Part shown: one piece after another, positions 1-64,000 of the stretch
Position numbering within the stretch: the first letter of the stretch is position 1
How the letters are laid out: every line of letters starts with the position of its first letter
Assembly (NCBI RefSeq): GCF_002954545.1
Contig: NZ_MSCH01000003.1
Coordinates: 2,023,991 to 2,087,990, forward strand
Length of the DNA: 64,000 bases
Direction: 5' to 3'
Source of the DNA: Psychrosphaera saromensis
Lineage (GTDB): Bacteria; Pseudomonadota; Gammaproteobacteria; Enterobacterales; Alteromonadaceae
Made by a program: the position numbers and the translations under genes
Notes under the pieces: model-generated
Told to the model about the DNA's origin: nothing
The model's database searches: none
The model's input: only the letters and a program-made list of their open reading frames with translations

Positions 1-1020
1 TTACTGGGGGTTGCTGGTGCTGGGGCAGCGAATTCAGATGCAGCTGTAACTGCTTTAGACACAGCCAATGCCGATACAATGACTATCTCTGGTGTTAATG
101 AAGCGGTTGTGCAATTTGGTATCGGTGATAGTTCTGCTGAAATGGCGGCTAAAATCAATGCTGAATTTAACACTACAGGTGTAAAAGCCGACGCTAAAAC
201 AACAGCTATAATTTCAAACTTTGCCGGTGGTGAAGTTGATGCTGCTAACGGTACAGCGGATAATATTAGTTTTAGTTTAAGTAATGGTACATCATCAGAA
301 ATTATTTCGTTTACCTCATCAGGTGATGCGAATGATGATATGCAAACGATGATCGCAAAGATCAATGAGAAAGCGTCTGTAACAGGTATCGGTGCATCAT
401 ATAGCTCATCAGCCCATGACGTAAATGGTACTGGTATTATATTAACCTCTGAAGCGGGTGATGACATTATCATTGGTGACTTAACGGATGATGATGCATC
501 TGCTGTTGGTACAGCCGTATCATTTGATGTAACGGGTGCTGATTATGATGGAACGCAAGATGCCAGTGGTGATACTACAGTAACATCAGGTGGTGCTGAC
601 TCGGTAGCGGTTCGTGGTTCAATTCAGCTTGATAGTACGTTATCTTTCTCGTCGACATCATCGTCAACTGAGACAGGTATTGGTGTAGAAACACGTTCAT
701 CAGAAATTAGTATTGATACGCTTGACTTAACCTCAGCGCAAGGCTCACAAGATGCGATTGCGGTAATAGATGGCGCGTTAGCGAAGATTGACAAAAACCG
801 TTCAGTTTTAGGTGCGACTCAAAACCGTTTGGAATCGACAGTGAACAACTTAAGTTCAATTGTTGAGAACTCATCGGCAGCGCGTTCACGAATTCGTGAT
901 ACAGACTTTACGGTTGAGACAGCTGAGTTGACTAAGAATCAAATCTTACAACAAGCTGGTACATCAATTTTAGCGCAAGCTAACCAATTACCTCAAGCAG
1001 CGTTAAGCTTATTAGGTTAA
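1..1020 (+). CDS. flagellin, 3' part (5' end outside window)
   Basis: The reading frame is open from the first base to the TAA at 1018-1020, so this is the last 339 residues of a longer flagellin; an internal ATG at 79 is not the true start. The first ~230 residues are Ser/Thr/Asp/Gly-rich and beta-prone, as expected for the variable D2/D3 surface domains. The end is a typical flagellin C-terminal D1/D0 helix region (LGATQNRLEST, then ARSRIRDTDF, ending in SLLG) that packs into the filament core. The same LGATQNRLEST block recurs in the proteolytic flagellin near 15000, so the two are related. A hairpin terminator follows at 1101-1131, before flaG. The missing N-terminus means length and promoter cannot be judged. 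Confidence 0.95.
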   Translation, partial: LLGVAGAGAANSDAAVTALDTANADTMTISGVNEAVVQFGIGDSSAEMAAKINAEFNTTGVKADAKTTAIISNFAGGEVDAANGTADNISFSLSNGTSSEIISFTSSGDANDDMQTMIAKINEKASVTGIGASYSSSAHDVNGTGIILTSEAGDDIIIGDLTDDDASAVGTAVSFDVTGADYDGTQDASGDTTVTSGGADSVAVRGSIQLDSTLSFSSTSSSTETGIGVETRSSEISIDTLDLTSAQGSQDAIAVIDGALAKIDKNRSVLGATQNRLESTVNNLSSIVENSSAARSRIRDTDFTVETAELTKNQILQQAGTSILAQANQLPQAALSLLG

Positions 1021-1100
1021 TAAGTTAGTTGATTAAGGTTAATAGATTAATAGGTTCAATAGCCTAGTAAATGCTAGGTTATATTAATCGTTGAATTTGG

Positions 1101-1131
1101 AACCAACATCATTTTTAATGATGTTGGTTTT
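1101..1131 (+). terminator. hairpin terminator after flagellin
   Basis: A 12-bp perfect stem (1101-1112 with 1118-1129) closes a 5-nt loop. It is followed by only a short T run (1128-1131), so termination may be partial and allow read-through into flaG 20 bases on. Confidence 0.7.
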
Positions 1132-1152
1132 AAAGTTTAGGAGGGTGGTAGA

Positions 1153-1599
1153 ATGAGTGAATTAATTTCTCCAACAGGTTTTACTAATTTAGTCGGGGCT
1201 GAATTAGTGAGCAATAAACCTGATAAGCCTCATAATAAAGATGTACAAACAAAACAAAATTCTGAAATTCAGGTTGAACAAAAACAAGTTGAAAAATCGC
1301 TTACAGAAGCTCAAGTTGAAAAGCAGTCAGCCGCTAAAGAGTTAGACGACGCAGAAGAGCAAAAAGCAATAGAGAAAGTGGCTTCAAAGTTGCAAGAGTT
1401 TGTTAATTTAATAGATAAACAGCTAGAGTTTCGTGTTGATGATGACTCTGGTCGACATGTAGTTACTGTTTCTGATAAATTAAGCGGCGATATTATTCGT
1501 CAAATTCCATCAGAAGAAGTATTAAGATTAGCTAGAAATTTATCAGATTTAGCTGATGTAGCAAATAGTTCCGGTAAAATAATCACGACAGAAGTTTAA
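1153..1599 (+). CDS. flaG: FlaG family flagellar protein
   Basis: A 148-residue protein with a charged Gln/Glu/Lys-rich N-terminal half (about residues 20-90) and a C-terminal FlaG domain (about 95-140) containing FRVDDDSGRHVVTVSD and IIRQIPSEEVLRLA. FlaG proteins are known from polar-flagellum filament loci, where they influence filament length; the biochemistry is unsettled. The gene sits between a flagellin and fliD, the order seen in Vibrio and Shewanella. A strong ribosome-binding site (AGGAGGG, 1140-1146) supports this start. Confidence 0.93.
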   Translation: MSELISPTGFTNLVGAELVSNKPDKPHNKDVQTKQNSEIQVEQKQVEKSLTEAQVEKQSAAKELDDAEEQKAIEKVASKLQEFVNLIDKQLEFRVDDDSGRHVVTVSDKLSGDIIRQIPSEEVLRLARNLSDLADVANSSGKIITTEV

Positions 1600-1636
1600 T
1601 CGTCACGTTTAATGTTTTTAATTTGAGGTAATCATA

Positions 1637-3403
1637 ATGGCTACGCTAACATCCACAGGCATAGGTTCAGGCTTAGATGTATCATCTATAGTTTCAAGCT
1701 TAGTTGCGTCAGAACAAGACCCATATGAAGCTCGAATTACAGAAAAAGAAGAGATCGCAACCGAGAAGATCACCTCTTTAGGTAGCCTTGTCAGTGCCGC
1801 TGCAGCATTTCAAGATGCAGCAGAAGCATTAAACTCTGAAGACTTATTTAATGCCAATGCAGTATCAAATAGTGGAAGTGATTTTTCTATATCTGTCGAT
1901 GCTGATGCAGTGCCTAGTAGTTATTCAATAGAGGTACAATCTTTGGCCCAAGGGCAAAAACTTGCCTCAGACGCGTATGCTGAAGATGAAACCGTAGGTG
2001 CAGGTACTCTGACTATTTCAGTCGGTAGTGCTAATATGAATCTTATATTCGATGGTACTGAAACCTTGTCTGATATGCGAGATATGATAAATGATTCTGC
2101 TGCTAACCCAGGTTTATACGCTTCAATTATAACCGATGATGCCGGCCAACATTTAATTCTTAATTCTAAAGAAGTGGGCGTTGATAATGCAATTTCAATT
2201 ACCGCAGCTGATGATGACGGAGACAATACTGATGCGGCTGGTTTATCAGCATTTGTGTTTTCGACTAGTACTATAGATGACTCTGGAGCAACTGCTCAAG
2301 TAGGTGCTTTTTCTGCTTCAACTGATTTAGTAGGTGACGGCACCTTAACATTAGATGTAGATGGGACTTCATTTAATACTGTTACAGATGGTTTAACACT
2401 AGAAGAACTGCGAGATCAAATTAATACAGATGCTGGTACTGCTGGTGTAAGTATGACTGCATCTATTGTTACAGATAGTGATGGTAAGCAACAGCTACAT
2501 TTAGATGCGGGTACAGGCAGTACGTTAACGGTAACCGCAGCCGATAGTGATGGTGATAATACTGACGACTCCGGTATTTCAGTATTTTCTTTTGACCCTA
2601 TTACTGATGCTGCAACAAAAGGCAGTGTGGATGCTACTGTTACGTCTAATATGTCAGAAACTCAAGCTGCGACAGATGCCGTAATAGTCATTGATGGTTC
2701 ATTGACAGTAACCCAAAGTAGTAATGTTTTTACAGATGCTATTGAAGGTGTGACGATTACCGCAACAACAGTAAATGACCCAGGTGAAAGCAATACAATT
2801 GTAATTTCTCAAGATACTTCCAAAGTAGGTGCAGCTCTCGCTACTTTTGCAGCGGCTTATAATACCTTTTTAGAAACAACCCTGTCACTAGGTCGAGTTA
2901 ATGTCGACTCTGGTATTGTTGGCAGTTTGGTTGGTGACTCATTATTAAGAAACTTAAGCTCTCAAGTCCGTGACGTGTTAAGTAATACAATAGATTCGAC
3001 TGGTGGTGTTAATAGCCTGATCAGTTTAGGTATGACAACTGGTGATGAAGGTTTGTTAGAAGTAGATGAAACGGTAATGGCACGTGTAGTCGCCGATAAC
3101 TTTGATGATGTTAGAGCTTTGTTTGTTGGTGATGACAGTATTGTGGGTCAACTAACCGAAACTCTATCTGGGTATACAGGTGGCCAAGGTGTCATTCAGT
3201 CTAAAATAGACAGTTATAAAAGCTCGTTAGATAGATTATCTCTTGATAGGGAGTCATTTTCAGAGAAAATGGTAGCCTTAGAATCTCGCTTATTAACTCA
3301 GTTTAATGCAATGGATTTATTGGTTGCGAATTTAAATTCAACGGGCGCTTATTTAACAGCTCAATTAGACAACTTACCGGGTGTAGTGAGCAGTAATAAT
3401 TAA
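1637..3403 (+). CDS. fliD: flagellar filament cap protein FliD (HAP2)
   Basis: A 588-residue filament cap protein, which sits at the growing tip and helps flagellin subunits fold into place. The N-terminal FliD_N signature (TGIGSGLDVSSIVSSLV, residues 7-23) and the C-terminal coiled FliD_C region (about 390-580) are clear. The middle holds two tandem flagellin_IN-like segments, residues ~123-207 and ~235-319. Each starts with GTLT and ends with a near-identical AADxDGDNTD stretch, so they look like an internal duplication in the surface-exposed part. AGGTAATCATA before the ATG gives a modest ribosome-binding site. The stop overlaps the next start as TAATG, which implies translational coupling. 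Confidence 0.97.
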   Translation: MATLTSTGIGSGLDVSSIVSSLVASEQDPYEARITEKEEIATEKITSLGSLVSAAAAFQDAAEALNSEDLFNANAVSNSGSDFSISVDADAVPSSYSIEVQSLAQGQKLASDAYAEDETVGAGTLTISVGSANMNLIFDGTETLSDMRDMINDSAANPGLYASIITDDAGQHLILNSKEVGVDNAISITAADDDGDNTDAAGLSAFVFSTSTIDDSGATAQVGAFSASTDLVGDGTLTLDVDGTSFNTVTDGLTLEELRDQINTDAGTAGVSMTASIVTDSDGKQQLHLDAGTGSTLTVTAADSDGDNTDDSGISVFSFDPITDAATKGSVDATVTSNMSETQAATDAVIVIDGSLTVTQSSNVFTDAIEGVTITATTVNDPGESNTIVISQDTSKVGAALATFAAAYNTFLETTLSLGRVNVDSGIVGSLVGDSLLRNLSSQVRDVLSNTIDSTGGVNSLISLGMTTGDEGLLEVDETVMARVVADNFDDVRALFVGDDSIVGQLTETLSGYTGGQGVIQSKIDSYKSSLDRLSLDRESFSEKMVALESRLLTQFNAMDLLVANLNSTGAYLTAQLDNLPGVVSSNN

Positions 3404-3684
3404 TGATTACTTTAGATACATTAAAACAAGACTTTAAATCTGCGCTGGAAAGCGCAGAAGCTGAAAGAATTCAACAAGTGTTAGAATCGTTTGATAAAAC
3501 CTGCCGATTGTTAATTGAGCAGGAAGACGACGTAAATAATAAAAAAATTATAATTGAAGCCTGCTTACAGCTACAGAAAAACTGGGAATTACAAATAATT
3601 CAATTAAAAGCAAAAGTAAAAGGTGAATTGGCCGATATAAGAAATAACGGCAAGAAAATTAAAAAATATCTCACTTCTTATTAA
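3403..3684 (+). CDS. small helical flagellar protein, FliT/FlaI-like
   Basis: A 93-residue, highly charged and apparently all-helical protein with no signal peptide or membrane segment. Its start overlaps the fliD stop by one base (TAATG). Its place between fliD and fliS matches flaI in Vibrio polar-flagellum loci and fliT, the FliD export chaperone, in enterics. I see no diagnostic motif, so the assignment to a chaperone role rests on size, composition and position. A FliD-binding chaperone is the most likely job. Confidence 0.75.
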   Translation: MITLDTLKQDFKSALESAEAERIQQVLESFDKTCRLLIEQEDDVNNKKIIIEACLQLQKNWELQIIQLKAKVKGELADIRNNGKKIKKYLTSY

Positions 3685-3695
3685 GGTAATTATTT

Positions 3696-4070
3696 ATGCG
3701 TAGTGCAATAAAAATGTATACACACATGAATGCGCAAACTCAGTTAACTGATGCTTCGCCGCATAAAGTTATCCAACTTTTAATGGCAGGTGCCATTGAT
3801 AGGCTGATTAAAGTTTCAGCCATGATGGAAAACAAAAAAGGCGGTTATCACGATACATTATCAAATGCGATTGATATTATATTAGCGTTAAACTGTGCTT
3901 TGGATATGGAAAAAGGCGGAGAGATTTCAGAAAATCTCAATTCACTTTACGATTATATGCAACTTCAATTAGTACAAGCTAACATTGAAAGAAATCATAA
4001 AAAAGTAGACGAAGTGATCAGCCTAATCAAAACGGTTAAAGACGGTTGGGATCAAATATCAGATCAATAA
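3696..4070 (+). CDS. fliS: flagellin export chaperone FliS
   Basis: A 124-residue all-helical protein with the FliS pattern: an N-terminal MYTHMNAQTQLTDASPHKVI segment, then LLMAGAIDRL, and a C-terminal helix ending in DGWDQI. FliS binds the C-terminal helix of unfolded flagellin in the cytoplasm and keeps it from polymerising before export. An AAGG ribosome-binding site lies 11 bases upstream of the ATG. It is the last gene of the flaG-fliD-fliT-like-fliS run and is followed at once by a strong hairpin terminator. Confidence 0.93.
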   Translation: MRSAIKMYTHMNAQTQLTDASPHKVIQLLMAGAIDRLIKVSAMMENKKGGYHDTLSNAIDIILALNCALDMEKGGEISENLNSLYDYMQLQLVQANIERNHKKVDEVISLIKTVKDGWDQISDQ

Positions 4071-4100
4071 GTCCTTTACTATTGGTATAAGTATTGTATA

Positions 4101-4124
4101 AAACAGGCATAAGCCTGTTTTTTT
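4101..4124 (+). terminator. intrinsic terminator after fliS, abutting next gene
   Basis: AAACAGGC / ATAA / GCCTGTTT forms an 8-bp stem (4101-4108 with 4113-4120) followed by TTTT (4121-4124). The run of seven T ends directly against the ATG at 4125, so the terminator occupies the space where a ribosome-binding site would be. Confidence 0.85.
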
Positions 4125-5972
4125 ATGGATAAAATAAAAGTGAATTCAGACAAAAAGAATACGTCAATAGAAGAGTTAGAATATGCCATTGTATCTAAAA
4201 ATTATGTAGATGCTGAAGAATCCCTAACACTATTAATACGTCAGTCAGTGGAGAATAAGATTGAGCTAGTTGTAGCTCCATTTGATAGAACATTGACAAA
4301 AGAGCAGAAAGAGCTTGAAAGTTATCAAGTTATTGAAAAATTAGCCGTATTAATTACTATGTGGTTTTCTGATAAGAGTTATAAACCAAGCGACAATACA
4401 TATGCTTTTATTTGTTTGCAAAAAATGTTCATTAGTAATGTGTTTGCCGCGAGTTCTTATCATTCGACTGATCATATTTTAGCTAACTTAGGTTTAATGG
4501 GAAAATCGGAATATACCTCCATCGAGTTACAAATGTTGTTGTTTGTTATAACGAATGAATCATCACTAGAGATCCCTTGGGATGTGATGTTTAAACACTT
4601 ACCTGAACACTCTATTTTGGCTTACTCAGGCTTAATAAGATCTATTAATGTTCAGCTTAGTGAAAGGGCTCATAATTCGATTGCAAGACTTATTGAAGCC
4701 GCCAGTTATGCTCCAGTCGTTAAATCATCAAATGTTGCTAACTTATCACCACTCATCTCAACACTTTTCAATTGTAGTAATCTTAACGGAAAAAATAAAT
4801 ATTTTATAAAACAGTGGGTAGTCAAGTCTTTAAATAAATACATGGAGGACAATCTAGATAAAAAATTAAAATATAAGATAAAAAACGAAGTTAGGACTGT
4901 GCCTAATAAAGACAAAGCTAAAATGGTTCTAATCCATGAGCACTATACTGAAAATCATGCAATGTATCGTTGTTGGCATAGCTCATTTAAGGCGTTTTTA
5001 CATGATTTTAATGTCACAGCTATAGGTTTAAGTTCATGTGTGGATGATGTAGGAAGAAAAGATGCACATCACTTTACAGGAATAGAAGATAAGTATGACG
5101 TGGTAGGCTTCATTGAAGCAATATTAAAGGAAAAGCCGGATATCGTTGTATTTGCTTCCATTGGTATGTCAATGTTTGCACCATTTATCGCTACTCAGCG
5201 ATTAGCACCAATTCAAATAGTTTGTGGTGGCCATCCATCAAGTAGTTATATGGATACAATTGATTATATGCTTTGGGAAGACTTCGTACCAAAATCTGTA
5301 ATGAAAAAAATCCTTACCGAAAAATTTTTACCTTATAAATCTAATTTTACACCGGCAAGAATGGTTCCTTATTCATTAAATATTTCACCTAAAGACGATA
5401 CAGTAAAAATCATTATTAATGGTGTAGTACAAAAAATAACCACGGAGCTTGTTGGAATATGTAATCGTTTGATGGAAAAGACTGATAAAAAGTTAGAGTT
5501 TCACCTGTTTATGTCTCATCCAAAACAAGACTTAGATTACTTTTCTACAATGTCTATATTACGTAGGTTTATGCCATCTTGTATTGTCCATCCATTTACC
5601 AATTATAATGATTACATGAATGTTGTTGGTAATTGTAATTTTGCACTACCCACAATTCCTTTTGGTGGATCAAATAGTAATATAGATTTAATAAGGTTAA
5701 GAGTGCCTAAATTATTTATACAGGATGAAAGCGATTTATGTGGTTTAACCGATTACCAGATCTGGAAAAGTGTTGACGTTTTGGATGGATATTGTAGTGA
5801 TGTTATTGAACTAGAAAAACGAGCTTTAGAATGGATCTTAGATCCTAATTTATTAATTCCAATTAAAGAAAAGTTAGAGTGTACAGAGGTTACTAATTTA
5901 ATGTTGGATTGCGAGAAGTCGGTTGAATCTGATTTTCGAATTGCAAATGCAATTAAAAGTACATTAAATTAA
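4125..5972 (+). CDS. putative GT41/OGT-like glycosyltransferase
   Basis: A 615-residue cytoplasmic protein. The C-terminal half (about 265-600) has features of the OGT/SPINDLY/HMW1C-type GT-B fold (family 41): RLAPIQIVCGGHP followed by IDY (residues ~359-381) resembles the conserved acceptor-site block of that family. FGGSNSNIDLIRLRVPKLF (513-531) resembles its nucleotide-sugar block GGxTxxxDxLxxGVP. The N-terminal ~260 residues are helical and unrecognised. Family members transfer a sugar to Ser/Thr or Asn of proteins in the cytoplasm. Lying right after fliS and between flagellin genes, flagellin is the likely acceptor (inference). There is no ribosome-binding site before this ATG because a terminator abuts it; a GTG at 4140 is an alternative start. 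Confidence 0.75.
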   Translation: MDKIKVNSDKKNTSIEELEYAIVSKNYVDAEESLTLLIRQSVENKIELVVAPFDRTLTKEQKELESYQVIEKLAVLITMWFSDKSYKPSDNTYAFICLQKMFISNVFAASSYHSTDHILANLGLMGKSEYTSIELQMLLFVITNESSLEIPWDVMFKHLPEHSILAYSGLIRSINVQLSERAHNSIARLIEAASYAPVVKSSNVANLSPLISTLFNCSNLNGKNKYFIKQWVVKSLNKYMEDNLDKKLKYKIKNEVRTVPNKDKAKMVLIHEHYTENHAMYRCWHSSFKAFLHDFNVTAIGLSSCVDDVGRKDAHHFTGIEDKYDVVGFIEAILKEKPDIVVFASIGMSMFAPFIATQRLAPIQIVCGGHPSSSYMDTIDYMLWEDFVPKSVMKKILTEKFLPYKSNFTPARMVPYSLNISPKDDTVKIIINGVVQKITTELVGICNRLMEKTDKKLEFHLFMSHPKQDLDYFSTMSILRRFMPSCIVHPFTNYNDYMNVVGNCNFALPTIPFGGSNSNIDLIRLRVPKLFIQDESDLCGLTDYQIWKSVDVLDGYCSDVIELEKRALEWILDPNLLIPIKEKLECTEVTNLMLDCEKSVESDFRIANAIKSTLN

Positions 5973-5980
5973 CTTAGGAG

Positions 5981-6718
5981 ATGAAAATGGAAAGTGAAAA
6001 TTTAGATGATTATTTAATTGCCTATCAAGGGAATAATATTTATGACTTTGATAATAATATTTTATTAAATTTCTATCCCCAAAGAGTGTTATCAATGTTA
6101 AATGGGATAAAAACAGGTTCATTATTGGAGTTAGGGTTAGGGCATGGAATAACTACAAATTTATTTACTAAAGCGTTTAAACGACATGTAGTTTTAGATG
6201 GCTCCGCAGCCATTATAAATAAGTTTGTAGATGAATATCCAGAGTTCAAAGGAGAGGTTATAGAAACTTATTTTGAAAATTTTGAAACAGACGAAAAGTT
6301 CGATGTAATAATCATGGGCTTTATTTTAGAGCACGTTGATGACCCTGTTGCTATTTTAAAAAAATATAAAAAATACTTAAAAACAGAAGGTAGACTATTT
6401 ATTGCTGTACCTAATGCGGAGGTATTGAATCGTAGGATTGGTATAGAAGCCGGTTTATTAGATGATATTGAATTACTTTCACCACATGATCATATTTTAG
6501 GACACAAAAGGTATTACACGGTATCTAGTTTACAAACTGATATCAAATCAGCAGGATATGAAATTTCTACCTTAGAAGGTCTATATTTAAAGCCATTAAC
6601 AACAAGTCAAATGTTACAGCTAGACTTATCAGACACTATTCTTGATGCTTTATGTAAAGTCGGAAAAAACTATCCAGAGCTTTGTTGTGGGATTTTAGCT
6701 GAAGTGCAAGGTAAGTAA
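5981..6718 (+). CDS. class I SAM-dependent methyltransferase (cassette copy 1)
   Basis: A 245-residue enzyme with a Rossmann-type methyltransferase core. Motif I is LLELGLGHGITTNL (about residues 48-61), the acidic residue ending strand 2 is in VVLDGSA, and the post-motif strand is FILEHVDDPVAILKKY. The substrate is unknown; sugar or protein methylation fits the setting. It is paralogous over its full length to the enzyme at 9942-10685: both share EHVDDPVAILK and a C-terminal YPxLCxxI block. It starts 8 bases after the glycosyltransferase with TTAGGAG as ribosome-binding site and is followed one base later by the next gene, so it is part of one operon. Confidence 0.88.
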   Translation: MKMESENLDDYLIAYQGNNIYDFDNNILLNFYPQRVLSMLNGIKTGSLLELGLGHGITTNLFTKAFKRHVVLDGSAAIINKFVDEYPEFKGEVIETYFENFETDEKFDVIIMGFILEHVDDPVAILKKYKKYLKTEGRLFIAVPNAEVLNRRIGIEAGLLDDIELLSPHDHILGHKRYYTVSSLQTDIKSAGYEISTLEGLYLKPLTTSQMLQLDLSDTILDALCKVGKNYPELCCGILAEVQGK

Positions 6719-6719
6719 G

Positions 6720-8006
6720 GTGGATTTAACCAAAAAAAATGTCTTAATATTTCCAGCTGGCTCAGAAATAGGAATTGAGGTTTTTAACTCCCTAAAATAT
6801 ACTCATCATTTTGAGTTATTTGGGGCATCAGGGAAGAGTGACCACGCTAGTTACATGTATCGAGAAAGTCACTACTTTGAATCTGATTTTTACATAGACG
6901 ATGTAAAGTTTGTGGAGCGTTTTAATGAATTACTCACACGTTGGAACATCCAGTTTGTGATCCCAACACATGACTCAATTAGCTATTTTTTAGCAACAGT
7001 ACGCCATAAAATTAATGCTGAAATAATAACGTCTAGTGAGCAAGCTAATAAAGTAGCTCGGTTTAAAAATATTACATATGATGTATTTAAACAGTATGAC
7101 TTTTGTCCTAAAGTATTTAACTTTACTCAAGAATTAGACTATCCAGTGTATTTAAAACCCACGGATTCCCAAGGTGGAAAAGGAAACTGTTTAATCCGTA
7201 ATGAGATTGAGCTATCAAGCTATACAGAACTTGCAGACACTTCTGTATTATGCGAATTTTTACCTGGGAAAGAATATAGTGTCGACTGTTTTACAGACTT
7301 CAAAGGAAATTTACTTTTTTCCGGACCTAGAACAAGAAAACGTATTCACATAGGAATATCTTTTCGCTCGGAGTCTGTACCATTAACAGAGGATATTCGT
7401 AATATAGCGAATGCAATTAACTCTGAACTTAAACCTAATGGAAGTTGGTTTTTCCAGATAAAACAAGATGTTAACGGTAAGTGGAAGTTATTAGAAGTTG
7501 CTACGAGACAAGCGAGCACTATGGCAGTTTATAGAGCTAACGGGATCAATTTTGCTCTTTTATCGTTATTTAATGCTCAAGAAATTCCAACATCAATACT
7601 TAATAATAACAATGCTGTTAGTTTAGATCGTTATCTGGGCAACCGTTTTAAACTTGCTGTGGAATACACTAAGATTTATATAGATTTAGATGAGACGTTG
7701 ATTGCTGATAGCATGGTTAACCCTCAAATTATGGCCTATTTATATCAAGAAAAAAATGCAGGGAAATTCATTGTCTTGATCACTAAACATAAATACAATT
7801 TAACTCAGACATTAAATGAATTAGCAATCTCAGAAAAACTATTTGATCAAATTATTCACTTACAAGACTCAGAAAATAAAGTGGATTTCATTAAACCTGA
7901 CAATGCAATTTTCATCGATAATTACTTCCTTGACCGCTTAAATGTTAGTGAAAAGTTGAAAATACCTGTTTTTGATGTTGATGCTGTTGAATGCTTAATA
8001 AAATAA
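6720..8006 (+). CDS. ATP-grasp enzyme fused to a HAD-like domain
   Basis: A 428-residue protein with a GTG start, one base after the preceding stop. Residues 1-100 form a pre-ATP-grasp Rossmann-like domain (NVLIFPAGSEIG). Residues ~105-300 are an ATP-grasp domain with the nucleotide-binding strands VYLKPTDSQGGKGN and CEFLPGKEYSVDCF. Residues ~318-425 look like a compact HAD-type domain with motif I DLDET (322-326), a Thr after VLI for motif II, a Lys in DFIKPD and an acidic FIDN for motif IV. ATP-grasp enzymes ligate a carboxylate to an amine or thiol through an acyl-phosphate; HAD domains are usually phosphatases. The substrate is not evident. Such a fusion in a flagellin-modification cassette suggests amide-linked decoration of a sugar, which is inference. 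Confidence 0.82.
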   Translation: MDLTKKNVLIFPAGSEIGIEVFNSLKYTHHFELFGASGKSDHASYMYRESHYFESDFYIDDVKFVERFNELLTRWNIQFVIPTHDSISYFLATVRHKINAEIITSSEQANKVARFKNITYDVFKQYDFCPKVFNFTQELDYPVYLKPTDSQGGKGNCLIRNEIELSSYTELADTSVLCEFLPGKEYSVDCFTDFKGNLLFSGPRTRKRIHIGISFRSESVPLTEDIRNIANAINSELKPNGSWFFQIKQDVNGKWKLLEVATRQASTMAVYRANGINFALLSLFNAQEIPTSILNNNNAVSLDRYLGNRFKLAVEYTKIYIDLDETLIADSMVNPQIMAYLYQEKNAGKFIVLITKHKYNLTQTLNELAISEKLFDQIIHLQDSENKVDFIKPDNAIFIDNYFLDRLNVSEKLKIPVFDVDAVECLIK

Positions 8007-8015
8007 GAAAAATAC

Positions 8016-8996
8016 ATGTTTAACTGGAAAAGGTTAGGGAAAGTATTTGTCCCTGATAATTATGATACACCTTTGTGGATGCAGGAATTTGCACAATCTC
8101 CTAGTGCTATTTTCTATAAGGGGGTAATTCGTATTTACTTCTGTTCGCGTCCAAAACCAAATAGTGAAAAGTCATATGTTAGTTACATTGGGTATATTGA
8201 TGTAACAAAAGATGATCCTACTAAAATCATAAAAATTTCACCAAAACCATTAATTGACCTGGGTGATGTGGGTACCTTTGATGAGTTTGGGACTAATCCT
8301 GTTAGTGCTATTAAATTGAATGAAAACGAAGTTAACCTTTATTATGCAGGCTGGACTCGATGTGAATCAGTACCAATTAATGGTGCAATTGGCATCGCAA
8401 CATCTACCGATGGTGGTAACTCTTTTGAGCGATTAGGTGCTGGACCTGTTATCCCTTATTCATTGCAAGAGCCTTTTATGATGGGGAGCCCTAGAGTAAA
8501 GCGATTTAATGGGGTGTGGTATTTATTTTATGTTGCAGGGAAAGTTTGGACCGAGTCTGATTCAGGAAAATTAGAGCCTATATATAAAATTAGAGCAGCA
8601 AGTTCGGATGATGGTATTAATTGGAATAAATTTAACACAGATTTAATAATTGATAAAATAGGTGAACTTGAATGTCAGGCGTGTCCAGATGTGAGTTTTT
8701 TTGATGGTAAATTCCATATGTTTTTTTCATATAGGAATCATACAGAATATAAAAATTCAAAAGGTGGTTACCGGATCGGTTATGCAAGCTCTTCTAATTT
8801 ATTTAATTGGGAACGGGATGATTCTATAGCCAACTTTGATGTTTCTTCTGTTCGTGATGACTGGGATTCTGAGATGGTTAGTTATCCGAATATTCTGCAG
8901 CTTGATGATAGAGTGTTGATGTTTTATCAAGGCAATCAAATGGGGCTTCGTGGTTTTGGCGTTTGTGAGTTAGTGAGAAAAAATGAAGTGGCTTAA
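8016..8996 (+). CDS. glycosidase-like five-bladed propeller protein (copy 1)
   Basis: A 326-residue protein whose repeated strand pattern resembles the GH43/GH32/GH130-type five-bladed beta-propeller: SPSAIFYKGVIRIYFCSRP near the N-terminus, GIATSTDGGNSFERLG and ASSDDGINWNKF as blade edges, and WDSEMVSYPNILQLDDRV near the end. No signal peptide is present, so it acts in the cytoplasm, which argues against a polymer-degrading role. A glycan-transfer, phosphorolysis or sugar-binding role is possible. It overlaps the next gene by 14 bases and that gene encodes a paralogue with matching blocks (WDSEMxxYPNI, GFGVxEL). The catalytic residues cannot be named with confidence from reading alone. Confidence 0.75.
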   Translation: MFNWKRLGKVFVPDNYDTPLWMQEFAQSPSAIFYKGVIRIYFCSRPKPNSEKSYVSYIGYIDVTKDDPTKIIKISPKPLIDLGDVGTFDEFGTNPVSAIKLNENEVNLYYAGWTRCESVPINGAIGIATSTDGGNSFERLGAGPVIPYSLQEPFMMGSPRVKRFNGVWYLFYVAGKVWTESDSGKLEPIYKIRAASSDDGINWNKFNTDLIIDKIGELECQACPDVSFFDGKFHMFFSYRNHTEYKNSKGGYRIGYASSSNLFNWERDDSIANFDVSSVRDDWDSEMVSYPNILQLDDRVLMFYQGNQMGLRGFGVCELVRKNEVA

Positions 8997-9933
8997 AAAA
9001 GGTAAAATATTTTCTCCAGTAAATAATATACCGTCACATTGTATGGGCTTTGCTCAAGGTCCTCAAGCTATAGAGCTTGATGATAGAATTCGTGTTTATT
9101 TCTCGACTCGAGAATTAGATATCCATAATAAATACTTGAGTCATGTAAGTTATGTTGATTTTGATAAAACCTTTTCTTCTGTATTAAATGTTAACAAAGA
9201 AAAGATTTTGTCTTTAGGTACTTCTGGTACATTTGATGAACATGGTATTTTTCCGTTCCACCCTTATAAAATAAACAATAAAATATATGGTTATACAACA
9301 GGTTGGAACCGAAAAATGTCAGTTTCAGCTGATGCGAGTATAGGGTTAGTTGTAAGCCAAGATAATGGAGGTAGCTTTGAAAGGTTAGGTGATGGCCCTA
9401 TACTTGGGGCTAGTTTACATGAACCATTTCTAATTGGAGATCCGTTTGTGTTACAACACAAAAAAGTATTCCATATGTGGTACATATATGGAGTGAAATG
9501 GCTAACTAAACCTGATACTTTAGAAAATGAACGTGTATATAAAATTACTCACGCAACATCAGCAGATGGAGTTAATTGGAAACGAGATAGTAGCCCTATT
9601 ATTGACGATAAAATGTTAGAAGATGAGTGCCAAGCGATGCCGACTATTTTCCAACATAACGGTCAATTTCATATGTATTTTTGTTACCGAAGTGCGTTTG
9701 ATTTTAGACGAAATAGAGATTGTGGTTATAAGATTGGGTACGCTTATTCTTATAATTTAGTCGACTGGGTTAGAGATGATAGATTATCGGGGATAGAACT
9801 ATCTATACAAGGGTGGGATTCAGAAATGATGTGTTACCCCAATATTATCACAGTAAATCACAGAGTTTATATGCTCTACAACGGAAATGAGTTTGGTAAG
9901 CATGGGTTCGGTGTTGCTGAATTAATAGGATAA
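8983..9933 (+). CDS. glycosidase-like five-bladed propeller protein (copy 2)
   Basis: A 316-residue paralogue of the preceding protein. Shared blocks occur in the same order: FAQGPQAI, RVYFSTR, GSFERLGDGP, EPFLIGDP, ATSADGVNWKR, DECQAMP, FHMYFCYRS, WDSEMMCYPNI and GFGVAEL. It lacks a signal peptide. The ATG lies inside the 3' end of the first copy (14-base overlap), so the two are probably translationally coupled and may work as a heteromeric pair. The substrate is unknown. The following methyltransferase starts 8 bases after its stop. Confidence 0.75.
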   Translation: MKWLKKGKIFSPVNNIPSHCMGFAQGPQAIELDDRIRVYFSTRELDIHNKYLSHVSYVDFDKTFSSVLNVNKEKILSLGTSGTFDEHGIFPFHPYKINNKIYGYTTGWNRKMSVSADASIGLVVSQDNGGSFERLGDGPILGASLHEPFLIGDPFVLQHKKVFHMWYIYGVKWLTKPDTLENERVYKITHATSADGVNWKRDSSPIIDDKMLEDECQAMPTIFQHNGQFHMYFCYRSAFDFRRNRDCGYKIGYAYSYNLVDWVRDDRLSGIELSIQGWDSEMMCYPNIITVNHRVYMLYNGNEFGKHGFGVAELIG

Positions 9934-9941
9934 AAAAAACA

Positions 9942-10685
9942 ATGTCTAACAGAGATTATAATGTAGAGAGTTCAGATAAAAAAGATGCTAAATATGCATA
10001 TACATTCGATTATGATGTGCTACATAAGTATATGCATAAAGCGTTTACACCTCATTTTAAATTGCCAGGGAATATCTTAGAGCTAGGCTGTTATGAAGGT
10101 CGATTTACAGAGCGTTTGGCTAAGCACTTTAACGATATATCTTGTGTGGAAGCATCGAGTAAATCAATTGAAGTGGCTAAAATTAAAATTCCGCATGCAC
10201 GGTTCTACCTAAATACTTTTGAGCAAGTCCAGTTGGATAAAAAGTATGAAAATATAGTGATGACTCATGTTCTTGAGCATGTCGATGATCCCGTGGCTAT
10301 ATTAAAAAGAGTTAATGATGAGTGGTTAACAGACGACGGGTATTTCTTTTTAGTTTGCCCCAATGCTAATGCACCTTCTAGACAAATTGCTGTGAAAATG
10401 GGAATTATAAGTCATAACTCAGCAGTGACCGCAGCAGAAGAAGAGCATGGACATAGAATTACATACTCACTAGATACATTAGAGAGGGATGCAACTAAAG
10501 CTGGGTTAGAGGTTGCTCACCGTAGTGGTATATTTTTCAAGGCGTTAGCGAACTTTCAATGGGATAAGTTATTACAAACGGACATTGTTTCGCCAGAGTA
10601 TTTAGATGGTTGTTTTAAGTTAGGTCAACAATATCCTGATTTGTGCTCTAGTATCTTTTTATTGTGTAAAAAAGGAAAACGGTAA
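9942..10685 (+). CDS. class I SAM-dependent methyltransferase (cassette copy 2)
   Basis: A 247-residue methyltransferase with motif I ILELGCYEGRFTERL (about residues 45-59), an acidic residue after strand 2 (SCVEASSKS) and the post-motif strand VLEHVDDPVAILKRV. It is paralogous to the 5981-6718 enzyme, down to a C-terminal KLGQQYPDLCSSIF block. It is the last gene of the six-gene run, ending before a small hairpin that separates it from the convergent wbqC-like gene. Having two diverged copies in one operon suggests two different methylation sites on the glycan or on flagellin, which is inference. Confidence 0.88.
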   Translation: MSNRDYNVESSDKKDAKYAYTFDYDVLHKYMHKAFTPHFKLPGNILELGCYEGRFTERLAKHFNDISCVEASSKSIEVAKIKIPHARFYLNTFEQVQLDKKYENIVMTHVLEHVDDPVAILKRVNDEWLTDDGYFFLVCPNANAPSRQIAVKMGIISHNSAVTAAEEEHGHRITYSLDTLERDATKAGLEVAHRSGIFFKALANFQWDKLLQTDIVSPEYLDGCFKLGQQYPDLCSSIFLLCKKGKR

Positions 10686-10702
10686 GTTTTTAATTAAGGT
10701 TA

Positions 10703-10726
10703 TCTACTATGAGTAGTAGAATGTTT
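10703..10726. terminator. weak bidirectional terminator between convergent genes
   Basis: A 7-bp AT-rich stem (TCTACTA with TAGTAGA, 4-nt loop) is followed by a T run (10723-10727). It lies in the 66-base gap between convergent genes. The stem is weak. Confidence 0.4.
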
Positions 10727-10751
10727 TTAATATTCAGAGCTCTCAATTTAG

Positions 10752-11456
10752 CTAAAGTAGCTCAAAGTCTTCGTTTATGATCCTCTTAACTTCTTCATGA
10801 CTGTTATACATGATCACATCTAATATTGATAAGTGTGATAAAAAAGGTGTTGCGGATTGGCTGTAGCTTTTTAGTATTGGATTTATAAACGTTAGCTTAA
10901 GATCATTATTAATAAAGTCTTGTTTGTTATAAAGCTCTAGCCCGCCAATTGGGTTGATGTATTCAATAGTATTTAAAGCTTGGCATAAATTTATGACTTT
11001 ATCATGAGCTTTAAGCTCTGAGTTATACTTTAGCGACGAGCTAACTACTAAGTTAGTTTGTATATTGAACCATTTTGTAAGTTCAGTAATAGAATTGAAT
11101 ATAAAGTCGAATAGATTGATGTGTGTACAATTGAATATATTAACGACTAATGGCCACACTGTTTCAAAATAAGGTGCATTTTGATAAGTGGATGATATTT
11201 TATTTAGTAGTTTATTTTTATCTTTTACCCAACTATTAGCAAGTTCACGTTGATTGACTGGAAGATAATCAGATGCTTTTTTTAATGGTAATGTGAACAT
11301 AAACTCTTTGCCATTAAGCTGTAAACGATTCCTGTTTATCCATCCTTTTTTTGTATACTCTATATCGTCATAAATAACAAAAGTATCCACCTCATTTAAA
11401 AGTTGAAAATAACCAATATAGGGAAAAAAATAGGGCTGCATAATAGCTACTTTCAT
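10752..11456 (-). CDS. WbqC-like family protein
   Basis: A 234-residue protein with the WbqC-family N-terminus: MKVAIMQPYFFPYIGYFQLL, then DTFVIYDDIEYTKKGWINRN and KEFMFTLPLKK. The family is found in O-antigen and flagellin-glycan loci, often beside a sugar aminotransferase, but its reaction is not firmly established. Its ATG overlaps the stop of the upstream aminotransferase gene (TAATG on the minus strand), so the pair is co-translated. The family name is well supported by sequence; a role in acylating or otherwise finishing an amino sugar is inference from context. Confidence 0.88.
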   Translation of the reverse strand: MKVAIMQPYFFPYIGYFQLLNEVDTFVIYDDIEYTKKGWINRNRLQLNGKEFMFTLPLKKASDYLPVNQRELANSWVKDKNKLLNKISSTYQNAPYFETVWPLVVNIFNCTHINLFDFIFNSITELTKWFNIQTNLVVSSSLKYNSELKAHDKVINLCQALNTIEYINPIGGLELYNKQDFINNDLKLTFINPILKSYSQSATPFLSHLSILDVIMYNSHEEVKRIINEDFELL

Positions 11457-12589
11457 TAACGCGATATACTCCGTTTAATGACATCTGCAATATTAAAAAT
11501 ATGATTTTCACTCAAATTATGCATCAAAGGCAAGCACAAAATTTTACTTGAGGTGGAGTCACTAACCGGTAAAACTGAAGGTATAGAAGGTTGTAAAAAG
11601 TGGTGGTTTTTTGGAAAGAAATAACGACGACTGGAGTAACCTTGTAAAGTCAGTTTTTCATTGGCTTTTAATAAAGCCTCTTCCGTTTCAAACTTTACAG
11701 GCATATACATAGGTGGTGTATATACATCTTGTTCATTTGATTGAAAGGTAACTGAGTTAGCTAATGCTGCTTTATACTGCTCAACAGAACGCTCTCTGTT
11801 TTCAATAAGCATAGGTAAGTCATCCAAAATACATAACCCCATAGCAGCATGTAGCTCGCTCATTTTTGCATTAATACCCGCTTCTTCTACTACGCCATTT
11901 TCACCAATACCAAAATTTATTAAACGCTGTGCTCGCTCGTACTCTTCTTTGGAGTTAAATACGAGAGCGCCGCCTTCAACTGTATGAAACAATTTAGTAG
12001 CGTGGAAGCTCATACAGTGGATATCACCGTATTGTAAAACACTCTTACCTTTATACTTTGATAGCATAGATTGAGCTGAGTCATAAATAATTGGGATGTT
12101 ATGCGCTTTCCCTAGCTTATCAAACGCCTCCATGTCACAAGGCATACCAAATATATTCACTGGTACAATCGCACTAATATCAGAGTCGGTTAGTCGTTGT
12201 TCAATAGAGTGAGGGTCTAGGTTCCAACTGTTACGGTCAATATCACTTAAAATAACATTCGCGTTTTGCCACTCTAATGCCGTCGTTGTGGCTGGAAAGG
12301 TAAATGGCGTTGAGATTACGTTTTTACCGGATAGATTCTTTATTTTATAAGCTAACTGCAAAGCGGCTGTGCCATTACTAACAAGTAACAAATATTTAAC
12401 ACCAAGGAAGTCTTTAAGTCGGTCGGTTAATTCTTTTAATATAGGACCATCGTTTGTTAGCCATTTAGCATGAAAGGCTTTTTCAACGTAATGCATATAT
12501 TTATCGAGAGATGGAACATAAGGCTGGGTAACCAAGACTTTTTGCTTGGGAGGTGTTAACGGTAATTGAACTACTTTCGATTGTTGCAT
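11456..12589 (-). CDS. DegT/DnrJ/EryC1/StrS family sugar aminotransferase
   Basis: A 377-residue PLP-dependent aminotransferase. Diagnostic blocks are LLVSNGTAALQLAYK (cofactor phosphate binding), STPFTFPATTTALEWQ, DSAQSMLSKYKGK (the D that pairs with the pyridine nitrogen) and SFHATKLFHTVEGGALVF with the Schiff-base lysine in ATK. Such enzymes aminate a 4-keto or 3-keto nucleotide sugar to make viosamine-, perosamine- or Qui3N-like donors. No nucleotidyltransferase or dehydratase is present in this window, so the keto-sugar must come from genes elsewhere. The start is set by an excellent ribosome-binding site (AAGGAGGTG just upstream). It is coupled to the wbqC-like gene by a one-base overlap. 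Confidence 0.92.
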   Translation of the reverse strand: MQQSKVVQLPLTPPKQKVLVTQPYVPSLDKYMHYVEKAFHAKWLTNDGPILKELTDRLKDFLGVKYLLLVSNGTAALQLAYKIKNLSGKNVISTPFTFPATTTALEWQNANVILSDIDRNSWNLDPHSIEQRLTDSDISAIVPVNIFGMPCDMEAFDKLGKAHNIPIIYDSAQSMLSKYKGKSVLQYGDIHCMSFHATKLFHTVEGGALVFNSKEEYERAQRLINFGIGENGVVEEAGINAKMSELHAAMGLCILDDLPMLIENRERSVEQYKAALANSVTFQSNEQDVYTPPMYMPVKFETEEALLKANEKLTLQGYSSRRYFFPKNHHFLQPSIPSVLPVSDSTSSKILCLPLMHNLSENHIFNIADVIKRSISR

Positions 12590-12757
12590 AGCACCTCCTT
12601 GATATAGGTGTTAAGAGTATATGAGTGAAATGCTATAACTAAAATAGTTTTCATTGTTCCGGATCACTCTGTTATTAACAGAATAATTATAGCTGGATTC
12701 TAAATGTAGCCAGTTCTTAACGTGGCCCCAAGGTAAATATAAACACACAGTCTATAA

Positions 12758-12796
12758 CTACTTAATATAGCTACTCAATATAGCTACTCAATATAG
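12758..12796. repeat. 13-bp tandem repeat, 3 copies
   Basis: Units at 12758-12770, 12771-12783 and 12784-12796 read ctacttaatatag, ctactcaatatag and ctactcaatatag. A partial fourth unit (ctag) follows. It lies in the spacer about 170 bases upstream of the aminotransferase start. Confidence 0.85.
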
Positions 12797-13371
12797 CTAG
12801 GCAATTAATATACCAGAGTTTTAGCTGTGTATGCACATATAGAGGGGTAGTTAAATCTAATCAATTATAAGATTGCGTAAAGCCGTTTTCCAACTTACGG
12901 CCAAACATCCATTTTATGATGAACATCATTAACTAACTGTGCCAATTATTTGTCGTACCTTAGATACCAAGGCCTAATACCAAACACACCAGACACCAAG
13001 CCCAGATGCAGCAGTCCAGGTAAAACAGCTCACGTACAGATGCTCAGATATCGCAGCTGGGCGATATTGTCAGTTTTCATGGATATCCACCGAAAAGCGT
13101 AAACTTGTATTAATCACCCTTAATATCTATTCCATTAGAATCCGCGAGTGACTGTATTAAATTAATGATGGAAATTACGTGGCAATAATTGCCGCCTTAG
13201 TATCCAGGTTTTGGGGGGGAAAGTATAAAATTAAAAATACACAGATACATATTATTCAGCTTTGGTTGTGTAAGCCTTTATGGCTAAAGGGGTGAGGTAA
13301 TGTAATAAATATATTCTTATGTATCAGTGGGTTATAAATAACATCTGTTTTTATGCAAAAAAAAGCTAAAG

Positions 13372-13391
13372 AGCGGCAAGATCTTGCCGCT
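13372..13391. repeat. perfect 20-nt palindrome near the flagellin start
   Basis: Ten bases (agcggcaaga) are followed directly by their exact reverse complement (tcttgccgct). It lies between the two candidate starts of the proteolytic flagellin (ATG 13353 and GTG 13431), so it is either coding or a 5' leader hairpin/operator. Confidence 0.85.
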
Positions 13392-13430
13392 ATCGTCAAA
13401 TGGAATACTATTTTTTGTGGTCATATAATT

Positions 13431-15203
13431 GTGATTATTAATACCAACACGAGTTCGTTGCAGTTAACGGGATTGTTTCGTAAGAGCAATCTTGCGTTGA
13501 CTAATATCTACAGTCAACTCTCGTCTGGTTATCGTATTAATTCGGCAGCTGATGATGCAGCGGGCTTGCAGATATCCACTCGTATAACATCACAAGTCAA
13601 TGGTATGAAAGTTGCTATTAGAAACGCTAATGACAGTGTTTCTATGATGCAGGTGGCAGAAGGTGCCATGCAGGAAGTGACTAACAATTTGCAAAGAATG
13701 CGCGAAATTGCACTTCAAGCTGCCAATGCCACTAACGGTGTTGTTGATAGAAAAGCACTGAATGATGAATACTTGGAACTACAAACAGAAATTAACCGGA
13801 TAAATGAAACGACAACATTTGCAGGCCAACGACTATATGAAACCAATGGTACATCAATCCCTGATGAGTTCGAAAGGGAGATGGTCAGTGGCTTACAAAG
13901 TACCTGGTTAGGTGAGTCGGAACAAATAATAGAACAATACTTTGGAATTACCGGCCAGGGAGAACTCAAGTTAGACTTAGAACGTGATGTCGACGACGGC
14001 ACGTTGGCTTGGGTGAGCAGTGCAACGGTAGGCGGCGTAAAAAGAGTTACCTTAACTGTCGATTTAGCTGAATTTTCTGACATCAATAGTATCCATAATG
14101 GATTGGATAAGTACGGTGATGTTAAGTTAGATGAAATTATTTTACATGAAATGGTTCACGCCACTATGGTGTCGACTATGGATGACTTTGATAATTTACC
14201 AGCCTGGTTTAAAGAAGGCTCTGCTGAAGTATTGCGCGGTGCAGACGATCAGATTGAAGGAAGTACCAGTGCTGCAGTTCTGGCTGCATTTAATAGCCAA
14301 GGTGCTGCCACAACGGTAACGGATCAGTTAGGTGCTTATGGCGGCGGTTTTGTTGCAATGCGCTATATGGAATACACATTAGGCAGTGATGGCTTAAAGG
14401 ATTTAATGCAAGAATTGGCTGGTGGCGAAACATTCGATAATGCATTAAGTACAGCATCAAATGGTAGCTGGACAAGTGAAGCTGATTTTAGGGCTTCATT
14501 AACTGGAGCTGCAAACGACAGTGCTACTTATGGTAGTCGTATGGAAGAGTTCATGGCTGAAGAAATGGACTCAACCAATAAAGACAATGGCGCACTTGGC
14601 GGGAAAGATGCTAGTAATGGTTTCATTCGCGAAAATGTGATGACAGGTTACGGTAGTGGCGATCGTAGCGGGACTCGTGGTTTTACAGAAAGTATCATTT
14701 TAAATGATAACGACAGTGACCAAACCGATTTTTCAGTAACGTCAAATTGGCTTGATAGTAATCGTGGCGATGTCGCACTGCAAGATTATGAGTTAAATGT
14801 TACTAGCGCTGGAGGTCGATTACATACGTTTCAGATTGGTGCTAATGCCAATCAAACTATGCAAGTTAACTTTGGCGCAATTGGCACGACAACCTTAGGG
14901 TTAGATAATGTCGACATTGTGAATCGACCACAATTTGCCATTTTTGCACTTGATGATGCAATGAAGATTGTTGATAAACATCGTTCGCTTTTAGGTGCAA
15001 CACAAAACCGGCTAGAGAGTACGGTTAATAATTTAAATAATGTAGTAGAAAATCAAAGCGCAGCTCGTTCGCGTATTCTTGATACTGATTATGCAACTAA
15101 AACTGCAGAGTTAGCTCGGTATCAAATTATGCAGCAAGCCTCTATTGCATTGTTAACTCAAGCTAACCAGTCGCAAGAGTTGGCCTTAGCTTTAATTGGC
15201 TAA
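13431..15203 (+). CDS. proteolytic flagellin (flagellinolysin-type)
   Basis: A 590-residue flagellin with a zinc-peptidase insert. Residues 1-142 are the N-terminal D0/D1 (IINTNTSS, RINSAADDAAGLQIS, FAGQRLY). Residues ~464-590 are the C-terminal D1/D0 (FQIGANANQTM, LGATQNRLEST, ending LALALIG). Between them lies a ~320-residue insert containing HEMVH (239-243) and, 23 residues later, WFKEGSAE with Glu266 as likely third zinc ligand: a gluzincin pattern as in flagellinolysins, which form proteolytic filaments. I chose the GTG at 13431 because flagellins begin just before IINTN. An in-frame ATG at 13353 would add 26 residues with no flagellin likeness. Neither start has a good ribosome-binding site. 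All catalytic residues look intact. Confidence 0.93.
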   Translation: MIINTNTSSLQLTGLFRKSNLALTNIYSQLSSGYRINSAADDAAGLQISTRITSQVNGMKVAIRNANDSVSMMQVAEGAMQEVTNNLQRMREIALQAANATNGVVDRKALNDEYLELQTEINRINETTTFAGQRLYETNGTSIPDEFEREMVSGLQSTWLGESEQIIEQYFGITGQGELKLDLERDVDDGTLAWVSSATVGGVKRVTLTVDLAEFSDINSIHNGLDKYGDVKLDEIILHEMVHATMVSTMDDFDNLPAWFKEGSAEVLRGADDQIEGSTSAAVLAAFNSQGAATTVTDQLGAYGGGFVAMRYMEYTLGSDGLKDLMQELAGGETFDNALSTASNGSWTSEADFRASLTGAANDSATYGSRMEEFMAEEMDSTNKDNGALGGKDASNGFIRENVMTGYGSGDRSGTRGFTESIILNDNDSDQTDFSVTSNWLDSNRGDVALQDYELNVTSAGGRLHTFQIGANANQTMQVNFGAIGTTTLGLDNVDIVNRPQFAIFALDDAMKIVDKHRSLLGATQNRLESTVNNLNNVVENQSAARSRILDTDYATKTAELARYQIMQQASIALLTQANQSQELALALIG

Positions 15204-15306
15204 TGGACTTTGTTTAAAAGTCTTAGCTATAACAAATATTTTACTTAATTGTGTTATTGACTCGATTAATCTAGAATCAAAAACTTACTATTCTATGGGG
15301 TAGAGC

Positions 15307-16116
15307 ATGAAAATTAATAGCAGCAATACAACGACATCTTTGAATACGTCTTTTTCTAAAGTTAAAGAGCAACAAGAAGAGTCTATGAAACGCCTTGTTA
15401 CTGGCTTAAAAATAAACTCAGCCAAAGACGATGCCGCAGGTTTACAAATAGCGAATCGCTTGGGCAGCCAATCGTCTGGTATTCAAGTTGCCATGCGTAA
15501 TGCAAGTGATGCATACAGTTTAGCTTCTGTTGCTGAAGGTGCTTTGTCAGGTATTAATGATGCCGCCATGAGAATCAATGAATTATCACTACGTGCTGCT
15601 AATGCCTCAGTAAGTGCAGCAGATAGAGATGCAATTCAACAAGAAATTCTTCAACTACAAGATCAAGTTGGTGATATTCAATCAAATACCACATTTGCTG
15701 GGCAATCAATTTTTACTCAATCGAGTAATAGCCAATTTCAAGTTGGTCCTAATGCAAATACGACGATTGGATTAAGCTTTTCGAGTTTGGATGAACAAGT
15801 AGATGCGTTAAATGCTATTGATGTTACTACGGTAGCTGGCGCGCAAGCAGCAATAACGTCAACTCAAGAGATTAACGAAAGTATCGGTTCCATGCGTGGT
15901 AATATTGGTGCATTCCAAAACCGTATTGAATCAACAATTAGTAATCTAGCTAATACATACGAGCAAACAGAAGCGGCGAAAAGCCGTATTGAAGATACTG
16001 ACTTTGCTAAAGCAAGTGCTGATAATGTTCAAGCGTCTATTTTGGGACAAGTTAATACTGCAATTCAATCTCAGGCAAATGTGTCTCAAGGTATGGCGTT
16101 GAATTTACTAAATTAG
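15307..16116 (+). CDS. short flagellin lacking variable domains
   Basis: A 269-residue flagellin made of only the core D0/D1 domains. The N-terminal helices carry RLVTGLKINSAKDDAAGLQI, the D1 hairpin reads FQVGPNANTTIGLSF, and the C-terminal helices contain NRIESTISNLANTYEQTEAA and KSRIEDTDFA and end GMALNLLN. There is almost nothing between the halves, so it would form a smooth filament segment. It differs clearly from the other two flagellins here (KINSSNTTTSLN in place of IINTN), so it is a separate lineage rather than a recent duplicate. It ends before a strong terminator. Its ribosome-binding site (GGGGTAGAGC) is fair. Confidence 0.95.
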   Translation: MKINSSNTTTSLNTSFSKVKEQQEESMKRLVTGLKINSAKDDAAGLQIANRLGSQSSGIQVAMRNASDAYSLASVAEGALSGINDAAMRINELSLRAANASVSAADRDAIQQEILQLQDQVGDIQSNTTFAGQSIFTQSSNSQFQVGPNANTTIGLSFSSLDEQVDALNAIDVTTVAGAQAAITSTQEINESIGSMRGNIGAFQNRIESTISNLANTYEQTEAAKSRIEDTDFAKASADNVQASILGQVNTAIQSQANVSQGMALNLLN

Positions 16117-16163
16117 CCCATATTACATCTGCATCATTTAATACAAATAATGTATTTGTTATG

Positions 16164-16217
16164 ACCTAGTACTCCAAGTTAATAGATAACAATTAACTTG
16201 GGGGACTAGGTTTTTTT
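16164..16217 (+). terminator. strong intrinsic terminator after short flagellin
   Basis: A long interrupted stem (ACCTAGT...AAGTTAAT paired with ATTAACTT...ACTAGGT) is followed by seven T (16211-16217). It closes the filament gene block. Confidence 0.9.
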
Positions 16218-16246
16218 ATTATGTAAATTTAAGTGGAAATGTTCAG

Positions 16247-16699
16247 GTGCAGTGGCAGGATTTTGATTTTGAAGGACGGCTAAAAGTCCCGTTAGGCTTT
16301 TATCTCGCTGTCGTATATCTATTACGCGGCTTTATTATTTGGGTGATTTCTCTAACTTACTCTGACGACCGCAGCTTATTAATCGGGCTAATCTATTCTA
16401 ATGTTTCACTATTTAAATTAACTATTTTAACTGGCTTGCCAGCACTGTTTACGTTTTTGCTTTTTTCATTAAAAAAACAAAAAGGGAAAACTTGGTATAA
16501 AGCTATCTGGCGAGTACAAAGACGAGTTCTGATAGTTGCATTGCTGTTGGACTTGTTCATCCAGTTTTATACCGTCTCATTCCATATTACTCAGGTCCAT
16601 TGGATTCAGATGGTATTATTTATATTAGGCAGTTATTTGTTTTGGTATTGGCTGCAATCGCAAAGGCTTAAACGTTTTTTCAAGCATTGGTTGTTATAA
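16247..16699 (+). CDS. DUF2919-like inner-membrane protein
   Basis: A 150-residue polytopic membrane protein starting with GTG. The N-terminal DFDFEGRLKVPLGFY followed by a hydrophobic LLRGFIIWVIS stretch resembles DUF2919 (YfeZ-type) proteins. About four membrane segments are visible (near residues 16-38, 55-75, 90-110 and 118-138) and the C-terminus is basic (QRLKRFFKHW). The function is unknown in the family. It stands alone between the flagellin terminator and the convergent metK, and no Shine-Dalgarno sequence is obvious beyond TCAG. Confidence 0.7.
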   Translation: MQWQDFDFEGRLKVPLGFYLAVVYLLRGFIIWVISLTYSDDRSLLIGLIYSNVSLFKLTILTGLPALFTFLLFSLKKQKGKTWYKAIWRVQRRVLIVALLLDLFIQFYTVSFHITQVHWIQMVLFILGSYLFWYWLQSQRLKRFFKHWLL

Positions 16700-16745
16700 A
16701 GCGAGAAGGCTGAAAGGCGATAAGCTTAGTTAATAAAAATGAGCC

Positions 16746-16780
16746 AATAAAAAAGCCCTAACAGAGTAGGGCTTTAAAAT
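16746..16780. terminator. terminator between DUF2919-like gene and metK
   Basis: AAAGCCCTA pairs with TAGGGCTTT across a 6-nt loop (16752-16775). An A run on the left is a T run for metK on the minus strand, so the hairpin mainly serves metK. Confidence 0.85.
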
Positions 16781-16792
16781 AGCAAACTGAAA

Positions 16793-17944
16793 TTATAATC
16801 CAGCGTCTGCTTTTAATGCTTCAACTTTATCTGTATTTTCCCAAGGGAACTCAGGACGACCAAAATGTCCGTATGCAGCAGTTGCACGGTAAATAGGACG
16901 TTCTAAATCTAACATTTGAATCAAACCATACGGTCTTAAATCAAAATGTCTGCGTACAAGCTCAATTAATTTTTCTTCGCTTAACTTGCTTGTACCAAAA
17001 GTTTCAATACTGATTGACGTTGGCTCAGCAACACCAATTGCATAAGATACTTGTAACTCAGCTTTATCCGCTAAACCCGCAGCAACAAGGTTTTTTGCTA
17101 CATAACGTGCAGCATATGCCGCTGAACGGTCAACTTTTGATGGATCTTTACCAGAGAATGCACCGCCGCCGTGTCTTGCCATACCGCCATAAGTATCAAC
17201 GATAATTTTACGACCGGTTAAACCACAATCGCCCATTGGGCCACCAATTACAAAACGACCAGTAGGATTAATAAAGAACTTAGTGTCTTTATTTAAGTAG
17301 TGAGCTGGTAATGTTGGTTTGATGATGGTTTCCATAACAGCTTCAACTAAGTCATTTTGACTTATGCTGTCACAATGTTGAGTTGATAATACAACTGCGT
17401 CGATTCCAACAGGTTTACCATTTTCGTAAGCAAAGGTAACTTGTGATTTTGCATCTGGACGTAACCAAGGCAAAGTACCGTCTTTACGTACTTGCGCTTG
17501 ACGTTTAACCAAACGGTGAGAATATTCAATTGGAGCAGGCATTAATACGTCAGTTTCATTACATGCGTAACCAAACATTAAACCCTGATCACCTGCGCCT
17601 TGATCTTCTAAAGCTGCGCGGTCTACACCTTGATTAATATCAGGTGATTGTTTACCTATGGTATTTAAAATGGCACATGAGTTTGCGTCGAAGCCCATGT
17701 CAGAATGCGTGTAGCCAATTTCAGTAACCGTTTTACGAGTTAATTCTTCAATATCAACCCAAGCGGTTGTAGTGATTTCACCACCAACCATAACCATTCC
17801 GGTTTTAACGTAAGTCTCACAAGCAACGCGTGCTTTAGGGTCTTGTTCTAATATTGCATCTAGTACAGCATCAGAGATTTGATCTGCAATTTTATCTGGA
17901 TGTCCTTCAGACACAGATTCAGAGGTAAATAAATGTTTAGCCAT
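16793..17944 (-). CDS. metK: S-adenosylmethionine synthase
   Basis: A 383-residue enzyme that makes S-adenosylmethionine from methionine and ATP in the cytoplasm. It starts [19 protein letters not shown], the family's N-terminal signature, and carries [12 protein letters not shown] and [19 protein letters not shown], both conserved ATP/methionine-site blocks. The length is normal. A GTG four codons upstream (17956) is in frame, but the MAKHLF start matches the family. The SAM product feeds, among others, the two methyltransferases of the flagellar cassette. MetJ boxes overlap its likely promoter at 18040-18088. Confidence 0.98.
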
Positions 17945-18039
17945 TAATAATCTCACTTTGTAAAACGAAACCTGAAATTGATTTTGAGGTTTTAAATGTC
18001 GAATAACGCAATTTTAATACATAAACCTAAAAAACACCT

Positions 18040-18071
18040 AGAACTTTTTGCGTCTAGACGTCTATACGTTT
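18040..18071 (-). promoter_or_regulatory. tandem MetJ boxes (metK operator)
   Basis: Four adjacent octamers are read on the plus strand: agaacttt, ttgcgtct, agacgtct and atacgttt. The third is the exact MetJ consensus AGACGTCT and the others match it at 5, 5 and 6 of 8 bases. MetJ with bound SAM represses methionine genes by binding such arrays. The site is about 95 bases upstream of the metK start. Confidence 0.85.
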
Positions 18072-18088
18072 TCATGCTTAAAGTTCAA
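18061..18088 (-). promoter_or_regulatory. metK: probable sigma-70 promoter of metK
   Basis: On the minus strand, TTGAAC (18083-18088) and TATAGA (18061-18066) are 16 bases apart. Each matches its consensus hexamer at 4 of 6 positions. The -10 overlaps the best met box, which fits repression by MetJ. Confidence 0.5.
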
Positions 18089-18224
18089 AGTGTTATAAAT
18101 TCGTTACAGTTGTCAGATCTTGTAAGAAACAGTTACAAAATAAATGTAACTTTATTTGGAATTATTAGAGCCGATACTTTATAAATGGTCTGCAAAAATA
18201 AAAACGTAAACAGGAACTTAACGA

Positions 18225-21026
18225 ATGACGATTATTTCTCGTATCACAACAACAAAGTTTAGTATGACTAAAGCTTTGTTGTCTTCATTGGCGCTATTAA
18301 CCTTATCCGCATGCTCAAACGATCAACCAGAATCGAATGTGAATTCTAAATTAGCAAGCAGTGCAGCCGAAATTACTTATGTTCGTAACGTAGAGGGCAT
18401 TGACGAATACACGCTTTCTAACGGAATGAAGGTATTATTTTACCCAGATCCAGCACAGCCAAAAACGTTAGTAAATATTACTTATCGTGTTGGTTCAATC
18501 CATGAGAATTATGGTGAAACCGGCATGGCTCATTTGTTAGAGCACATGTTATTTAAAGGCTCTACAAACTATAAAGAAATAGATAAAGAGTTTAATAAAC
18601 GCGGAATGCGTGTAAATGCTTCAACTTGGTTAGACAGAACTAACTACTTTGAATTGTTTGAATCTAATGAAGAAAATCTAGCTTGGGCATTAGCGATGGA
18701 AGCAGACCGTATGGTTAACGCAACTTTCTCTAAAACTGAGTTAGATAGCGAAATGACCGTGGTACGTAACGAAATGGAGCGTGGCGAAAACAGCCCGTTT
18801 AGAATGCTAAGCGCTCGTATGAGTTCAATGGCATATTTATGGCACAACTACGCAAACTCAACTATTGGTGCGCGTTCAGATGTAGAAAACTTCCCGTTTT
18901 CAAAATTACGTAAGTTTTACGATAAACACTATCGTCCTGATAATGCAGTATTAACGATTGCAGGTCGTTTTGATAAAGACAAAACCTTAGCCATTATCGA
19001 AAGTACTTTCGGTATGTTAGCAAAACCGGCAACTGAAATTGAAAAATTATACACAGTTGAGCCGACTCAAGATGGCGAACGTATTATTAACTTACGTCGT
19101 ACTGGTGAAGTTCCAGTTATCGCTGCTCAATACCATGTACCTTCAGCACTTCATGAAGACACTCCTGCTCTTCAAGTATTAGTTCAATTATTATCTGATA
19201 ACGCCCGTGGTCGTATGCAGAAAATGCTAGTAGAACCTGGAGTTGCATCAGGAACTGGCGCTTACTCTTACTTAACTAAAGATCCATCTTCATTCACTAT
19301 TATTGCTCAAGGTTTTAAAGGCAAAGATATTAAAGGAATGGAAACTGCATTATTAGCATTAGCTGAAGACATTAAAACCAAGAAAATATCCGACTCAGAA
19401 GTTGAGCAAGCTAAAGTTTCAATTTTAAAAGAAACTGAAGATGGTTTACGTAACGTAACGTCAGTAGGCATGGAATTATCAGAATTCATCGCTATGGGCG
19501 ATTACCGTTATATATTCTTCTTCCGTGACTTAGTAGAAAAAGTAACAGTAGAAGATGTACAACGTGTTGCAGAGCAGTACTTAGTTGAGAGTAATCGTAC
19601 TTTAGGTCGTTTTATTCCAACAAAAGAACCGGTAAGAGCCGAGATCACACCAGCTAAAGACATCACTGAAATCCTAGCAACGTATAAAGGACGTGAAGCC
19701 ATTGAGTCTGGTGAAGTATATGATAATAACGTTGAGAACATTACCGCGCGTTTACAAGAGTTTAACTGGTCTGCTGGTACAACGTTAAGCGTTTACCCTA
19801 AGAAGTTACGTGGTGGTGAAGTTAGAATCGAGATGACATTGCCTACCGGCAACGTGGATTCACTTAAAGGCTATGAGCAAGACTTTAAACTGATGGGCGG
19901 CTTATTATACAGCGGCAATGCTAAATACTCTAAAGAACAGATAGCATCTAAACTAGATGAGTTAAAAGCGTCTGTAAATATTAGTACTAATACAGTAGGT
20001 AATATAAGCGTAAGTATTAAAGCGGTTAAACCACAGTTAGATGCAACGTTAGCGTTTGTACATGAAATGTTAGCGACGCCATTGTTTGAAGAGTCTGAAA
20101 TTGATATTGACAGAAATGCATCTGTTACTGGTTTAGAGTCAAATAGAAATGAACCTGCGTCAATTGCACTTGCAACACTGAGTGAATCAATAAATGGCCA
20201 CCCTAAAGGGCATCCTTTAGCATTCAAAACATTAGATCAGCAAATAGCTTCACTAAATAAAGTCACTCGTAAACGTTTACAAAAACTACATAAAGCACAT
20301 ATGTCAGTAGCTAATGGGCATATTGGTGTGGTTGGTGATGTTGATCCTAAAGCGTTATCTACTCAGTTAGAACAACTTTTCTCAGACCTTAAAGGTTCGG
20401 CTGATTATGTTGAAATGAAAGATGCGATGAAAGATGTTAAAGGTGTTGATAGCTGGATAGAAACGCCTGATAAAGCAAACTCAACCTTGTTTATTGGACA
20501 TAGAGTTAAATTAAATAAACAAGACTCGGATTATCATGCAGCGTCAGTTGCTAACGCTATATTCGGTGGTAGTGGCTTTGCTTCTCGATTAATGCAGCGT
20601 ATCCGTGTTAAAGAAGGGTACAGCTATGGCACGGGTTCAGGCTTGCAACTAGACTTTAATGAACCGTACGGCTTATTTTATATGCGTGCTATTGCAGCGC
20701 CTGAAAATATGAAAAAAGTAGTTGTGGCTTATAAAGAAGAAGTAGCAAAAGTAGTGAACGATGGTTTCACTCAAGCTGAAGTGACTGATGCAATTGCTGG
20801 TGAAATAAAAAGCTTACGTGTTTCATGGTCTAACGATGGCACAATCGCTGGTTTATTAGCTGACAATCAACAGCTTAACCGTGACTTAACATGGTACACA
20901 CAGTATGTTGAAAAAATGAATGCGCTAACGTTAGATGAAGTAAATGCAGCATTTAACAAGTACATAGCAACAAAAGAACTTAATATATTTACAGCTGGGG
21001 ATTTTGCCAAATCAGCTGAAAAATAA
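18225..21026 (+). CDS. M16 family zinc peptidase, lipoprotein
   Basis: A 933-residue peptidase. A signal peptide ends in the lipobox LSAC with lipidation at Cys30. The zinc motif of inverzincins, HxxEH, is present as HLLEH (103-107), and a conserved downstream Glu lies in TVVRNEMERG. A second, non-catalytic M16 half follows, containing GSGFASRLMQRIRVKEGYSYGTGS near residues 785-808, the substrate-clamping R/Y block. The architecture is that of paired-domain M16 proteases in the periplasm or outer membrane. AGGAAC eight bases before the ATG supports the start; an internal Met (codon 14) could give a shorter signal peptide. A strong terminator follows, so it is monocistronic. Confidence 0.93.
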   Translation: MTIISRITTTKFSMTKALLSSLALLTLSACSNDQPESNVNSKLASSAAEITYVRNVEGIDEYTLSNGMKVLFYPDPAQPKTLVNITYRVGSIHENYGETGMAHLLEHMLFKGSTNYKEIDKEFNKRGMRVNASTWLDRTNYFELFESNEENLAWALAMEADRMVNATFSKTELDSEMTVVRNEMERGENSPFRMLSARMSSMAYLWHNYANSTIGARSDVENFPFSKLRKFYDKHYRPDNAVLTIAGRFDKDKTLAIIESTFGMLAKPATEIEKLYTVEPTQDGERIINLRRTGEVPVIAAQYHVPSALHEDTPALQVLVQLLSDNARGRMQKMLVEPGVASGTGAYSYLTKDPSSFTIIAQGFKGKDIKGMETALLALAEDIKTKKISDSEVEQAKVSILKETEDGLRNVTSVGMELSEFIAMGDYRYIFFFRDLVEKVTVEDVQRVAEQYLVESNRTLGRFIPTKEPVRAEITPAKDITEILATYKGREAIESGEVYDNNVENITARLQEFNWSAGTTLSVYPKKLRGGEVRIEMTLPTGNVDSLKGYEQDFKLMGGLLYSGNAKYSKEQIASKLDELKASVNISTNTVGNISVSIKAVKPQLDATLAFVHEMLATPLFEESEIDIDRNASVTGLESNRNEPASIALATLSESINGHPKGHPLAFKTLDQQIASLNKVTRKRLQKLHKAHMSVANGHIGVVGDVDPKALSTQLEQLFSDLKGSADYVEMKDAMKDVKGVDSWIETPDKANSTLFIGHRVKLNKQDSDYHAASVANAIFGGSGFASRLMQRIRVKEGYSYGTGSGLQLDFNEPYGLFYMRAIAAPENMKKVVVAYKEEVAKVVNDGFTQAEVTDAIAGEIKSLRVSWSNDGTIAGLLADNQQLNRDLTWYTQYVEKMNALTLDEVNAAFNKYIATKELNIFTAGDFAKSAEK

Positions 21027-21071
21027 GTTTCTTTATTAAGTTAATATATTGATTTAGCTTATAAATTAAAT

Positions 21072-21103
21072 AAAACGCGATGATATTATCATCGCGTTTT
21101 TTT
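21072..21103 (+). terminator. intrinsic terminator after M16 peptidase
   Basis: A 13-bp perfect stem with a 3-nt loop (21072-21084 with 21088-21100) ends in seven T. Confidence 0.93.
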
Positions 21104-21133
21104 GTTTATAAGGGGAATATTTATAAAGTAAGG

Positions 21134-21184
21134 GCACATAAGGTGTAAAGGCACATAAGATATAAAGCTACATAAGGTATAAAG
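21134..21184. repeat. 17-bp tandem repeat, 3 copies
   Basis: Units are gcacataaggtgtaaag (21134-21150), gcacataagatataaag (21151-21167) and ctacataaggtataaag (21168-21184). They differ at two or three positions. The repeat is non-coding, between two peptidase genes. Confidence 0.88.
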
Positions 21185-21355
21185 GTGAGTTAATAGCCAA
21201 TTGAGCTGCTGTCGCGGCAAACTTGCCGTTTGTCTTGATAAGACTTGCCCAACATCTAACAGTCTGGTTAGATGTTACAAATAATAATAATTGTATAAAG
21301 CTCTTTGAAACAAAGGCTTTGTATTAACCTCTTTGTATAAAACACTGGGAACATA

Positions 21356-23518
21356 ATGAAAAATAAAATAACGATTGCTTTGTCATTAGCGCTAATGACA
21401 GGATTAACCGCTTGTGGTCAATCAAATGTTGATACAGAAGCCACCCGTAAAATGGAGCAAGCGCAAACTAAAAATACTGTGCTAGCAAAATGGCAGGGGC
21501 CTTTCGAAGGAGTACCTGCATTCGATACAGTAAAATTAGACGACTTAAAGCCAGCATTTGATATTGCAATCAGTAATAACCTGGCGGAAATAGACGCAGT
21601 TGTTAATAACCCGGAACCTGCAACATTCGAAAATACCATTGTAGAATTAGAACGAGCTGGTTCAGACCTAAACCGAATCTATGCATACTACGGTATTTGG
21701 CGTTCAAATAAATCGTCACCAGAGGTACGTGAAGTAGCTAAAGACTTAGGTCCAAAACTTTCTGAGTTTCGTTCAAAAGTAAATCAAAACAAAGGCTTGT
21801 TTGAACGTATTAAAGCGGTTTACGAAAGTGAAGAAATGAAAACTTTACGTAAAGACCAACAAAAAATGGTTAAAGAAAGTTATCAAGGTTTTGTTCGCAG
21901 CGGTGCATTGTTAAATGATGACGATCAAAAGCGTTATGCTGAAATTAATCTTAAGTTATCAGAAATTCACACTCAATTTGGCAATAACATTTTAGCCGAT
22001 GAAGAAAACTACGTTACCTATTTAACTAAAGAACAAATTGGTGGGTTACCAGAGTCTGTTGTAACTGCAGCGAAAAATGCGGCGGTTAGTTTAGGCAAAG
22101 AAGATCAATATGCTATTACTAATACGCGTTCATCAATGGACCCGTTTTTAACTTACTCAACAGAACGTGAACTGCGTGAGCAAGTTTGGAATACTTATTA
22201 CAGCCGTGGTGATAACGGCGATGAATTTGACAATAATAAAATCATTGCTGAAATTTTAAAACTACGCCATGAGCGTGTTCAGCTATTAGGCTACGACAAT
22301 TATGGTCAGTGGCGTTTAGAAAACAGAATGGCTAAAAATCCAGAAAATGCATTTGCATTAATGAATGCGGTTTGGCCTGCTGCGATAGCTCGGGTAGAAG
22401 AAGAAGTGGCAGATATGCAAGCCATTGCTGACAAAGAAGGGGCTGATATTACCATTGCACCTTGGGATTATCGTTTTTACGCAGAAAAAGTTCGTAAAGC
22501 AAAATACGACTTAGACTCTGATGAAGTTAAACAATATCTACAATTAGATAACTTACGTGAAGCTATGTTTTATGTAGCGGGTGAACTATTCGATTTTAAA
22601 TTCACACCAGTTGAAGATGGCAGTGTGCCAGTGTTTGATCCTGAAGTTAAAGTTTGGGAAGTCACTAAACTATCTAGCGGTAAGCATGTAGGTGTTTGGT
22701 ATTTAGACCCTTATGCTCGTAAAGGTAAACGTTCTGGTGCTTGGGCTACAACATACCGTAGTTTCACTAGCTTTGATGGTGTAACAAATGTATTAGCGTC
22801 AAATAACTCAAACTTTATTAAAGGTGAAGCAGGTAAGCCAACGTTAATTTCTTGGTCTGACGCAGAAACCTTATTCCATGAATTTGGCCATGCGTTACAC
22901 TTTTTAGCATCAAATGTTGAATACCCTACCCAAAATGGTGGTGTGCGCGATTACACTGAATTCCAATCTCAACTGTTAGAACGTTGGTTAACCACTGATC
23001 CTGTGATTGATAATTACCTTGTTCACAATAAAACAGGCAAACCAATTCCTGCAGATTTAGTTGCTAAAATCAAAAAAGCGGCCACGTTTAATGAAGGTTT
23101 TAAAACTACTGAATATTTAGCGTCTGCTATCATCGATTTAAAACTACATACTATGGATCCTAAAAACATAGATATCGACAAGTTTGAACGTGAAACATTA
23201 GCTGAAATGAATATGCCAAAAGAAATGGTAATGCGTCACCGTACACCACAATTTGGTCATGTCTTCTCTGGCGAAGGTTATTCAGCGGGTTATTACGGTT
23301 ACATGTGGGCTGAAGTATTAACCTCTGATGCAGCAGAAGCTTTTGAAGAGTCACCTGGTGGCTACTACGACAAAGCAATGGCGAAAAAGTTAGTTGATCA
23401 TTTATTTGCTCCACGTAACTCTATTGATCCAGCTGAAGCTTATAAAATGTTTAGAGGCAGAGACGCTAAGGTTGAAGCTTTAATGCGAGACCGTGGATTC
23501 CCAATCCCTAAAAAATAA
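21356..23518 (+). CDS. M3 family peptidyl-dipeptidase-like lipoprotein
   Basis: A 720-residue metallopeptidase of the thimet/Dcp family (M3). The lipobox LTAC puts the lipidated Cys at residue 20, so unlike E. coli Dcp it is membrane-anchored and exported. The zinc motif HEFGH is at 508-512 and the third ligand Glu535 is in DYTEFQSQ, a variant of the usual EFPSQ. The conserved GYSAGYYGYMWAEVL block (about 640-655) carries the Tyr residues that bind substrate. Dcp-type enzymes release C-terminal dipeptides. It follows a hairpin-containing leader and ends in a terminator, so it is transcribed alone. Confidence 0.95.
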   Translation: MKNKITIALSLALMTGLTACGQSNVDTEATRKMEQAQTKNTVLAKWQGPFEGVPAFDTVKLDDLKPAFDIAISNNLAEIDAVVNNPEPATFENTIVELERAGSDLNRIYAYYGIWRSNKSSPEVREVAKDLGPKLSEFRSKVNQNKGLFERIKAVYESEEMKTLRKDQQKMVKESYQGFVRSGALLNDDDQKRYAEINLKLSEIHTQFGNNILADEENYVTYLTKEQIGGLPESVVTAAKNAAVSLGKEDQYAITNTRSSMDPFLTYSTERELREQVWNTYYSRGDNGDEFDNNKIIAEILKLRHERVQLLGYDNYGQWRLENRMAKNPENAFALMNAVWPAAIARVEEEVADMQAIADKEGADITIAPWDYRFYAEKVRKAKYDLDSDEVKQYLQLDNLREAMFYVAGELFDFKFTPVEDGSVPVFDPEVKVWEVTKLSSGKHVGVWYLDPYARKGKRSGAWATTYRSFTSFDGVTNVLASNNSNFIKGEAGKPTLISWSDAETLFHEFGHALHFLASNVEYPTQNGGVRDYTEFQSQLLERWLTTDPVIDNYLVHNKTGKPIPADLVAKIKKAATFNEGFKTTEYLASAIIDLKLHTMDPKNIDIDKFERETLAEMNMPKEMVMRHRTPQFGHVFSGEGYSAGYYGYMWAEVLTSDAAEAFEESPGGYYDKAMAKKLVDHLFAPRNSIDPAEAYKMFRGRDAKVEALMRDRGFPIPKK

Positions 23519-23558
23519 TTGAGTAGCTCAATTTAAAGATGAAACAGTAAAGTAAAAG

Positions 23559-23582
23559 AGCCGACATTTGTCGGCTTTTTTT
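23559..23582 (+). terminator. intrinsic terminator after M3 peptidase
   Basis: AGCCGAC pairs with GTCGGCT across a 4-nt loop and is followed by seven T (23576-23582). Confidence 0.92.
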
Positions 23583-23794
23583 ATGGGTAAATTATAGTTA
23601 CAAAATTACATTGTTTAATATAGTGAGTGAATGTTTGGACCGTATTTGCATAAGTATTACCTATGAATTTATTGTAATGATGTTTTTGCTTTTACGGCTG
23701 GAGCTCAGATTCCCCATTGTTGATATTGGAAAATATACATTTATGTGACTATAGTTTTTTGATTAAAGACAAATTCATTAAATTAAGGCAATGA

Positions 23795-26092
23795 ATGAAC
23801 TTAAAACAAAGACTCATATTATTAATATCACTCATGTCTATTTTAGTCGCTATTTTGACCAATTTAACAACTTCTTATCAAGCATTTACCAAAATGGAAA
23901 GTGATGCCATTGACCAATATAAAGAGAGCTTAACGTCAAAAAGAATACTGGTTACAACTGAAATAGAAGATTACTTTTCTATTATTCAAAAACAGATAGT
24001 TGTTATGTCGAGTAACATTTCAACCGTTGAAGCTACTTCAGCGTTTACCGATGCATTTTTTAATTACCCTATTCAGACTAATACTTCAGCGCTTCAATCA
24101 TATTATGAACAAGACTTTGGTGGCGAATATAATAAACGTGTAGGTAAAAGTGCAAATGTTAATGAGGTTTATTCTGATGTCTCTGATATTGCTCGCTCAT
24201 TACAAAATACTTACATAGCTGAAAATTCAAATGAACTCGGTGGGAAAGACGGATTAACCTTAGCTAATGATGGTTCTGATTACGATAGTGTTCACCAACG
24301 ATATCATCCAAGTATTCGGAAATTTCTTCAAGAGTTTGGTTTTTATGATGTGTTTATTGCCGAACCTAAAAATGGTCATATTGTTTATAGTGTATTTAAA
24401 GAACTGGACTTTGCTACTAGCCTTAAAAATGGTCCGTTTAATAATACCGGAATTTCTGAGGCATATAACAAGGCATTAACTTTACCAGAGGGCGAAATAT
24501 ACCTAACGGATTTTGCTCCTTATCAACCTTCCTATGAAGCGCCTGCTAGTTTTATGTCTTCACCTATATATGAAAATAATGCACTAATAGGTGTTCTTAT
24601 ATTTCAAATGCCTCTGGATCATATTAATAGCTTAATGGTACAAAAAGAGAAATGGGAAGATGTTGGTTTTGGTAAAAGTGGTGAAATTTATTTAGTTGGT
24701 GAAGATTTAACTTTACGTAGTGAAAGCCGATTTTTTATTGAAGATAAGGCATCGTACATAGCGGCGATTAAAAAAGCCGGAATTAGTACTGCGGATATTA
24801 TAGATAAAACCAATACCAGTATTTTACTGCAACCAGCTGACTCTGTAGGAGCTAAAGCAGCGATAAATGGTACAACGAACTTTGACATTATTAAGGATTA
24901 TAGAGGTGTTGAGGTATTAAGTGCTTATGCACCTCTTAATATCCATGGCTTAAAATGGGCTATGTTATCGGAGATTGACTTAGAGGAAGCACTACAAGGG
25001 GTTAAGCAGCTTGAAGGTGAGATCATTACCTCAACGATTTATGTTGTACTTTTTGTGGCTGTTACTTCGGTAATTATTGCTATTTTGATTGCGAATTCAA
25101 TTATAAAACCATTAAATTCTCTTGCGAGACGTTTTGCTGATCTGTCACAAGGTGATGCGGATCTAACAAGCCGTGTAAGTAAATCAGGCATCGCGGAAAT
25201 TGACGAGATAAGCGCTGGATTTAATCAATTTGTCGAGCAATTACATACTGTTATTGGTGGAATTAAAGATGCGGTTAATAGAATCGCAACCAGTGGTACG
25301 GAATTAAGTGTCAACGCAGAACAGAATAATGGCGTTATAGCTGAGCAGGGAATTAAATTGCACGAAGTTAATCAGGAACTAAATGAGTTTACTGCTTCGG
25401 TAAATCAAATTACGTCTCAAGCTGAAACTGCATTTGAAACAACTGAAAATGCCAAACAGTCAGCTAAAGATAATGTGGACAGATCTAACTTGGCTTCGGA
25501 AAATATAAGACAATTGGTTGAACAAATAGACATAGCAGAAAAAACAATAGAAGAGTTGCAGTCAAATGTTCAAGATATTAGTGATGTTTTAGGCGTAATT
25601 AATTCTATTGCTGACCAAACCAACTTATTGGCCCTAAACGCAGCAATTGAGGCTGCAAGAGCAGGGGAACACGGTAGAGGTTTTGCTGTCGTTGCTGACG
25701 AAGTAAGAACGTTAGCTAAACGAACTCAAGAAAGTACCATTACAATTCAAACTCAAATTGATCATTTAACGAGTTCGACCAATAAGTCAGTCGTATCTAT
25801 GGAGAAAGCCACAGTCTCAGCTCAAGGTGGTATTCAACTTGTTGAGTTAGTAAGCCAAACGTTAGTGGATTTATCAGAGATTATTCTCAGTTTAGAGAAT
25901 ATGAATGGTGAAATTGTGAAAGAGGGAAATAGCCAAACTCAAAACATAGCCGTTATTAACCAAAACTTGAATGAAATTTCAAATAAAACCGCTCAAATGG
26001 AACAAGGTGCTGAGAGTATAAATGGCGTAGCGCTTGAGCTCTCTTTAGTTTCTGAAGATGTTAAAATGAATACGGATAGATTTGTTATTTAA
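23795..26092 (+). CDS. methyl-accepting chemotaxis protein, Cache-type sensor
   Basis: A 765-residue chemoreceptor. TM1 is at about residues 7-27, followed by a large periplasmic dCache-like region (about 30-405) with [20 protein letters not shown], a typical PAS-like Cache strand set. TM2 is at ~411-435, then a HAMP linker ([19 protein letters not shown]). The cytoplasmic coiled coil carries the signalling tip [20 protein letters not shown]. It senses an unknown small ligand and controls CheA. An ATG four bases upstream is out of frame; AAGG before 23795 supports this start. The terminator with the next gene is shared at 26119-26151. Confidence 0.95.
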
Positions 26093-26118
26093 TACATTTG
26101 TATACAAGTCGATATGAG

Positions 26119-26151
26119 AGTCACCAAGGTAAGTTATACCTTGGTGACTTT
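26119..26151. terminator. bidirectional terminator between MCP and DM13 lipoprotein
   Basis: A 13-bp perfect stem (26119-26131 with 26137-26149) and a 5-nt loop lie between convergent genes. The T run is short on both sides. Confidence 0.75.
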
Positions 26152-26168
26152 CAGAAGTAATAAGCAAA

Positions 26169-26642
26169 TTAATTAAACAAACTATCACCAAAACTAACAC
26201 CAACATCTGAACACCAAATACTAATACCATTTAAGTCATCTAATGTTTTATCGGTTGGTAGTTGAACGGTATATGTTTGGTTTACAAAACGAGTTCCAAA
26301 AATATTTTCACTTATCGCAAATCCTGCAGGTGGGTGATAATTTTCATCGACACCAGCATAAACCTGAACAATGAGACCACCGCCATCATAGTTAAAGTTT
26401 GTGATCTCAATAGTACAGTCATCCACTATGGTTGCTGTGCCACTAACACTATGGCTTAAGGTACTTAACTCACCTGTTTGGCCAACCATCGCATGGCTAG
26501 ATGCACATTCTCTTAATTGTACTTCCTCGGTAGTCATATCTTCTGAAGCTTCTGAGATTTTATCCTCTGAGTCGGACATGCCATCACTGCAGGCGCTAAT
26601 TAGACTAATTAACATAAAAATAGAAAAGCTTTTTAAATTCAC
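26169..26642 (-). CDS. DM13-domain lipoprotein
   Basis: A 157-residue protein with a lipoprotein signal (LISAC, Cys18) and an acidic Ser/Asp/Glu linker to ~residue 45. The C-terminal domain matches the DM13 pattern: HSVSGTATIVDDCTIEITNF, FNYDGGGLIVQVYAG, then LDDLNGISIWCSDVGVSFGD. DM13 domains are proposed to have a redox role because of a near-invariant Cys in WC; that Cys is present here (IWCSD). The function of the bacterial forms is not established. It stands alone, convergent with the chemoreceptor gene. Confidence 0.8.
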   Translation of the reverse strand: MNLKSFSIFMLISLISACSDGMSDSEDKISEASEDMTTEEVQLRECASSHAMVGQTGELSTLSHSVSGTATIVDDCTIEITNFNYDGGGLIVQVYAGVDENYHPPAGFAISENIFGTRFVNQTYTVQLPTDKTLDDLNGISIWCSDVGVSFGDSLFN

Positions 26643-26933
26643 AAAAACACTCCAAATTTGTAAAGAAATAATAAATTGGTATTAAATAAGTGACACAAAA
26701 AGTACTGAAGTAATACCAAGGAAAAACTAGCAAGATGATTAACAGACCGTAACAAGCTAGATTAAATTGCAGCATTACTTAGAATTATTGTGCAGAATTT
26801 AATAACTTCATCAAAAAATATTAGGTTATTTCATTTTTATCTTAGTTAATCACTTAGAGTAATTGCTTTCATTGGCGTTTTTAGGTCAAATAGCCCAAAG
26901 TACAATTTATTATTATAAAAATATTCAGGACAC

Positions 26934-28928
26934 ATGATGACAGCAAAACGAGACTTAGCGAACGCGATTAGAGCATTGAGTATGGATGCGGTACAAAAAG
27001 CCAACTCTGGACACCCAGGAGCTCCAATGGGCATGGCTGATATTGCCGAAGTATTATGGAATGATTTTCTAAAACATAATCCTACAAACCCGAGCTGGGC
27101 TGACCGCGATCGTTTTGTTTTATCTAATGGTCATGGATCTATGTTGATCTATTCATTACTGCATTTATCGGGCTACGACTTACCGATTGATGAGCTTAAA
27201 AACTTCCGCCAATTACATTCAAAAACTCCGGGTCACCCAGAGTATGGTTATACGCCTGGTGTTGAAACAACGACGGGGCCTTTAGGTGCTGGTCTTTCTA
27301 ATGCGGTTGGTATGGCTATCGCTGAGAAAACGCTTGCGGCACAATTTAACCGTAAGGATCACGATGTAGTTGATCATTTCACTTATTGTTTTGTTGGTGA
27401 CGGTTGTTTGATGGAAGGTATTTCCCATGAATCAAGTTCATTGGCGGGTACATTAAAGCTAGGTAAATTGATCACGTTTTACGATGACAACGGTATCAGT
27501 ATTGATGGTGAAGTTGAAGGTTGGTTCACAGAAGATACATCTGCACGTTTTAAAGCGTATGGCTGGCATGTTGTTGAAGCAATAGACGGTCATGATGCAG
27601 CAGCGATTAAAGCGGCTATCGAAGAAGCTCAGTCAGTAACTGATAAACCTTCAATGATCATTTGTAAAACCACTATTGGTTTTGGCTCACCAAATAAACA
27701 AGGTACGCATAACTGTCATGGTGCACCTCTTGGTGATGATGAAATTAAAGCAACGCGTGAATTATTAAATTGGCCATACGCGCCATTTGAAATTCCTGCT
27801 GATGTTTATGCTGGTTGGGATGCAAAAGAAGACGGCATCGAATTAGAAACTGAATGGAATGAAACATTTGTTGCTTATAAGAATGCTCACCCAGAACTGG
27901 CTGCTGAATTTGAACGTCGTGTCATTTTAGGTGAATTACCAGAAGATTTTTCTGAAAAAGCGTATGCATACGCACTAGAGTGCCAAGATAAAGGCGAGAA
28001 AATCGCATCACGTAAAGCATCACAAAATACCATTGAAACTTTTGGCGCTATGTTGCCTGAATTACTAGGAGGCTCTGCTGACTTAGCTGGTTCAAACCTA
28101 ACATTGTGGTCTGGTTCTAAAGGCATTCAAGATGATGCCGCCGGCAACTACATATTTTATGGTGTACGCGAATTTGGTATGAGCGGCATTATGAATGGTA
28201 TTTCATTACACGGTGGTTTCATTAACTACGGTGCAACTTTCTTAATGTTTATGGAATACGCACGTAATGCGGTTCGTATGTCAGCACTTATGGGCATTCA
28301 GAACATATTTGTTTATACCCATGATTCAATCGGTCAAGGTGAAGATGGTCCAACACACCAACCAATAGAACAAATTGCTAACTTACGTATGACGCCAAAC
28401 ATGCATACATGGCGTCCAGCTGATGCGACAGAAAGCGCAATAGCTTGGAAGACGGCGGTTGAATATACTGATGGGCCTTCAGCCTTAATATTTTCTCGTC
28501 AAGGTTTGCCATCTAATCCTCGAACTGCGGAACAAGTTGCTCAAATAGAGAAGGGCGGTTACGTTCTTGTTGATTGTGAAGGTACACCTGATGTCATTTT
28601 AATCGCGACTGGTTCAGAAGTTGAACTTGCGGTTAATTCGCAAAAAGCATTAACAGAACAAGGGATAAAAGCCCGTGTTGTCTCTATGCCTTGTACTAAC
28701 TTGTTCGACCAACAAGATGAAGAATACAAACAGTCAGTGCTACCAAATACAGTGGTTAAACGTGTTGCAATTGAAGCTGCGCATGTAGATTACTGGGCAA
28801 AATACGTAGGTTTCTCTGGCGCAGTTGTTGGCATGAGTACCTTTGGTGAATCAGCACCAGGTAACGTATTGCTAGAATATTTCGGCTTTACTGTCGATAA
28901 CGTTGTTAAAACAGTAAAAGGTTTATAA
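26934..28928 (+). CDS. tkt: transketolase
   Basis: A 664-residue thiamine-diphosphate enzyme of the pentose phosphate pathway, moving two-carbon ketol units between sugar phosphates. The N-terminal block [26 protein letters not shown], the thiamine-diphosphate motif [12 protein letters not shown] (about 154-165) and the pyrimidine-binding domain ([19 protein letters not shown]) are all typical. The length is normal. Two adjacent ATG codons (26934, 26937) follow AGGA, so the start is uncertain by one codon. It ends at a strong terminator, yet epd and pgk follow as in many gammaproteobacteria. Confidence 0.97.
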
Positions 28929-28980
28929 TCACTAAAATTGATTTAGTTGGTTTTATAAACAGAGAAAGCAGAAACAAAAA

Positions 28981-29007
28981 AAAGCGGGTATAATACACCC
29001 GCTTTTT
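28981..29007 (+). terminator. intrinsic terminator after tkt
   Basis: AAAGCGGGT pairs with ACCCGCTTT across a 7-nt loop, ending in TTTTT (29003-29007). It separates tkt from epd. Confidence 0.9.
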
Positions 29008-29075
29008 GCATGTTACATGCTCAGTGCCAAGCCAGTTATGGTGTTGGCATTACAATTACCAATAATGGAAATTCA

Positions 29076-30110
29076 ATGACTCAACAAGCTCGTCCGATTA
29101 ATGTAGCCATCAATGGTTTTGGTCGTATTGGTCGTAATGTATTACGTGCAGTTTATGAAACCTCCCGTCAGTCGTTAATCAATATTGTGGCGATTAATGA
29201 ACTTGCGGAGCCTGAAGGCATTGCTCATTTATTAAAGTACGATACCTCCCATGGTAAATTTGGTTTTGACGTTAAATTAGACGCGGATAAAAACTTACTG
29301 GTAGAGAATCGAAAAATAGAATTATTGTCAGTCAAAAAATTGGCTGACTTACCATGGCAACGTCTTAATGTTGATGTGGTATTAGACTGTACTGGCGTTT
29401 ATAAAAACCAAGAAGACGGTCAAGCCCATATAAAATCTGGGGCAAAAAAAGTTATATTCTCGCACCCAGGCGATAACGATATTGATGCTACTATTATTTA
29501 CGGTATTAATCATTTGTCGCTCACTCAAGACGATAATGTCATTTCCAATGGTTCTTGTACTACAAACTGTATAGTCCCTGTAATAAAAGCATTAGATGAT
29601 GCCTTTGGTGTCGATAGCGGCACAATTACTACTATTCATTCATCAATGCACGACCAACAAGTGATTGATGCTTATCATCCCGATTTACGCAGAACCCGTG
29701 CTGCCAGCCAAAGCATTATTCCGGTAGACACTAAGTTAGCGGCTGGAATTGAACGCATAATGCCGCAATTTGCCGGACGTTTTGAAGCTATAGCTGTCCG
29801 TGTTCCAACCATTAATGTTACGGCAATGGACTTAAGTGTTTATGTTAATGTTGACGTGGATATCGCAAAAGTGAATCAGGCGATTAACAAAGCACTCTCC
29901 AATGGCTTAAGTGGAATCTTGGCTTACACAGAAGAGCCTTTAGTCTCTGTCGATTTTAATCACGACCCACATTCCGCCATTGTTGACGGTAATCAAACTA
30001 GAGTGAGTCATAAGCGACTAATTAAAGTGCTAGCCTGGTGTGACAATGAATGGGGCTTTGCCAACAGAATGATAGATACAACATTAGAATTAAAAAAATA
30101 CCTAAATTAA
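29076..30110 (+). CDS. epd: D-erythrose-4-phosphate dehydrogenase
   Basis: A 344-residue GAPDH-family enzyme. NAD site: [16 protein letters not shown]. Catalytic Cys: SNGSCTTNC. The Epd-type substrate block is [15 protein letters not shown], and [17 protein letters not shown] follows. The SMHDQQ segment, where GAPDH has SxTxTQ, points to erythrose-4-phosphate oxidation to 4-phosphoerythronate for pyridoxal phosphate synthesis rather than glycolysis. The true start is the ATG at 29076 ([16 protein letters not shown]) with TGGAAA upstream. An in-frame ATG at 29010 would translate through the terminator edge and adds 22 residues with no family match. pgk follows 61 bases later. Confidence 0.94.
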
Positions 30111-30171
30111 TAATAAAATTATAAATCGCTAGTTGTATTAGTGTTTATTCAAAAAAATAAAAGGAATGAAT

Positions 30172-31335
30172 ATGTCAGTATTAAAAATGGCCGAATTAGA
30201 CTTACAAGGTAAAACGGTTTTAATTCGTGAAGATCTTAATGTACCGGTTAAAGATGGCGCTGTGACCTCAGCGGTTCGTATTAATTCTGCGTTACCAACA
30301 ATAAAATTAGCACTAGAGAAAGGCGCTAAAGTTCTTGTTATGTCTCACCTAGGTCGTCCAGTTGAAGGCGAATACGATGACGAGTTTTCATTAGCGCCCG
30401 TTGCGACTTATTTAGCGGGTAAATTACCGGTTCCTGTTCGTTTAGAAAAAGACTATTTAAACGGCGTTGAAGCAAAAGCCAGCGAAGTTGTTGTTCTTGA
30501 AAACGTTCGTTTTAACGTTGGCGAGAAGAAAAATACTGATGAATTAGCAAAGCAATACGCTGCGTTATGTGATGTATTTGTTATGGATGCATTTGGTACG
30601 GCTCACCGTGCGCAAGGTTCTACTCACGGTGTGGCTAAATTTGCTCCTGTCGCGTGTGCAGGCCCATTATTATCAGCAGAGTTAGAAGCATTAGGTAAAG
30701 CATTAGATAATCCAGCTAGGCCTTTAGTGGCGGTCGTTGGTGGTTCAAAAGTGTCAACTAAGTTAACGGTTTTAGAGTCGTTATCTAAAATTTGTGATCA
30801 GCTTATTGTTGGTGGCGGAATCTCAAATACCTTTGTTGCCGCTCGTGGTTACAACGTAGGTAAATCTTTATATGAAAAAGACTTAATTCCTCAAGCACAA
30901 AAATTAATGGCTGACTTAGACATTCCTGAAGTAACAGACGTACGTGTTGGTACTGAGTTTTCAGAAACCGCTGTGGCAACTATTAAACCAGTTGATCAAG
31001 TATTGGATAATGAAGAGATCATGGACTTAGGCCCAGACTCAGCACAAGCACTTGCCGATATTTTAAAAGATGCAAAAACCATTTTATGGAATGGCCCTTG
31101 TGGAGTATTTGAATTTGATAACTTCTCTAAAGGTACTGAAGTCGTTGCTCAAGCAATTGCCGACAGTGATGCGTTTTCAGTAGCTGGTGGCGGTGATACG
31201 TTAGCGGCAATCGACAAATATGGTCTATCGGATAAAATCTCTTACATCTCTACAGGTGGCGGTGCATTCTTAGAGTTTGTAGAAGGTAAAGTATTACCAG
31301 CGGTTGAAATTCTAGAGCAACGCGCTAAGTCTTAA
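30172..31335 (+). CDS. pgk: phosphoglycerate kinase
   Basis: A 387-residue glycolytic kinase that makes ATP from 1,3-bisphosphoglycerate. The N-terminal domain has [11 protein letters not shown] and [11 protein letters not shown] (3-phosphoglycerate site). The C-terminal nucleotide domain has [11 protein letters not shown] and the loop GGGDTLAAI (about 343-351). AAGGAA lies at a proper distance from the ATG at 30172 ([14 protein letters not shown]), which matches family starts better than the ATG two codons earlier at 30166. The usual downstream fba gene is absent; a bidirectional terminator and the convergent peroxiredoxin gene follow. Confidence 0.97.
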
Positions 31336-31365
31336 TTATTATCTGATAAAATGTATAAACAAATA

Positions 31366-31413
31366 AAAAGCCGTTAATACTCTGAAATACTTCAGGGCAT
31401 TAACGGCTTTTTT
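31366..31413. terminator. bidirectional terminator between pgk and peroxiredoxin
   Basis: AAAAGCCGTTAAT pairs with ATTAACGGCTTTT around a ~20-nt loop with a second small pairing. A run of T follows on the plus strand and a run of A precedes on the left. Confidence 0.9.
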
Positions 31414-31458
31414 GATTTCAACATAAGCTTTTGTAACTGTCTCTAGTTACTTTTCTAA

Positions 31459-32190
31459 TTACTTTTCCAAGTACTCAGCGAGTGCTTCACTGCCGCCAAT
31501 GTGTTTACCTTCAACAAAGACTTGAGGAACCGTTTCTTTACCTGTCATCGCTTTTAAGCTGGTTAAACTGGCATCTTTACCTAATTTAATTTCTTCAAAG
31601 CTGTAACCTGCATTGGTTAACATTTCTTTTGCCGCTACACAAAATGGGCAGTCAGGTTTAGTGAATAAAGAAATTGCCTGCGGTTTTGCAGCTGTTGGAT
31701 TTATGTATTCCAACATAGTATCCGCATCAGAAACTTCAAACGGGTCACCTGGCTTTTGCGGCTCTATAAACATTTTTTCAATGACGCCGTTTTTAACTAA
31801 CATGGAATATCTCCATGAACGCTTACCAAAGCCCACTTGCGACATATCAACTAACATGCCCATTTTGTCGGTGAACTCACCATTACCGTCAGGGAACATA
31901 GTAATATTTTGAGCTTCTTGATCTTTAGCCCATGCATTCATCACAAAACTGTCGTTTACCGAAACACAAACAATCTCGTCTACGCCATTTTTATTTAACG
32001 TTGCCGCTAATTCGTTATAACGCGGTAAGTGAGTTGAGCTACATGTTGGTGTAAATGCACCTGGTAAAGAGAACACAATAACTGTCTTGTCTTTAAATAA
32101 CGACTCTGTATTAATTGTTGCCCAATCGTTATCCGCACGAACTGGAATTGTTACATTTGGGATGGTTTGACCTTCATTTGATTTAAACAT
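31459..32190 (-). CDS. peroxiredoxin-glutaredoxin hybrid protein
   Basis: A 243-residue two-domain thiol peroxidase. Residues 1-160 are a Prx5-type peroxiredoxin with the peroxidatic Cys50 in GAFTPTCSSTHLPRY. Residues ~170-243 are a glutaredoxin with CPFC at 181-184 and the TVPQVF/GG glutathione-site blocks. Such hybrids, known from Haemophilus and Vibrio relatives, reduce H2O2 and alkyl peroxides directly with glutathione because the glutaredoxin domain recharges the peroxiredoxin. It acts in the cytoplasm. AGAGGTTAG upstream is the ribosome-binding site. No OxyR site could be recognised. Confidence 0.95.
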   Translation of the reverse strand: MFKSNEGQTIPNVTIPVRADNDWATINTESLFKDKTVIVFSLPGAFTPTCSSTHLPRYNELAATLNKNGVDEIVCVSVNDSFVMNAWAKDQEAQNITMFPDGNGEFTDKMGMLVDMSQVGFGKRSWRYSMLVKNGVIEKMFIEPQKPGDPFEVSDADTMLEYINPTAAKPQAISLFTKPDCPFCVAAKEMLTNAGYSFEEIKLGKDASLTSLKAMTGKETVPQVFVEGKHIGGSEALAEYLEK

Positions 32191-32442
32191 TCTACTAACC
32201 TCTTATTTAGTTTATGTGATTATAGTAAAGCCCCTGAGTAATTTAATAAAGTTGTTAAAATAGATAGTTGTAACATGTAAAAGCGATTAACTTCACTTTT
32301 ATATATCGAATAACCAAATAGTGACTTTTGTGTCATTAATTTGTAGATTGTTGACTGTATTAAATTTAGCTAAATTAACTGTTGATTTGTGGACGTTTAG
32401 ATGGCTATATGTGTTAAGTGATTTTTTAGCTAGGTGCATATT

Positions 32443-33570
32443 ATGAGTTTTGATCAAGTTGTAGATAGAACAGGTACGTTTTCTTTTAAGTGGGAACGTT
32501 ATAAAGGCAAAGATATTTTGCCGCTTTGGGTGGCAGATTCAGAATTCAAATGCGCGCCTGCAATAATAGACGCATTACATAAACGTGTTGAACATGGTGT
32601 TTATGGTTATCATTTACCTGTTGAATATCAGCCGGCTAATGATGCGGTGGTTAGATGGTTAAACGACAAACACGACTGGCAAATTAAGCCTGAATGGATT
32701 GTTTGGACTCCGGGCGTTGTGCCTGCTTTTAATGTAGCTTGTAAAGCATATTGTGAAGCTGGAGATAAAGTCCTTATCCAAGTACCAAACTACCCACCTA
32801 TGTTTGCCGCTCCAGGGAATAACGGCTTAGTGCGTGAAGAAATTGGTACTGTGTTAGAAGATGGCCGCTGGACGTTAGACTTCAAACAATTAGAAGCTCA
32901 AGCAGCAGATCCAAAAACTAAATTGTTTATTATGTGTAATCCAATGAATCCAGTCGGCACGGTTATGACGGCTGAAGAGTTGGCTAAAGTGGAAGATATC
33001 TGCTTAAAACATAATGTAGTGTTGTGCTCTGACGAAATTCATTGTGACTTGATTTTGGATGAAAGCGTAAAGCATATTCCGGCAGGAAAGTTAGCGAACA
33101 TAGGTTCACAAACGATCACGCTAATGGCAGCGAGTAAAACCTTTAATGTAGCAGGGCTAGGAACGTCATTTGCGATTATTCCAGATGCTAAAGTACGTTC
33201 ACAGTTTACTAAAGCCTGCGCAGGTATTATGCCTTGGGTTAACTTTATGGGGCTAGTTGCTACCGAAGTGGCGTTTACTCAATGTGATGATTGGCATCAA
33301 GCACAGCTAGCATATTTAAGAGGCAACTTAGATTATGTGGTTGAGCAAATAGAGAAGTTAGATGGACTTTCAATAATAAAACCTCAAGCGACGTTCTTAG
33401 CTTGGATAGATGCATCAGGCTTGCAAGTAGATAACGTGCATAAATACATGGAGTCAAAAGGAGTAGGGCCGTCACCAGGTAAAGACTTTGGTTGGCCGCA
33501 GTTTACTCGAATTAACTTTGGCTGCCCTCGTAGTATGTTAGAGCAAGCATTTGAGCGCTTAAGTAAATAA
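32443..33570 (+). CDS. MalY/PatB family PLP enzyme (C-S lyase type)
   Basis: A 375-residue fold-type I PLP protein. MalY/PatB signatures are DRTGTFSFKWERY at the N-terminus, LPLWVADSEF, the substrate/cofactor block MCNPMNPVG, SDEIHCDL and the Schiff-base lysine in AASKTFNVAGLG. The family includes cystathionine beta-lyases that split C-S bonds to give pyruvate, ammonia and a thiol; other members are aminotransferases. The start is ATG 32443 (MSFDQ) with TAGG upstream; a GTG three codons earlier is in frame. A terminator follows, so it is a single-gene unit. Confidence 0.88.
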   Translation: MSFDQVVDRTGTFSFKWERYKGKDILPLWVADSEFKCAPAIIDALHKRVEHGVYGYHLPVEYQPANDAVVRWLNDKHDWQIKPEWIVWTPGVVPAFNVACKAYCEAGDKVLIQVPNYPPMFAAPGNNGLVREEIGTVLEDGRWTLDFKQLEAQAADPKTKLFIMCNPMNPVGTVMTAEELAKVEDICLKHNVVLCSDEIHCDLILDESVKHIPAGKLANIGSQTITLMAASKTFNVAGLGTSFAIIPDAKVRSQFTKACAGIMPWVNFMGLVATEVAFTQCDDWHQAQLAYLRGNLDYVVEQIEKLDGLSIIKPQATFLAWIDASGLQVDNVHKYMESKGVGPSPGKDFGWPQFTRINFGCPRSMLEQAFERLSK

Positions 33571-33590
33571 CCGCAAAATCAATGCTAAAT

Positions 33591-33630
33591 AAAAGCCGTA
33601 CATTGTTACATCACAATTTACGGCTTTTTT
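33591..33630. terminator. terminator between MalY-type gene and nitroreductase
   Basis: AAAAGCCGTA pairs with TACGGCTTTT, the inner ATTGT with ACAAT, and TTTTTT follows (33625-33630). It serves the plus strand and probably the convergent nitroreductase too. Confidence 0.88.
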
Positions 33631-33691
33631 GTATCACGGAGAAATGAGTCCAGAAGTACAAGACTGGAAATCCAAGTACGATATAAGTCGG

Positions 33692-34366
33692 CTACAAAAA
33701 AGTAGCGATATCCTCTAACGACTTTTTGACTTGAGCATGATGTGGCACAGTAGCATCGTTGGCAGGGTAACCTGCAATGATCAACATGTACGGGCGATCT
33801 TCGTCAGGACGTTGGCATATTTTTGATAAAAAATGCATAGGTTTCGGTGTGTGGGTCAAGGTCACTAAACCTGCATTGTGTAATGCGTTGATTAAAAATC
33901 CAGTTGCAATACCAACGGATTCATGGACATAGTAGTTCGTGTTTTTGTCGTCTGCGTTTATCCCGCCTTTTTTCTGACTAAACACGGCAATTAACCAAGG
34001 TGCGTGTTCTAAATAAGGTTTGTTTGAGTCTGTGCCTAGCGGTTTTAATGCTTCCAACCATTCTTCGCCAGCTCGGCCTTGATAAAAACCACGTTCATGC
34101 TGCTCAGCTTGCTCTCTAACTTGGCGTTTAACGTCACTAGAGTGGATGGCTGTAAAATGCCAGGGCTGATGATTAGCTCCACTTGGCGCGGTTCCAGCGG
34201 CTTTAATACAATTCTCTATAATAGCTTGGTCAACGGGACGGTTACTGAAACTACGAATGCTGTGTCTGCGTTTTATATCGAGATAAAACTGTTCAGAGCG
34301 TGCTAGCATTTCGTTTGCTGGGTATTCAATATAATCGGTTAGTGGTGTTGAGTCGTGGTCTTGCAT
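33692..34366 (-). CDS. nitroreductase family FMN oxidoreductase
   Basis: A 224-residue flavin enzyme. The FMN-phosphate block RRHSIRSFSNRPV (about 34-46), the helix AAGTAPSGANHQPW (62-75) and the C-terminal LIIAGYPA identify the nitroreductase fold. The ~30-residue N-terminal extension and the SGANHQPWHF form recall the BluB/iodotyrosine-deiodinase branch more than NfsA/NfsB. The substrate is unknown. It is a single gene reading against the MalY-type gene, with a weak ribosome-binding site (GGAGTACTTAA). Confidence 0.88.
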   Translation of the reverse strand: MQDHDSTPLTDYIEYPANEMLARSEQFYLDIKRRHSIRSFSNRPVDQAIIENCIKAAGTAPSGANHQPWHFTAIHSSDVKRQVREQAEQHERGFYQGRAGEEWLEALKPLGTDSNKPYLEHAPWLIAVFSQKKGGINADDKNTNYYVHESVGIATGFLINALHNAGLVTLTHTPKPMHFLSKICQRPDEDRPYMLIIAGYPANDATVPHHAQVKKSLEDIATFL

Positions 34367-34425
34367 TTAAGTACTCCGTGATTTAATCGTTTATAGAATA
34401 ACGATTTAACCACGGTTGATGCAAG

Positions 34426-34932
34426 TTAGTATTTGCTCAGAGTGTCAGGGGTAAAGTCATCGGTTGTGATGGTTAACTTTAACGATTCAATTTTATTATC
34501 TAACTCTTCGGCTTGTCTGTTTAATGAGCTGATGGTAATTGTATTGTCATCTAAGTTGTATAATTGAAAACAAGCTTTGTAATAGAAGTACATTATTTGA
34601 ATGGCAACAATGTCGTTTTCCTCTACTGCTGCATTTATCTTTTTATTTTTTCTATGGATCAGATTAAGAACCTGTTTTAAATCCCACACATAAACAACTT
34701 CATACATAAAAGGGTGGCTTTTATATTTTGAAAGTAGTGACGCTATGATGATAACGGCAATAACCACACCGGAAAGATTTATCCAGAAATGGGACGTTTC
34801 ACCATCATTGACCAGATAAATAATTGAGCTTGAAATTGAAAGTGACAAAACTATTAGCGCAATTATGCTGGCGATAATGATCTTGTTTAGGTGTTTTCTG
34901 TATTTGGTTTTATCTATATTATGTAGTTTCAT
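34426..34932 (-). CDS. DUF3087-like two-TM membrane protein
   Basis: A 168-residue protein with a short basic N-terminus (DKTKYRKHLNK), two membrane helices (about 18-41 and 50-68) and a cytoplasmic helical C-terminal part. YKSHPFMYEVVYVWDLKQVLN and the later LYNLDDNTITI are the most conserved-looking stretches. From memory they fit DUF3087, a family of unknown function in Vibrio and Shewanella relatives; I am moderately sure. It is monocistronic and no regulatory signal is evident. Confidence 0.65.
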   Translation of the reverse strand: MKLHNIDKTKYRKHLNKIIIASIIALIVLSLSISSSIIYLVNDGETSHFWINLSGVVIAVIIIASLLSKYKSHPFMYEVVYVWDLKQVLNLIHRKNKKINAAVEENDIVAIQIMYFYYKACFQLYNLDDNTITISSLNRQAEELDNKIESLKLTITTDDFTPDTLSKY

Positions 34933-35158
34933 ATTCTTAGTTTTTACATGTTAGCTATAAGTGATTAGACTTAACTTATCAAAGTGAACTGAGTATACAT
35001 TAAGCTATCTTGCTAAAGTACTCTAACTGACTTTTTACTTGTATAAGTAAAGTGGCTATATAACACGATGAAAAAACAAGTATTAGCGATAAAGTATTAA
35101 TATCATTACAATAATTACGTTAAAGTAATGTACCAATAAAAATAGGTTGTGAATTTAA

Positions 35159-35590
35159 ATGAGTATTTGGTTTTCTAATCCACAGTTAAATGAAATTAAC
35201 TCGTGGAGCAAAGGCACTATGTTGGAGCATCTGGGAATTACAATCACCGACATTGGTGATGATTATATAGAAGGGGTAATGCCTGCTGATCATCGTACCT
35301 TTCAACCATTTAAATTGGTTCATGGTGGCGCAAATGTAGTTTTGGCTGAATCGTTAGGTTCGATTGGCGCACAATTAACCATAGACCCAACTCTATTTTA
35401 TTGTGTAGGCCAAGAAGTAAATGCCAACCATTTACGAGGCGTACGCCAAGGTGAAGTTAGAGGCCGAGCTGAACAAGTTTATAAAGGTAAAACCTCTCAA
35501 GTCTGGGAAATTAAATTATTTGATGACCGAAATAAAATGACATGTATTTCAAGATTAACCGTTGCGGTTGTTAAGGTAGTAAAACAATGA
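35159..35590 (+). CDS. hotdog-fold thioesterase (PaaI/MenI-like)
   Basis: A 143-residue single hotdog domain. LEHLGITITDIGDDYIEGVMP, FKLVHGGANVVLAESLGSIGA and the strand QEVNANHLRGVRQGEVRGRA follow the pattern of YdiI/MenI-type enzymes, with catalytic Glu in LAES and the HGG loop. These hydrolyse 1,4-dihydroxy-2-naphthoyl-CoA in menaquinone synthesis or other aryl/acyl-CoAs. The stop overlaps the next start as ATGA, so it is coupled to the HupE/UreJ-like gene. No ribosome-binding site stands out before its ATG. Confidence 0.88.
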   Translation: MSIWFSNPQLNEINSWSKGTMLEHLGITITDIGDDYIEGVMPADHRTFQPFKLVHGGANVVLAESLGSIGAQLTIDPTLFYCVGQEVNANHLRGVRQGEVRGRAEQVYKGKTSQVWEIKLFDDRNKMTCISRLTVAVVKVVKQ

Positions 35591-36381
35591 AAAATTTAAT
35601 AGCGGTTTGTTTACTTGTGGTTTCTTTTATTAGTTTATCCACTCAAGCTGCAAACTTTGCAGATAACAGTGATGCTGAAAAAGACAAGGTTAAAACCACT
35701 GAAATAAAACCTATGGCTATTTCACCAGAAATGAAAGCTGTGATGGAACGAGGTACTAGCCCGTTAAACAACGGCTTGAATAACAATGGTCAAACAATAA
35801 ATGTTGTTGATGGATTATCTAGCTCAGAACGTTTTGTAAAATATTTACGTTCAGGCTTTATCCATATCATTCCAAAAGGAATTGACCATATTTTATTTGT
35901 ACTTGGACTATTTTTATCTACGGTAATATTTAGCAAACTTGTCTGGCAAGTCACCACGTTTACTTTGGCTCATAGTATTAGTTTAGGTTTAGCTGCCTCT
36001 GGTATTGTTCAAGTCAGTGCCGACATAGTGGAGCCTTTAATTGCACTGAGTATTGCGTTTGTTGCTTTTGAAAATCTTAGGGATCAAGAAACTGGCACTT
36101 CTCGATTAGCGATGGTATTTATCTTTGGCTTATTACATGGATTGGGCTTTGCCTTTGTATTAGCTGAATTTGGTTTACCATCGAACTCTTTCTTAATGTC
36201 ATTGTTTGCCTTCAATATAGGTGTTGAAGTTGGTCAGTTGGCCGTTTTAGCTGTTGCTGCAGCGCTATTATATTCTTGGAGTAAAAAACCAAGCTATCGA
36301 CTTTGTGTGCAAATTCCTGGGTCAATATTAATTGGGATCGTTGGATTATATTGGACAGTTGAAAGGGTATTAAATATTTAG
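35587..36381 (+). CDS. HupE/UreJ-like membrane protein
   Basis: A 264-residue protein with a cleavable signal peptide (to about residue 22), a short periplasmic segment and ~6 membrane helices. Conserved His/Asp-bearing helices are typical of HupE/UreJ_2 proteins: HIIPKGIDHILFVLGLFL, TLAHSISLGLA and FGLLHGLGFAFVLAEFGLP. Relatives are proposed metal (nickel/cobalt) permeases, but no urease or hydrogenase gene is nearby, so the substrate is open. The start overlaps the thioesterase stop by 4 bases. Confidence 0.85.
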   Translation: MKNLIAVCLLVVSFISLSTQAANFADNSDAEKDKVKTTEIKPMAISPEMKAVMERGTSPLNNGLNNNGQTINVVDGLSSSERFVKYLRSGFIHIIPKGIDHILFVLGLFLSTVIFSKLVWQVTTFTLAHSISLGLAASGIVQVSADIVEPLIALSIAFVAFENLRDQETGTSRLAMVFIFGLLHGLGFAFVLAEFGLPSNSFLMSLFAFNIGVEVGQLAVLAVAAALLYSWSKKPSYRLCVQIPGSILIGIVGLYWTVERVLNI

Positions 36382-36496
36382 GTTGTATTAAATTTAACCA
36401 AGGGTTAATGTAGAAGAGTTAATGTAATTACAACGACTTAGCTATCATTTTGTAACAACTAAGTTAATTTCCAACAATAATAATAAAGGAAATAGT

Positions 36497-36586
36497 ATGA
36501 ACTCTTCAAGCAAAGGTCTAGGATTAGGCACCATTATCATAGTGGTAATAATAATAGGCATAGTTACTTTTATAAGTAAGAATTAA
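36497..36586 (+). CDS. 29-residue single-TM small protein
   Basis: This is a short reading frame (ATG 36497, TAA 36584-36586) with a strong ribosome-binding site: AAGGAA seven bases before the ATG. The product starts MNSSSKGLGLG, then has an uninterrupted hydrophobic helix of about 15 residues (TIIIVVIIIGIVTFI) and ends SKN. That is the layout of small inner-membrane peptides. It lies between the HupE-like gene and the enoyl-CoA hydratase gene. No family is recognised. Support comes from the ribosome-binding site and composition only. Confidence 0.55.
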   Translation: MNSSSKGLGLGTIIIVVIIIGIVTFISKN

Positions 36587-36615
36587 TTAGTCTCTAATTT
36601 AGCAAGGCATCAATA

Positions 36616-37365
36616 GTGGATAACAATCATATTATAACCTCTGTCACAGACAGTATATTAACGATAACTATTGCTAGAGAATCAGCAAAAAATGCATTGT
36701 CGTTAAACATGTACAGTCAGCTGACCGCTGCGTTACAACAATTAGATGACGATCCTACTATATCCGTTGCGATCATAACCGGTGGTGAAAACTGTTTTAC
36801 CGCCGGAAATGACTTAAAGGACTTTTTAGCCGGAGGTGCATTAAATGAACAACACCCAACGGTTCAATTTCTTTACCAAATAGCCAGTACTAAGAAGCCT
36901 ATAATAGCGGCGGTAGCTGGACCTGCTATCGGTATAGGCACAACTATGTTGCTACATTGTGATTTAGTTTATGCCGCAGACAATACAATATTCCAATTAC
37001 CATTTGCTCAGTTAGGTTTATGCCCTGAAGCCGCCTGCAGTGAAATGTTACCTAGGATCACCGGCCACGTGAAAGCATTTGAAATGGTCGTGTTAGGTGA
37101 CAGATTTAGCGCTAATGATGCACTAGAAATTGGCTTGATCAATAAAGTTTGCTCCAGCGATACCTTATTATCGCTAGCCGTTGAAACCGCCACAAGAATT
37201 ACTAAATTACCTGAAAATGCGGTATCTACGAGTAAAAGCTTATTAAAAAGTAATACACAAGAACGTGTGTTAAATACAATTAAAGCTGAATTAACACAAT
37301 TTGAAATGTTACTAAATTCAGAACAAAGCCAAAAAATCATATCGTCATTCTTTAGTAAAAAATAA
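36616..37365 (+). CDS. enoyl-CoA hydratase/isomerase family protein
   Basis: A 249-residue crotonase-fold protein with a GTG start. ITGGENCFTAGNDLKDF forms the first oxyanion-hole loop, and AAVAGPAIGIGTTMLLHCDLVYA the second. The catalytic Glu region reads LCPEAACSEMLPR. In hydratases two Glu are needed; here the first position is occupied by a loop with Gly/Leu, so an isomerase (PaaG/Eci-like) is as likely as a hydratase. No other fatty-acid gene is adjacent. Confidence 0.87.
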   Translation: MDNNHIITSVTDSILTITIARESAKNALSLNMYSQLTAALQQLDDDPTISVAIITGGENCFTAGNDLKDFLAGGALNEQHPTVQFLYQIASTKKPIIAAVAGPAIGIGTTMLLHCDLVYAADNTIFQLPFAQLGLCPEAACSEMLPRITGHVKAFEMVVLGDRFSANDALEIGLINKVCSSDTLLSLAVETATRITKLPENAVSTSKSLLKSNTQERVLNTIKAELTQFEMLLNSEQSQKIISSFFSKK

Positions 37366-37624
37366 AAACACCATATTTACCCGATCAGCTTATTTAACAA
37401 ACATCCAGGTGTGAGTTATCCTCATTAATGTATTCAGACATACCACTATGTAGACTTTGACTATATAATGTCTAGAAATGTGAAGTTATTGGTTAAAGAA
37501 ATATGTGTTCAGCCGATACTGATAGCAATTGTATTCATCGCTAGATTGCCAAAAATAGAATGTGTAGCTAATTTTTTTGTCGTTTAGAAATGAACCTTAA
37601 TGTACTTGTGGAGTTATTAAATAA

Positions 37625-37999
37625 ATGTCCAATTTAAGTTCACTGTCCTACCTCATTGTAGATGACGTTAGCTCGGTAAGAGCATTCTTAAAACAAACAT
37701 TACTCCATATGGAAGCTTCTGAAATCTATGAGGCATCTTGTGGTGCAGAGGCAATTGAGTCATTTAAGCAAAATATCCCAGACGTGGTGTTTTTAGATAT
37801 TGAGTTACCAGATGCCGACGGCCAAGAGCTGTTAAAGCAAATTCGCAGCATAAAAAGCAATGCATTTGTGGTGATGGTTTCAGCTCATAGTAATGTTGAT
37901 AATGTGAAATATTCATTATCACACGGCGCTGCTGGTTTTATTGTTAAACCATTCTCACCGAAAAAGATCAGTACAATTTTGAAGAAGTTCCAAGGATAA
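37625..37999 (+). CDS. single-domain response regulator (CheY-like)
   Basis: A 124-residue receiver domain with no output domain. Acidic pocket in LIVDDVSS, phospho-acceptor Asp in VVFLDIELPDADG (about residue 58), the Ser in VMVSAHS and the Lys in FIVKPFSP are all present. It would take phosphate from a histidine kinase or chemotaxis kinase and act by protein contact. It is followed after 2 bases by an ArsR-type gene, so the two are probably one operon. Confidence 0.92.
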   Translation: MSNLSSLSYLIVDDVSSVRAFLKQTLLHMEASEIYEASCGAEAIESFKQNIPDVVFLDIELPDADGQELLKQIRSIKSNAFVVMVSAHSNVDNVKYSLSHGAAGFIVKPFSPKKISTILKKFQG

Positions 38000-38001
38000 T
38001 T

Positions 38002-38292
38002 ATGAAGTTACAAGATATGCAATCGTGTGCACCAAAAGCATTAAAATTACTAAAGACGATGGCAAATGAAAAACGACTTTATATTTTATGTAATTTACTA
38101 GATGGCGAACTATCGGTAAATGATTTGGCGGAACGAGTTGAACTTAGCCAATCGGCTTTATCTCAACACTTGGCAATATTACGAAAAGAACAGTTTGTGC
38201 AAACTAGAAAAGAATCTCAAACCGTGTATTACTCGTTACATGGCGAAGACACACAGCAAGTCATGCAACTATTACACAAGCTGTATTCTTAA
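38002..38292 (+). CDS. ArsR/SmtB family transcriptional regulator
   Basis: A 96-residue winged helix-turn-helix protein. LLKTMANEKRLYILCNLLDGELSV begins the domain, the recognition helix is LSQSALSQHLAILRKEQFV and the wing is TRKESQTVYYSL. Two Cys are visible (Cys9, Cys35) but the classic metal-site ELCVCDL is absent (the place reads ELSVNDL), so it is unlikely to be an arsenic or zinc sensor of the usual kind. AAGGA before the ATG is a good ribosome-binding site. It sits 2 bases after the CheY-like gene. Confidence 0.92.
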   Translation: MKLQDMQSCAPKALKLLKTMANEKRLYILCNLLDGELSVNDLAERVELSQSALSQHLAILRKEQFVQTRKESQTVYYSLHGEDTQQVMQLLHKLYS

Positions 38293-38325
38293 TCCGAGCA
38301 TACCGCAGGGCTAAAAATCAGACAT

Positions 38326-38352
38326 AAAAAAAGGAACCTAGGTTCCTTTTTT
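38326..38352. terminator. bidirectional terminator between arsR-type gene and bamD
   Basis: A symmetric hairpin, AAAAGGAAC / CTAG / GTTCCTTTT, has A and T runs on both sides and lies between convergent genes. Confidence 0.93.
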
Positions 38353-38371
38353 ATTAACTATACAAAAGTAT

Positions 38372-39121
38372 CTACATATTTTTTTGTAAGGTTAATTCAG
38401 CATCTGCTTTCATCTCAGGCAGACCCAAATTGTCATAAGCTTCAATCATAATCGTTAATGCATCTTTTACCGACGTACTTTGTTGGTAATATTCTAAAAC
38501 GTATTTACAACGATTTAATGCCGCTACATAAGCAGAACGACGCATGTAATACTCAGCGATAACAATTTCATGATGCGCTAATTTGTCTAATAAAAACATC
38601 ATACGTTTTTTTGCATCAGGAATGTATTTGCTATCTGGGTATGTATCTACCAGTTTATTAAAGTCGTTAAATGCATCACGAGAAGCAACCATATCTTTAT
38701 CATCGCTTTCTATTCCAAAGAAGTCTTGAAAGCCATTTAAACCCGTTTCCATGTTTACCAAACCACGCATATAAATAACATAATCTAGTTGAGGGTGGTT
38801 GGGATTTAAGTTAATAAAACGGTCAATTGATGGTAGAGCTTCGGCAAATTTGCCAGACTTATAATAAGCAAACATTAAGTCTAATTGGATCTGACGAGAC
38901 AGTGGTCCAAACGGATAACGTGTTTCTAAATCGCTTAACATAATGATTGCACGGTTATACATTCCATCATTTAGCGATTTTTTAGCTTCAACGTATCTAG
39001 CTTTCGGAGAATTGTCTGGAACTCGCTCAAGATCTTCTTCTGGCGAAGAGGTACAGGCTACAAGGCTTACAGACAAAACTGTTAATAAAGACAGTTGGCG
39101 AAGGGTGTTAAATTTAAACAT
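38372..39121 (-). CDS. bamD: outer membrane protein assembly factor BamD
   Basis: A 249-residue lipoprotein (lipobox VAC, Cys23) with five TPR-like repeats. YVEAKKSLNDGMYNRAIIML, LETRYPFGPLSRQIQLDLMFAYYKSG and DTYPDSKYIPDAKKRM are highly conserved BamD blocks. It is an essential periplasmic-face part of the BAM complex that folds outer membrane beta-barrels. It is divergent from rluD as in E. coli. Length is normal. Confidence 0.96.
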   Translation of the reverse strand: MFKFNTLRQLSLLTVLSVSLVACTSSPEEDLERVPDNSPKARYVEAKKSLNDGMYNRAIIMLSDLETRYPFGPLSRQIQLDLMFAYYKSGKFAEALPSIDRFINLNPNHPQLDYVIYMRGLVNMETGLNGFQDFFGIESDDKDMVASRDAFNDFNKLVDTYPDSKYIPDAKKRMMFLLDKLAHHEIVIAEYYMRRSAYVAALNRCKYVLEYYQQSTSVKDALTIMIEAYDNLGLPEMKADAELTLQKNM

Positions 39122-39242
39122 TATTTACTACCTGGAGAGTTTTCTTTTCTCGTTATCAAAAAAATCACGTAGAATACGGCTATCGACAGCATTCTAACGT
39201 ACTCTTCGTTAGCATGCACTTTCAAAATTCAAATTATTTATT

Positions 39243-40226
39243 ATGACAAAACAAACAATTGAACTACAAGCACAAGTAAACGAAGAACAATTTGGCAAAC
39301 GCTTAGATCAGGTTATTGCTGAATTGTTCCCTGAATATTCACGCAGCAGATTAAAAGAGTGGATCTTAGCCGAAAAAGTTCAAGTTGATGATGAAATAAT
39401 TTCAAAACCTCGACAAAAAGTGAACGGCGGAGAAGATATTATCATTCATGCTGAATTGGATGTAGAAGTCCATCATCAGCCTGAAGACATCAAATTGGAA
39501 ATTGTATACGAAGATGACGACATCTTAGTGATCAATAAGCCAATGGGATTAGTGGTACACCCAGGCGCTGGAAATCAGTCAGGCACTATCTTAAATGCAT
39601 TGTTACACCATTATCCAGAAATAGATAAAGTGCCACGTGCTGGGATAGTTCATCGTCTGGACAAAGATACAACAGGCTTAATGGTGGTTGCTAAAACCGT
39701 ACCTGCACAAACTCAGTTGGTTGCAGACTTACAAGCTCGTCAAGTGACGCGTGAGTATGAAGCTGTCTGTTTAGGTAGGTTAACTGCCGGCGGTACAGTG
39801 GATAAAGCAATCGGGCGTCATCCAACAAAACGAACCAGCATGGCAGTTAATGCGTTTGGTCGTGAGTCGGTTACGCATTACCGAGTTATTAAAAAGTTCA
39901 GAGAGCACACTCATATTCGATTAAGACTTGAAACCGGACGTACTCACCAAATAAGGGTACATATGTCACACATTAAACATCCTTTAGCGGGTGATGTTCA
40001 ATATGGCGGACGAGTTAAGATACCAAAAGGTGCATCACAAGAATTAATCGAAACTATGCGTGGATTTAAACGACAAGCATTGCATGCCGCTATGTTACGT
40101 TTTCATCATCCAGTAACAGAAGAAGAAATGAAGTTTGAGGCGCCATTGCCAGACGATATTGTTCATTTGTTAGAGTCTCTTGACCTAGATCTTGAAGTGC
40201 ATAAAGATGACATGGATTACTGCTAG
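39243..40226 (+). CDS. rluD: 23S rRNA pseudouridine synthase RluD
   Basis: A 327-residue enzyme that makes pseudouridines 1911, 1915 and 1917 in helix 69 of 23S rRNA. The N-terminal S4 domain (FGKRLDQVIAELFPEYSRSRL...) is followed by the synthase domain with the catalytic Asp in GIVHRLDKDTTGLMVVAK (about residue 139). The RTHQIRVHM block binds RNA. It overlaps pgeF by 20 bases. Confidence 0.96.
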   Translation: MTKQTIELQAQVNEEQFGKRLDQVIAELFPEYSRSRLKEWILAEKVQVDDEIISKPRQKVNGGEDIIIHAELDVEVHHQPEDIKLEIVYEDDDILVINKPMGLVVHPGAGNQSGTILNALLHHYPEIDKVPRAGIVHRLDKDTTGLMVVAKTVPAQTQLVADLQARQVTREYEAVCLGRLTAGGTVDKAIGRHPTKRTSMAVNAFGRESVTHYRVIKKFREHTHIRLRLETGRTHQIRVHMSHIKHPLAGDVQYGGRVKIPKGASQELIETMRGFKRQALHAAMLRFHHPVTEEEMKFEAPLPDDIVHLLESLDLDLEVHKDDMDYC

Positions 40227-41082
40227 TTTTCCTTATTTAGCGCCAGAGATTGCAGAAAAATTTGGTGCGATAACGACAACAAGAAAAGAGGGCGTTTCTT
40301 TAGCGCCTTTTGGTTCTTTTAATTTAGCCACACATGTTGGTGATAAGTTAACGCATGTGCGCGCTAACCGCGCCATCTTGCGTGATGCTTTAAGTAACGA
40401 CCAATCTAAAGAATTAGATAAAGGATTACATAAAGAGTCATGTAGCAACAATCAAGAGCACAGCAATACCTACAGCCAACCTGAACCTTATTGGTTAGAA
40501 CAAACCCACAGTGTCAAAGTGTTAGAATTACCACAGCAATACTTTTACGAATGCGCCACCAACAAAGCCCCAGAAGCGGATGCAAGCTTTACCAGTAAAA
40601 CACAAACAACCTGTGTAGTGATGACGGCGGATTGTCTACCTTTGTTAATTGTAAACAATGATGCAACAGAAGTGGCAGCCATTCATGCTGGTTGGAAAGG
40701 TTTAGCCAATGGCATTATTGAACAAACAATGAATGCAATGAGCAGCTCAAACGAAACGTTACATGTTTGGTTAGGTCCAGCCATAGGTCCTAATGCATTT
40801 GAAGTGGGTGAGGATGTTAGGCAAGAGTTTATGCTGCAATCAAATCGTTACTCAACATGTTTTAGCCCTAAACAAGGCCAGCTTACAGAAACTAAACCCG
40901 CCGAAGGTAGAAAGTACCTAGCGGATATTTACTCATTAGCCAAAGTGCAGTTAAACGCGTTAGGTGTAAGGTATATTTCCGGTGGCGAATATTGCACTTA
41001 CTCGCAAAGTGACCTGTTTTTCTCTTATCGTAAAGAGGGACAAACGGGCCGAATGGCATCGTTAATTTGGATAAAGAACTAA
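40207..41082 (+). CDS. pgeF: PgeF/YfiH peptidoglycan-editing (laccase-domain) protein
   Basis: A 291-residue member of the Cu-oxidase_4/YfiH family. ITTTRKEGVS, GSFNLATHVGD, YWLEQTHS, TADCLPLL, AAIHAGWKGLANGI and YCTYS...FFSYR contain the His/Cys residues that form the metal site. E. coli PgeF hydrolyses misincorporated L-Ser from UDP-MurNAc in cell-wall precursor editing; related proteins act on purine nucleosides. A Ser/Asn/Gln/Glu-rich insert of ~30 residues (about 63-94) separates NRAILRDAL from YWLEQ and makes the protein longer than E. coli YfiH. The start is ATG 40207 (MTWITASFPY), inside rluD. Confidence 0.92.
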   Translation: MTWITASFPYLAPEIAEKFGAITTTRKEGVSLAPFGSFNLATHVGDKLTHVRANRAILRDALSNDQSKELDKGLHKESCSNNQEHSNTYSQPEPYWLEQTHSVKVLELPQQYFYECATNKAPEADASFTSKTQTTCVVMTADCLPLLIVNNDATEVAAIHAGWKGLANGIIEQTMNAMSSSNETLHVWLGPAIGPNAFEVGEDVRQEFMLQSNRYSTCFSPKQGQLTETKPAEGRKYLADIYSLAKVQLNALGVRYISGGEYCTYSQSDLFFSYRKEGQTGRMASLIWIKN

Positions 41083-41573
41083 ACGGCTCCTATAAAAGCT
41101 AACGACACTTATAAAAGTAATTATCTATATTCAATTAACCACTTCTTACACTCAACCAAACAACTTCTTATATTAAACAAACATGGTCTTGCTAAAACTA
41201 CTCTGTTCTTTATTCCCAACTTACAAATATTTATCATTGTTTGTTTTAGAACAAACTTTCTATCAAATAAAACGCATAAACTGTAACTATAACTTAGCTT
41301 TGCCATTGAAATTTCGACTTTTGTCCTCAACTTTATAGTTAGAAGCTTATAAGTAAGCTAGGAATTAGCTAAGTAAGATATTAGATAAGCTAGGGACTGT
41401 TTATCTTTCATATTTTGAAATCTAGTCTCATTCGTTATTTGTTATCGGGTGAGGAAATACAATAACAATTGTCAAATTATCAGCCATGCTGGATGCCGTT
41501 AAAAAACGCCAACATTGCAGAATATGAAAAATAAACAGCCTCTAAAATAATTTAACTCATTAAGGGTATGAAT
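41083..41573. other. intergenic region upstream of clpB
   Basis: No convincing gene is present in these 490 bases. Degenerate repeats occur: taagctagg is at 41354-41362 and again at 41386-41394, and AGCTTA/TAAGCT (41344-41359) forms a small hairpin. A heat-shock sigma-32 promoter is expected for clpB but no clean element was found. Confidence 0.5.
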
Positions 41574-44156
41574 ATGCGTTTAGATAGATTAACCAACAAA
41601 TTTCAGCAAGCCATTGCAGATGCTCAGTCGTTGGCGTTAGGCCGCGATCATCAATACATTGAGCCCGTGCATGTTTTACAGGCCTTATTAAATCAAAAAA
41701 ATAGCACCATAATGACTATTTTGCATCACTGTCATATTAGTGCACCTGAGCTACGCTCAAAAGTATCAAGAGAACTAGAAAAAATTGCTACCGTCACCGG
41801 TGTAGGTGGCGACATTCAACTTGCTCGAGGTACCGCAAGCGCACTTAATTTATGTGACAAATTGGCACAGCAGCGCAAAGACAAATTTATCACCAGCGAA
41901 GTATTTTTATTAGCGCTGGTGGATGATGCAGGCGCAGCTGGCAAGATTTTAAAACTACTTGGTTTAACCAAAGAAAAAATTGATGCGGCAATTACATCAG
42001 TACGTGGCGGTCAAAAAGTTGAAGACCAAAATGCCGAAGACACAAGACAAGCATTAGAGAAATACACAGTCGATTTAACGGAACGTGCCGAGCAAGGTAA
42101 ATTAGACCCGGTAATAGGCCGAGACCAAGAAATCCGCCGTACCATACAAGTATTACAACGTAGAACCAAAAACAATCCAGTATTAATTGGTGAGCCTGGT
42201 GTTGGTAAAACTGCGATTGTAGAAGGACTAGCTCAACGAATTATTAACGGCGAAGTACCTGAAGGCTTAAAAGACAAACGCGTATTGTCATTGGATTTAG
42301 GCGCATTAATCGCGGGTGCTAAATACAAAGGTGAATTTGAAGAACGTCTTAAGTCTGTTCTAAATGAACTAGACAAAGAAGAAGGCCGCGTCATTCTGTT
42401 CATAGATGAGATTCATACTATGGTTGGCGCGGGTAAATCTGACGGCGCTATGGATGCAGGCAACATGTTAAAACCTGCGCTTGCTCGCGGTGAATTACAT
42501 TGTGTTGGCGCAACGACATTAGATGAATATCGTAAATACATTGAAAAAGATGCAGCATTAGAACGTCGTTTCCAAAAAGTACAAGTAGACGAGCCAACCG
42601 TAGAAGACACTATTGCCATATTACGTGGCCTTAAAGAACGTTATGAATTACATCACTCGGTAGATATTACTGACCCTGCCATTGTTGCAGCGGCACAGCT
42701 TTCTCACCGTTATATAAGTGACCGTCAATTACCTGACAAAGCCATTGATTTAATTGATGAAGCGGGTTCAAGCATTCGTATGCAAATTGACTCAAAACCA
42801 GAAGAGCTTGAACAACTAGAACGTAAGATCATCCAGTTAAAACTGGAAGATAACGCACTGTTAAAAGAAACGGATGAAGCGAGTAAAAATCGCTTAATGA
42901 TCATTCGTGAACAAATCAAAGAGCTTGATAGTAAATACAATGAATTGGATGAAGTGTGGGTTTCTGAAAAAGCCGCATTAACAGGCACCCAAAATATTAA
43001 AGAAACTCTTGAACAAGCCAGAATGGACTTAGAGGTAGCTCGCCGTGCTAGCGATTTACAGCGTATGTCAGAGCTACAATATGGCCGTATTCCAGAGCTA
43101 GAAAAACAATTGGATTTAGCATCTCAAGTAGATATGCACGGCATGACTTTGTTACGTAACAAAGTAACTGAAACGGAAATAGCTGATGTGTTATCTCGTT
43201 GGACAGGCATTCCAGTTAATAAAATGCTTGAAAGCGAACGTGACAAACTTTTACTGTTAGAAGCGCAATTGCATAAAAAAGTAGTTGGTCAGTCAGAAGC
43301 TGTAGTGGCCGTAGCTAATGCAATTCGCCGTTCACGTGCAGGATTATCAGATCCTAACCGACCAAATGGCTCATTCTTATTCTTAGGCCCAACAGGGGTT
43401 GGTAAAACAGAATTGACCAAAGCCTTGGCTAACTTCTTGTTTGACTCTGAAGATTCAATGGTACGCATTGATATGTCTGAGTTTATGGAAAAACATTCGG
43501 TGGCTCGTTTAATTGGTGCGCCTCCAGGTTATGTTGGTTATGAAGAGGGCGGCTACTTAACCGAAGCTGTACGTCGTAAACCATATTCAGTTATTTTGTT
43601 AGATGAAGTTGAAAAAGCGCATCCAGATGTATTTAATATTCTATTACAGGTATTAGATGAAGGTCGCTTAACCGACGGTCAAGGCCGTACGGTCGACTTT
43701 AAAAATACTGTGATCATCATGACATCGAACTTAGGTTCAGACATGATCCAAAGCATGTACGTAAACGACTCAGACAATAACTACCAGCAAATGAAAGCGG
43801 CAGTCATGGAAGTGGTTGGTAAACACTTTAGACCTGAATTTATTAATAGGATTGATGACACAGTTGTGTTCCATCCACTTAATAAAGCAGAAATAAAAGA
43901 GATAGCCGTTATTCAATTAGCAGGATTACGCAAACGCTTGGCTGAACAAGACGTAGAGTTGGAACTAACAGACGCCGCGCTTGATAAAATTGCTGACGCA
44001 GGTTTTGACCCAGTATATGGCGCAAGACCTTTAAAACGCGCAATCCAAATGTACATTGAAAACAAACTAGCTCAAGAGCTATTGGGTGGCAATATCAAGC
44101 CAAAAGATAAAGTGGTTATGGACTTGGTGGATGATGAGTTTGTGATTGTTAGATGA
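41574..44156 (+). CDS. clpB: ATP-dependent disaggregase ClpB
   Basis: An 860-residue Hsp100 chaperone that works with DnaK to solubilise protein aggregates. The N-domain starts [25 protein letters not shown]1 has Walker A GEPGVGKT and Walker [10 protein letters not shown]. The coiled-coil middle domain is about residues 410-520. AAA2 has Walker [11 protein letters not shown] and [21 protein letters not shown] precedes the ATG at 41574, the family start; an ATG two codons earlier (41568) overlaps the ribosome-binding site. The gene order bamD / rluD-pgeF-clpB is the E. coli order. Confidence 0.97.
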
Positions 44157-44160
44157 TTTT

Positions 44161-44200
44161 GGGCTTTAGGGCTTTAGGGCTTTAGGGCTTTAGGGCTTTA
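44161..44200. repeat. 8-bp tandem repeat, 5 perfect copies
   Basis: The unit gggcttta repeats five times exactly, starting four bases after the clpB stop. It lies outside the reading frame, just before the terminator. Confidence 0.95.
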
Positions 44201-44211
44201 AAGCTGGAAGG

Positions 44212-44272
44212 AAAAAAAAGCAGTCTTTAGTTTAATGCTCAATATCGAGTGTTAAATTGGGGCTGCTTTTTT
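44212..44272 (+). terminator. intrinsic terminator after clpB
   Basis: AAAAAAGCAG (44214-44223) pairs with CTGCTTTTTT. The inner TTTAA...CTC and GAG...TTAAA also pair around a short loop. The structure is long and ends in T6. Confidence 0.85.
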
Positions 44273-44349
44273 GTTGATTAATTTGTTAATAAAACGGGTC
44301 AGGGCTGTATGCTCCCCACAATTAAAGAAGAAGGTAGGAGATAGTTAAC

Positions 44350-46884
44350 TTAATCAACCAAACGATTTTTCTTCAGCATCTGTTGTTTTAATTGACTGTT
44401 TTCAAAACCTAATCGAGTCATGACTTCTTCCGATATATCAATCACATCACCTACGCCGATAACATTCCACAAACGCTCTTCTATTTCTTTGGCTCTATGA
44501 AGTGCGTAATCACCAACATAGGCTAACTCTTTGGCAATGTAGTTCATGTCGGGTCTACCGGTGCGAGAGATAAACACTCTATAAGCAAAGAATATATCGG
44601 TTTTAATTGCTGAGTCGATAAAGCTGGTTAGCTTTTCCGTGGTCATAAATTGGTCGTCGTATTGCGCCATAAATGCACGAATTTCGCTTTTTTCATTTGG
44701 TCTAAATCTAAGATATAAGTCAACGTATTCTGGTTTGTCAGCACGTTTTAATTTAGTCAAAATAGGCGAGAATACTGAGATTAACGCATGATCTTTTAAC
44801 AAAGGATAAAAGGTTGTTTCATGAGCATCAGGTTTATATTTTAATAACATCTGATGTAATAAGTTTGTTTCAGTGCCTTTGCCTGCGGTATTTACTCTGA
44901 GCTTGCTATTTTCTTTGGCAAAATACATCGGGAAGTTATGAATACTTTTAGCCGCGATATTACGTAAGCATTTAGATAATCCATGGAATTTACTTTCCAT
45001 TTTTGCTGGCGTTAATTTGGCTTTGTTTTGATTAATTAGCTTTTTGAAAAACTTGGACGCTGTGTGTTCACCGTTAGGTTCAAATGTGCGTAAGTTTATA
45101 ATTAACTTATTACGCGAAATAGTCATCACTTCATAAGGTAGCTTTTCTAACTTAAAGGCTTTAGTCACGCGCTGGAAGTCCGGCATAGACAATAGAACGA
45201 TGTCACCTTTTTTGTGAGCATCCGCTTCGTCTAACACTATTTGCAAACCGTGCTCGGAAAAGTCTCTTGTTTCGCCATAGATACTGGTATCAGAATTAGG
45301 ATCTTCAATACGAATGCCAGACTTATAAAGGTAACGTTCTTCTGAGCGTAAATTAACGTACTCAATAGACTCTACAACAATGGAAATATAACGTTTTAAC
45401 TTAGGGTGACCAAACTGCGTCAATTTACGCACTAAGTCTTGACTGAATTCATGAGTTTGTTGATATTGCTCGGCAAAGTTATCACCGGTTAACGGTGTCA
45501 TAGTGACAACGTATTTTAGGCCTGACAACATTGACTGAATTTTTTCTGAAGGTGGTTGGTTTAATAGCTTTATTTCTTCACCAGCACTGTCAGGAATAGA
45601 TAAAGGTAAATATCCGTCTGCTTCATTGGCTATCGAGACTTGTAGCTTAAATACTTTCCAGCTGGCTTTTTTGGAACCAAAACCGATAAAGGCATCTTTT
45701 AATTCAGGACTGGCGTTCAGTTCTTCAGAAGTTGCCGTATAAAAATAAAGTTTGCCTTGTTTAGCGTGAGTAAAACAAAACAGCAGAGACTCTTGAATTA
45801 AATTACCTGAGCTTAAAATTGCGTCAATACGAGCTTCATTTAACACTTGTTGTAATATTAAGCTTTTATTCTCATCACTAAAATAGCCTAAGGTTTCACG
45901 ATTATTCTCAGTGGCTAATGCCATCGTTGGTAATAATCTGCCTTGAACTTCTCGCATGAAAATAGGTAATGATGTTGCTCTTGGCAAATAATATTGCTCA
46001 AAGCCTTTTATAATAATTGCGTCTAAGGTGTTTTCTAAATTCACTTTATAACGACGTTTATTACTGTTTATAAAGTCACTTAAAAACTCATCAAATGAAC
46101 CGACTTCTTCAGCAAAAGAGCGTTTCATTCGGATGTAATTATAATTGGGGCCAGCATTTTCAATACCAACGATTTCGTATTGAATTCCGTCAGTAAGGTT
46201 AAGCGAAACTTCGTCTTCAAGTCCGGTTAAAAAGAGTGAGATCTTTTGTCCTAAGGCGACATCTTTAGCCGAGGGTATTTTTACTTTAGCACCGCTAATG
46301 GAGAGGTCGCTTGTGTTGGCTTTTAATACATTGCCAATACCAAACTGTAATTCCACATTAATACTAAAATTCATACGCTCTTCGTTGCGTATGCCGTATT
46401 GAGCAAAGTGGACGATTTCTCCGCCATGTTCTGAGATCACTCTATTGGCCGGATTCTTTTCTTTTACTTTCTCTACGGTTTTAGGAGCTAAGGTTTTGTC
46501 TTTTTCTGTAAGGCGTTTTTCTTGTTGGATTTTATCCATGATCTTGAAATTATTGTCAGCGTGTAATACTGCTTCGTAAACACCAACCGTATAACGACCG
46601 AACTTTTCTATCTGTTGTTCAAATATTTTTTTGGCTAACTCATCTAGGTAGTGGACTTGACCTTTGTGTTCAAAAGAACTGGTTTCACCATCGACACTAC
46701 CGCGTAAATCAATCAGGCGGGCACAAGGTTGGGCTAAACGTTTTAGCTCCATTTTAATTAAAAATTGCTTTGATTTGGGCACGTCGATAGTCGCGGATTT
46801 GAACTGTTCGTCAAAATCCGGTTGATTTATCACTGCTTTTAGTTCTTCAATGATCCCATTGAACTCCTGTAAGTCAGCTGCCAT
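44350..46884 (-). CDS. large protein with two PilZ domains
   Basis: An 844-residue cytoplasmic protein. The first PilZ domain has R166-x3-R170 (RNEER) and DLSISGAK (193-200). The second has RSEER and RDFSEHG at about 510-550. Both carry the RxxxR and DxSxxG pairs that bind cyclic di-GMP. Segments between and after the PilZ domains (about 260-500 and 610-844) are unrecognised and no membrane helix is visible. It may couple the messenger to motility or adhesion, which is inference. It diverges from radA across a 320-base gap. Confidence 0.85.
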   Translation of the reverse strand: MAADLQEFNGIIEELKAVINQPDFDEQFKSATIDVPKSKQFLIKMELKRLAQPCARLIDLRGSVDGETSSFEHKGQVHYLDELAKKIFEQQIEKFGRYTVGVYEAVLHADNNFKIMDKIQQEKRLTEKDKTLAPKTVEKVKEKNPANRVISEHGGEIVHFAQYGIRNEERMNFSINVELQFGIGNVLKANTSDLSISGAKVKIPSAKDVALGQKISLFLTGLEDEVSLNLTDGIQYEIVGIENAGPNYNYIRMKRSFAEEVGSFDEFLSDFINSNKRRYKVNLENTLDAIIIKGFEQYYLPRATSLPIFMREVQGRLLPTMALATENNRETLGYFSDENKSLILQQVLNEARIDAILSSGNLIQESLLFCFTHAKQGKLYFYTATSEELNASPELKDAFIGFGSKKASWKVFKLQVSIANEADGYLPLSIPDSAGEEIKLLNQPPSEKIQSMLSGLKYVVTMTPLTGDNFAEQYQQTHEFSQDLVRKLTQFGHPKLKRYISIVVESIEYVNLRSEERYLYKSGIRIEDPNSDTSIYGETRDFSEHGLQIVLDEADAHKKGDIVLLSMPDFQRVTKAFKLEKLPYEVMTISRNKLIINLRTFEPNGEHTASKFFKKLINQNKAKLTPAKMESKFHGLSKCLRNIAAKSIHNFPMYFAKENSKLRVNTAGKGTETNLLHQMLLKYKPDAHETTFYPLLKDHALISVFSPILTKLKRADKPEYVDLYLRFRPNEKSEIRAFMAQYDDQFMTTEKLTSFIDSAIKTDIFFAYRVFISRTGRPDMNYIAKELAYVGDYALHRAKEIEERLWNVIGVGDVIDISEEVMTRLGFENSQLKQQMLKKNRLVD

Positions 46885-47204
46885 GAATTAAATAACCTTT
46901 TGATTTTATTGTTTTTATTATCGCTGTTAAATCGCGAGTCGTAAATAGTTAACCACTTATTTATATTGAAATGACTAAATAAGTAGATTTATATTTGAAT
47001 CTATACACTTGCTAAGCAACAAATATGCCATAGAAAATAAGAGCGTGTTAGCAAAATAATCAGGATAAGACCCCGCTAGTTTCATTTATACAATTAATAT
47101 TATTGTTCATTAGGTACGAGTTTATGCTTATTGAAATTATCTTTATCGGGTAAACTTAAACATCTACTTTGAATACTTGGTTGCAATAAAGGAAATAAAC
47201 GTCA
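46885..47204. other. divergent intergenic region, PilZ protein / radA
   Basis: This holds the starts of two divergent transcripts. Nothing recognisable beyond AT-rich promoter-like sequence is seen, and no small gene with a ribosome-binding site. Confidence 0.5.
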
Positions 47205-48569
47205 ATGGCAAAAGCAAAAATAGCATATGTATGCAGTGATTGTGGTGGGGAGTTTCCAAGATGGCAAGGCCAGTGCACAGAATGTGGTGCTTGGAATACC
47301 ATCTCAGAGTTTAGAGTTGCGCCAAAGCAAGCTGCCGCTGCGTCTAAATATGAAGGTTATGCAGGCCAAGTAGAGAATAAAGTACAAACCTTAAGTAGCA
47401 TTGATTTACAGGCGTTGCCTAGATTTAGCAGCGGTTATAAAGAGCTTGACCGAGTTTTAGGCGGCGGGATTGTTCCGGGATCCGCTATCTTAATAGGTGG
47501 CAGCCCTGGTGCTGGTAAAAGTACCTTGTTATTACAAACCATGTGTTATTTAGCTGAGCATATGACCACGCTTTATGTCACAGGTGAAGAAAGCTTACAG
47601 CAAGTTGCCATGCGTGCTCACCGTTTAGGTTTACCAACCAACAAATTAAACGTATTAGCCGAAACCAATGTAGAAACCATTTGTACTCACGCGGTTAATT
47701 TAAAACCATCAATAATAGTGGTGGACTCAATTCAAGTTATGCATGTATTAGACGTGGCCTCAGCACCAGGCAGTGTGTCGCAAGTTCGTGAGGGCGCGGC
47801 GTATTTAACGCGTTTTGCGAAACAAAATAATGTGGCCGTTGTGTTAGTGGGTCATGTAACTAAAGACGGTTCGCTTGCGGGTCCTAAAGTGTTGGAACAC
47901 TGTATTGATGCAAGTGTCATGTTAGATGGTGACGAAGACGGACGCTATCGAACACTACGCGGCACTAAAAACCGATTTGGTGCAGTAAACGAACTTGGCG
48001 TCTTTGCCATGACAGACAAAGGGCTAAAAGAAGTGAGTAATCCATCTGCCATATTTTTGAATAGGGCAGAAGGGGACTCTTCTGGCAGTTCAGTTACGGT
48101 TTTATGGGAAGGGACACGTCCGTTATTAGTAGAAATCCAGGCTTTGGTTGATGCCTCACAAATGGGCAACCCTCGTCGGATTGCGGTTGGTTTAGATCAA
48201 AATCGTTTAGCTATGTTGTTGGCTGTTTTGCATCGTCATGGCGGTTTGATGCTGGGCGACCAAGATGTATTTGTTAATGTGGTTGGCGGCGTAAAAGTGA
48301 CAGAAACCAGTGTGGATTTGGCGTTATTATTAGCTATGGTTTCTAGCTTCCGTGATCATCCACTTGACCGCGAGTTGGTGGTATTTGGTGAAGTTGGTTT
48401 GGCTGGCGAAATTCGACCTGTGCCAAGCGGACAAGAACGATTACGAGAAGCAGCTAAACATGGATTTAAAAAGGCTATAGTGCCTAAGTCCAATATGCCA
48501 AAAGAGCCGATTGCCGGAATGAAAGTAATTGGTATCTCTAGATTGTCTGAAGCGTTAGAGCATTTATAA
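47205..48569 (+). CDS. radA: DNA repair protein RadA
   Basis: A 454-residue branch-migration ATPase. A four-Cys zinc finger (CSDCGGEFPRWQGQCTEC, residues 10-27) is followed by a RecA-like core with Walker A GGSPGAGKST (about 98-107), the RadA-specific KNRFG motif and a C-terminal Lon-like domain (VNVVGGVKVTETSVDLALLL). It works with RecA in recombinational repair. GGAAA precedes the ATG. Confidence 0.97.
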   Translation: MAKAKIAYVCSDCGGEFPRWQGQCTECGAWNTISEFRVAPKQAAAASKYEGYAGQVENKVQTLSSIDLQALPRFSSGYKELDRVLGGGIVPGSAILIGGSPGAGKSTLLLQTMCYLAEHMTTLYVTGEESLQQVAMRAHRLGLPTNKLNVLAETNVETICTHAVNLKPSIIVVDSIQVMHVLDVASAPGSVSQVREGAAYLTRFAKQNNVAVVLVGHVTKDGSLAGPKVLEHCIDASVMLDGDEDGRYRTLRGTKNRFGAVNELGVFAMTDKGLKEVSNPSAIFLNRAEGDSSGSSVTVLWEGTRPLLVEIQALVDASQMGNPRRIAVGLDQNRLAMLLAVLHRHGGLMLGDQDVFVNVVGGVKVTETSVDLALLLAMVSSFRDHPLDRELVVFGEVGLAGEIRPVPSGQERLREAAKHGFKKAIVPKSNMPKEPIAGMKVIGISRLSEALEHL

Positions 48570-48630
48570 GAGTGTTATAAAAACTCGATTGAGTTCTTTG
48601 TTTTGATTCAGCCGTTTTGTTTAATTTGTG

Positions 48631-48662
48631 ACGAGCTTTTTGCTTTGATAGAAAAAGCTCGT
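48631..48662. repeat. inverted repeat between convergent radA and PilZ gene
   Basis: ACGAGCTTTTT (48631-48641) and its exact reverse complement (48652-48662) flank a 10-nt loop. It lacks an outer T run, so it may be a weak two-way terminator. Confidence 0.6.
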
Positions 48663-48671
48663 TAGCGTAAT

Positions 48672-49031
48672 TTACGGATAAGATAAGCTAGTTAGCTCTC
48701 TATTTAAAAAGTCTTCATCGCCAAGATTTAAAGTAATTAAACGTTTTAAATGAGACACACTTTCCAAGTCCATCTTAGTACAGGCAATACCAATATTTTG
48801 TTTTTCAACATGAGCGATAAAACCAAAGATCTTAATAGTGATCTCCGTATCAGGTAACGTAAAAGACAAAGTACAATCTTTATCTGTGTATTCACTTAGG
48901 TCGGTTTCAGATTTTATTAACGCACCTTTTAAAGATAAATCGACCAAGCTGGTTTCATAGGTTTTTTCACCTACTTTTAAACTAGCCACAGTAGAAAAGA
49001 TGATGCGAGTAAAACGTCTTTTATCTTCCAT
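48672..49031 (-). CDS. single-domain PilZ protein
   Basis: A 119-residue PilZ domain with the cyclic di-GMP motif RRFTR at residues 5-9 and DLSLKG at about 32-37. The rest is a beta-barrel pattern with no other domain. It likely acts as a stand-alone adaptor whose target is unknown. It lies in the same orientation as, and upstream of, ettA, with a terminator-like hairpin after ettA's end and before its own start. Confidence 0.9.
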   Translation of the reverse strand: MEDKRRFTRIIFSTVASLKVGEKTYETSLVDLSLKGALIKSETDLSEYTDKDCTLSFTLPDTEITIKIFGFIAHVEKQNIGIACTKMDLESVSHLKRLITLNLGDEDFLNRELTSLSYP

Positions 49032-49120
49032 ATGAAAACCTTAACAGTTGAATTAAATATAATATTTTTATTATGTGATTAACATTATCATGGTTCTAGA
49101 TTGCTCAAATTGCAAGCATT

Positions 49121-49158
49121 AAAAAAGGGCATGAATACTATTAGTATATGCCCTTTTT
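49121..49158 (-). terminator. terminator after ettA
   Basis: AAAAAGGGCAT pairs with ATGCCCTTTTT, with an inner AATACTATTAGTAT pairing. On the minus strand it ends in a T run, so it serves ettA. Confidence 0.88.
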
Positions 49159-49199
49159 AATATTTATAGCTTGGTAAAAGTAGAACGTTTACCGGATGA

Positions 49200-50879
49200 T
49201 CATTTTAATCTTTTGTATTTGATCCTATGAGGTTCTGCTGCTGCAGCACCATAGGTTTTCTTCATCCATTCGTCATATTCAGTAAAGTTACCTTCAAAGA
49301 AGTTAACCTGACCTTCATCACGATAATCGATTATATGAGTCGCAATTCTATCTAAAAACCAGCGGTCATGTGAAATAACCATGGCACAACCTGGGAATTC
49401 TAAAATAGCTTCTTCCAGCGCTCGCAAGGTTTCAATATCCAAGTCATTCGTTGGCTCATCCAGTAATAATACATTACCACCGGTCTTTACTAACTTAGCT
49501 AAATGAACACGATTACGCTCACCACCAGATAGTTGACCAATGATCTTTTGTTGATCAGAGCCTTTAAAGTTAAAGCGGCCTACGTAAGCGCGCGAAGGCA
49601 CTTCATAAGTACCAATTTGAATCAGTTCACTGCCACCTGATATTTCTTCATAAACGGTTTTAGAGTCGTCCATGTCGTCACGGAACTGATCAACACTGGC
49701 AAGTTTTACCGTATCACCAAGAGTCACCGTACCAGAGTCTGGTGTTTCAGCGCCGGAAAGCATTTTAAATAAAGTAGATTTACCCGCGCCATTCGCGCCA
49801 ATAATACCAACAATAGCGCCTTTAGGAATTGAGAAACTTAAATCATCAATTAAGACACGATCGCCATAAGACTTAGTTAAATTTTCAACATCTACCACTT
49901 TATCGCCAAGGCGAGGCCCCGGTGGAATATACAATTCGTTGGTTTCATTACGCTTTTGGTTTTCATTACTTGATAACTCTTCAAAGCGAGCCATACGAGC
50001 TTTACTTTTTGCTTGGCGACCTTTTGGATTTGAACGTACCCAATCAAGCTCATGCTTAATGGTTTTTGCTAAAGCATTTTCAGTACGTTTTTCTTGTGCA
50101 AGACGTGCATCTTTTTGCTCAAGCCAATTAGTATAATTACCTTCATAAGGAATACCGTGGCCACGGTCTAACTCTAAAATCCAACCGGCGACATTATCTA
50201 AGAAATATCTATCATGGGTAATAGCCACAACAGTACCAGAGTAGTCATGAAGGAAACGTTCCAGCCAAGCGACTGATTCTGCATCCAAGTGATTGGTTGG
50301 TTCATCAAGTAATAACATGTCTGGCTTTTCAAGCAGTAAGCGACATAGGGCAACACGACGACGTTCACCACCACTGAGAACCGCAATTTTTTGATCCCAC
50401 TCTGGTAAACGTAGAGCGTCTGCAGCACGTTCTAGAGTGTTATCAATGTTATGACCGTCTTGTGCGTTGATAATATCTTCCAATTGACCTTGCTCTTTTG
50501 CAAGCTTGTCAAAGTCAGCACCTTCTTCAGCATATTCACTATAAACCTGGTCAAGACGCGCCATGGCATTTTTTACTTCAGATACAGCTTCTTCAACCGC
50601 TTCACGCACAGTTTGATTTTCATCAAGCTGAGGTTCTTGTGGTAAATAACCGATTTTAATACCAGAAAGGGCTTTTGCTTCACCTTCAAATTCTGTATCA
50701 ACACCCGCCATAATTCTAAGTAAGGTTGATTTACCAGAACCGTTTAAACCTAAAACACCAATTTTAGCGCCAGGAAAAAAACTTAATGAAATGTCTTTTA
50801 ATATTGTACGTTTCGGCGGAACAATTTTTGAAACGCGATTCATCGACATGATGAACTTATCTGGTAACAGCTGAGCCAT
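49200..50879 (-). CDS. ettA: energy-dependent translational throttle protein EttA
   Basis: A 559-residue ABC-F protein without membrane segments. Both ABC domains are complete: Walker A GLNGSGKST and GANGAGKST, signatures LSGGERRRV and LSGGERNRV, and Walker B with DEPTNHLD and DEPTNDLD. VPPKRTILKDISLSFFPGAKIG at the N-terminus is characteristic of EttA, which binds the ribosomal E site and gates the first peptide bond according to ATP/ADP. The length is close to that of E. coli EttA. Confidence 0.96.
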   Translation of the reverse strand: MAQLLPDKFIMSMNRVSKIVPPKRTILKDISLSFFPGAKIGVLGLNGSGKSTLLRIMAGVDTEFEGEAKALSGIKIGYLPQEPQLDENQTVREAVEEAVSEVKNAMARLDQVYSEYAEEGADFDKLAKEQGQLEDIINAQDGHNIDNTLERAADALRLPEWDQKIAVLSGGERRRVALCRLLLEKPDMLLLDEPTNHLDAESVAWLERFLHDYSGTVVAITHDRYFLDNVAGWILELDRGHGIPYEGNYTNWLEQKDARLAQEKRTENALAKTIKHELDWVRSNPKGRQAKSKARMARFEELSSNENQKRNETNELYIPPGPRLGDKVVDVENLTKSYGDRVLIDDLSFSIPKGAIVGIIGANGAGKSTLFKMLSGAETPDSGTVTLGDTVKLASVDQFRDDMDDSKTVYEEISGGSELIQIGTYEVPSRAYVGRFNFKGSDQQKIIGQLSGGERNRVHLAKLVKTGGNVLLLDEPTNDLDIETLRALEEAILEFPGCAMVISHDRWFLDRIATHIIDYRDEGQVNFFEGNFTEYDEWMKKTYGAAAAEPHRIKYKRLK

Positions 50880-51312
50880 ATTGAAACCTTAAAAAATGAA
50901 AATGATGGTTAGTTTGCCAAAGATTAAAAATGGTAGTTTAACTCGGCATAAACAATGTGGTGAATGATAAGATAATTAACGGTCTGTTGTCTAAAGGTTA
51001 GTGATATTTATTAAGGTTAAATTATGCATTTTTATGTTTATTTATATTTCACTTAACCTGCACTAACTATAAGTGCTAAAAAGAAAGTAACAAGCCTGTG
51101 CCGTATTTTCTAACGGTCGATACTTAATTGTTCTAAATCATAAGTATTTCTAATGATTTGACTATATTATTTTTTTTAATTAGCGCGTATTATGTTGCCA
51201 AATTTTATTATGTAATGTTAACTTTTTAACTATCCTCTCTGTTAAAAATAATAGATGTCAGGAATGTTAGAAATGTTAGGTGTTAAAAACTTAAATCAGC
51301 CGAGGTGTGGAC
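50880..51312. other. divergent intergenic region, ettA / glyA
   Basis: These 430 AT-rich bases carry the glyA leader. A PurR-type palindrome and met boxes were looked for and not found. A 10-codon frame starting at 51024 has no distinctive content. No gene is called. Confidence 0.5.
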
Positions 51313-52569
51313 ATGCTAAAACGTGATATGAATATTGCCGATTTTGACCCAGAGTTATGGGAATCAATTCAACAAGAAACCAAGCGTCAAGAAGATCATA
51401 TTGAGTTAATCGCTTCTGAAAATTACTGTAGTCCACGTGTTATGGAAGCTCAAGGCTCACAATTAACGAACAAATACGCTGAAGGTTACCCAGGTAAGCG
51501 TTATTACGGTGGTTGTGAATATGTTGACGTTTCTGAGCAACTAGCTATCGACCGTGCCAATGAATTATTTGGTTCTGATTACGCTAATGTACAGCCACAC
51601 TCTGGTTCTCAAGCAAACTCTGCGGTATTCCAAGCGTTAGTTAATCCAGGCGATACTATTTTAGGTATGAGCCTTGCTCATGGCGGTCACTTAACTCACG
51701 GTTCTCACGTAAGTTTCTCAGGTAAAATCTACAATGCAGTTCAGTACGGCATTAATGAAGCAACGGGTGAATTAGATTACGCAGAAGTTGAAAAATTAGC
51801 ACGTGAACACAAACCTAAGATGATCATTGCTGGTTTCTCTGCATACTCAGGTATTGTTGATTGGGAACGTTTCCGCAAGATTGCTGATGAAGTTGGCGCA
51901 TATTTATTTGTCGATATGGCTCACGTTGCAGGTTTAGTCGCTGCAGGTGAATACCCAAATCCAGTTCCTTTTGCACACGTTGTAACAACAACAACGCATA
52001 AAACACTAGCGGGTCCTCGTGGTGGTTTAATTATTTCTGGTTGTGGCGATGCTGATGTTTATAAAAAGCTAAACAGCGCTGTATTCCCTGGCGGTCAAGG
52101 TGGTCCTTTATGTCACGTTATTGCTGCTAAAGCGGTTGCGTTTAAAGAAGCACTACAACCTGACTTTAAAGTTTACCAAAAGCAAGTTGTTGTTAACGCT
52201 AAGAAAATGTGTGAAGTAATGATGTCTCGTGGCTACGATATCGTGTCTAACGGTACACAAAACCACTTATTCTTAGTTGATTTAATTGCTAAAAATATGA
52301 CAGGTAAAGATGCTGACGCTGCGTTAGGTAAAGCATTTATTACGGTTAATAAGAACTCAGTTCCTAATGACCCACGCTCTCCATTTGTTACATCTGGTCT
52401 ACGTTTAGGTACGCCTGCGGTAACTCGTCGTGGCATGAAAGAAGCTGAAATGGTTGAGTTAACTAACTTAATCTGTGATGTTTTAGACAACATTGAAGAC
52501 GAAGCAAACATTGAAAGCGTTAAAGGTAAAATTAAAGACCTTTGTGCACGTTTCCCTGTTTACGGCTAA
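51313..52569 (+). CDS. glyA: serine hydroxymethyltransferase
   Basis: A 418-residue PLP enzyme that converts serine and tetrahydrofolate to glycine and 5,10-methylene-THF. [41 protein letters not shown] and the Schiff-base lysine in [16 protein letters not shown] are all conserved. GAGGTG five bases before the ATG at 51313 ([12 protein letters not shown]) fixes the start; a GTG two codons upstream is in frame but inside the ribosome-binding site. A strong terminator follows. Confidence 0.97.
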
Positions 52570-52636
52570 GCATTAGCCGAGTACAAAAGTTAAGCTAAAT
52601 AGTTGCTCGAAAACAGCACCTTAGCTGTGTTAAACT

Positions 52637-52662
52637 AAACCGCGATTTTTCGCGGTTTTTTT
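52637..52662 (+). terminator. intrinsic terminator after glyA
   Basis: AAACCGCGA pairs with TCGCGGTTT over a 4-nt loop and ends in seven T (52656-52662). Confidence 0.93.
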
Positions 52663-52774
52663 ATGGCTGTTAATTGTAACTTTCTTTTGTAGTAACCAAT
52701 ATATTAATTAAAGCGTCATAACTACATTAATTAAATCGTCATAACCATCACTTTAACTACAAGTAGGTATATTT

Positions 52775-53275
52775 ATGCATTGTCCATTTTGTTCAGCAAC
52801 GGAAACTAAAGTAATAGATTCTCGTTTAGTTGGCGGTGGTTCTCAGGTTCGTCGTCGTAGAGAATGTAATCAATGTAACGAGCGTTTCACTAGCTTTGAA
52901 GGTGCAGAGTTAGTCATGCCTAAAGTGGTAAAACGCGATAGTAAACGTGAACCGTTTAACGAAGATAAAATGAGCGCTGGTATTTTACGAGCGTTAGAAA
53001 AAAGACCAGTAAGTACAGAACAAATAGAACAGTTAATTTTAAGCATTAAAAAAGAAATAAGAATGACGGGTGAAAGAGAAGTCAGTTCTGAGTTTATTGG
53101 TAACTTGATCATGGATGGATTAGTGCAAGTAGACAAAGTGGCTTATGTTCGATTTGCATCTGTGTATCGTTCTTTTGAAGACATTAAAGAGTTTGGCGAA
53201 GAAATCGCAAAAATTGGCCAACAAGCTGATAAGAAAACTGAACTTAGCAAGCGACAATCTAAGCTGTTCGAATAG
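52775..53275 (+). CDS. nrdR: transcriptional repressor NrdR
   Basis: A 166-residue regulator of ribonucleotide reductase genes. The N-terminal zinc ribbon (CPFC at 3-6 and CNQC at ~31-34) is followed by an ATP-cone domain ([29 protein letters not shown]). The Zn ribbon binds NrdR boxes and the ATP-cone reads dATP/ATP. It heads the conserved riboflavin run; ribD starts 45 bases after it. Confidence 0.96.
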
Positions 53276-53320
53276 AAAGCTATTTGAATAAAAGCGTAAC
53301 TTTGAGTACAAGATAACATT

Positions 53321-54535
53321 ATGAGTTTTTCTTTAGCCGACCATGAATTTATGGCCAAAGCCATTAAATTGGCACAAAGAGGCCAATTTACCACTAGCCC
53401 AAATCCCAACGTGGGCTGCGTTATTGTAAAAAATAACGAAATTATTGGTGAAGGTTGGCATAAAAAAGCCGGTACAGGCCATGCGGAAGTTAACGCGTTA
53501 GTTAATTTAACCGCAGAGCAAACAACAGACGCCACAGCTTATGTCACGTTAGAACCTTGCAGTCACTTTGGTCGAACGCCACCTTGTGCAAATCAATTGA
53601 TAGACGCGAATATTAAGCGCGTTGTGGTTGCTATGCTAGATCCTAATCCATTAGTGGCAGGCAAAGGTATCTTGTTATTAATGCAAGCAGGGGTTGACGT
53701 AAAACTTGGTTTGTTAGAACTAGATGCAAGAGCACTTAATTTAGGTTTCCTGTCCAGAATGGAAACTAAACGTCCGTTTGTGTCCGTTAAAATGGCATCG
53801 TCTTTAGATGGTAAATCGGCTCTTGGTAACGGACAAAGTAAATGGATAACGGGTGCAGAAGCACGTGCTGACGTACAAACGTACCGAGCCAAAGCTTGCG
53901 CTATATTATCTACGGCAACAACTGTAATTGCCGACAACGCAAAATTAAACGTACGTGCAGAACAACTTAACTTTTCTTACCCGTTTGATGATGTGGTAAA
54001 AGAGATAAGACAGCCAATAAAAATTATCTTAGATAGCCGTGGCGATTTGGATGATAAACATCAGAGTGAACTGGCGTTATTTGACGGCAAAGAATCTACA
54101 GTGTCTGGCACATCAATTATAATTGTAAGAAAAGACTCGGACGAGTTACCAGCAAGTGCACACAATAATGTTAGTTATATCCAGTTACCTTATGATGAAA
54201 GTGCTAACCGTTTTGACATCGGGGCTTTGTTGGATTGGTGTGGTAAAAATGAAATTAATAATTTGTGGGTAGAAGCGGGCGCTAAATTGGCCGCTAGTTT
54301 TGTTGAGCAAAGTTTATTCGATCAACTTATTGTTTACATAGCGCCTAAAATTATGGGCATGAATGCACAGGATGTTATGCCTGTTGGACCATTTGATGCT
54401 ATGGAACAAACGATTGAATTACAACTTAAAACATTAACGCTGTTAGGCCAAGATATGCGTCTAAGCTATGTTAATAAAAGCTATGTTAATAAAGTCGCTG
54501 TTAAAGCAGTAGATATTAAAGAATCTGAGGAATAA
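53321..54535 (+). CDS. ribD: bifunctional riboflavin deaminase/reductase RibD
   Basis: A 404-residue enzyme for steps two and three of riboflavin synthesis. The N-terminal deaminase has the zinc site GHAEVNAL and EPCSHFGRTPPC (about 50-85). The C-terminal reductase begins at KRPFVSVKMASSLDGKSALGNGQSKWITG (about 149) and contains NNLWVEAGAKLAASF. A small repeat (SYVNKSYVNK) near the C-terminus comes from a duplicated stretch at 54467-54490. ribE starts 3 bases after the stop. Confidence 0.95.
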   Translation: MSFSLADHEFMAKAIKLAQRGQFTTSPNPNVGCVIVKNNEIIGEGWHKKAGTGHAEVNALVNLTAEQTTDATAYVTLEPCSHFGRTPPCANQLIDANIKRVVVAMLDPNPLVAGKGILLLMQAGVDVKLGLLELDARALNLGFLSRMETKRPFVSVKMASSLDGKSALGNGQSKWITGAEARADVQTYRAKACAILSTATTVIADNAKLNVRAEQLNFSYPFDDVVKEIRQPIKIILDSRGDLDDKHQSELALFDGKESTVSGTSIIIVRKDSDELPASAHNNVSYIQLPYDESANRFDIGALLDWCGKNEINNLWVEAGAKLAASFVEQSLFDQLIVYIAPKIMGMNAQDVMPVGPFDAMEQTIELQLKTLTLLGQDMRLSYVNKSYVNKVAVKAVDIKESEE

Positions 54536-54538
54536 TCT

Positions 54539-55180
54539 GTGTTTACAGGAATTGTTGAAGCAATTGGTAAAATAACGTCTTTACAAAAAAAAGGCGGAGA
54601 TTACCAAGTAACCGTTAACAGCGGTGACTTGGATTTATCAGATGTGAAATTAGGTGACAGTATCGCAACAAACGGTGTTTGCTTAACGGTTGTTGAATTA
54701 TCAAGTAACGGATACGTTGCTGATGTATCAAATGAAACGATTAAACACACAGGTTTTGCCCATTATAAAGACGGTCAGTTAGTGAATTTAGAAAAAGCCA
54801 TGTTACCAACGACTCGATTTGGTGGGCACATGGTAAGTGGTCATGTTGACACTGTGGCCAAATTAACTCGTGTAGTTAATAATGGCAGAGCCATTGATTT
54901 ATGGTTCGATTTACCAAAAGAAATTGCCAAGTACATAGTAAAAAAAGGCTCTATAACCATAGACGGCGTAAGTTTGACGGTAAATGAAGTAGAAGCACAA
55001 CAGTTTAAATTAACCATAGTGCCGCATACTTCTGAGCAAACAACGTTAGAAAAGTTAACAGTAGGTGCTGCAGTAAATGTAGAAGTTGATATAATCGCCC
55101 GATATGTGGAACGTCTGGTCAGTAAATCAGATGATGGCGTCACTATGGGTTTATTAGCAAAGTCAGGTTTTTTGAAATAG
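54539..55180 (+). CDS. ribE: riboflavin synthase alpha subunit
   Basis: A 213-residue enzyme joining two lumazine molecules into riboflavin. It starts with GTG (MFTGIVEAIGKI, the family N-terminus) after GAGGAA. The two similar lumazine-binding halves are visible: VCLTVVELSS near 50 and SLTVNEVEAQQF near 145. MVSGHVDTVA is the domain-joining block. Confidence 0.96.
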   Translation: MFTGIVEAIGKITSLQKKGGDYQVTVNSGDLDLSDVKLGDSIATNGVCLTVVELSSNGYVADVSNETIKHTGFAHYKDGQLVNLEKAMLPTTRFGGHMVSGHVDTVAKLTRVVNNGRAIDLWFDLPKEIAKYIVKKGSITIDGVSLTVNEVEAQQFKLTIVPHTSEQTTLEKLTVGAAVNVEVDIIARYVERLVSKSDDGVTMGLLAKSGFLK

Positions 55181-55218
55181 AACCTTCATTTTAGATTTAA
55201 ACGATTCTGGTAGAAGAA

Positions 55219-56328
55219 ATGAAATTAAATACCCCTGAAGAAATAATTGAAGACATCCGTCATGGCAAAATGGTCATTTTGATGGACGATGAAGATAGGG
55301 AAAATGAAGGTGATTTGATCATGGCAGCAGACATGCTAACGCCTGAACATATTAACTTTATGGTAACGCACGCACGTGGTTTGGTGTGTTTGCCAATGAC
55401 AGAAGAAAGAGCTATCGCCCTTAACTTGTCACTTATGGTAGATAATAACAATGCTGCATTTGCGACTAACTTTACGGTTTCGATTGAAGCTGCTGAAGGT
55501 GTTACTACTGGTATCAGTGCAGCGGATAGATCTCGTACAGTACAAGCTGCTGTGTCGGTAAATCCAAAGCCATCAGATATCGTTCAGCCTGGTCATATAT
55601 TTCCTTTAGTCGCTAAAAAAGGCGGCGTATTAACTCGTGCGGGTCATACAGAAGCAGCGGTCGATTTAGCTCGTTTAGCTGGCAGAGTAGAGGCAGGCGT
55701 TATAGTTGAGATCTTAAATGAAGATGGCTCAATGGCACGTCGCCCAGATTTAGAGATATTTGCAGAAAAACACGATATAAAAATTGGCACCATTGCTGAT
55801 TTAATTGAATACCGTAATTTAAATGAAACTACCGTTGAGCGTATTGCGAAATGCAAATTACCAACTAAATTTGGTGAGTTCGACTTATATACCTTTAAAG
55901 ACACGATTGATGAACAAGTACATTTTGCTTTAGTTAAAGGTAATATTACAGAACAAGAAGCACCTTTGGTTCGTGTTCATTTACAAAATACCTTTAGTGA
56001 TCTTTTATCATCAGACCGCTCGGTTAATAGAAGTTATGCTATCGACAGTGCCCTTGAAAAAATTGCTGAAGAAGGCGGTGTATTTGTCTTGTTAGGTAAG
56101 CAAGAAGATACAGCTGACTTAATTAACATTGTTAAACGTTTTGAAGCGGAAGATTCAGGCGAAACCTTAGCGCCAGCTAAATGGAATGGAACATCACGTA
56201 ATGTTGGTGTTGGTTCACAAATACTAGCGCAATTAGGTATTAAGAAAATGCGACTACTAAGCTCACCTAAAAAGTATCATGCTTTGTCTGGTTTTGGTTT
56301 AGAAGTAACTGAATACGTAAGTGAGTAA
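55219..56328 (+). CDS. ribBX: DHBP synthase with degenerate GTP-cyclohydrolase II domain (RibBX type)
   Basis: A 369-residue fusion. The N-terminal half (1-200) is an intact 3,4-dihydroxy-2-butanone-4-phosphate synthase: MDDEDRENEGDLIMAADM, THARGLVCLPM and GHIFPLVAKKGGVLTRAGHTEAAVDLARLA. The C-terminal half resembles GTP cyclohydrolase II, but the zinc block, normally GDVFGSLRCDCG after the VRVH segment, reads SDLLSSDRSVNRS and has no Cys; the QEGRG loop is QEDTAD. GTP cyclohydrolase activity is thus unlikely. Such RibB plus inactive RibA-like fusions were described in Shewanella as RibBX. A separate ribA should exist elsewhere in the genome. Confidence 0.9.
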   Translation: MKLNTPEEIIEDIRHGKMVILMDDEDRENEGDLIMAADMLTPEHINFMVTHARGLVCLPMTEERAIALNLSLMVDNNNAAFATNFTVSIEAAEGVTTGISAADRSRTVQAAVSVNPKPSDIVQPGHIFPLVAKKGGVLTRAGHTEAAVDLARLAGRVEAGVIVEILNEDGSMARRPDLEIFAEKHDIKIGTIADLIEYRNLNETTVERIAKCKLPTKFGEFDLYTFKDTIDEQVHFALVKGNITEQEAPLVRVHLQNTFSDLLSSDRSVNRSYAIDSALEKIAEEGGVFVLLGKQEDTADLINIVKRFEAEDSGETLAPAKWNGTSRNVGVGSQILAQLGIKKMRLLSSPKKYHALSGFGLEVTEYVSE

Positions 56329-56478
56329 TATGTAAATGATCAGTAATTGTTATTTTTCTAACGAATACTGATCAAAGTTTTAAATACCCTAGGTATTAGC
56401 AAGCTTATCCCTAACATCAAATATTTTGTTGTGTTATTATCGCGCAAAATTTTTTAAGTAAAATAGTAAGGTTTACGA

Positions 56479-56943
56479 ATGAACATAATTGAAGGTAACT
56501 TCCGTGCTACAGGCAAAAAATTTGCGGTTGTAGTTTCACGTTTTAATCACTTTATTGTGGACAGTTTATTAGATGGTGCGCTTGACGCATTAGATCGTCA
56601 CGGTGAAGTGAGCGATGACGATATTACCGTTGTTTATGTTCCAGGTGCGTATGAACTTCCTGTTGCTGCTAAAAAAATGGCTAAGTCAGGCAAATTCGAT
56701 GCAATTATTGCTATTGGTGCAGTAATTCGTGGTGGAACACCACATTTTGATTTTGTTGCTGGCGAATGTAACAAAGGTCTAGCAAGTGTTTCTTTGGAAT
56801 TTGATATTCCATTAGCATTTGGTGTGATCACAACAGATAGCATAGAACAAGCCATTGAACGTGCCGGCACAAAAGCGGGTAACAAAGGTGGTGAAGCCGC
56901 ATTAAGCGCGCTTGAAATGGTCAACGTTATGGCTCAACTTTAG
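56479..56943 (+). CDS. ribH: 6,7-dimethyl-8-ribityllumazine synthase
   Basis: A 154-residue enzyme that condenses the RibB product with the RibD product. [56 protein letters not shown] and [18 protein letters not shown] are the standard blocks. It is 150 bases after ribBX; no FMN riboswitch consensus was seen in that gap. nusB starts 12 bases downstream. Confidence 0.96.
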
Positions 56944-56955
56944 GATTCTCATTTA

Positions 56956-57375
56956 ATGAAACCAGCTGCAAGAAGAAAAGCCAGAGGATTAGCGGTTCAA
57001 GCTATTTACTCTTGGCAGTTAAGTCACAACTTAATTACAGATGTAGAACAACAAATGTTGTTAGACAACGATGTATCAAAAGTAGATGTGCAATATTTCC
57101 AAGAATTAATTCGCGGTGTTGTTGCTCATTGTAAAGATCTTGATGAGGCATTAACGCCTTATACAGAACGTCCATTTGCTGAAGTTGATCAAATCGAAAA
57201 AGCAATTTTACGGTTAACTGCATTTGAACTTAAATATCGTGTTGATGTGCCATATAAAGTGGCAATTAACGAAGGTATCGAGCTTGCTAAAAAGTTTGGT
57301 GCTGACGATAGTCACCGTTTTGTAAATGGTGTATTGGATAAAGCGCTTAAAGATTTACGCGTACCATTAGTATAA
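56956..57375 (+). CDS. nusB: transcription antitermination factor NusB
   Basis: A 139-residue all-helical RNA-binding protein. [21 protein letters not shown] at the N-terminus carries the arginine-rich RNA-binding region. [32 protein letters not shown] is the core conserved stretch. NusB with NusE binds boxA in rRNA transcripts. Confidence 0.96.
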
Positions 57376-57409
57376 ATAAAATGTACATAAAGTGTTGTAG
57401 GAAATTGGT

Positions 57410-58387
57410 ATGAAAGAGTTTGAGCTCATTCGGAAATATTTCTCCGAGCGTGGGCCTAAACGCAAGGATGTAGTGTTAGGCGTTGGCGATGACGCCGCTC
57501 TAACACGAGTACCGCAAGACAAGCTTCTTGTTATTGCCACAGATTCGATGGTTGAAAATACCCATTTTTTCCCAGATACATCTCCTCGTTCAATAGGTCA
57601 CCGTTGTCTCGCTGTTAATTTAAGTGACTTTGCCGCTATGGGGGCTGAACCTGCATGGGCGTCGGTTGCTATTACGTTACCAACAGTAGATGAAGCTTGG
57701 ATTGAAGAGTTTGCCAACGGTTTATTTGAAGTTGCAGAATATTGTAATGTGCAAATAGTTGGTGGCGATACAACTCAGGGGCCATTAGCGGTTACGGTTT
57801 GTTTGAAAGGTTTTGTGCCTGAGAATAAAGTCCTGTTGAGAAGTGGCGCTAAAGCCGGTGATTGGATTTATGTTACCGGAAGTTTAGGTGACTCTGCGTT
57901 AACGGTTGCATCAAAGCTTAATAAAATAAATGTACCTGCTGGGCTGTTAGCTCAAGCAGAGCAAAAATTTAACTTCCCTGTGGCTCGATTAGCGGCAGGT
58001 CAGGTGCTTCGTCGTGCAGCAACGTCTGCAATTGATATATCAGATGGTCTAATTCAAGACCTGTCACATATACTTACAGCTTCAAAAGTCTCGGCTGAAA
58101 TAGACGTAGCAAGTTTACCTATATCTTCGGCTGTTACCGCTAGTCTAGATGAAGATAGTGCGATTGTTATGGCATTAATTGGTGGTGAAGATTACGAGTT
58201 ATTATTCACACTTCCAGAAGAGCAAAAAGGCTATTTAGAACAAAATGCCACTGCTATGGGCGTTGATTTTACTTGTATAGGTCAAATCAGAGGTGGGGAT
58301 AACGGTATCAGCTTAGTTAAAGCTGGTGATAAGTACCCGACGCCAAACATGAATGGATACCAACATTTTTCTTCTGAGGAAAACTAA
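57410..58387 (+). CDS. thiL: thiamine-monophosphate kinase
   Basis: A 325-residue enzyme making thiamine diphosphate, the cofactor of the transketolase in this window. The PurM-like fold is marked by LGVGDDAALTRV, VATDSMVE-type metal ligands (IATDSMVENTHF), RCLAVNLSDFAAMGAEPAW, IVGGDTTQGP and AIDISDGLIQDLSHIL. Its stop overlaps the pgpA start as TAATG. Confidence 0.96.
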   Translation: MKEFELIRKYFSERGPKRKDVVLGVGDDAALTRVPQDKLLVIATDSMVENTHFFPDTSPRSIGHRCLAVNLSDFAAMGAEPAWASVAITLPTVDEAWIEEFANGLFEVAEYCNVQIVGGDTTQGPLAVTVCLKGFVPENKVLLRSGAKAGDWIYVTGSLGDSALTVASKLNKINVPAGLLAQAEQKFNFPVARLAAGQVLRRAATSAIDISDGLIQDLSHILTASKVSAEIDVASLPISSAVTASLDEDSAIVMALIGGEDYELLFTLPEEQKGYLEQNATAMGVDFTCIGQIRGGDNGISLVKAGDKYPTPNMNGYQHFSSEEN

Positions 58388-58917
58388 TGTCAGACCCTGT
58401 CGAACAAAATAAAGTAGAAGCTGTGCAAACTGAAGAAAGCCAAACCCAAGAACAGAAGTTCAATATGTGTAATAAAGTACATTTATTGGCAACTGGATTT
58501 GGGAGTGGTTTATTACCAGTAAGTCCTGGAACTTTTGGTACAGTAGCGGCTATTCCTTTCTATTTATGTTTTGTTTATGCGCCTGATTGGACTTTTTGGT
58601 TATTCACTTTACTCACTTGTTTGGTAGGTCCATATATTTGTGGCAAAGCGGCCGACGATATTGGCGTACACGATCATAAGTCTATTGTATGGGACGAGTT
58701 TGCTGGATTTTTCATTACCATGTGTTTTGTGCCGTTTACTTGGATGAACGTACTCGCTGGATTTATCCTGTTTCGTTTTTTCGACATTATCAAACCTTGG
58801 CCAATCTCTTGGCTAGATAAGCACGTACATGGCGGAACAGGCATTATGATAGACGATATAGTCGCTGGTATTATCTCAGCGGGCATATTGTTTTATATAC
58901 AGCCTTTTATAAACTAA
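58387..58917 (+). CDS. pgpA: phosphatidylglycerophosphatase A
   Basis: A 176-residue inner-membrane phosphatase that makes phosphatidylglycerol. FGSGLLPVSPGTFGT, the DDIGVHDHKSIVWDEFAGFF active-site block and WLDKHVHGGTGIMIDDIVAG are conserved. Three to four membrane helices are visible. The first ~30 residues are an acidic Gln/Glu-rich tail not seen in short family members. It ends the nrdR-pgpA run. Confidence 0.95.
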   Translation: MSDPVEQNKVEAVQTEESQTQEQKFNMCNKVHLLATGFGSGLLPVSPGTFGTVAAIPFYLCFVYAPDWTFWLFTLLTCLVGPYICGKAADDIGVHDHKSIVWDEFAGFFITMCFVPFTWMNVLAGFILFRFFDIIKPWPISWLDKHVHGGTGIMIDDIVAGIISAGILFYIQPFIN

Positions 58918-59164
58918 ATTAAATCACTAAATTATCTCAGTAAGTACAGCTCACTATCAAGTGAGCTGAGTATGCCAATCAAAGCACTCATTTATTTGAT
59001 TAACAGTTCAACAGCTAACACTAACCAGTATTTAGCTTTACAGACCCCTTTAATACCTAATACAAGGCTTTCAAATCCCCCCTGTTTTACGTTAATATTT
59101 TGATGTTAAATTGTAATATAAAATAACCCCTATCTAATCAAACAAAGTAAGAAGAGTTCCGCCA

Positions 59165-59740
59165 ATGCCCGAACCTGATCTAAATCGAGTCATGACATTC
59201 GTAACACCACAAGAGCTTGGGCAGTGGCTTAAAGCCAATCACAACGTAGAAACTGAGTTGTGGGTTAAGGTATTCAAAAAAGGGACGAAAGTACCAAGTG
59301 TGACTTGGGATGATATTGTCATTGAGTCTTTGTGTTGGGGCTGGATTGATGGCATTAAAAAGTCACTAGATGAGCAAACTTATCTTCAGCGTATAACGCC
59401 TAGAAAGGCGAGAAGTAACTGGTCGAAAAGGAATGCAGTTCATGTGGATCGTTTGATTAGTGAAGGGCGAATGAATGAGTCTGGACTGGTACATGTTCGT
59501 GCCGCCAAAGCGGATGGCCGATGGGATAATGCGTATGTGGTCAGCGAAATGACAGTACCTGATGACTTTCTAGCTGCATTAGAGGGGAAACATAAAGCGA
59601 AGCAGTTTTTTGATACGCTTAATAAATCAAATCGTTATGTTATCGCGCATGGATTAACAAGTGCAAAGAAGTTGGAAACCAGAACTAGGCGCTTTGTAAA
59701 ATTTATGGATATGATGGAACGTGAAGAAAAACCGGTTTAG
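59165..59740 (+). CDS. YdeI/OmpD-associated family protein
   Basis: A 191-residue soluble protein. TPQELGQWLKANHNVETELWVKVFKKG, TWDDIVIESLCWGWIDGIKK and QRITPRKARSNWSKRNAVHVDRLI match the YdeI/OmpD-associated family, whose biochemical role is unknown. A YjbR-like C-terminal part follows (about 100-190). It is preceded by ~250 bases with only a small hairpin (58948-58967) and is transcribed alone. Confidence 0.88.
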   Translation: MPEPDLNRVMTFVTPQELGQWLKANHNVETELWVKVFKKGTKVPSVTWDDIVIESLCWGWIDGIKKSLDEQTYLQRITPRKARSNWSKRNAVHVDRLISEGRMNESGLVHVRAAKADGRWDNAYVVSEMTVPDDFLAALEGKHKAKQFFDTLNKSNRYVIAHGLTSAKKLETRTRRFVKFMDMMEREEKPV

Positions 59741-59813
59741 TTTATTTCATTTTCCCAGCTTGGTAATGTTTTGACAGTTTTAGGTTTGTTGTAATTGAGC
59801 TAATTTATAGGCA

Positions 59814-59846
59814 TAAAAAAAGCCCTACAAAGTAGGGCTTCTTTAT
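59814..59846. terminator. bidirectional terminator between ydeI-like gene and pssA
   Basis: AAGCCCTAC pairs with GTAGGGCTT across a 3-nt loop. A run of A to the left serves as the T run for pssA on the minus strand. Confidence 0.9.
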
Positions 59847-59864
59847 TACAAAAGAGATGAGTGA

Positions 59865-60686
59865 TTAATCTTTTTTGTCTTCTTTAGTTGTCGCTTTTTT
59901 AGAACTGTCTTTGTCACTAAGCTCTTCATCATTGTTGTCACCAACAACATGTTCTAGCTTTAATTTCTTAACGGTTCTTATTGTGATCACTGGACCAGAA
60001 AGGGCGTAAAGCGCAAATACTGCTAATAATATTTCTGCAGGGCTTGCCGCTACAAATGTAAATATTAAGACAATAACTAGTACTGCAACAAAAGAAACCT
60101 TTCCACGCCACTCAATTTCTTTAAATGAGCTATAACGGAAGTTACTTACCATAAATAAACCACATAGAGCAGTAATAATGGCTAACGGTATGCTGTAATC
60201 GTGGCCACTAACATCATAACCAACACCACACCAAACTAATGACGCAATAACAGCCGCGGCGGCAGGAGATGCTAAACCTTGGAAATAACGTCCATCAGCT
60301 ACGCCAATTTGAGTATTAAAACGTGCAAGTCTTAATGCAGCACAAGCAACATATATAAATGCAGCTAACCAGCCAAACTTACCTAAGCTACTTAAACCAT
60401 AGTTATAAGTGACTATTGCAGGGGCAACACCAAAAGAAACAATGTCAGCCATGCTGTCATACTCAGCACCAAATGGACTTTGTGTATTTGTCATTCGGGC
60501 TACTCGGCCATCTAATCCGTCAAAGATCATGGCGACAAAAATAGCAATTGCAGCAGCTTCGAAGTTGCCATTCATAGAAGAGACTATGGCAAAAAAGCCT
60601 GAAAATAATCCAGCGGTAGTTAGCAAATTAGGAAGCAAATAAATACCGCGATGAGTTGTGGTTGGAGAATCTGATTTGTTTGTCAT
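59865..60686 (-). CDS. pssA: CDP-diacylglycerol--serine O-phosphatidyltransferase
   Basis: A 273-residue membrane enzyme making phosphatidylserine from CDP-diacylglycerol and serine. The CDP-alcohol phosphotransferase motif is complete: FDGLDGRVAR, then FGAEYDSMAD (DGx2ARx8Gx3Dx3D). Six or more membrane helices precede a charged Asp/Lys-rich C-terminal tail (DSSKKATTKEDKKD). This is the integral-membrane class II type. Confidence 0.94.
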   Translation of the reverse strand: MTNKSDSPTTTHRGIYLLPNLLTTAGLFSGFFAIVSSMNGNFEAAAIAIFVAMIFDGLDGRVARMTNTQSPFGAEYDSMADIVSFGVAPAIVTYNYGLSSLGKFGWLAAFIYVACAALRLARFNTQIGVADGRYFQGLASPAAAAVIASLVWCGVGYDVSGHDYSIPLAIITALCGLFMVSNFRYSSFKEIEWRGKVSFVAVLVIVLIFTFVAASPAEILLAVFALYALSGPVITIRTVKKLKLEHVVGDNNDEELSDKDSSKKATTKEDKKD

Positions 60687-60810
60687 ATAACCTTGATACT
60701 ATCTAGTTAAAATTACTTTTATTACTTGGCAAAATAATAACATAGTTATTGTTCTGACAAAATAATACATTTACACATTAAAACTAACAGAAGTTAAACT
60801 TCTATATTAG

Positions 60811-61530
60811 TTATTCAGTCGTTGTTTCTTCATTACTTATAGGTGTTAACGGCCAGCCACCTAATTCTTTAAATCTATTTACCATATAACAGAACAGGTC
60901 TGCGGTTTTTTCTGTATCGTAAATTGCTGAATGAGCTTCTTTATTATTAAAGCCTAAACCCGCTTGAATACAAGCTTGAGCCAATACCGTTTGTCCTAAT
61001 GTTAATGCTGCAAACGACGTAGTGTCAAAAGTAACAAAAGGGTGGAAAGGAACACGTTTGTATTTTTCTCGTTCAATAGCGGCCATGAAAAAACCATGAT
61101 CGAATGAGGCATTATGAGCCACAATGACGGAACGCTGACAACCCGCTTCTTTTTGCCCTTTACTCACTGCTTTACAAATTTCTTTTAACATTTCACTTTC
61201 AGGTACTGCGCCACGTAATGGATTAAACGGGTCTATTCCATTAAAGTCGATAGCAGCTTGCTCTATGTTTGCGCCTTCAAATGGCTCAACATGAAAATGG
61301 ATTGTTTTATCTTTTTCTAATACACCATCAGCATTCATTTTTAATGTTACAGCTGCAATTTCTAATAATGCGTCGGTCTTTGCATTAAAACCAGCGGTTT
61401 CAACGTCGATAACCACAGGATAAAAACCACGAAAGCGTGAAGATAATAAATTGGGATCTTTTGACTTGGACTCGACTTTATTAACATCGTTTTTGGTGTC
61501 AGAGGTTTCTGTAGTTGGGGTTGAATTCAT
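60811..61530 (-). CDS. rnt: ribonuclease T
   Basis: A 239-residue DEDD exonuclease that trims tRNA and other RNA 3' ends. [28 protein letters not shown] holds the first D and [11 protein letters not shown] the next [17 protein letters not shown] the H and last D. Compared with E. coli RNase T, the N-terminus is longer by ~25 Thr/Asp/Lys-rich residues. I use the Met at 61530. In-frame starts upstream (ATG 61596, TTG 61602) would lengthen it further; none has a clear ribosome-binding site. It diverges from motY, the order known in Vibrio. Confidence 0.93.
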
Positions 61531-61602
61531 TGACAAAGCATTAACCAGATTCAGATAAATTTTATCTATTATCTCATGCAAATGTTTTTTGTGCATTGGC
61601 AA

Positions 61603-61937
61603 TTTATATAAATTGGCACTTTATGTGACTATATAATCTAGTTCTATACTCAGTGTTGCTTATTTGGTCATCAAGATGTTTAATTTAATGCAGCTTTACA
61701 CTCGCTGCATTGGTAGATTGTGGATATGAAAATAAACCGTAATTGGTTTTATATTCACAGATCACTTAGTTACTATGCGTTGTGGTATTTTTATTGCTTA
61801 CTCTAATCAAATGTTAATTAATACTCAGCGGACTCATCGTTAGGACGTTACTGTATGATTAACACAGTTTATAACCTAGACTTATCAGTGAAGTATCCTT
61901 TTACTTGATTTATAAAGACTAAATAGCAAAGTAGAGT
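61603..61937. other. divergent intergenic region, rnt / motY
   Basis: Promoters for both genes must lie here. No flagellar sigma-28 or sigma-54 element could be recognised, and no small gene is evident. Confidence 0.5.
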
Positions 61938-62819
61938 ATGAATAAAATTAAAATAATTTTTATCTTAGTGGCAATCGTATGCCAAATTTTGCCGTTGTCG
62001 GCTAACGCTGACTACCGTCGCTATTCTGGCACATTGGGTAATTCAAAGTGGAATGTCACCACAGAATCAAAATTACAATGTGATTTAACTCACCAGATCC
62101 CTAATTACGGCTACGCCATTTTTAAAAGTGAAGCGGGAAAAATTGTTAATTTAGGTTTTGAGTTAGACATGATGCGTTTACCTGCGGATTATAGTTTAGC
62201 TAATATAGAATCGGTTCCACCTAATTGGCGTCCAGGAACCGCATCAAAACAAATTACAACTATGCAATGGCGCAAGCAATTCAATGGTGATGTTGATGAA
62301 AATTCAGCTTGGGTGATGCTAACTGAATTAGAAAAAGGTTATTTCCCAACGTTATATTATTCTGACTGGCACAATAAAAGCGACCGAGTTGCAGTTGCGT
62401 TATCGGCCACCAATTTTACCGATAGCTATTATAAGTTTTTAAACTGCATGGACAATTTGTTGAAATACAACTTTGTTGATATTGCTCAATTGGATTTAAA
62501 TTTTGAATTTGGCGGTGCGGTTTTAGATAAGTCTTCAAAAGTAAAACTGGCTAAAGTGAGAGAATACTTAAAGTACGACAATGAAATCGAATCGATTACA
62601 GTCAAAGCTTATAGCGATTCTTGGGGCGGACGTTGGAAAAACTTAGAGGTATCTATTAAGCGAGCGGAAGAAATAAAACAACTGCTTGTTGATGCGGGTA
62701 TTCATGAAAGTAAAATAACCATTGAAGGTTTTGGTGAGAAACGTCATGTGGCATCAAACCAGAATGAACTAGGCCAACAAGCGAATAGACGTGTGATTGT
62801 TGAAATGATTAAACCTTAA
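61938..62819 (+). CDS. motY: sodium-type flagellar T-ring protein MotY
   Basis: A 293-residue periplasmic protein with a signal peptide (to about residue 24, NADYRR). The N-terminal domain (25-170) reads YSGTLGNSKWNVTTESKLQCDL. The C-terminal OmpA-like peptidoglycan-binding domain contains LNFEFGGAVLD, SKRAEEIKQLLVDAG-type helices and the terminal NRRVIVEM. MotY with MotX forms the T ring around the basal body and is needed for PomAB sodium-driven rotation. It therefore implies a polar sodium flagellum and links to the filament genes at the other window end. Confidence 0.93.
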   Translation: MNKIKIIFILVAIVCQILPLSANADYRRYSGTLGNSKWNVTTESKLQCDLTHQIPNYGYAIFKSEAGKIVNLGFELDMMRLPADYSLANIESVPPNWRPGTASKQITTMQWRKQFNGDVDENSAWVMLTELEKGYFPTLYYSDWHNKSDRVAVALSATNFTDSYYKFLNCMDNLLKYNFVDIAQLDLNFEFGGAVLDKSSKVKLAKVREYLKYDNEIESITVKAYSDSWGGRWKNLEVSIKRAEEIKQLLVDAGIHESKITIEGFGEKRHVASNQNELGQQANRRVIVEMIKP

Positions 62820-62911
62820 GTATTAGCACACTAAGTTAGCGTTACTACCATAAGCGACTGTATAAATTGGTGATAGGCTAAGAGGGCGTTAGTCGGTTGC
62901 TATTTATAAAT

Positions 62912-62945
62912 AAAAAAACCTAATCATTTATGATTAGGTTTTTTT
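62912..62945. terminator. bidirectional terminator between motY and MCP
   Basis: AAAAAAACCTAATCA pairs with TGATTAGGTTTTTTT over a 4-nt loop. Long A and T runs on both sides serve both convergent genes. Confidence 0.95.
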
Positions 62946-62974
62946 GTTTGAGTGATTTAATTCACCGTAAGTTA

Positions 62975-64000
62975 TTAGGATTTATTAGCGAGTTTCATGG
63001 CTCGTTTTTTTAATTCTTCCATCTGTGCATCAATACTAATGACATTGTTGAGTTTATAACTATCGATACTGTCGTCCATATCCATTGCCGAGGCGGCTAT
63101 GTTTTTAGCTTCATTCGCCACACTTTCCGCACCAATAACATTCTCACTAGATTGTTCATAAATGATTAGGATATTTTTATTCACTTCTAATATCGCATCA
63201 CTTTGATCGCTAGTATTCATAGATACTGAGTCAGTGACTTCTTGAATTGCAGCTATTTTATCAACGATTACGTTTAATACATTTTCTATTTGAGCCGCTT
63301 TTTCAGCGCCTGAAATTGCAAACTCTTTACCCACGTTAATAACCTCATAGGATGTAGTTGCACTTTCTTGTAACTCTAATACTAAACTAGATATCTCTTC
63401 TGTGGAGTCTTGGGTTCGTTTAGCTAAATTTCTAACTTCTTCTGCGACAACTGCAAAACCTCGTCCTTGTTCGCCGGCTCTTGCTGCTTCTATTGCGGCA
63501 TTTAATGCCAGTAAATTGGTTTGATCAGCAATTGATTTAATCAACTCTACCATTGACGATATATTACCAACTTTTTGATTGAGCTGCTCGATGGCTTCTG
63601 CAGAATTAGACATTTCATCGGCAGAACGTCTTATCACTGTAACTGCTTCTTCAACCGATTTTTTACCTGATTGAGATTCTTCTAATACTAAATTTACGTT
63701 AGCAGCGTTGTCTTTCATCGACTCAGAAATAACTTGTACATTGGTACTCATCTCTTCTGCAGCCGATGCGATAGTTTGAACATTTGCTTGTTGCAATAAC
63801 AAGTTAGATTGACTTTGACTAATGGCTATTGCGGTTTCATGGACAGAGACGGTAATATTTTTAGAGGTGTTACTAAACATAGTGAAGTCTTCACTAATCA
63901 AAGTTAATATTTTATTTACGTTGACGGCAATATTACCTAATTCATCTTCACTGATGACTTCAATAACCCGAGTTAAATCTTTATTTTCAAGTATGTAACT
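62975..64000 (-). CDS. methyl-accepting chemotaxis protein, C-terminal part (cut by window end)
   Basis: The frame stays open to base 64000, so the true start lies outside; the in-frame TTG at 63901 is not the start. The upstream-most residues ([25 protein letters not shown]) look like the second half of a HAMP domain. The rest is the cytoplasmic coiled coil with the signalling tip [20 protein letters not shown] and [18 protein letters not shown]. It ends ...[11 protein letters not shown] without an obvious NWxxF CheR tether. The sensor domain is not visible. Confidence 0.94.

Follow-up and report, generated by a model that had tools for sequence, protein, structure and literature searches.

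We found an open frame beside the flagellar genes of Psychrosphaera saromensis whose sequence supports a flagellin with a gluzincin-type peptidase in its middle, a member of the flagellinolysin family (NF033876 / MEROPS M101). The gene lies in a stretch of 64,000 nucleotides (G000:C6:2023991-2087990, in a genome of 3.64 Mb), here called the window, and its features are collected in Table 1. It is a new member of a family that is already known: flagellinolysins were described in 2017 (PMC5595980), and a form from Pseudoalteromonas tunicata, and thus the marine type, is already in print (PMC7643111). What the present analysis adds is a corrected start, a promoter-like box, a locus that is stable in the genus, and evidence of separate histories for the flagellin shell and the protease.

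Table 1. Features of the flagellinolysin gene and its surroundings, in window positions; residue numbers, here and in the text, are counted from GTG 13431 unless given for the 616-codon frame.
Feature	Position	Strand	Evidence
Sigma-28-like promoter box, TAAA-N15-GCCGCTA	13367..13392	+	Pattern match
Flagellinolysin (peptidase embedded in flagellin), 590 aa from GTG	13431..15203	+	NF033876, Pfam Flagellin_N and Flagellin_C
N-terminal flagellin arm (D0/D1), residues 1-139	13431..13847	+	Flagellin_N, 119.9 bits
Peptidase region, residues 150-400	13878..14630	+	Alignment A1; Peptidase_MA_2 below cut-off; dN/dS
Asp211, candidate equivalent of C. haemolyticum calcium-site Asp206	14061..14063	+	Position inferred
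HEMVH, residues 239-243; presumed ligands His239 and His243, presumed general base Glu240	14145..14159	+	DNA, alignment
WFKEGSAE, residues 259-266; presumed third zinc ligand Glu262, basement Ala265	14205..14228	+	Alignment
C-terminal flagellin arm (D1/D0), residues 495-590	14913..15200	+	Flagellin_C, 73 bits
Short flagellin, 269 aa, constant downstream neighbour	15307..16116	+	Pfam ends

The list of open reading frames of the window holds a frame of 616 codons at 13353-15203, which the first-pass annotation had read as a flagellin enclosing a zinc metallopeptidase of the flagellinolysin type. The flagellin ends were borne out, Flagellin_N matching residues 29-165 and Flagellin_C residues 532-614 in the numbering of the 616-codon frame, both over the Pfam cut-off. 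The family type held as well: the whole protein scored 280.8 bits with NF033876, the NCBIfam equivalog for flagellinolysin, against a curated cut-off of 205, and besides the flagellin ends it has the invariant ligands, Glu and basement Ala. A profile search of the insert, which the annotation had in mind as a check, came out in two ways. With NF033876 a 296-residue piece of the insert alone reached 202.3 bits, just under the whole-protein cut-off, so that the match is independent of the flagellin arms, but with Peptidase_MA_2 (Pfam) it reached only E 3e-4 and 21 bits, under the cut-off of 32.4. Of the motifs, HEMVH, WFKEGSAE and a Glu 23 residues past the first His are in place, but 366 residues and not ~320 lie between the Pfam matches; the peptidase part takes up roughly residues 150-400. 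Placement with an Alteromonadales type also fits, as G138, a genome of the window's family, and Colwellia sp. 75C3 have identical peptidase regions, from which it follows that the family includes Colwellia. Against NF033876 the short flagellin downstream scored 29 bits, a weak match through the shared arm; since ordinary flagellins match in this way, all counts given below took scores over the cut-off only. A phmmer search of solved chains with the insert returned a glucanase as its sole match (E 0.16) and no relative. The closest homologue of the flagellinolysin peptidase is, per PMC5595980, the peptidase domain of clostridial collagenase (M9), of which the window's insert is not a member by Pfam Peptidase_M9 (E 0.11, 12.2 bits against a cut-off of 26).

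The gluzincin pattern, with three presumed zinc ligands and a catalytic Glu as first described, is present, and its residues do not vary among the relatives aligned. More specifically, H239, E240, H243, W259, F260, E262, G263, A265 and E266 are invariant in 43/43 aligned relatives, in an alignment gathered through a motif filter, 32 of its rows being profile matches over the cut-off (32/32 passed the filter). Two named relatives were missed by this filter, L059 with Y at W259 and L065 with Q at E266, and in both the two His and the ligand Glu are kept, as is the general base. The codon of the ligand Glu stands at 14214-14216, 19 residues past the second His, and across rows the spacing from HExxH to the third ligand runs from 17 to 24 residues, being longer in L065 and L168. 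Asp is found at position 211 in 34/43 relatives, and from it to the first His there are 28 residues here against 27 by the numbering of PMC5595980. dN/dS with respect to the sister genome G006 was 0.026 for the N arm, 0.090 for the peptidase and 0.057 for the C arm, values that come from one pair because dS was saturated in most regions against G003 and G005. The invariance of the ligands and the low dN/dS argue for a maintained enzyme.

Among the M101 proteins, Clostridium haemolyticum FliA(H) (PMC5595980) and Hylemonella gracilis HgrFlaMP (PMC7643111) share with the window's protein the arms, an HExxH with a downstream Glu, an Ala at +3 and an insert in the variable region. Both are active and EDTA-sensitive and require calcium and zinc to be fully active; according to the 2020 paper (PMC7643111), the H. 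gracilis enzyme is the second flagellinolysin described biochemically, and the biological function is unclear. From the second His to the ligand Glu there are 19 residues here against 25 in C. haemolyticum by the numbering of its paper (PMC5595980). The gene of FliA(H) lies within a flagellar gene cluster, as here, whereas that of HgrFlaMP stands among non-flagellar genes. The P. tunicata flagellinolysin (UniProt A4C6E0 per PMC7643111) is marine and gammaproteobacterial like the window's, a likeness by description, and the protein used in that paper was an inactivated HAxxH variant that served as substrate. A relative from Pseudoalteromonas denitrificans (L054) is 47% identical to the window's protein.

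At the locus, six structural flagellins (512-527 aa) stand in tandem, partly before the window and partly within it. After them come FlaG, FliD and FliS and a gene set resembling one for glycan synthesis and transfer (an HMW1C_N protein, two methyltransferases, an ATP-grasp protein, WbqC and a DegT aminotransferase). Beyond it come the flagellinolysin, the short flagellin and a DUF2919 gene, in this order. The HMW1C_N protein of the sugar-gene set, 615 aa long and encoded at window positions 4125-5972 beside fliS and the flagellins, matched HMW1C_N with 65.9 bits and an N-glucosyltransferase model with 152 against a cut-off of 1000, far under it; it is possibly a flagellin glycosyltransferase. 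In the six-flagellin tandem (L009, G000:C6:2012500-2028000), four of the six genes are identical in the arm columns of our tree and differ in the variable region; these are the same four that carry a sigma-28-like box 54 nt before their start.

The start at 13353, as first annotated, is probably wrong, and GTG 13431 is most likely the true start, which makes ATG 13353 early by 78 nt. The GTG was preferred because the ATG sits 5' of the promoter-like box, because the sister genomes G006 and G003 carry a stop shortly 5' of the same GTG, and because the Flagellin_N match begins only at residue 29 of the 616-codon frame. The 590-aa protein would begin (V/M)IINTN, and the open frames of G006 and G003 are 599 and 593 aa. 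The box we take to be a sigma-28-like (flagellar late-gene) promoter, going by the consensus. With a search pattern composed after inspection of this very site, 4 matches were found in 64 kb against 0.50 expected, and 0/100 shuffles reached 4. The pattern, ending 54 nt 5' of the start codon, is carried by 4/6 of the tandem structural flagellins, and the box is found upstream of the flagellinolysin in 5/7 genus genomes; G003 has a near match, and of these seven G007 has no such box. A perfect palindrome of 20 bp at 13372-13391, AGCGGCAAGATCTTGCCGCT, covers the box's spacer and the larger part of its downstream element; on the minus strand it also scored as terminator-like.

Matches to NF033876 over the cut-off were found in 7/8 genomes of the window's genus, in 25/196 genomes of the family (the genus's seven included; 18/188 outside the genus), in 9/295 genomes sampled from the order, 2 of them from the window's family, and in 0/14 control genomes. 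G002 is the genome of the genus with no flagellinolysin over the cut-off, so that the gene is dispensable there. The order flagellinolysin, short flagellin, DUF2919-type gene is kept in 7/7 bearing genus genomes. G007 has FliS between the flagellinolysin and the short flagellin, and G001 and G004 have an extra gene (205-210 aa) ahead of the DUF2919-type gene. An obligate pairing of flagellinolysin and short flagellin is ruled out by G002, where the short flagellin adjoins the DUF2919-type gene and the flagellinolysin is missing. A query with the short flagellin gave at least 205 bits in 8/8 genus genomes and no more than 182.8 bits in 35 other genomes; 25 of these 35 score over the NF033876 cut-off, and among them the maximum was 153.6. 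The short flagellins of seven genus genomes form their own clade (SH-aLRT 100), with or without a flagellinolysin nearby. A dedicated chaperone, considered because fliS lies nearby in several relatives, was set aside, as the FliS match is single in 28/33 genomes searched; none of the five with two matches belongs to the window's genus.

Several loci outside the genus, or otherwise unusual, were also observed. Related flagellinolysin loci occur in G054, G106 and Colwellia ALOHA_DT_126 (L035, L036 and L063). The peptidase regions of G054 and G106 are identical and these genomes are assigned to different genera, therefore a recent transfer is suggested; near its flagellinolysin G106 has, in addition, a pair of adjacent FliS matches. 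In G526 (L168) the flagellinolysin lies within a giant flagellin, an open frame of 1094 aa with extra sequence on both sides of the peptidase. In G004, a genome 88% complete, the gene is split over two frames (L136:5910-7596), by decay or assembly error. Finally, L048:1204-2454 (G105, same family) encodes a flagellinolysin-type peptidase (238.5 bits against 205) that lacks flagellin arms and matches nothing in Pfam at E 0.001. As it nests inside a flagellin-borne group in the insert tree, it looks flagellin-derived rather than ancestral. A wider spread of arm-free peptidases was rejected: a class-level search with L048 matched 8/369 genomes (E 1e-12, G000 included), with no match extending into its first 94 residues, so that L048 stands single there.

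The shell and the insert gave conflicting trees, in a comparison framed post hoc, when the trees had already been inspected. In the arm tree a single clade (SH-aLRT 99) holds the shells of G000, G006, G003, G005, G001 and G004, and the same clade appears in an N-arm tree of 36/43 rows (SH-aLRT 100), while SH-aLRT in the C-arm tree was 44, too low to settle the grouping. No flagellinolysin falls in the group formed by the 22 structural flagellins of the comparison (SH-aLRT 96), and since the shell clade stands apart from them, the flagellinolysin shell looks like a separate flagellin lineage. In the insert tree (residues 150-400) the inserts of G001 and G004 stand apart from the other four, and a single insert clade was rejected (p-AU 3.5e-4). 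Along the protein, residues 1-40 and 81-145 of G001 are nearest to the window's group; most of 216-315 and the stretch 383-410 are nearer to the other insert lineage, and the segments 41-80, 146-215 and 316-350 are non-discriminating. The branch of G007 is long in the shell tree and the insert tree alike. Its insert joins those of the window's four (SH-aLRT 83); for its shell, a place with the others is neither firmly supported nor rejected (p-AU 0.50).

These observations suggest that the insert was replaced on the branch of G001 and G004, a protease-for-protease exchange inside a standing flagellinolysin gene. We lean slightly towards a general form of this reading, in which the shell would be a fixed docking frame at one locus and M101 modules would be exchanged by within-gene recombination, leaving related species with different proteases on filaments of one kind. 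An exchange of the arms instead of the insert would give the same conflict, yet the arms group in the same way as the short flagellins next to them. A less likely explanation, doubtful to us and still deserving weight, is that the discordance is an artefact of long branches and fast evolution of the insert and that the gene was simply inherited down the genus. Indeed, the branches to the two insert groups are long (0.64-0.95 changes per column), residues 150-275 alone do not reject a single clade (p-AU 0.09), and residues 216-315 alone barely do (p-AU 0.043). Against an artefact, the rejection survives in a careful tree from which seven rows were dropped (p-AU 0.0012), after realignment of the insert only (p-AU 7e-5) and with residues 276-400 alone (p-AU 5e-4), and G001 lacks nearly all of the segment 411-440, like the other insert lineage, whereas the window's group has it. 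In the insert tree, a placement of G001 and G004 at some other point on the window's side was not rejected (p 0.14).

As to function, the sequence makes it quite probable that the gene encodes a flagellinolysin, which as a filament subunit, and probably a minor one, carries a zinc-dependent and probably calcium-dependent endopeptidase as a surface domain. Sigma-28 would transcribe the gene alongside the late flagellar genes, as the promoter-like box suggests. Judging from the arms and the 2017 study, the protein would leave by the flagellar export channel, its D0/D1 arms would polymerise together with the six structural flagellins, and the insert would fold on the outside of the filament. There His239, His243 and Glu262 would hold zinc and Glu240 would activate water, cutting extracellular proteins near the filament. 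Display on the filament and proteolysis are inferred from the two characterised relatives (PMC5595980, PMC7643111), and by the same analogy large hydrophobic residues would be expected to be preferred at P1'. Possible roles are nutrient supply from particulate protein, interaction with biofilms and attack on the flagella of other cells; the digestion of host protein and the different specificity of the marine form, both raised in the first-pass annotation, would be hypothetical.

The protein may instead leave the cell by the flagellar channel to work as a free enzyme, so that the filament would contain little of it. The shell lineage is indeed separate from the structural flagellins compared, and the armless peptidase of G105 means that the peptidase can occur without a filament; both arms are nevertheless under strong purifying selection, and in flagella of C. 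haemolyticum flagellinolysin is the second most abundant protein (PMC5595980), which makes a free enzyme improbable. We consider it still more improbable, indeed hardly to be expected, that the insert is a peptidase-like fold serving as a binding or structural domain with weak or absent catalysis. The variable spacing up to the third ligand, including the 25 of C. haemolyticum, would agree with such a domain, as would the minor activity on casein, and no more, of full-length H. gracilis flagellinolysin (PMC7643111), but in a dead enzyme some of the ligands or the general base should have been lost, whereas they are invariant throughout the alignment and the peptidase dN/dS is as low as 0.09.

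The flagellinolysin routes given in PMC5595980 are whole-gene transfer and also insertion of a protease into an ordinary flagellin; if true, protease-for-protease exchange would be a third route beside these two. In the excerpts of the flagellinolysin and domain-exchange literature cited here (PMC5595980, PMC7643111, PMC12153261, PMC7018530) we found no account of such an exchange within a flagellinolysin. With one locus in 7/8 genomes, a natural absence in G002 and two kinds of insert, the genus is a ready comparative system, which could address the purpose of proteolysis on the filament and the effect of a change of insert on specificity.
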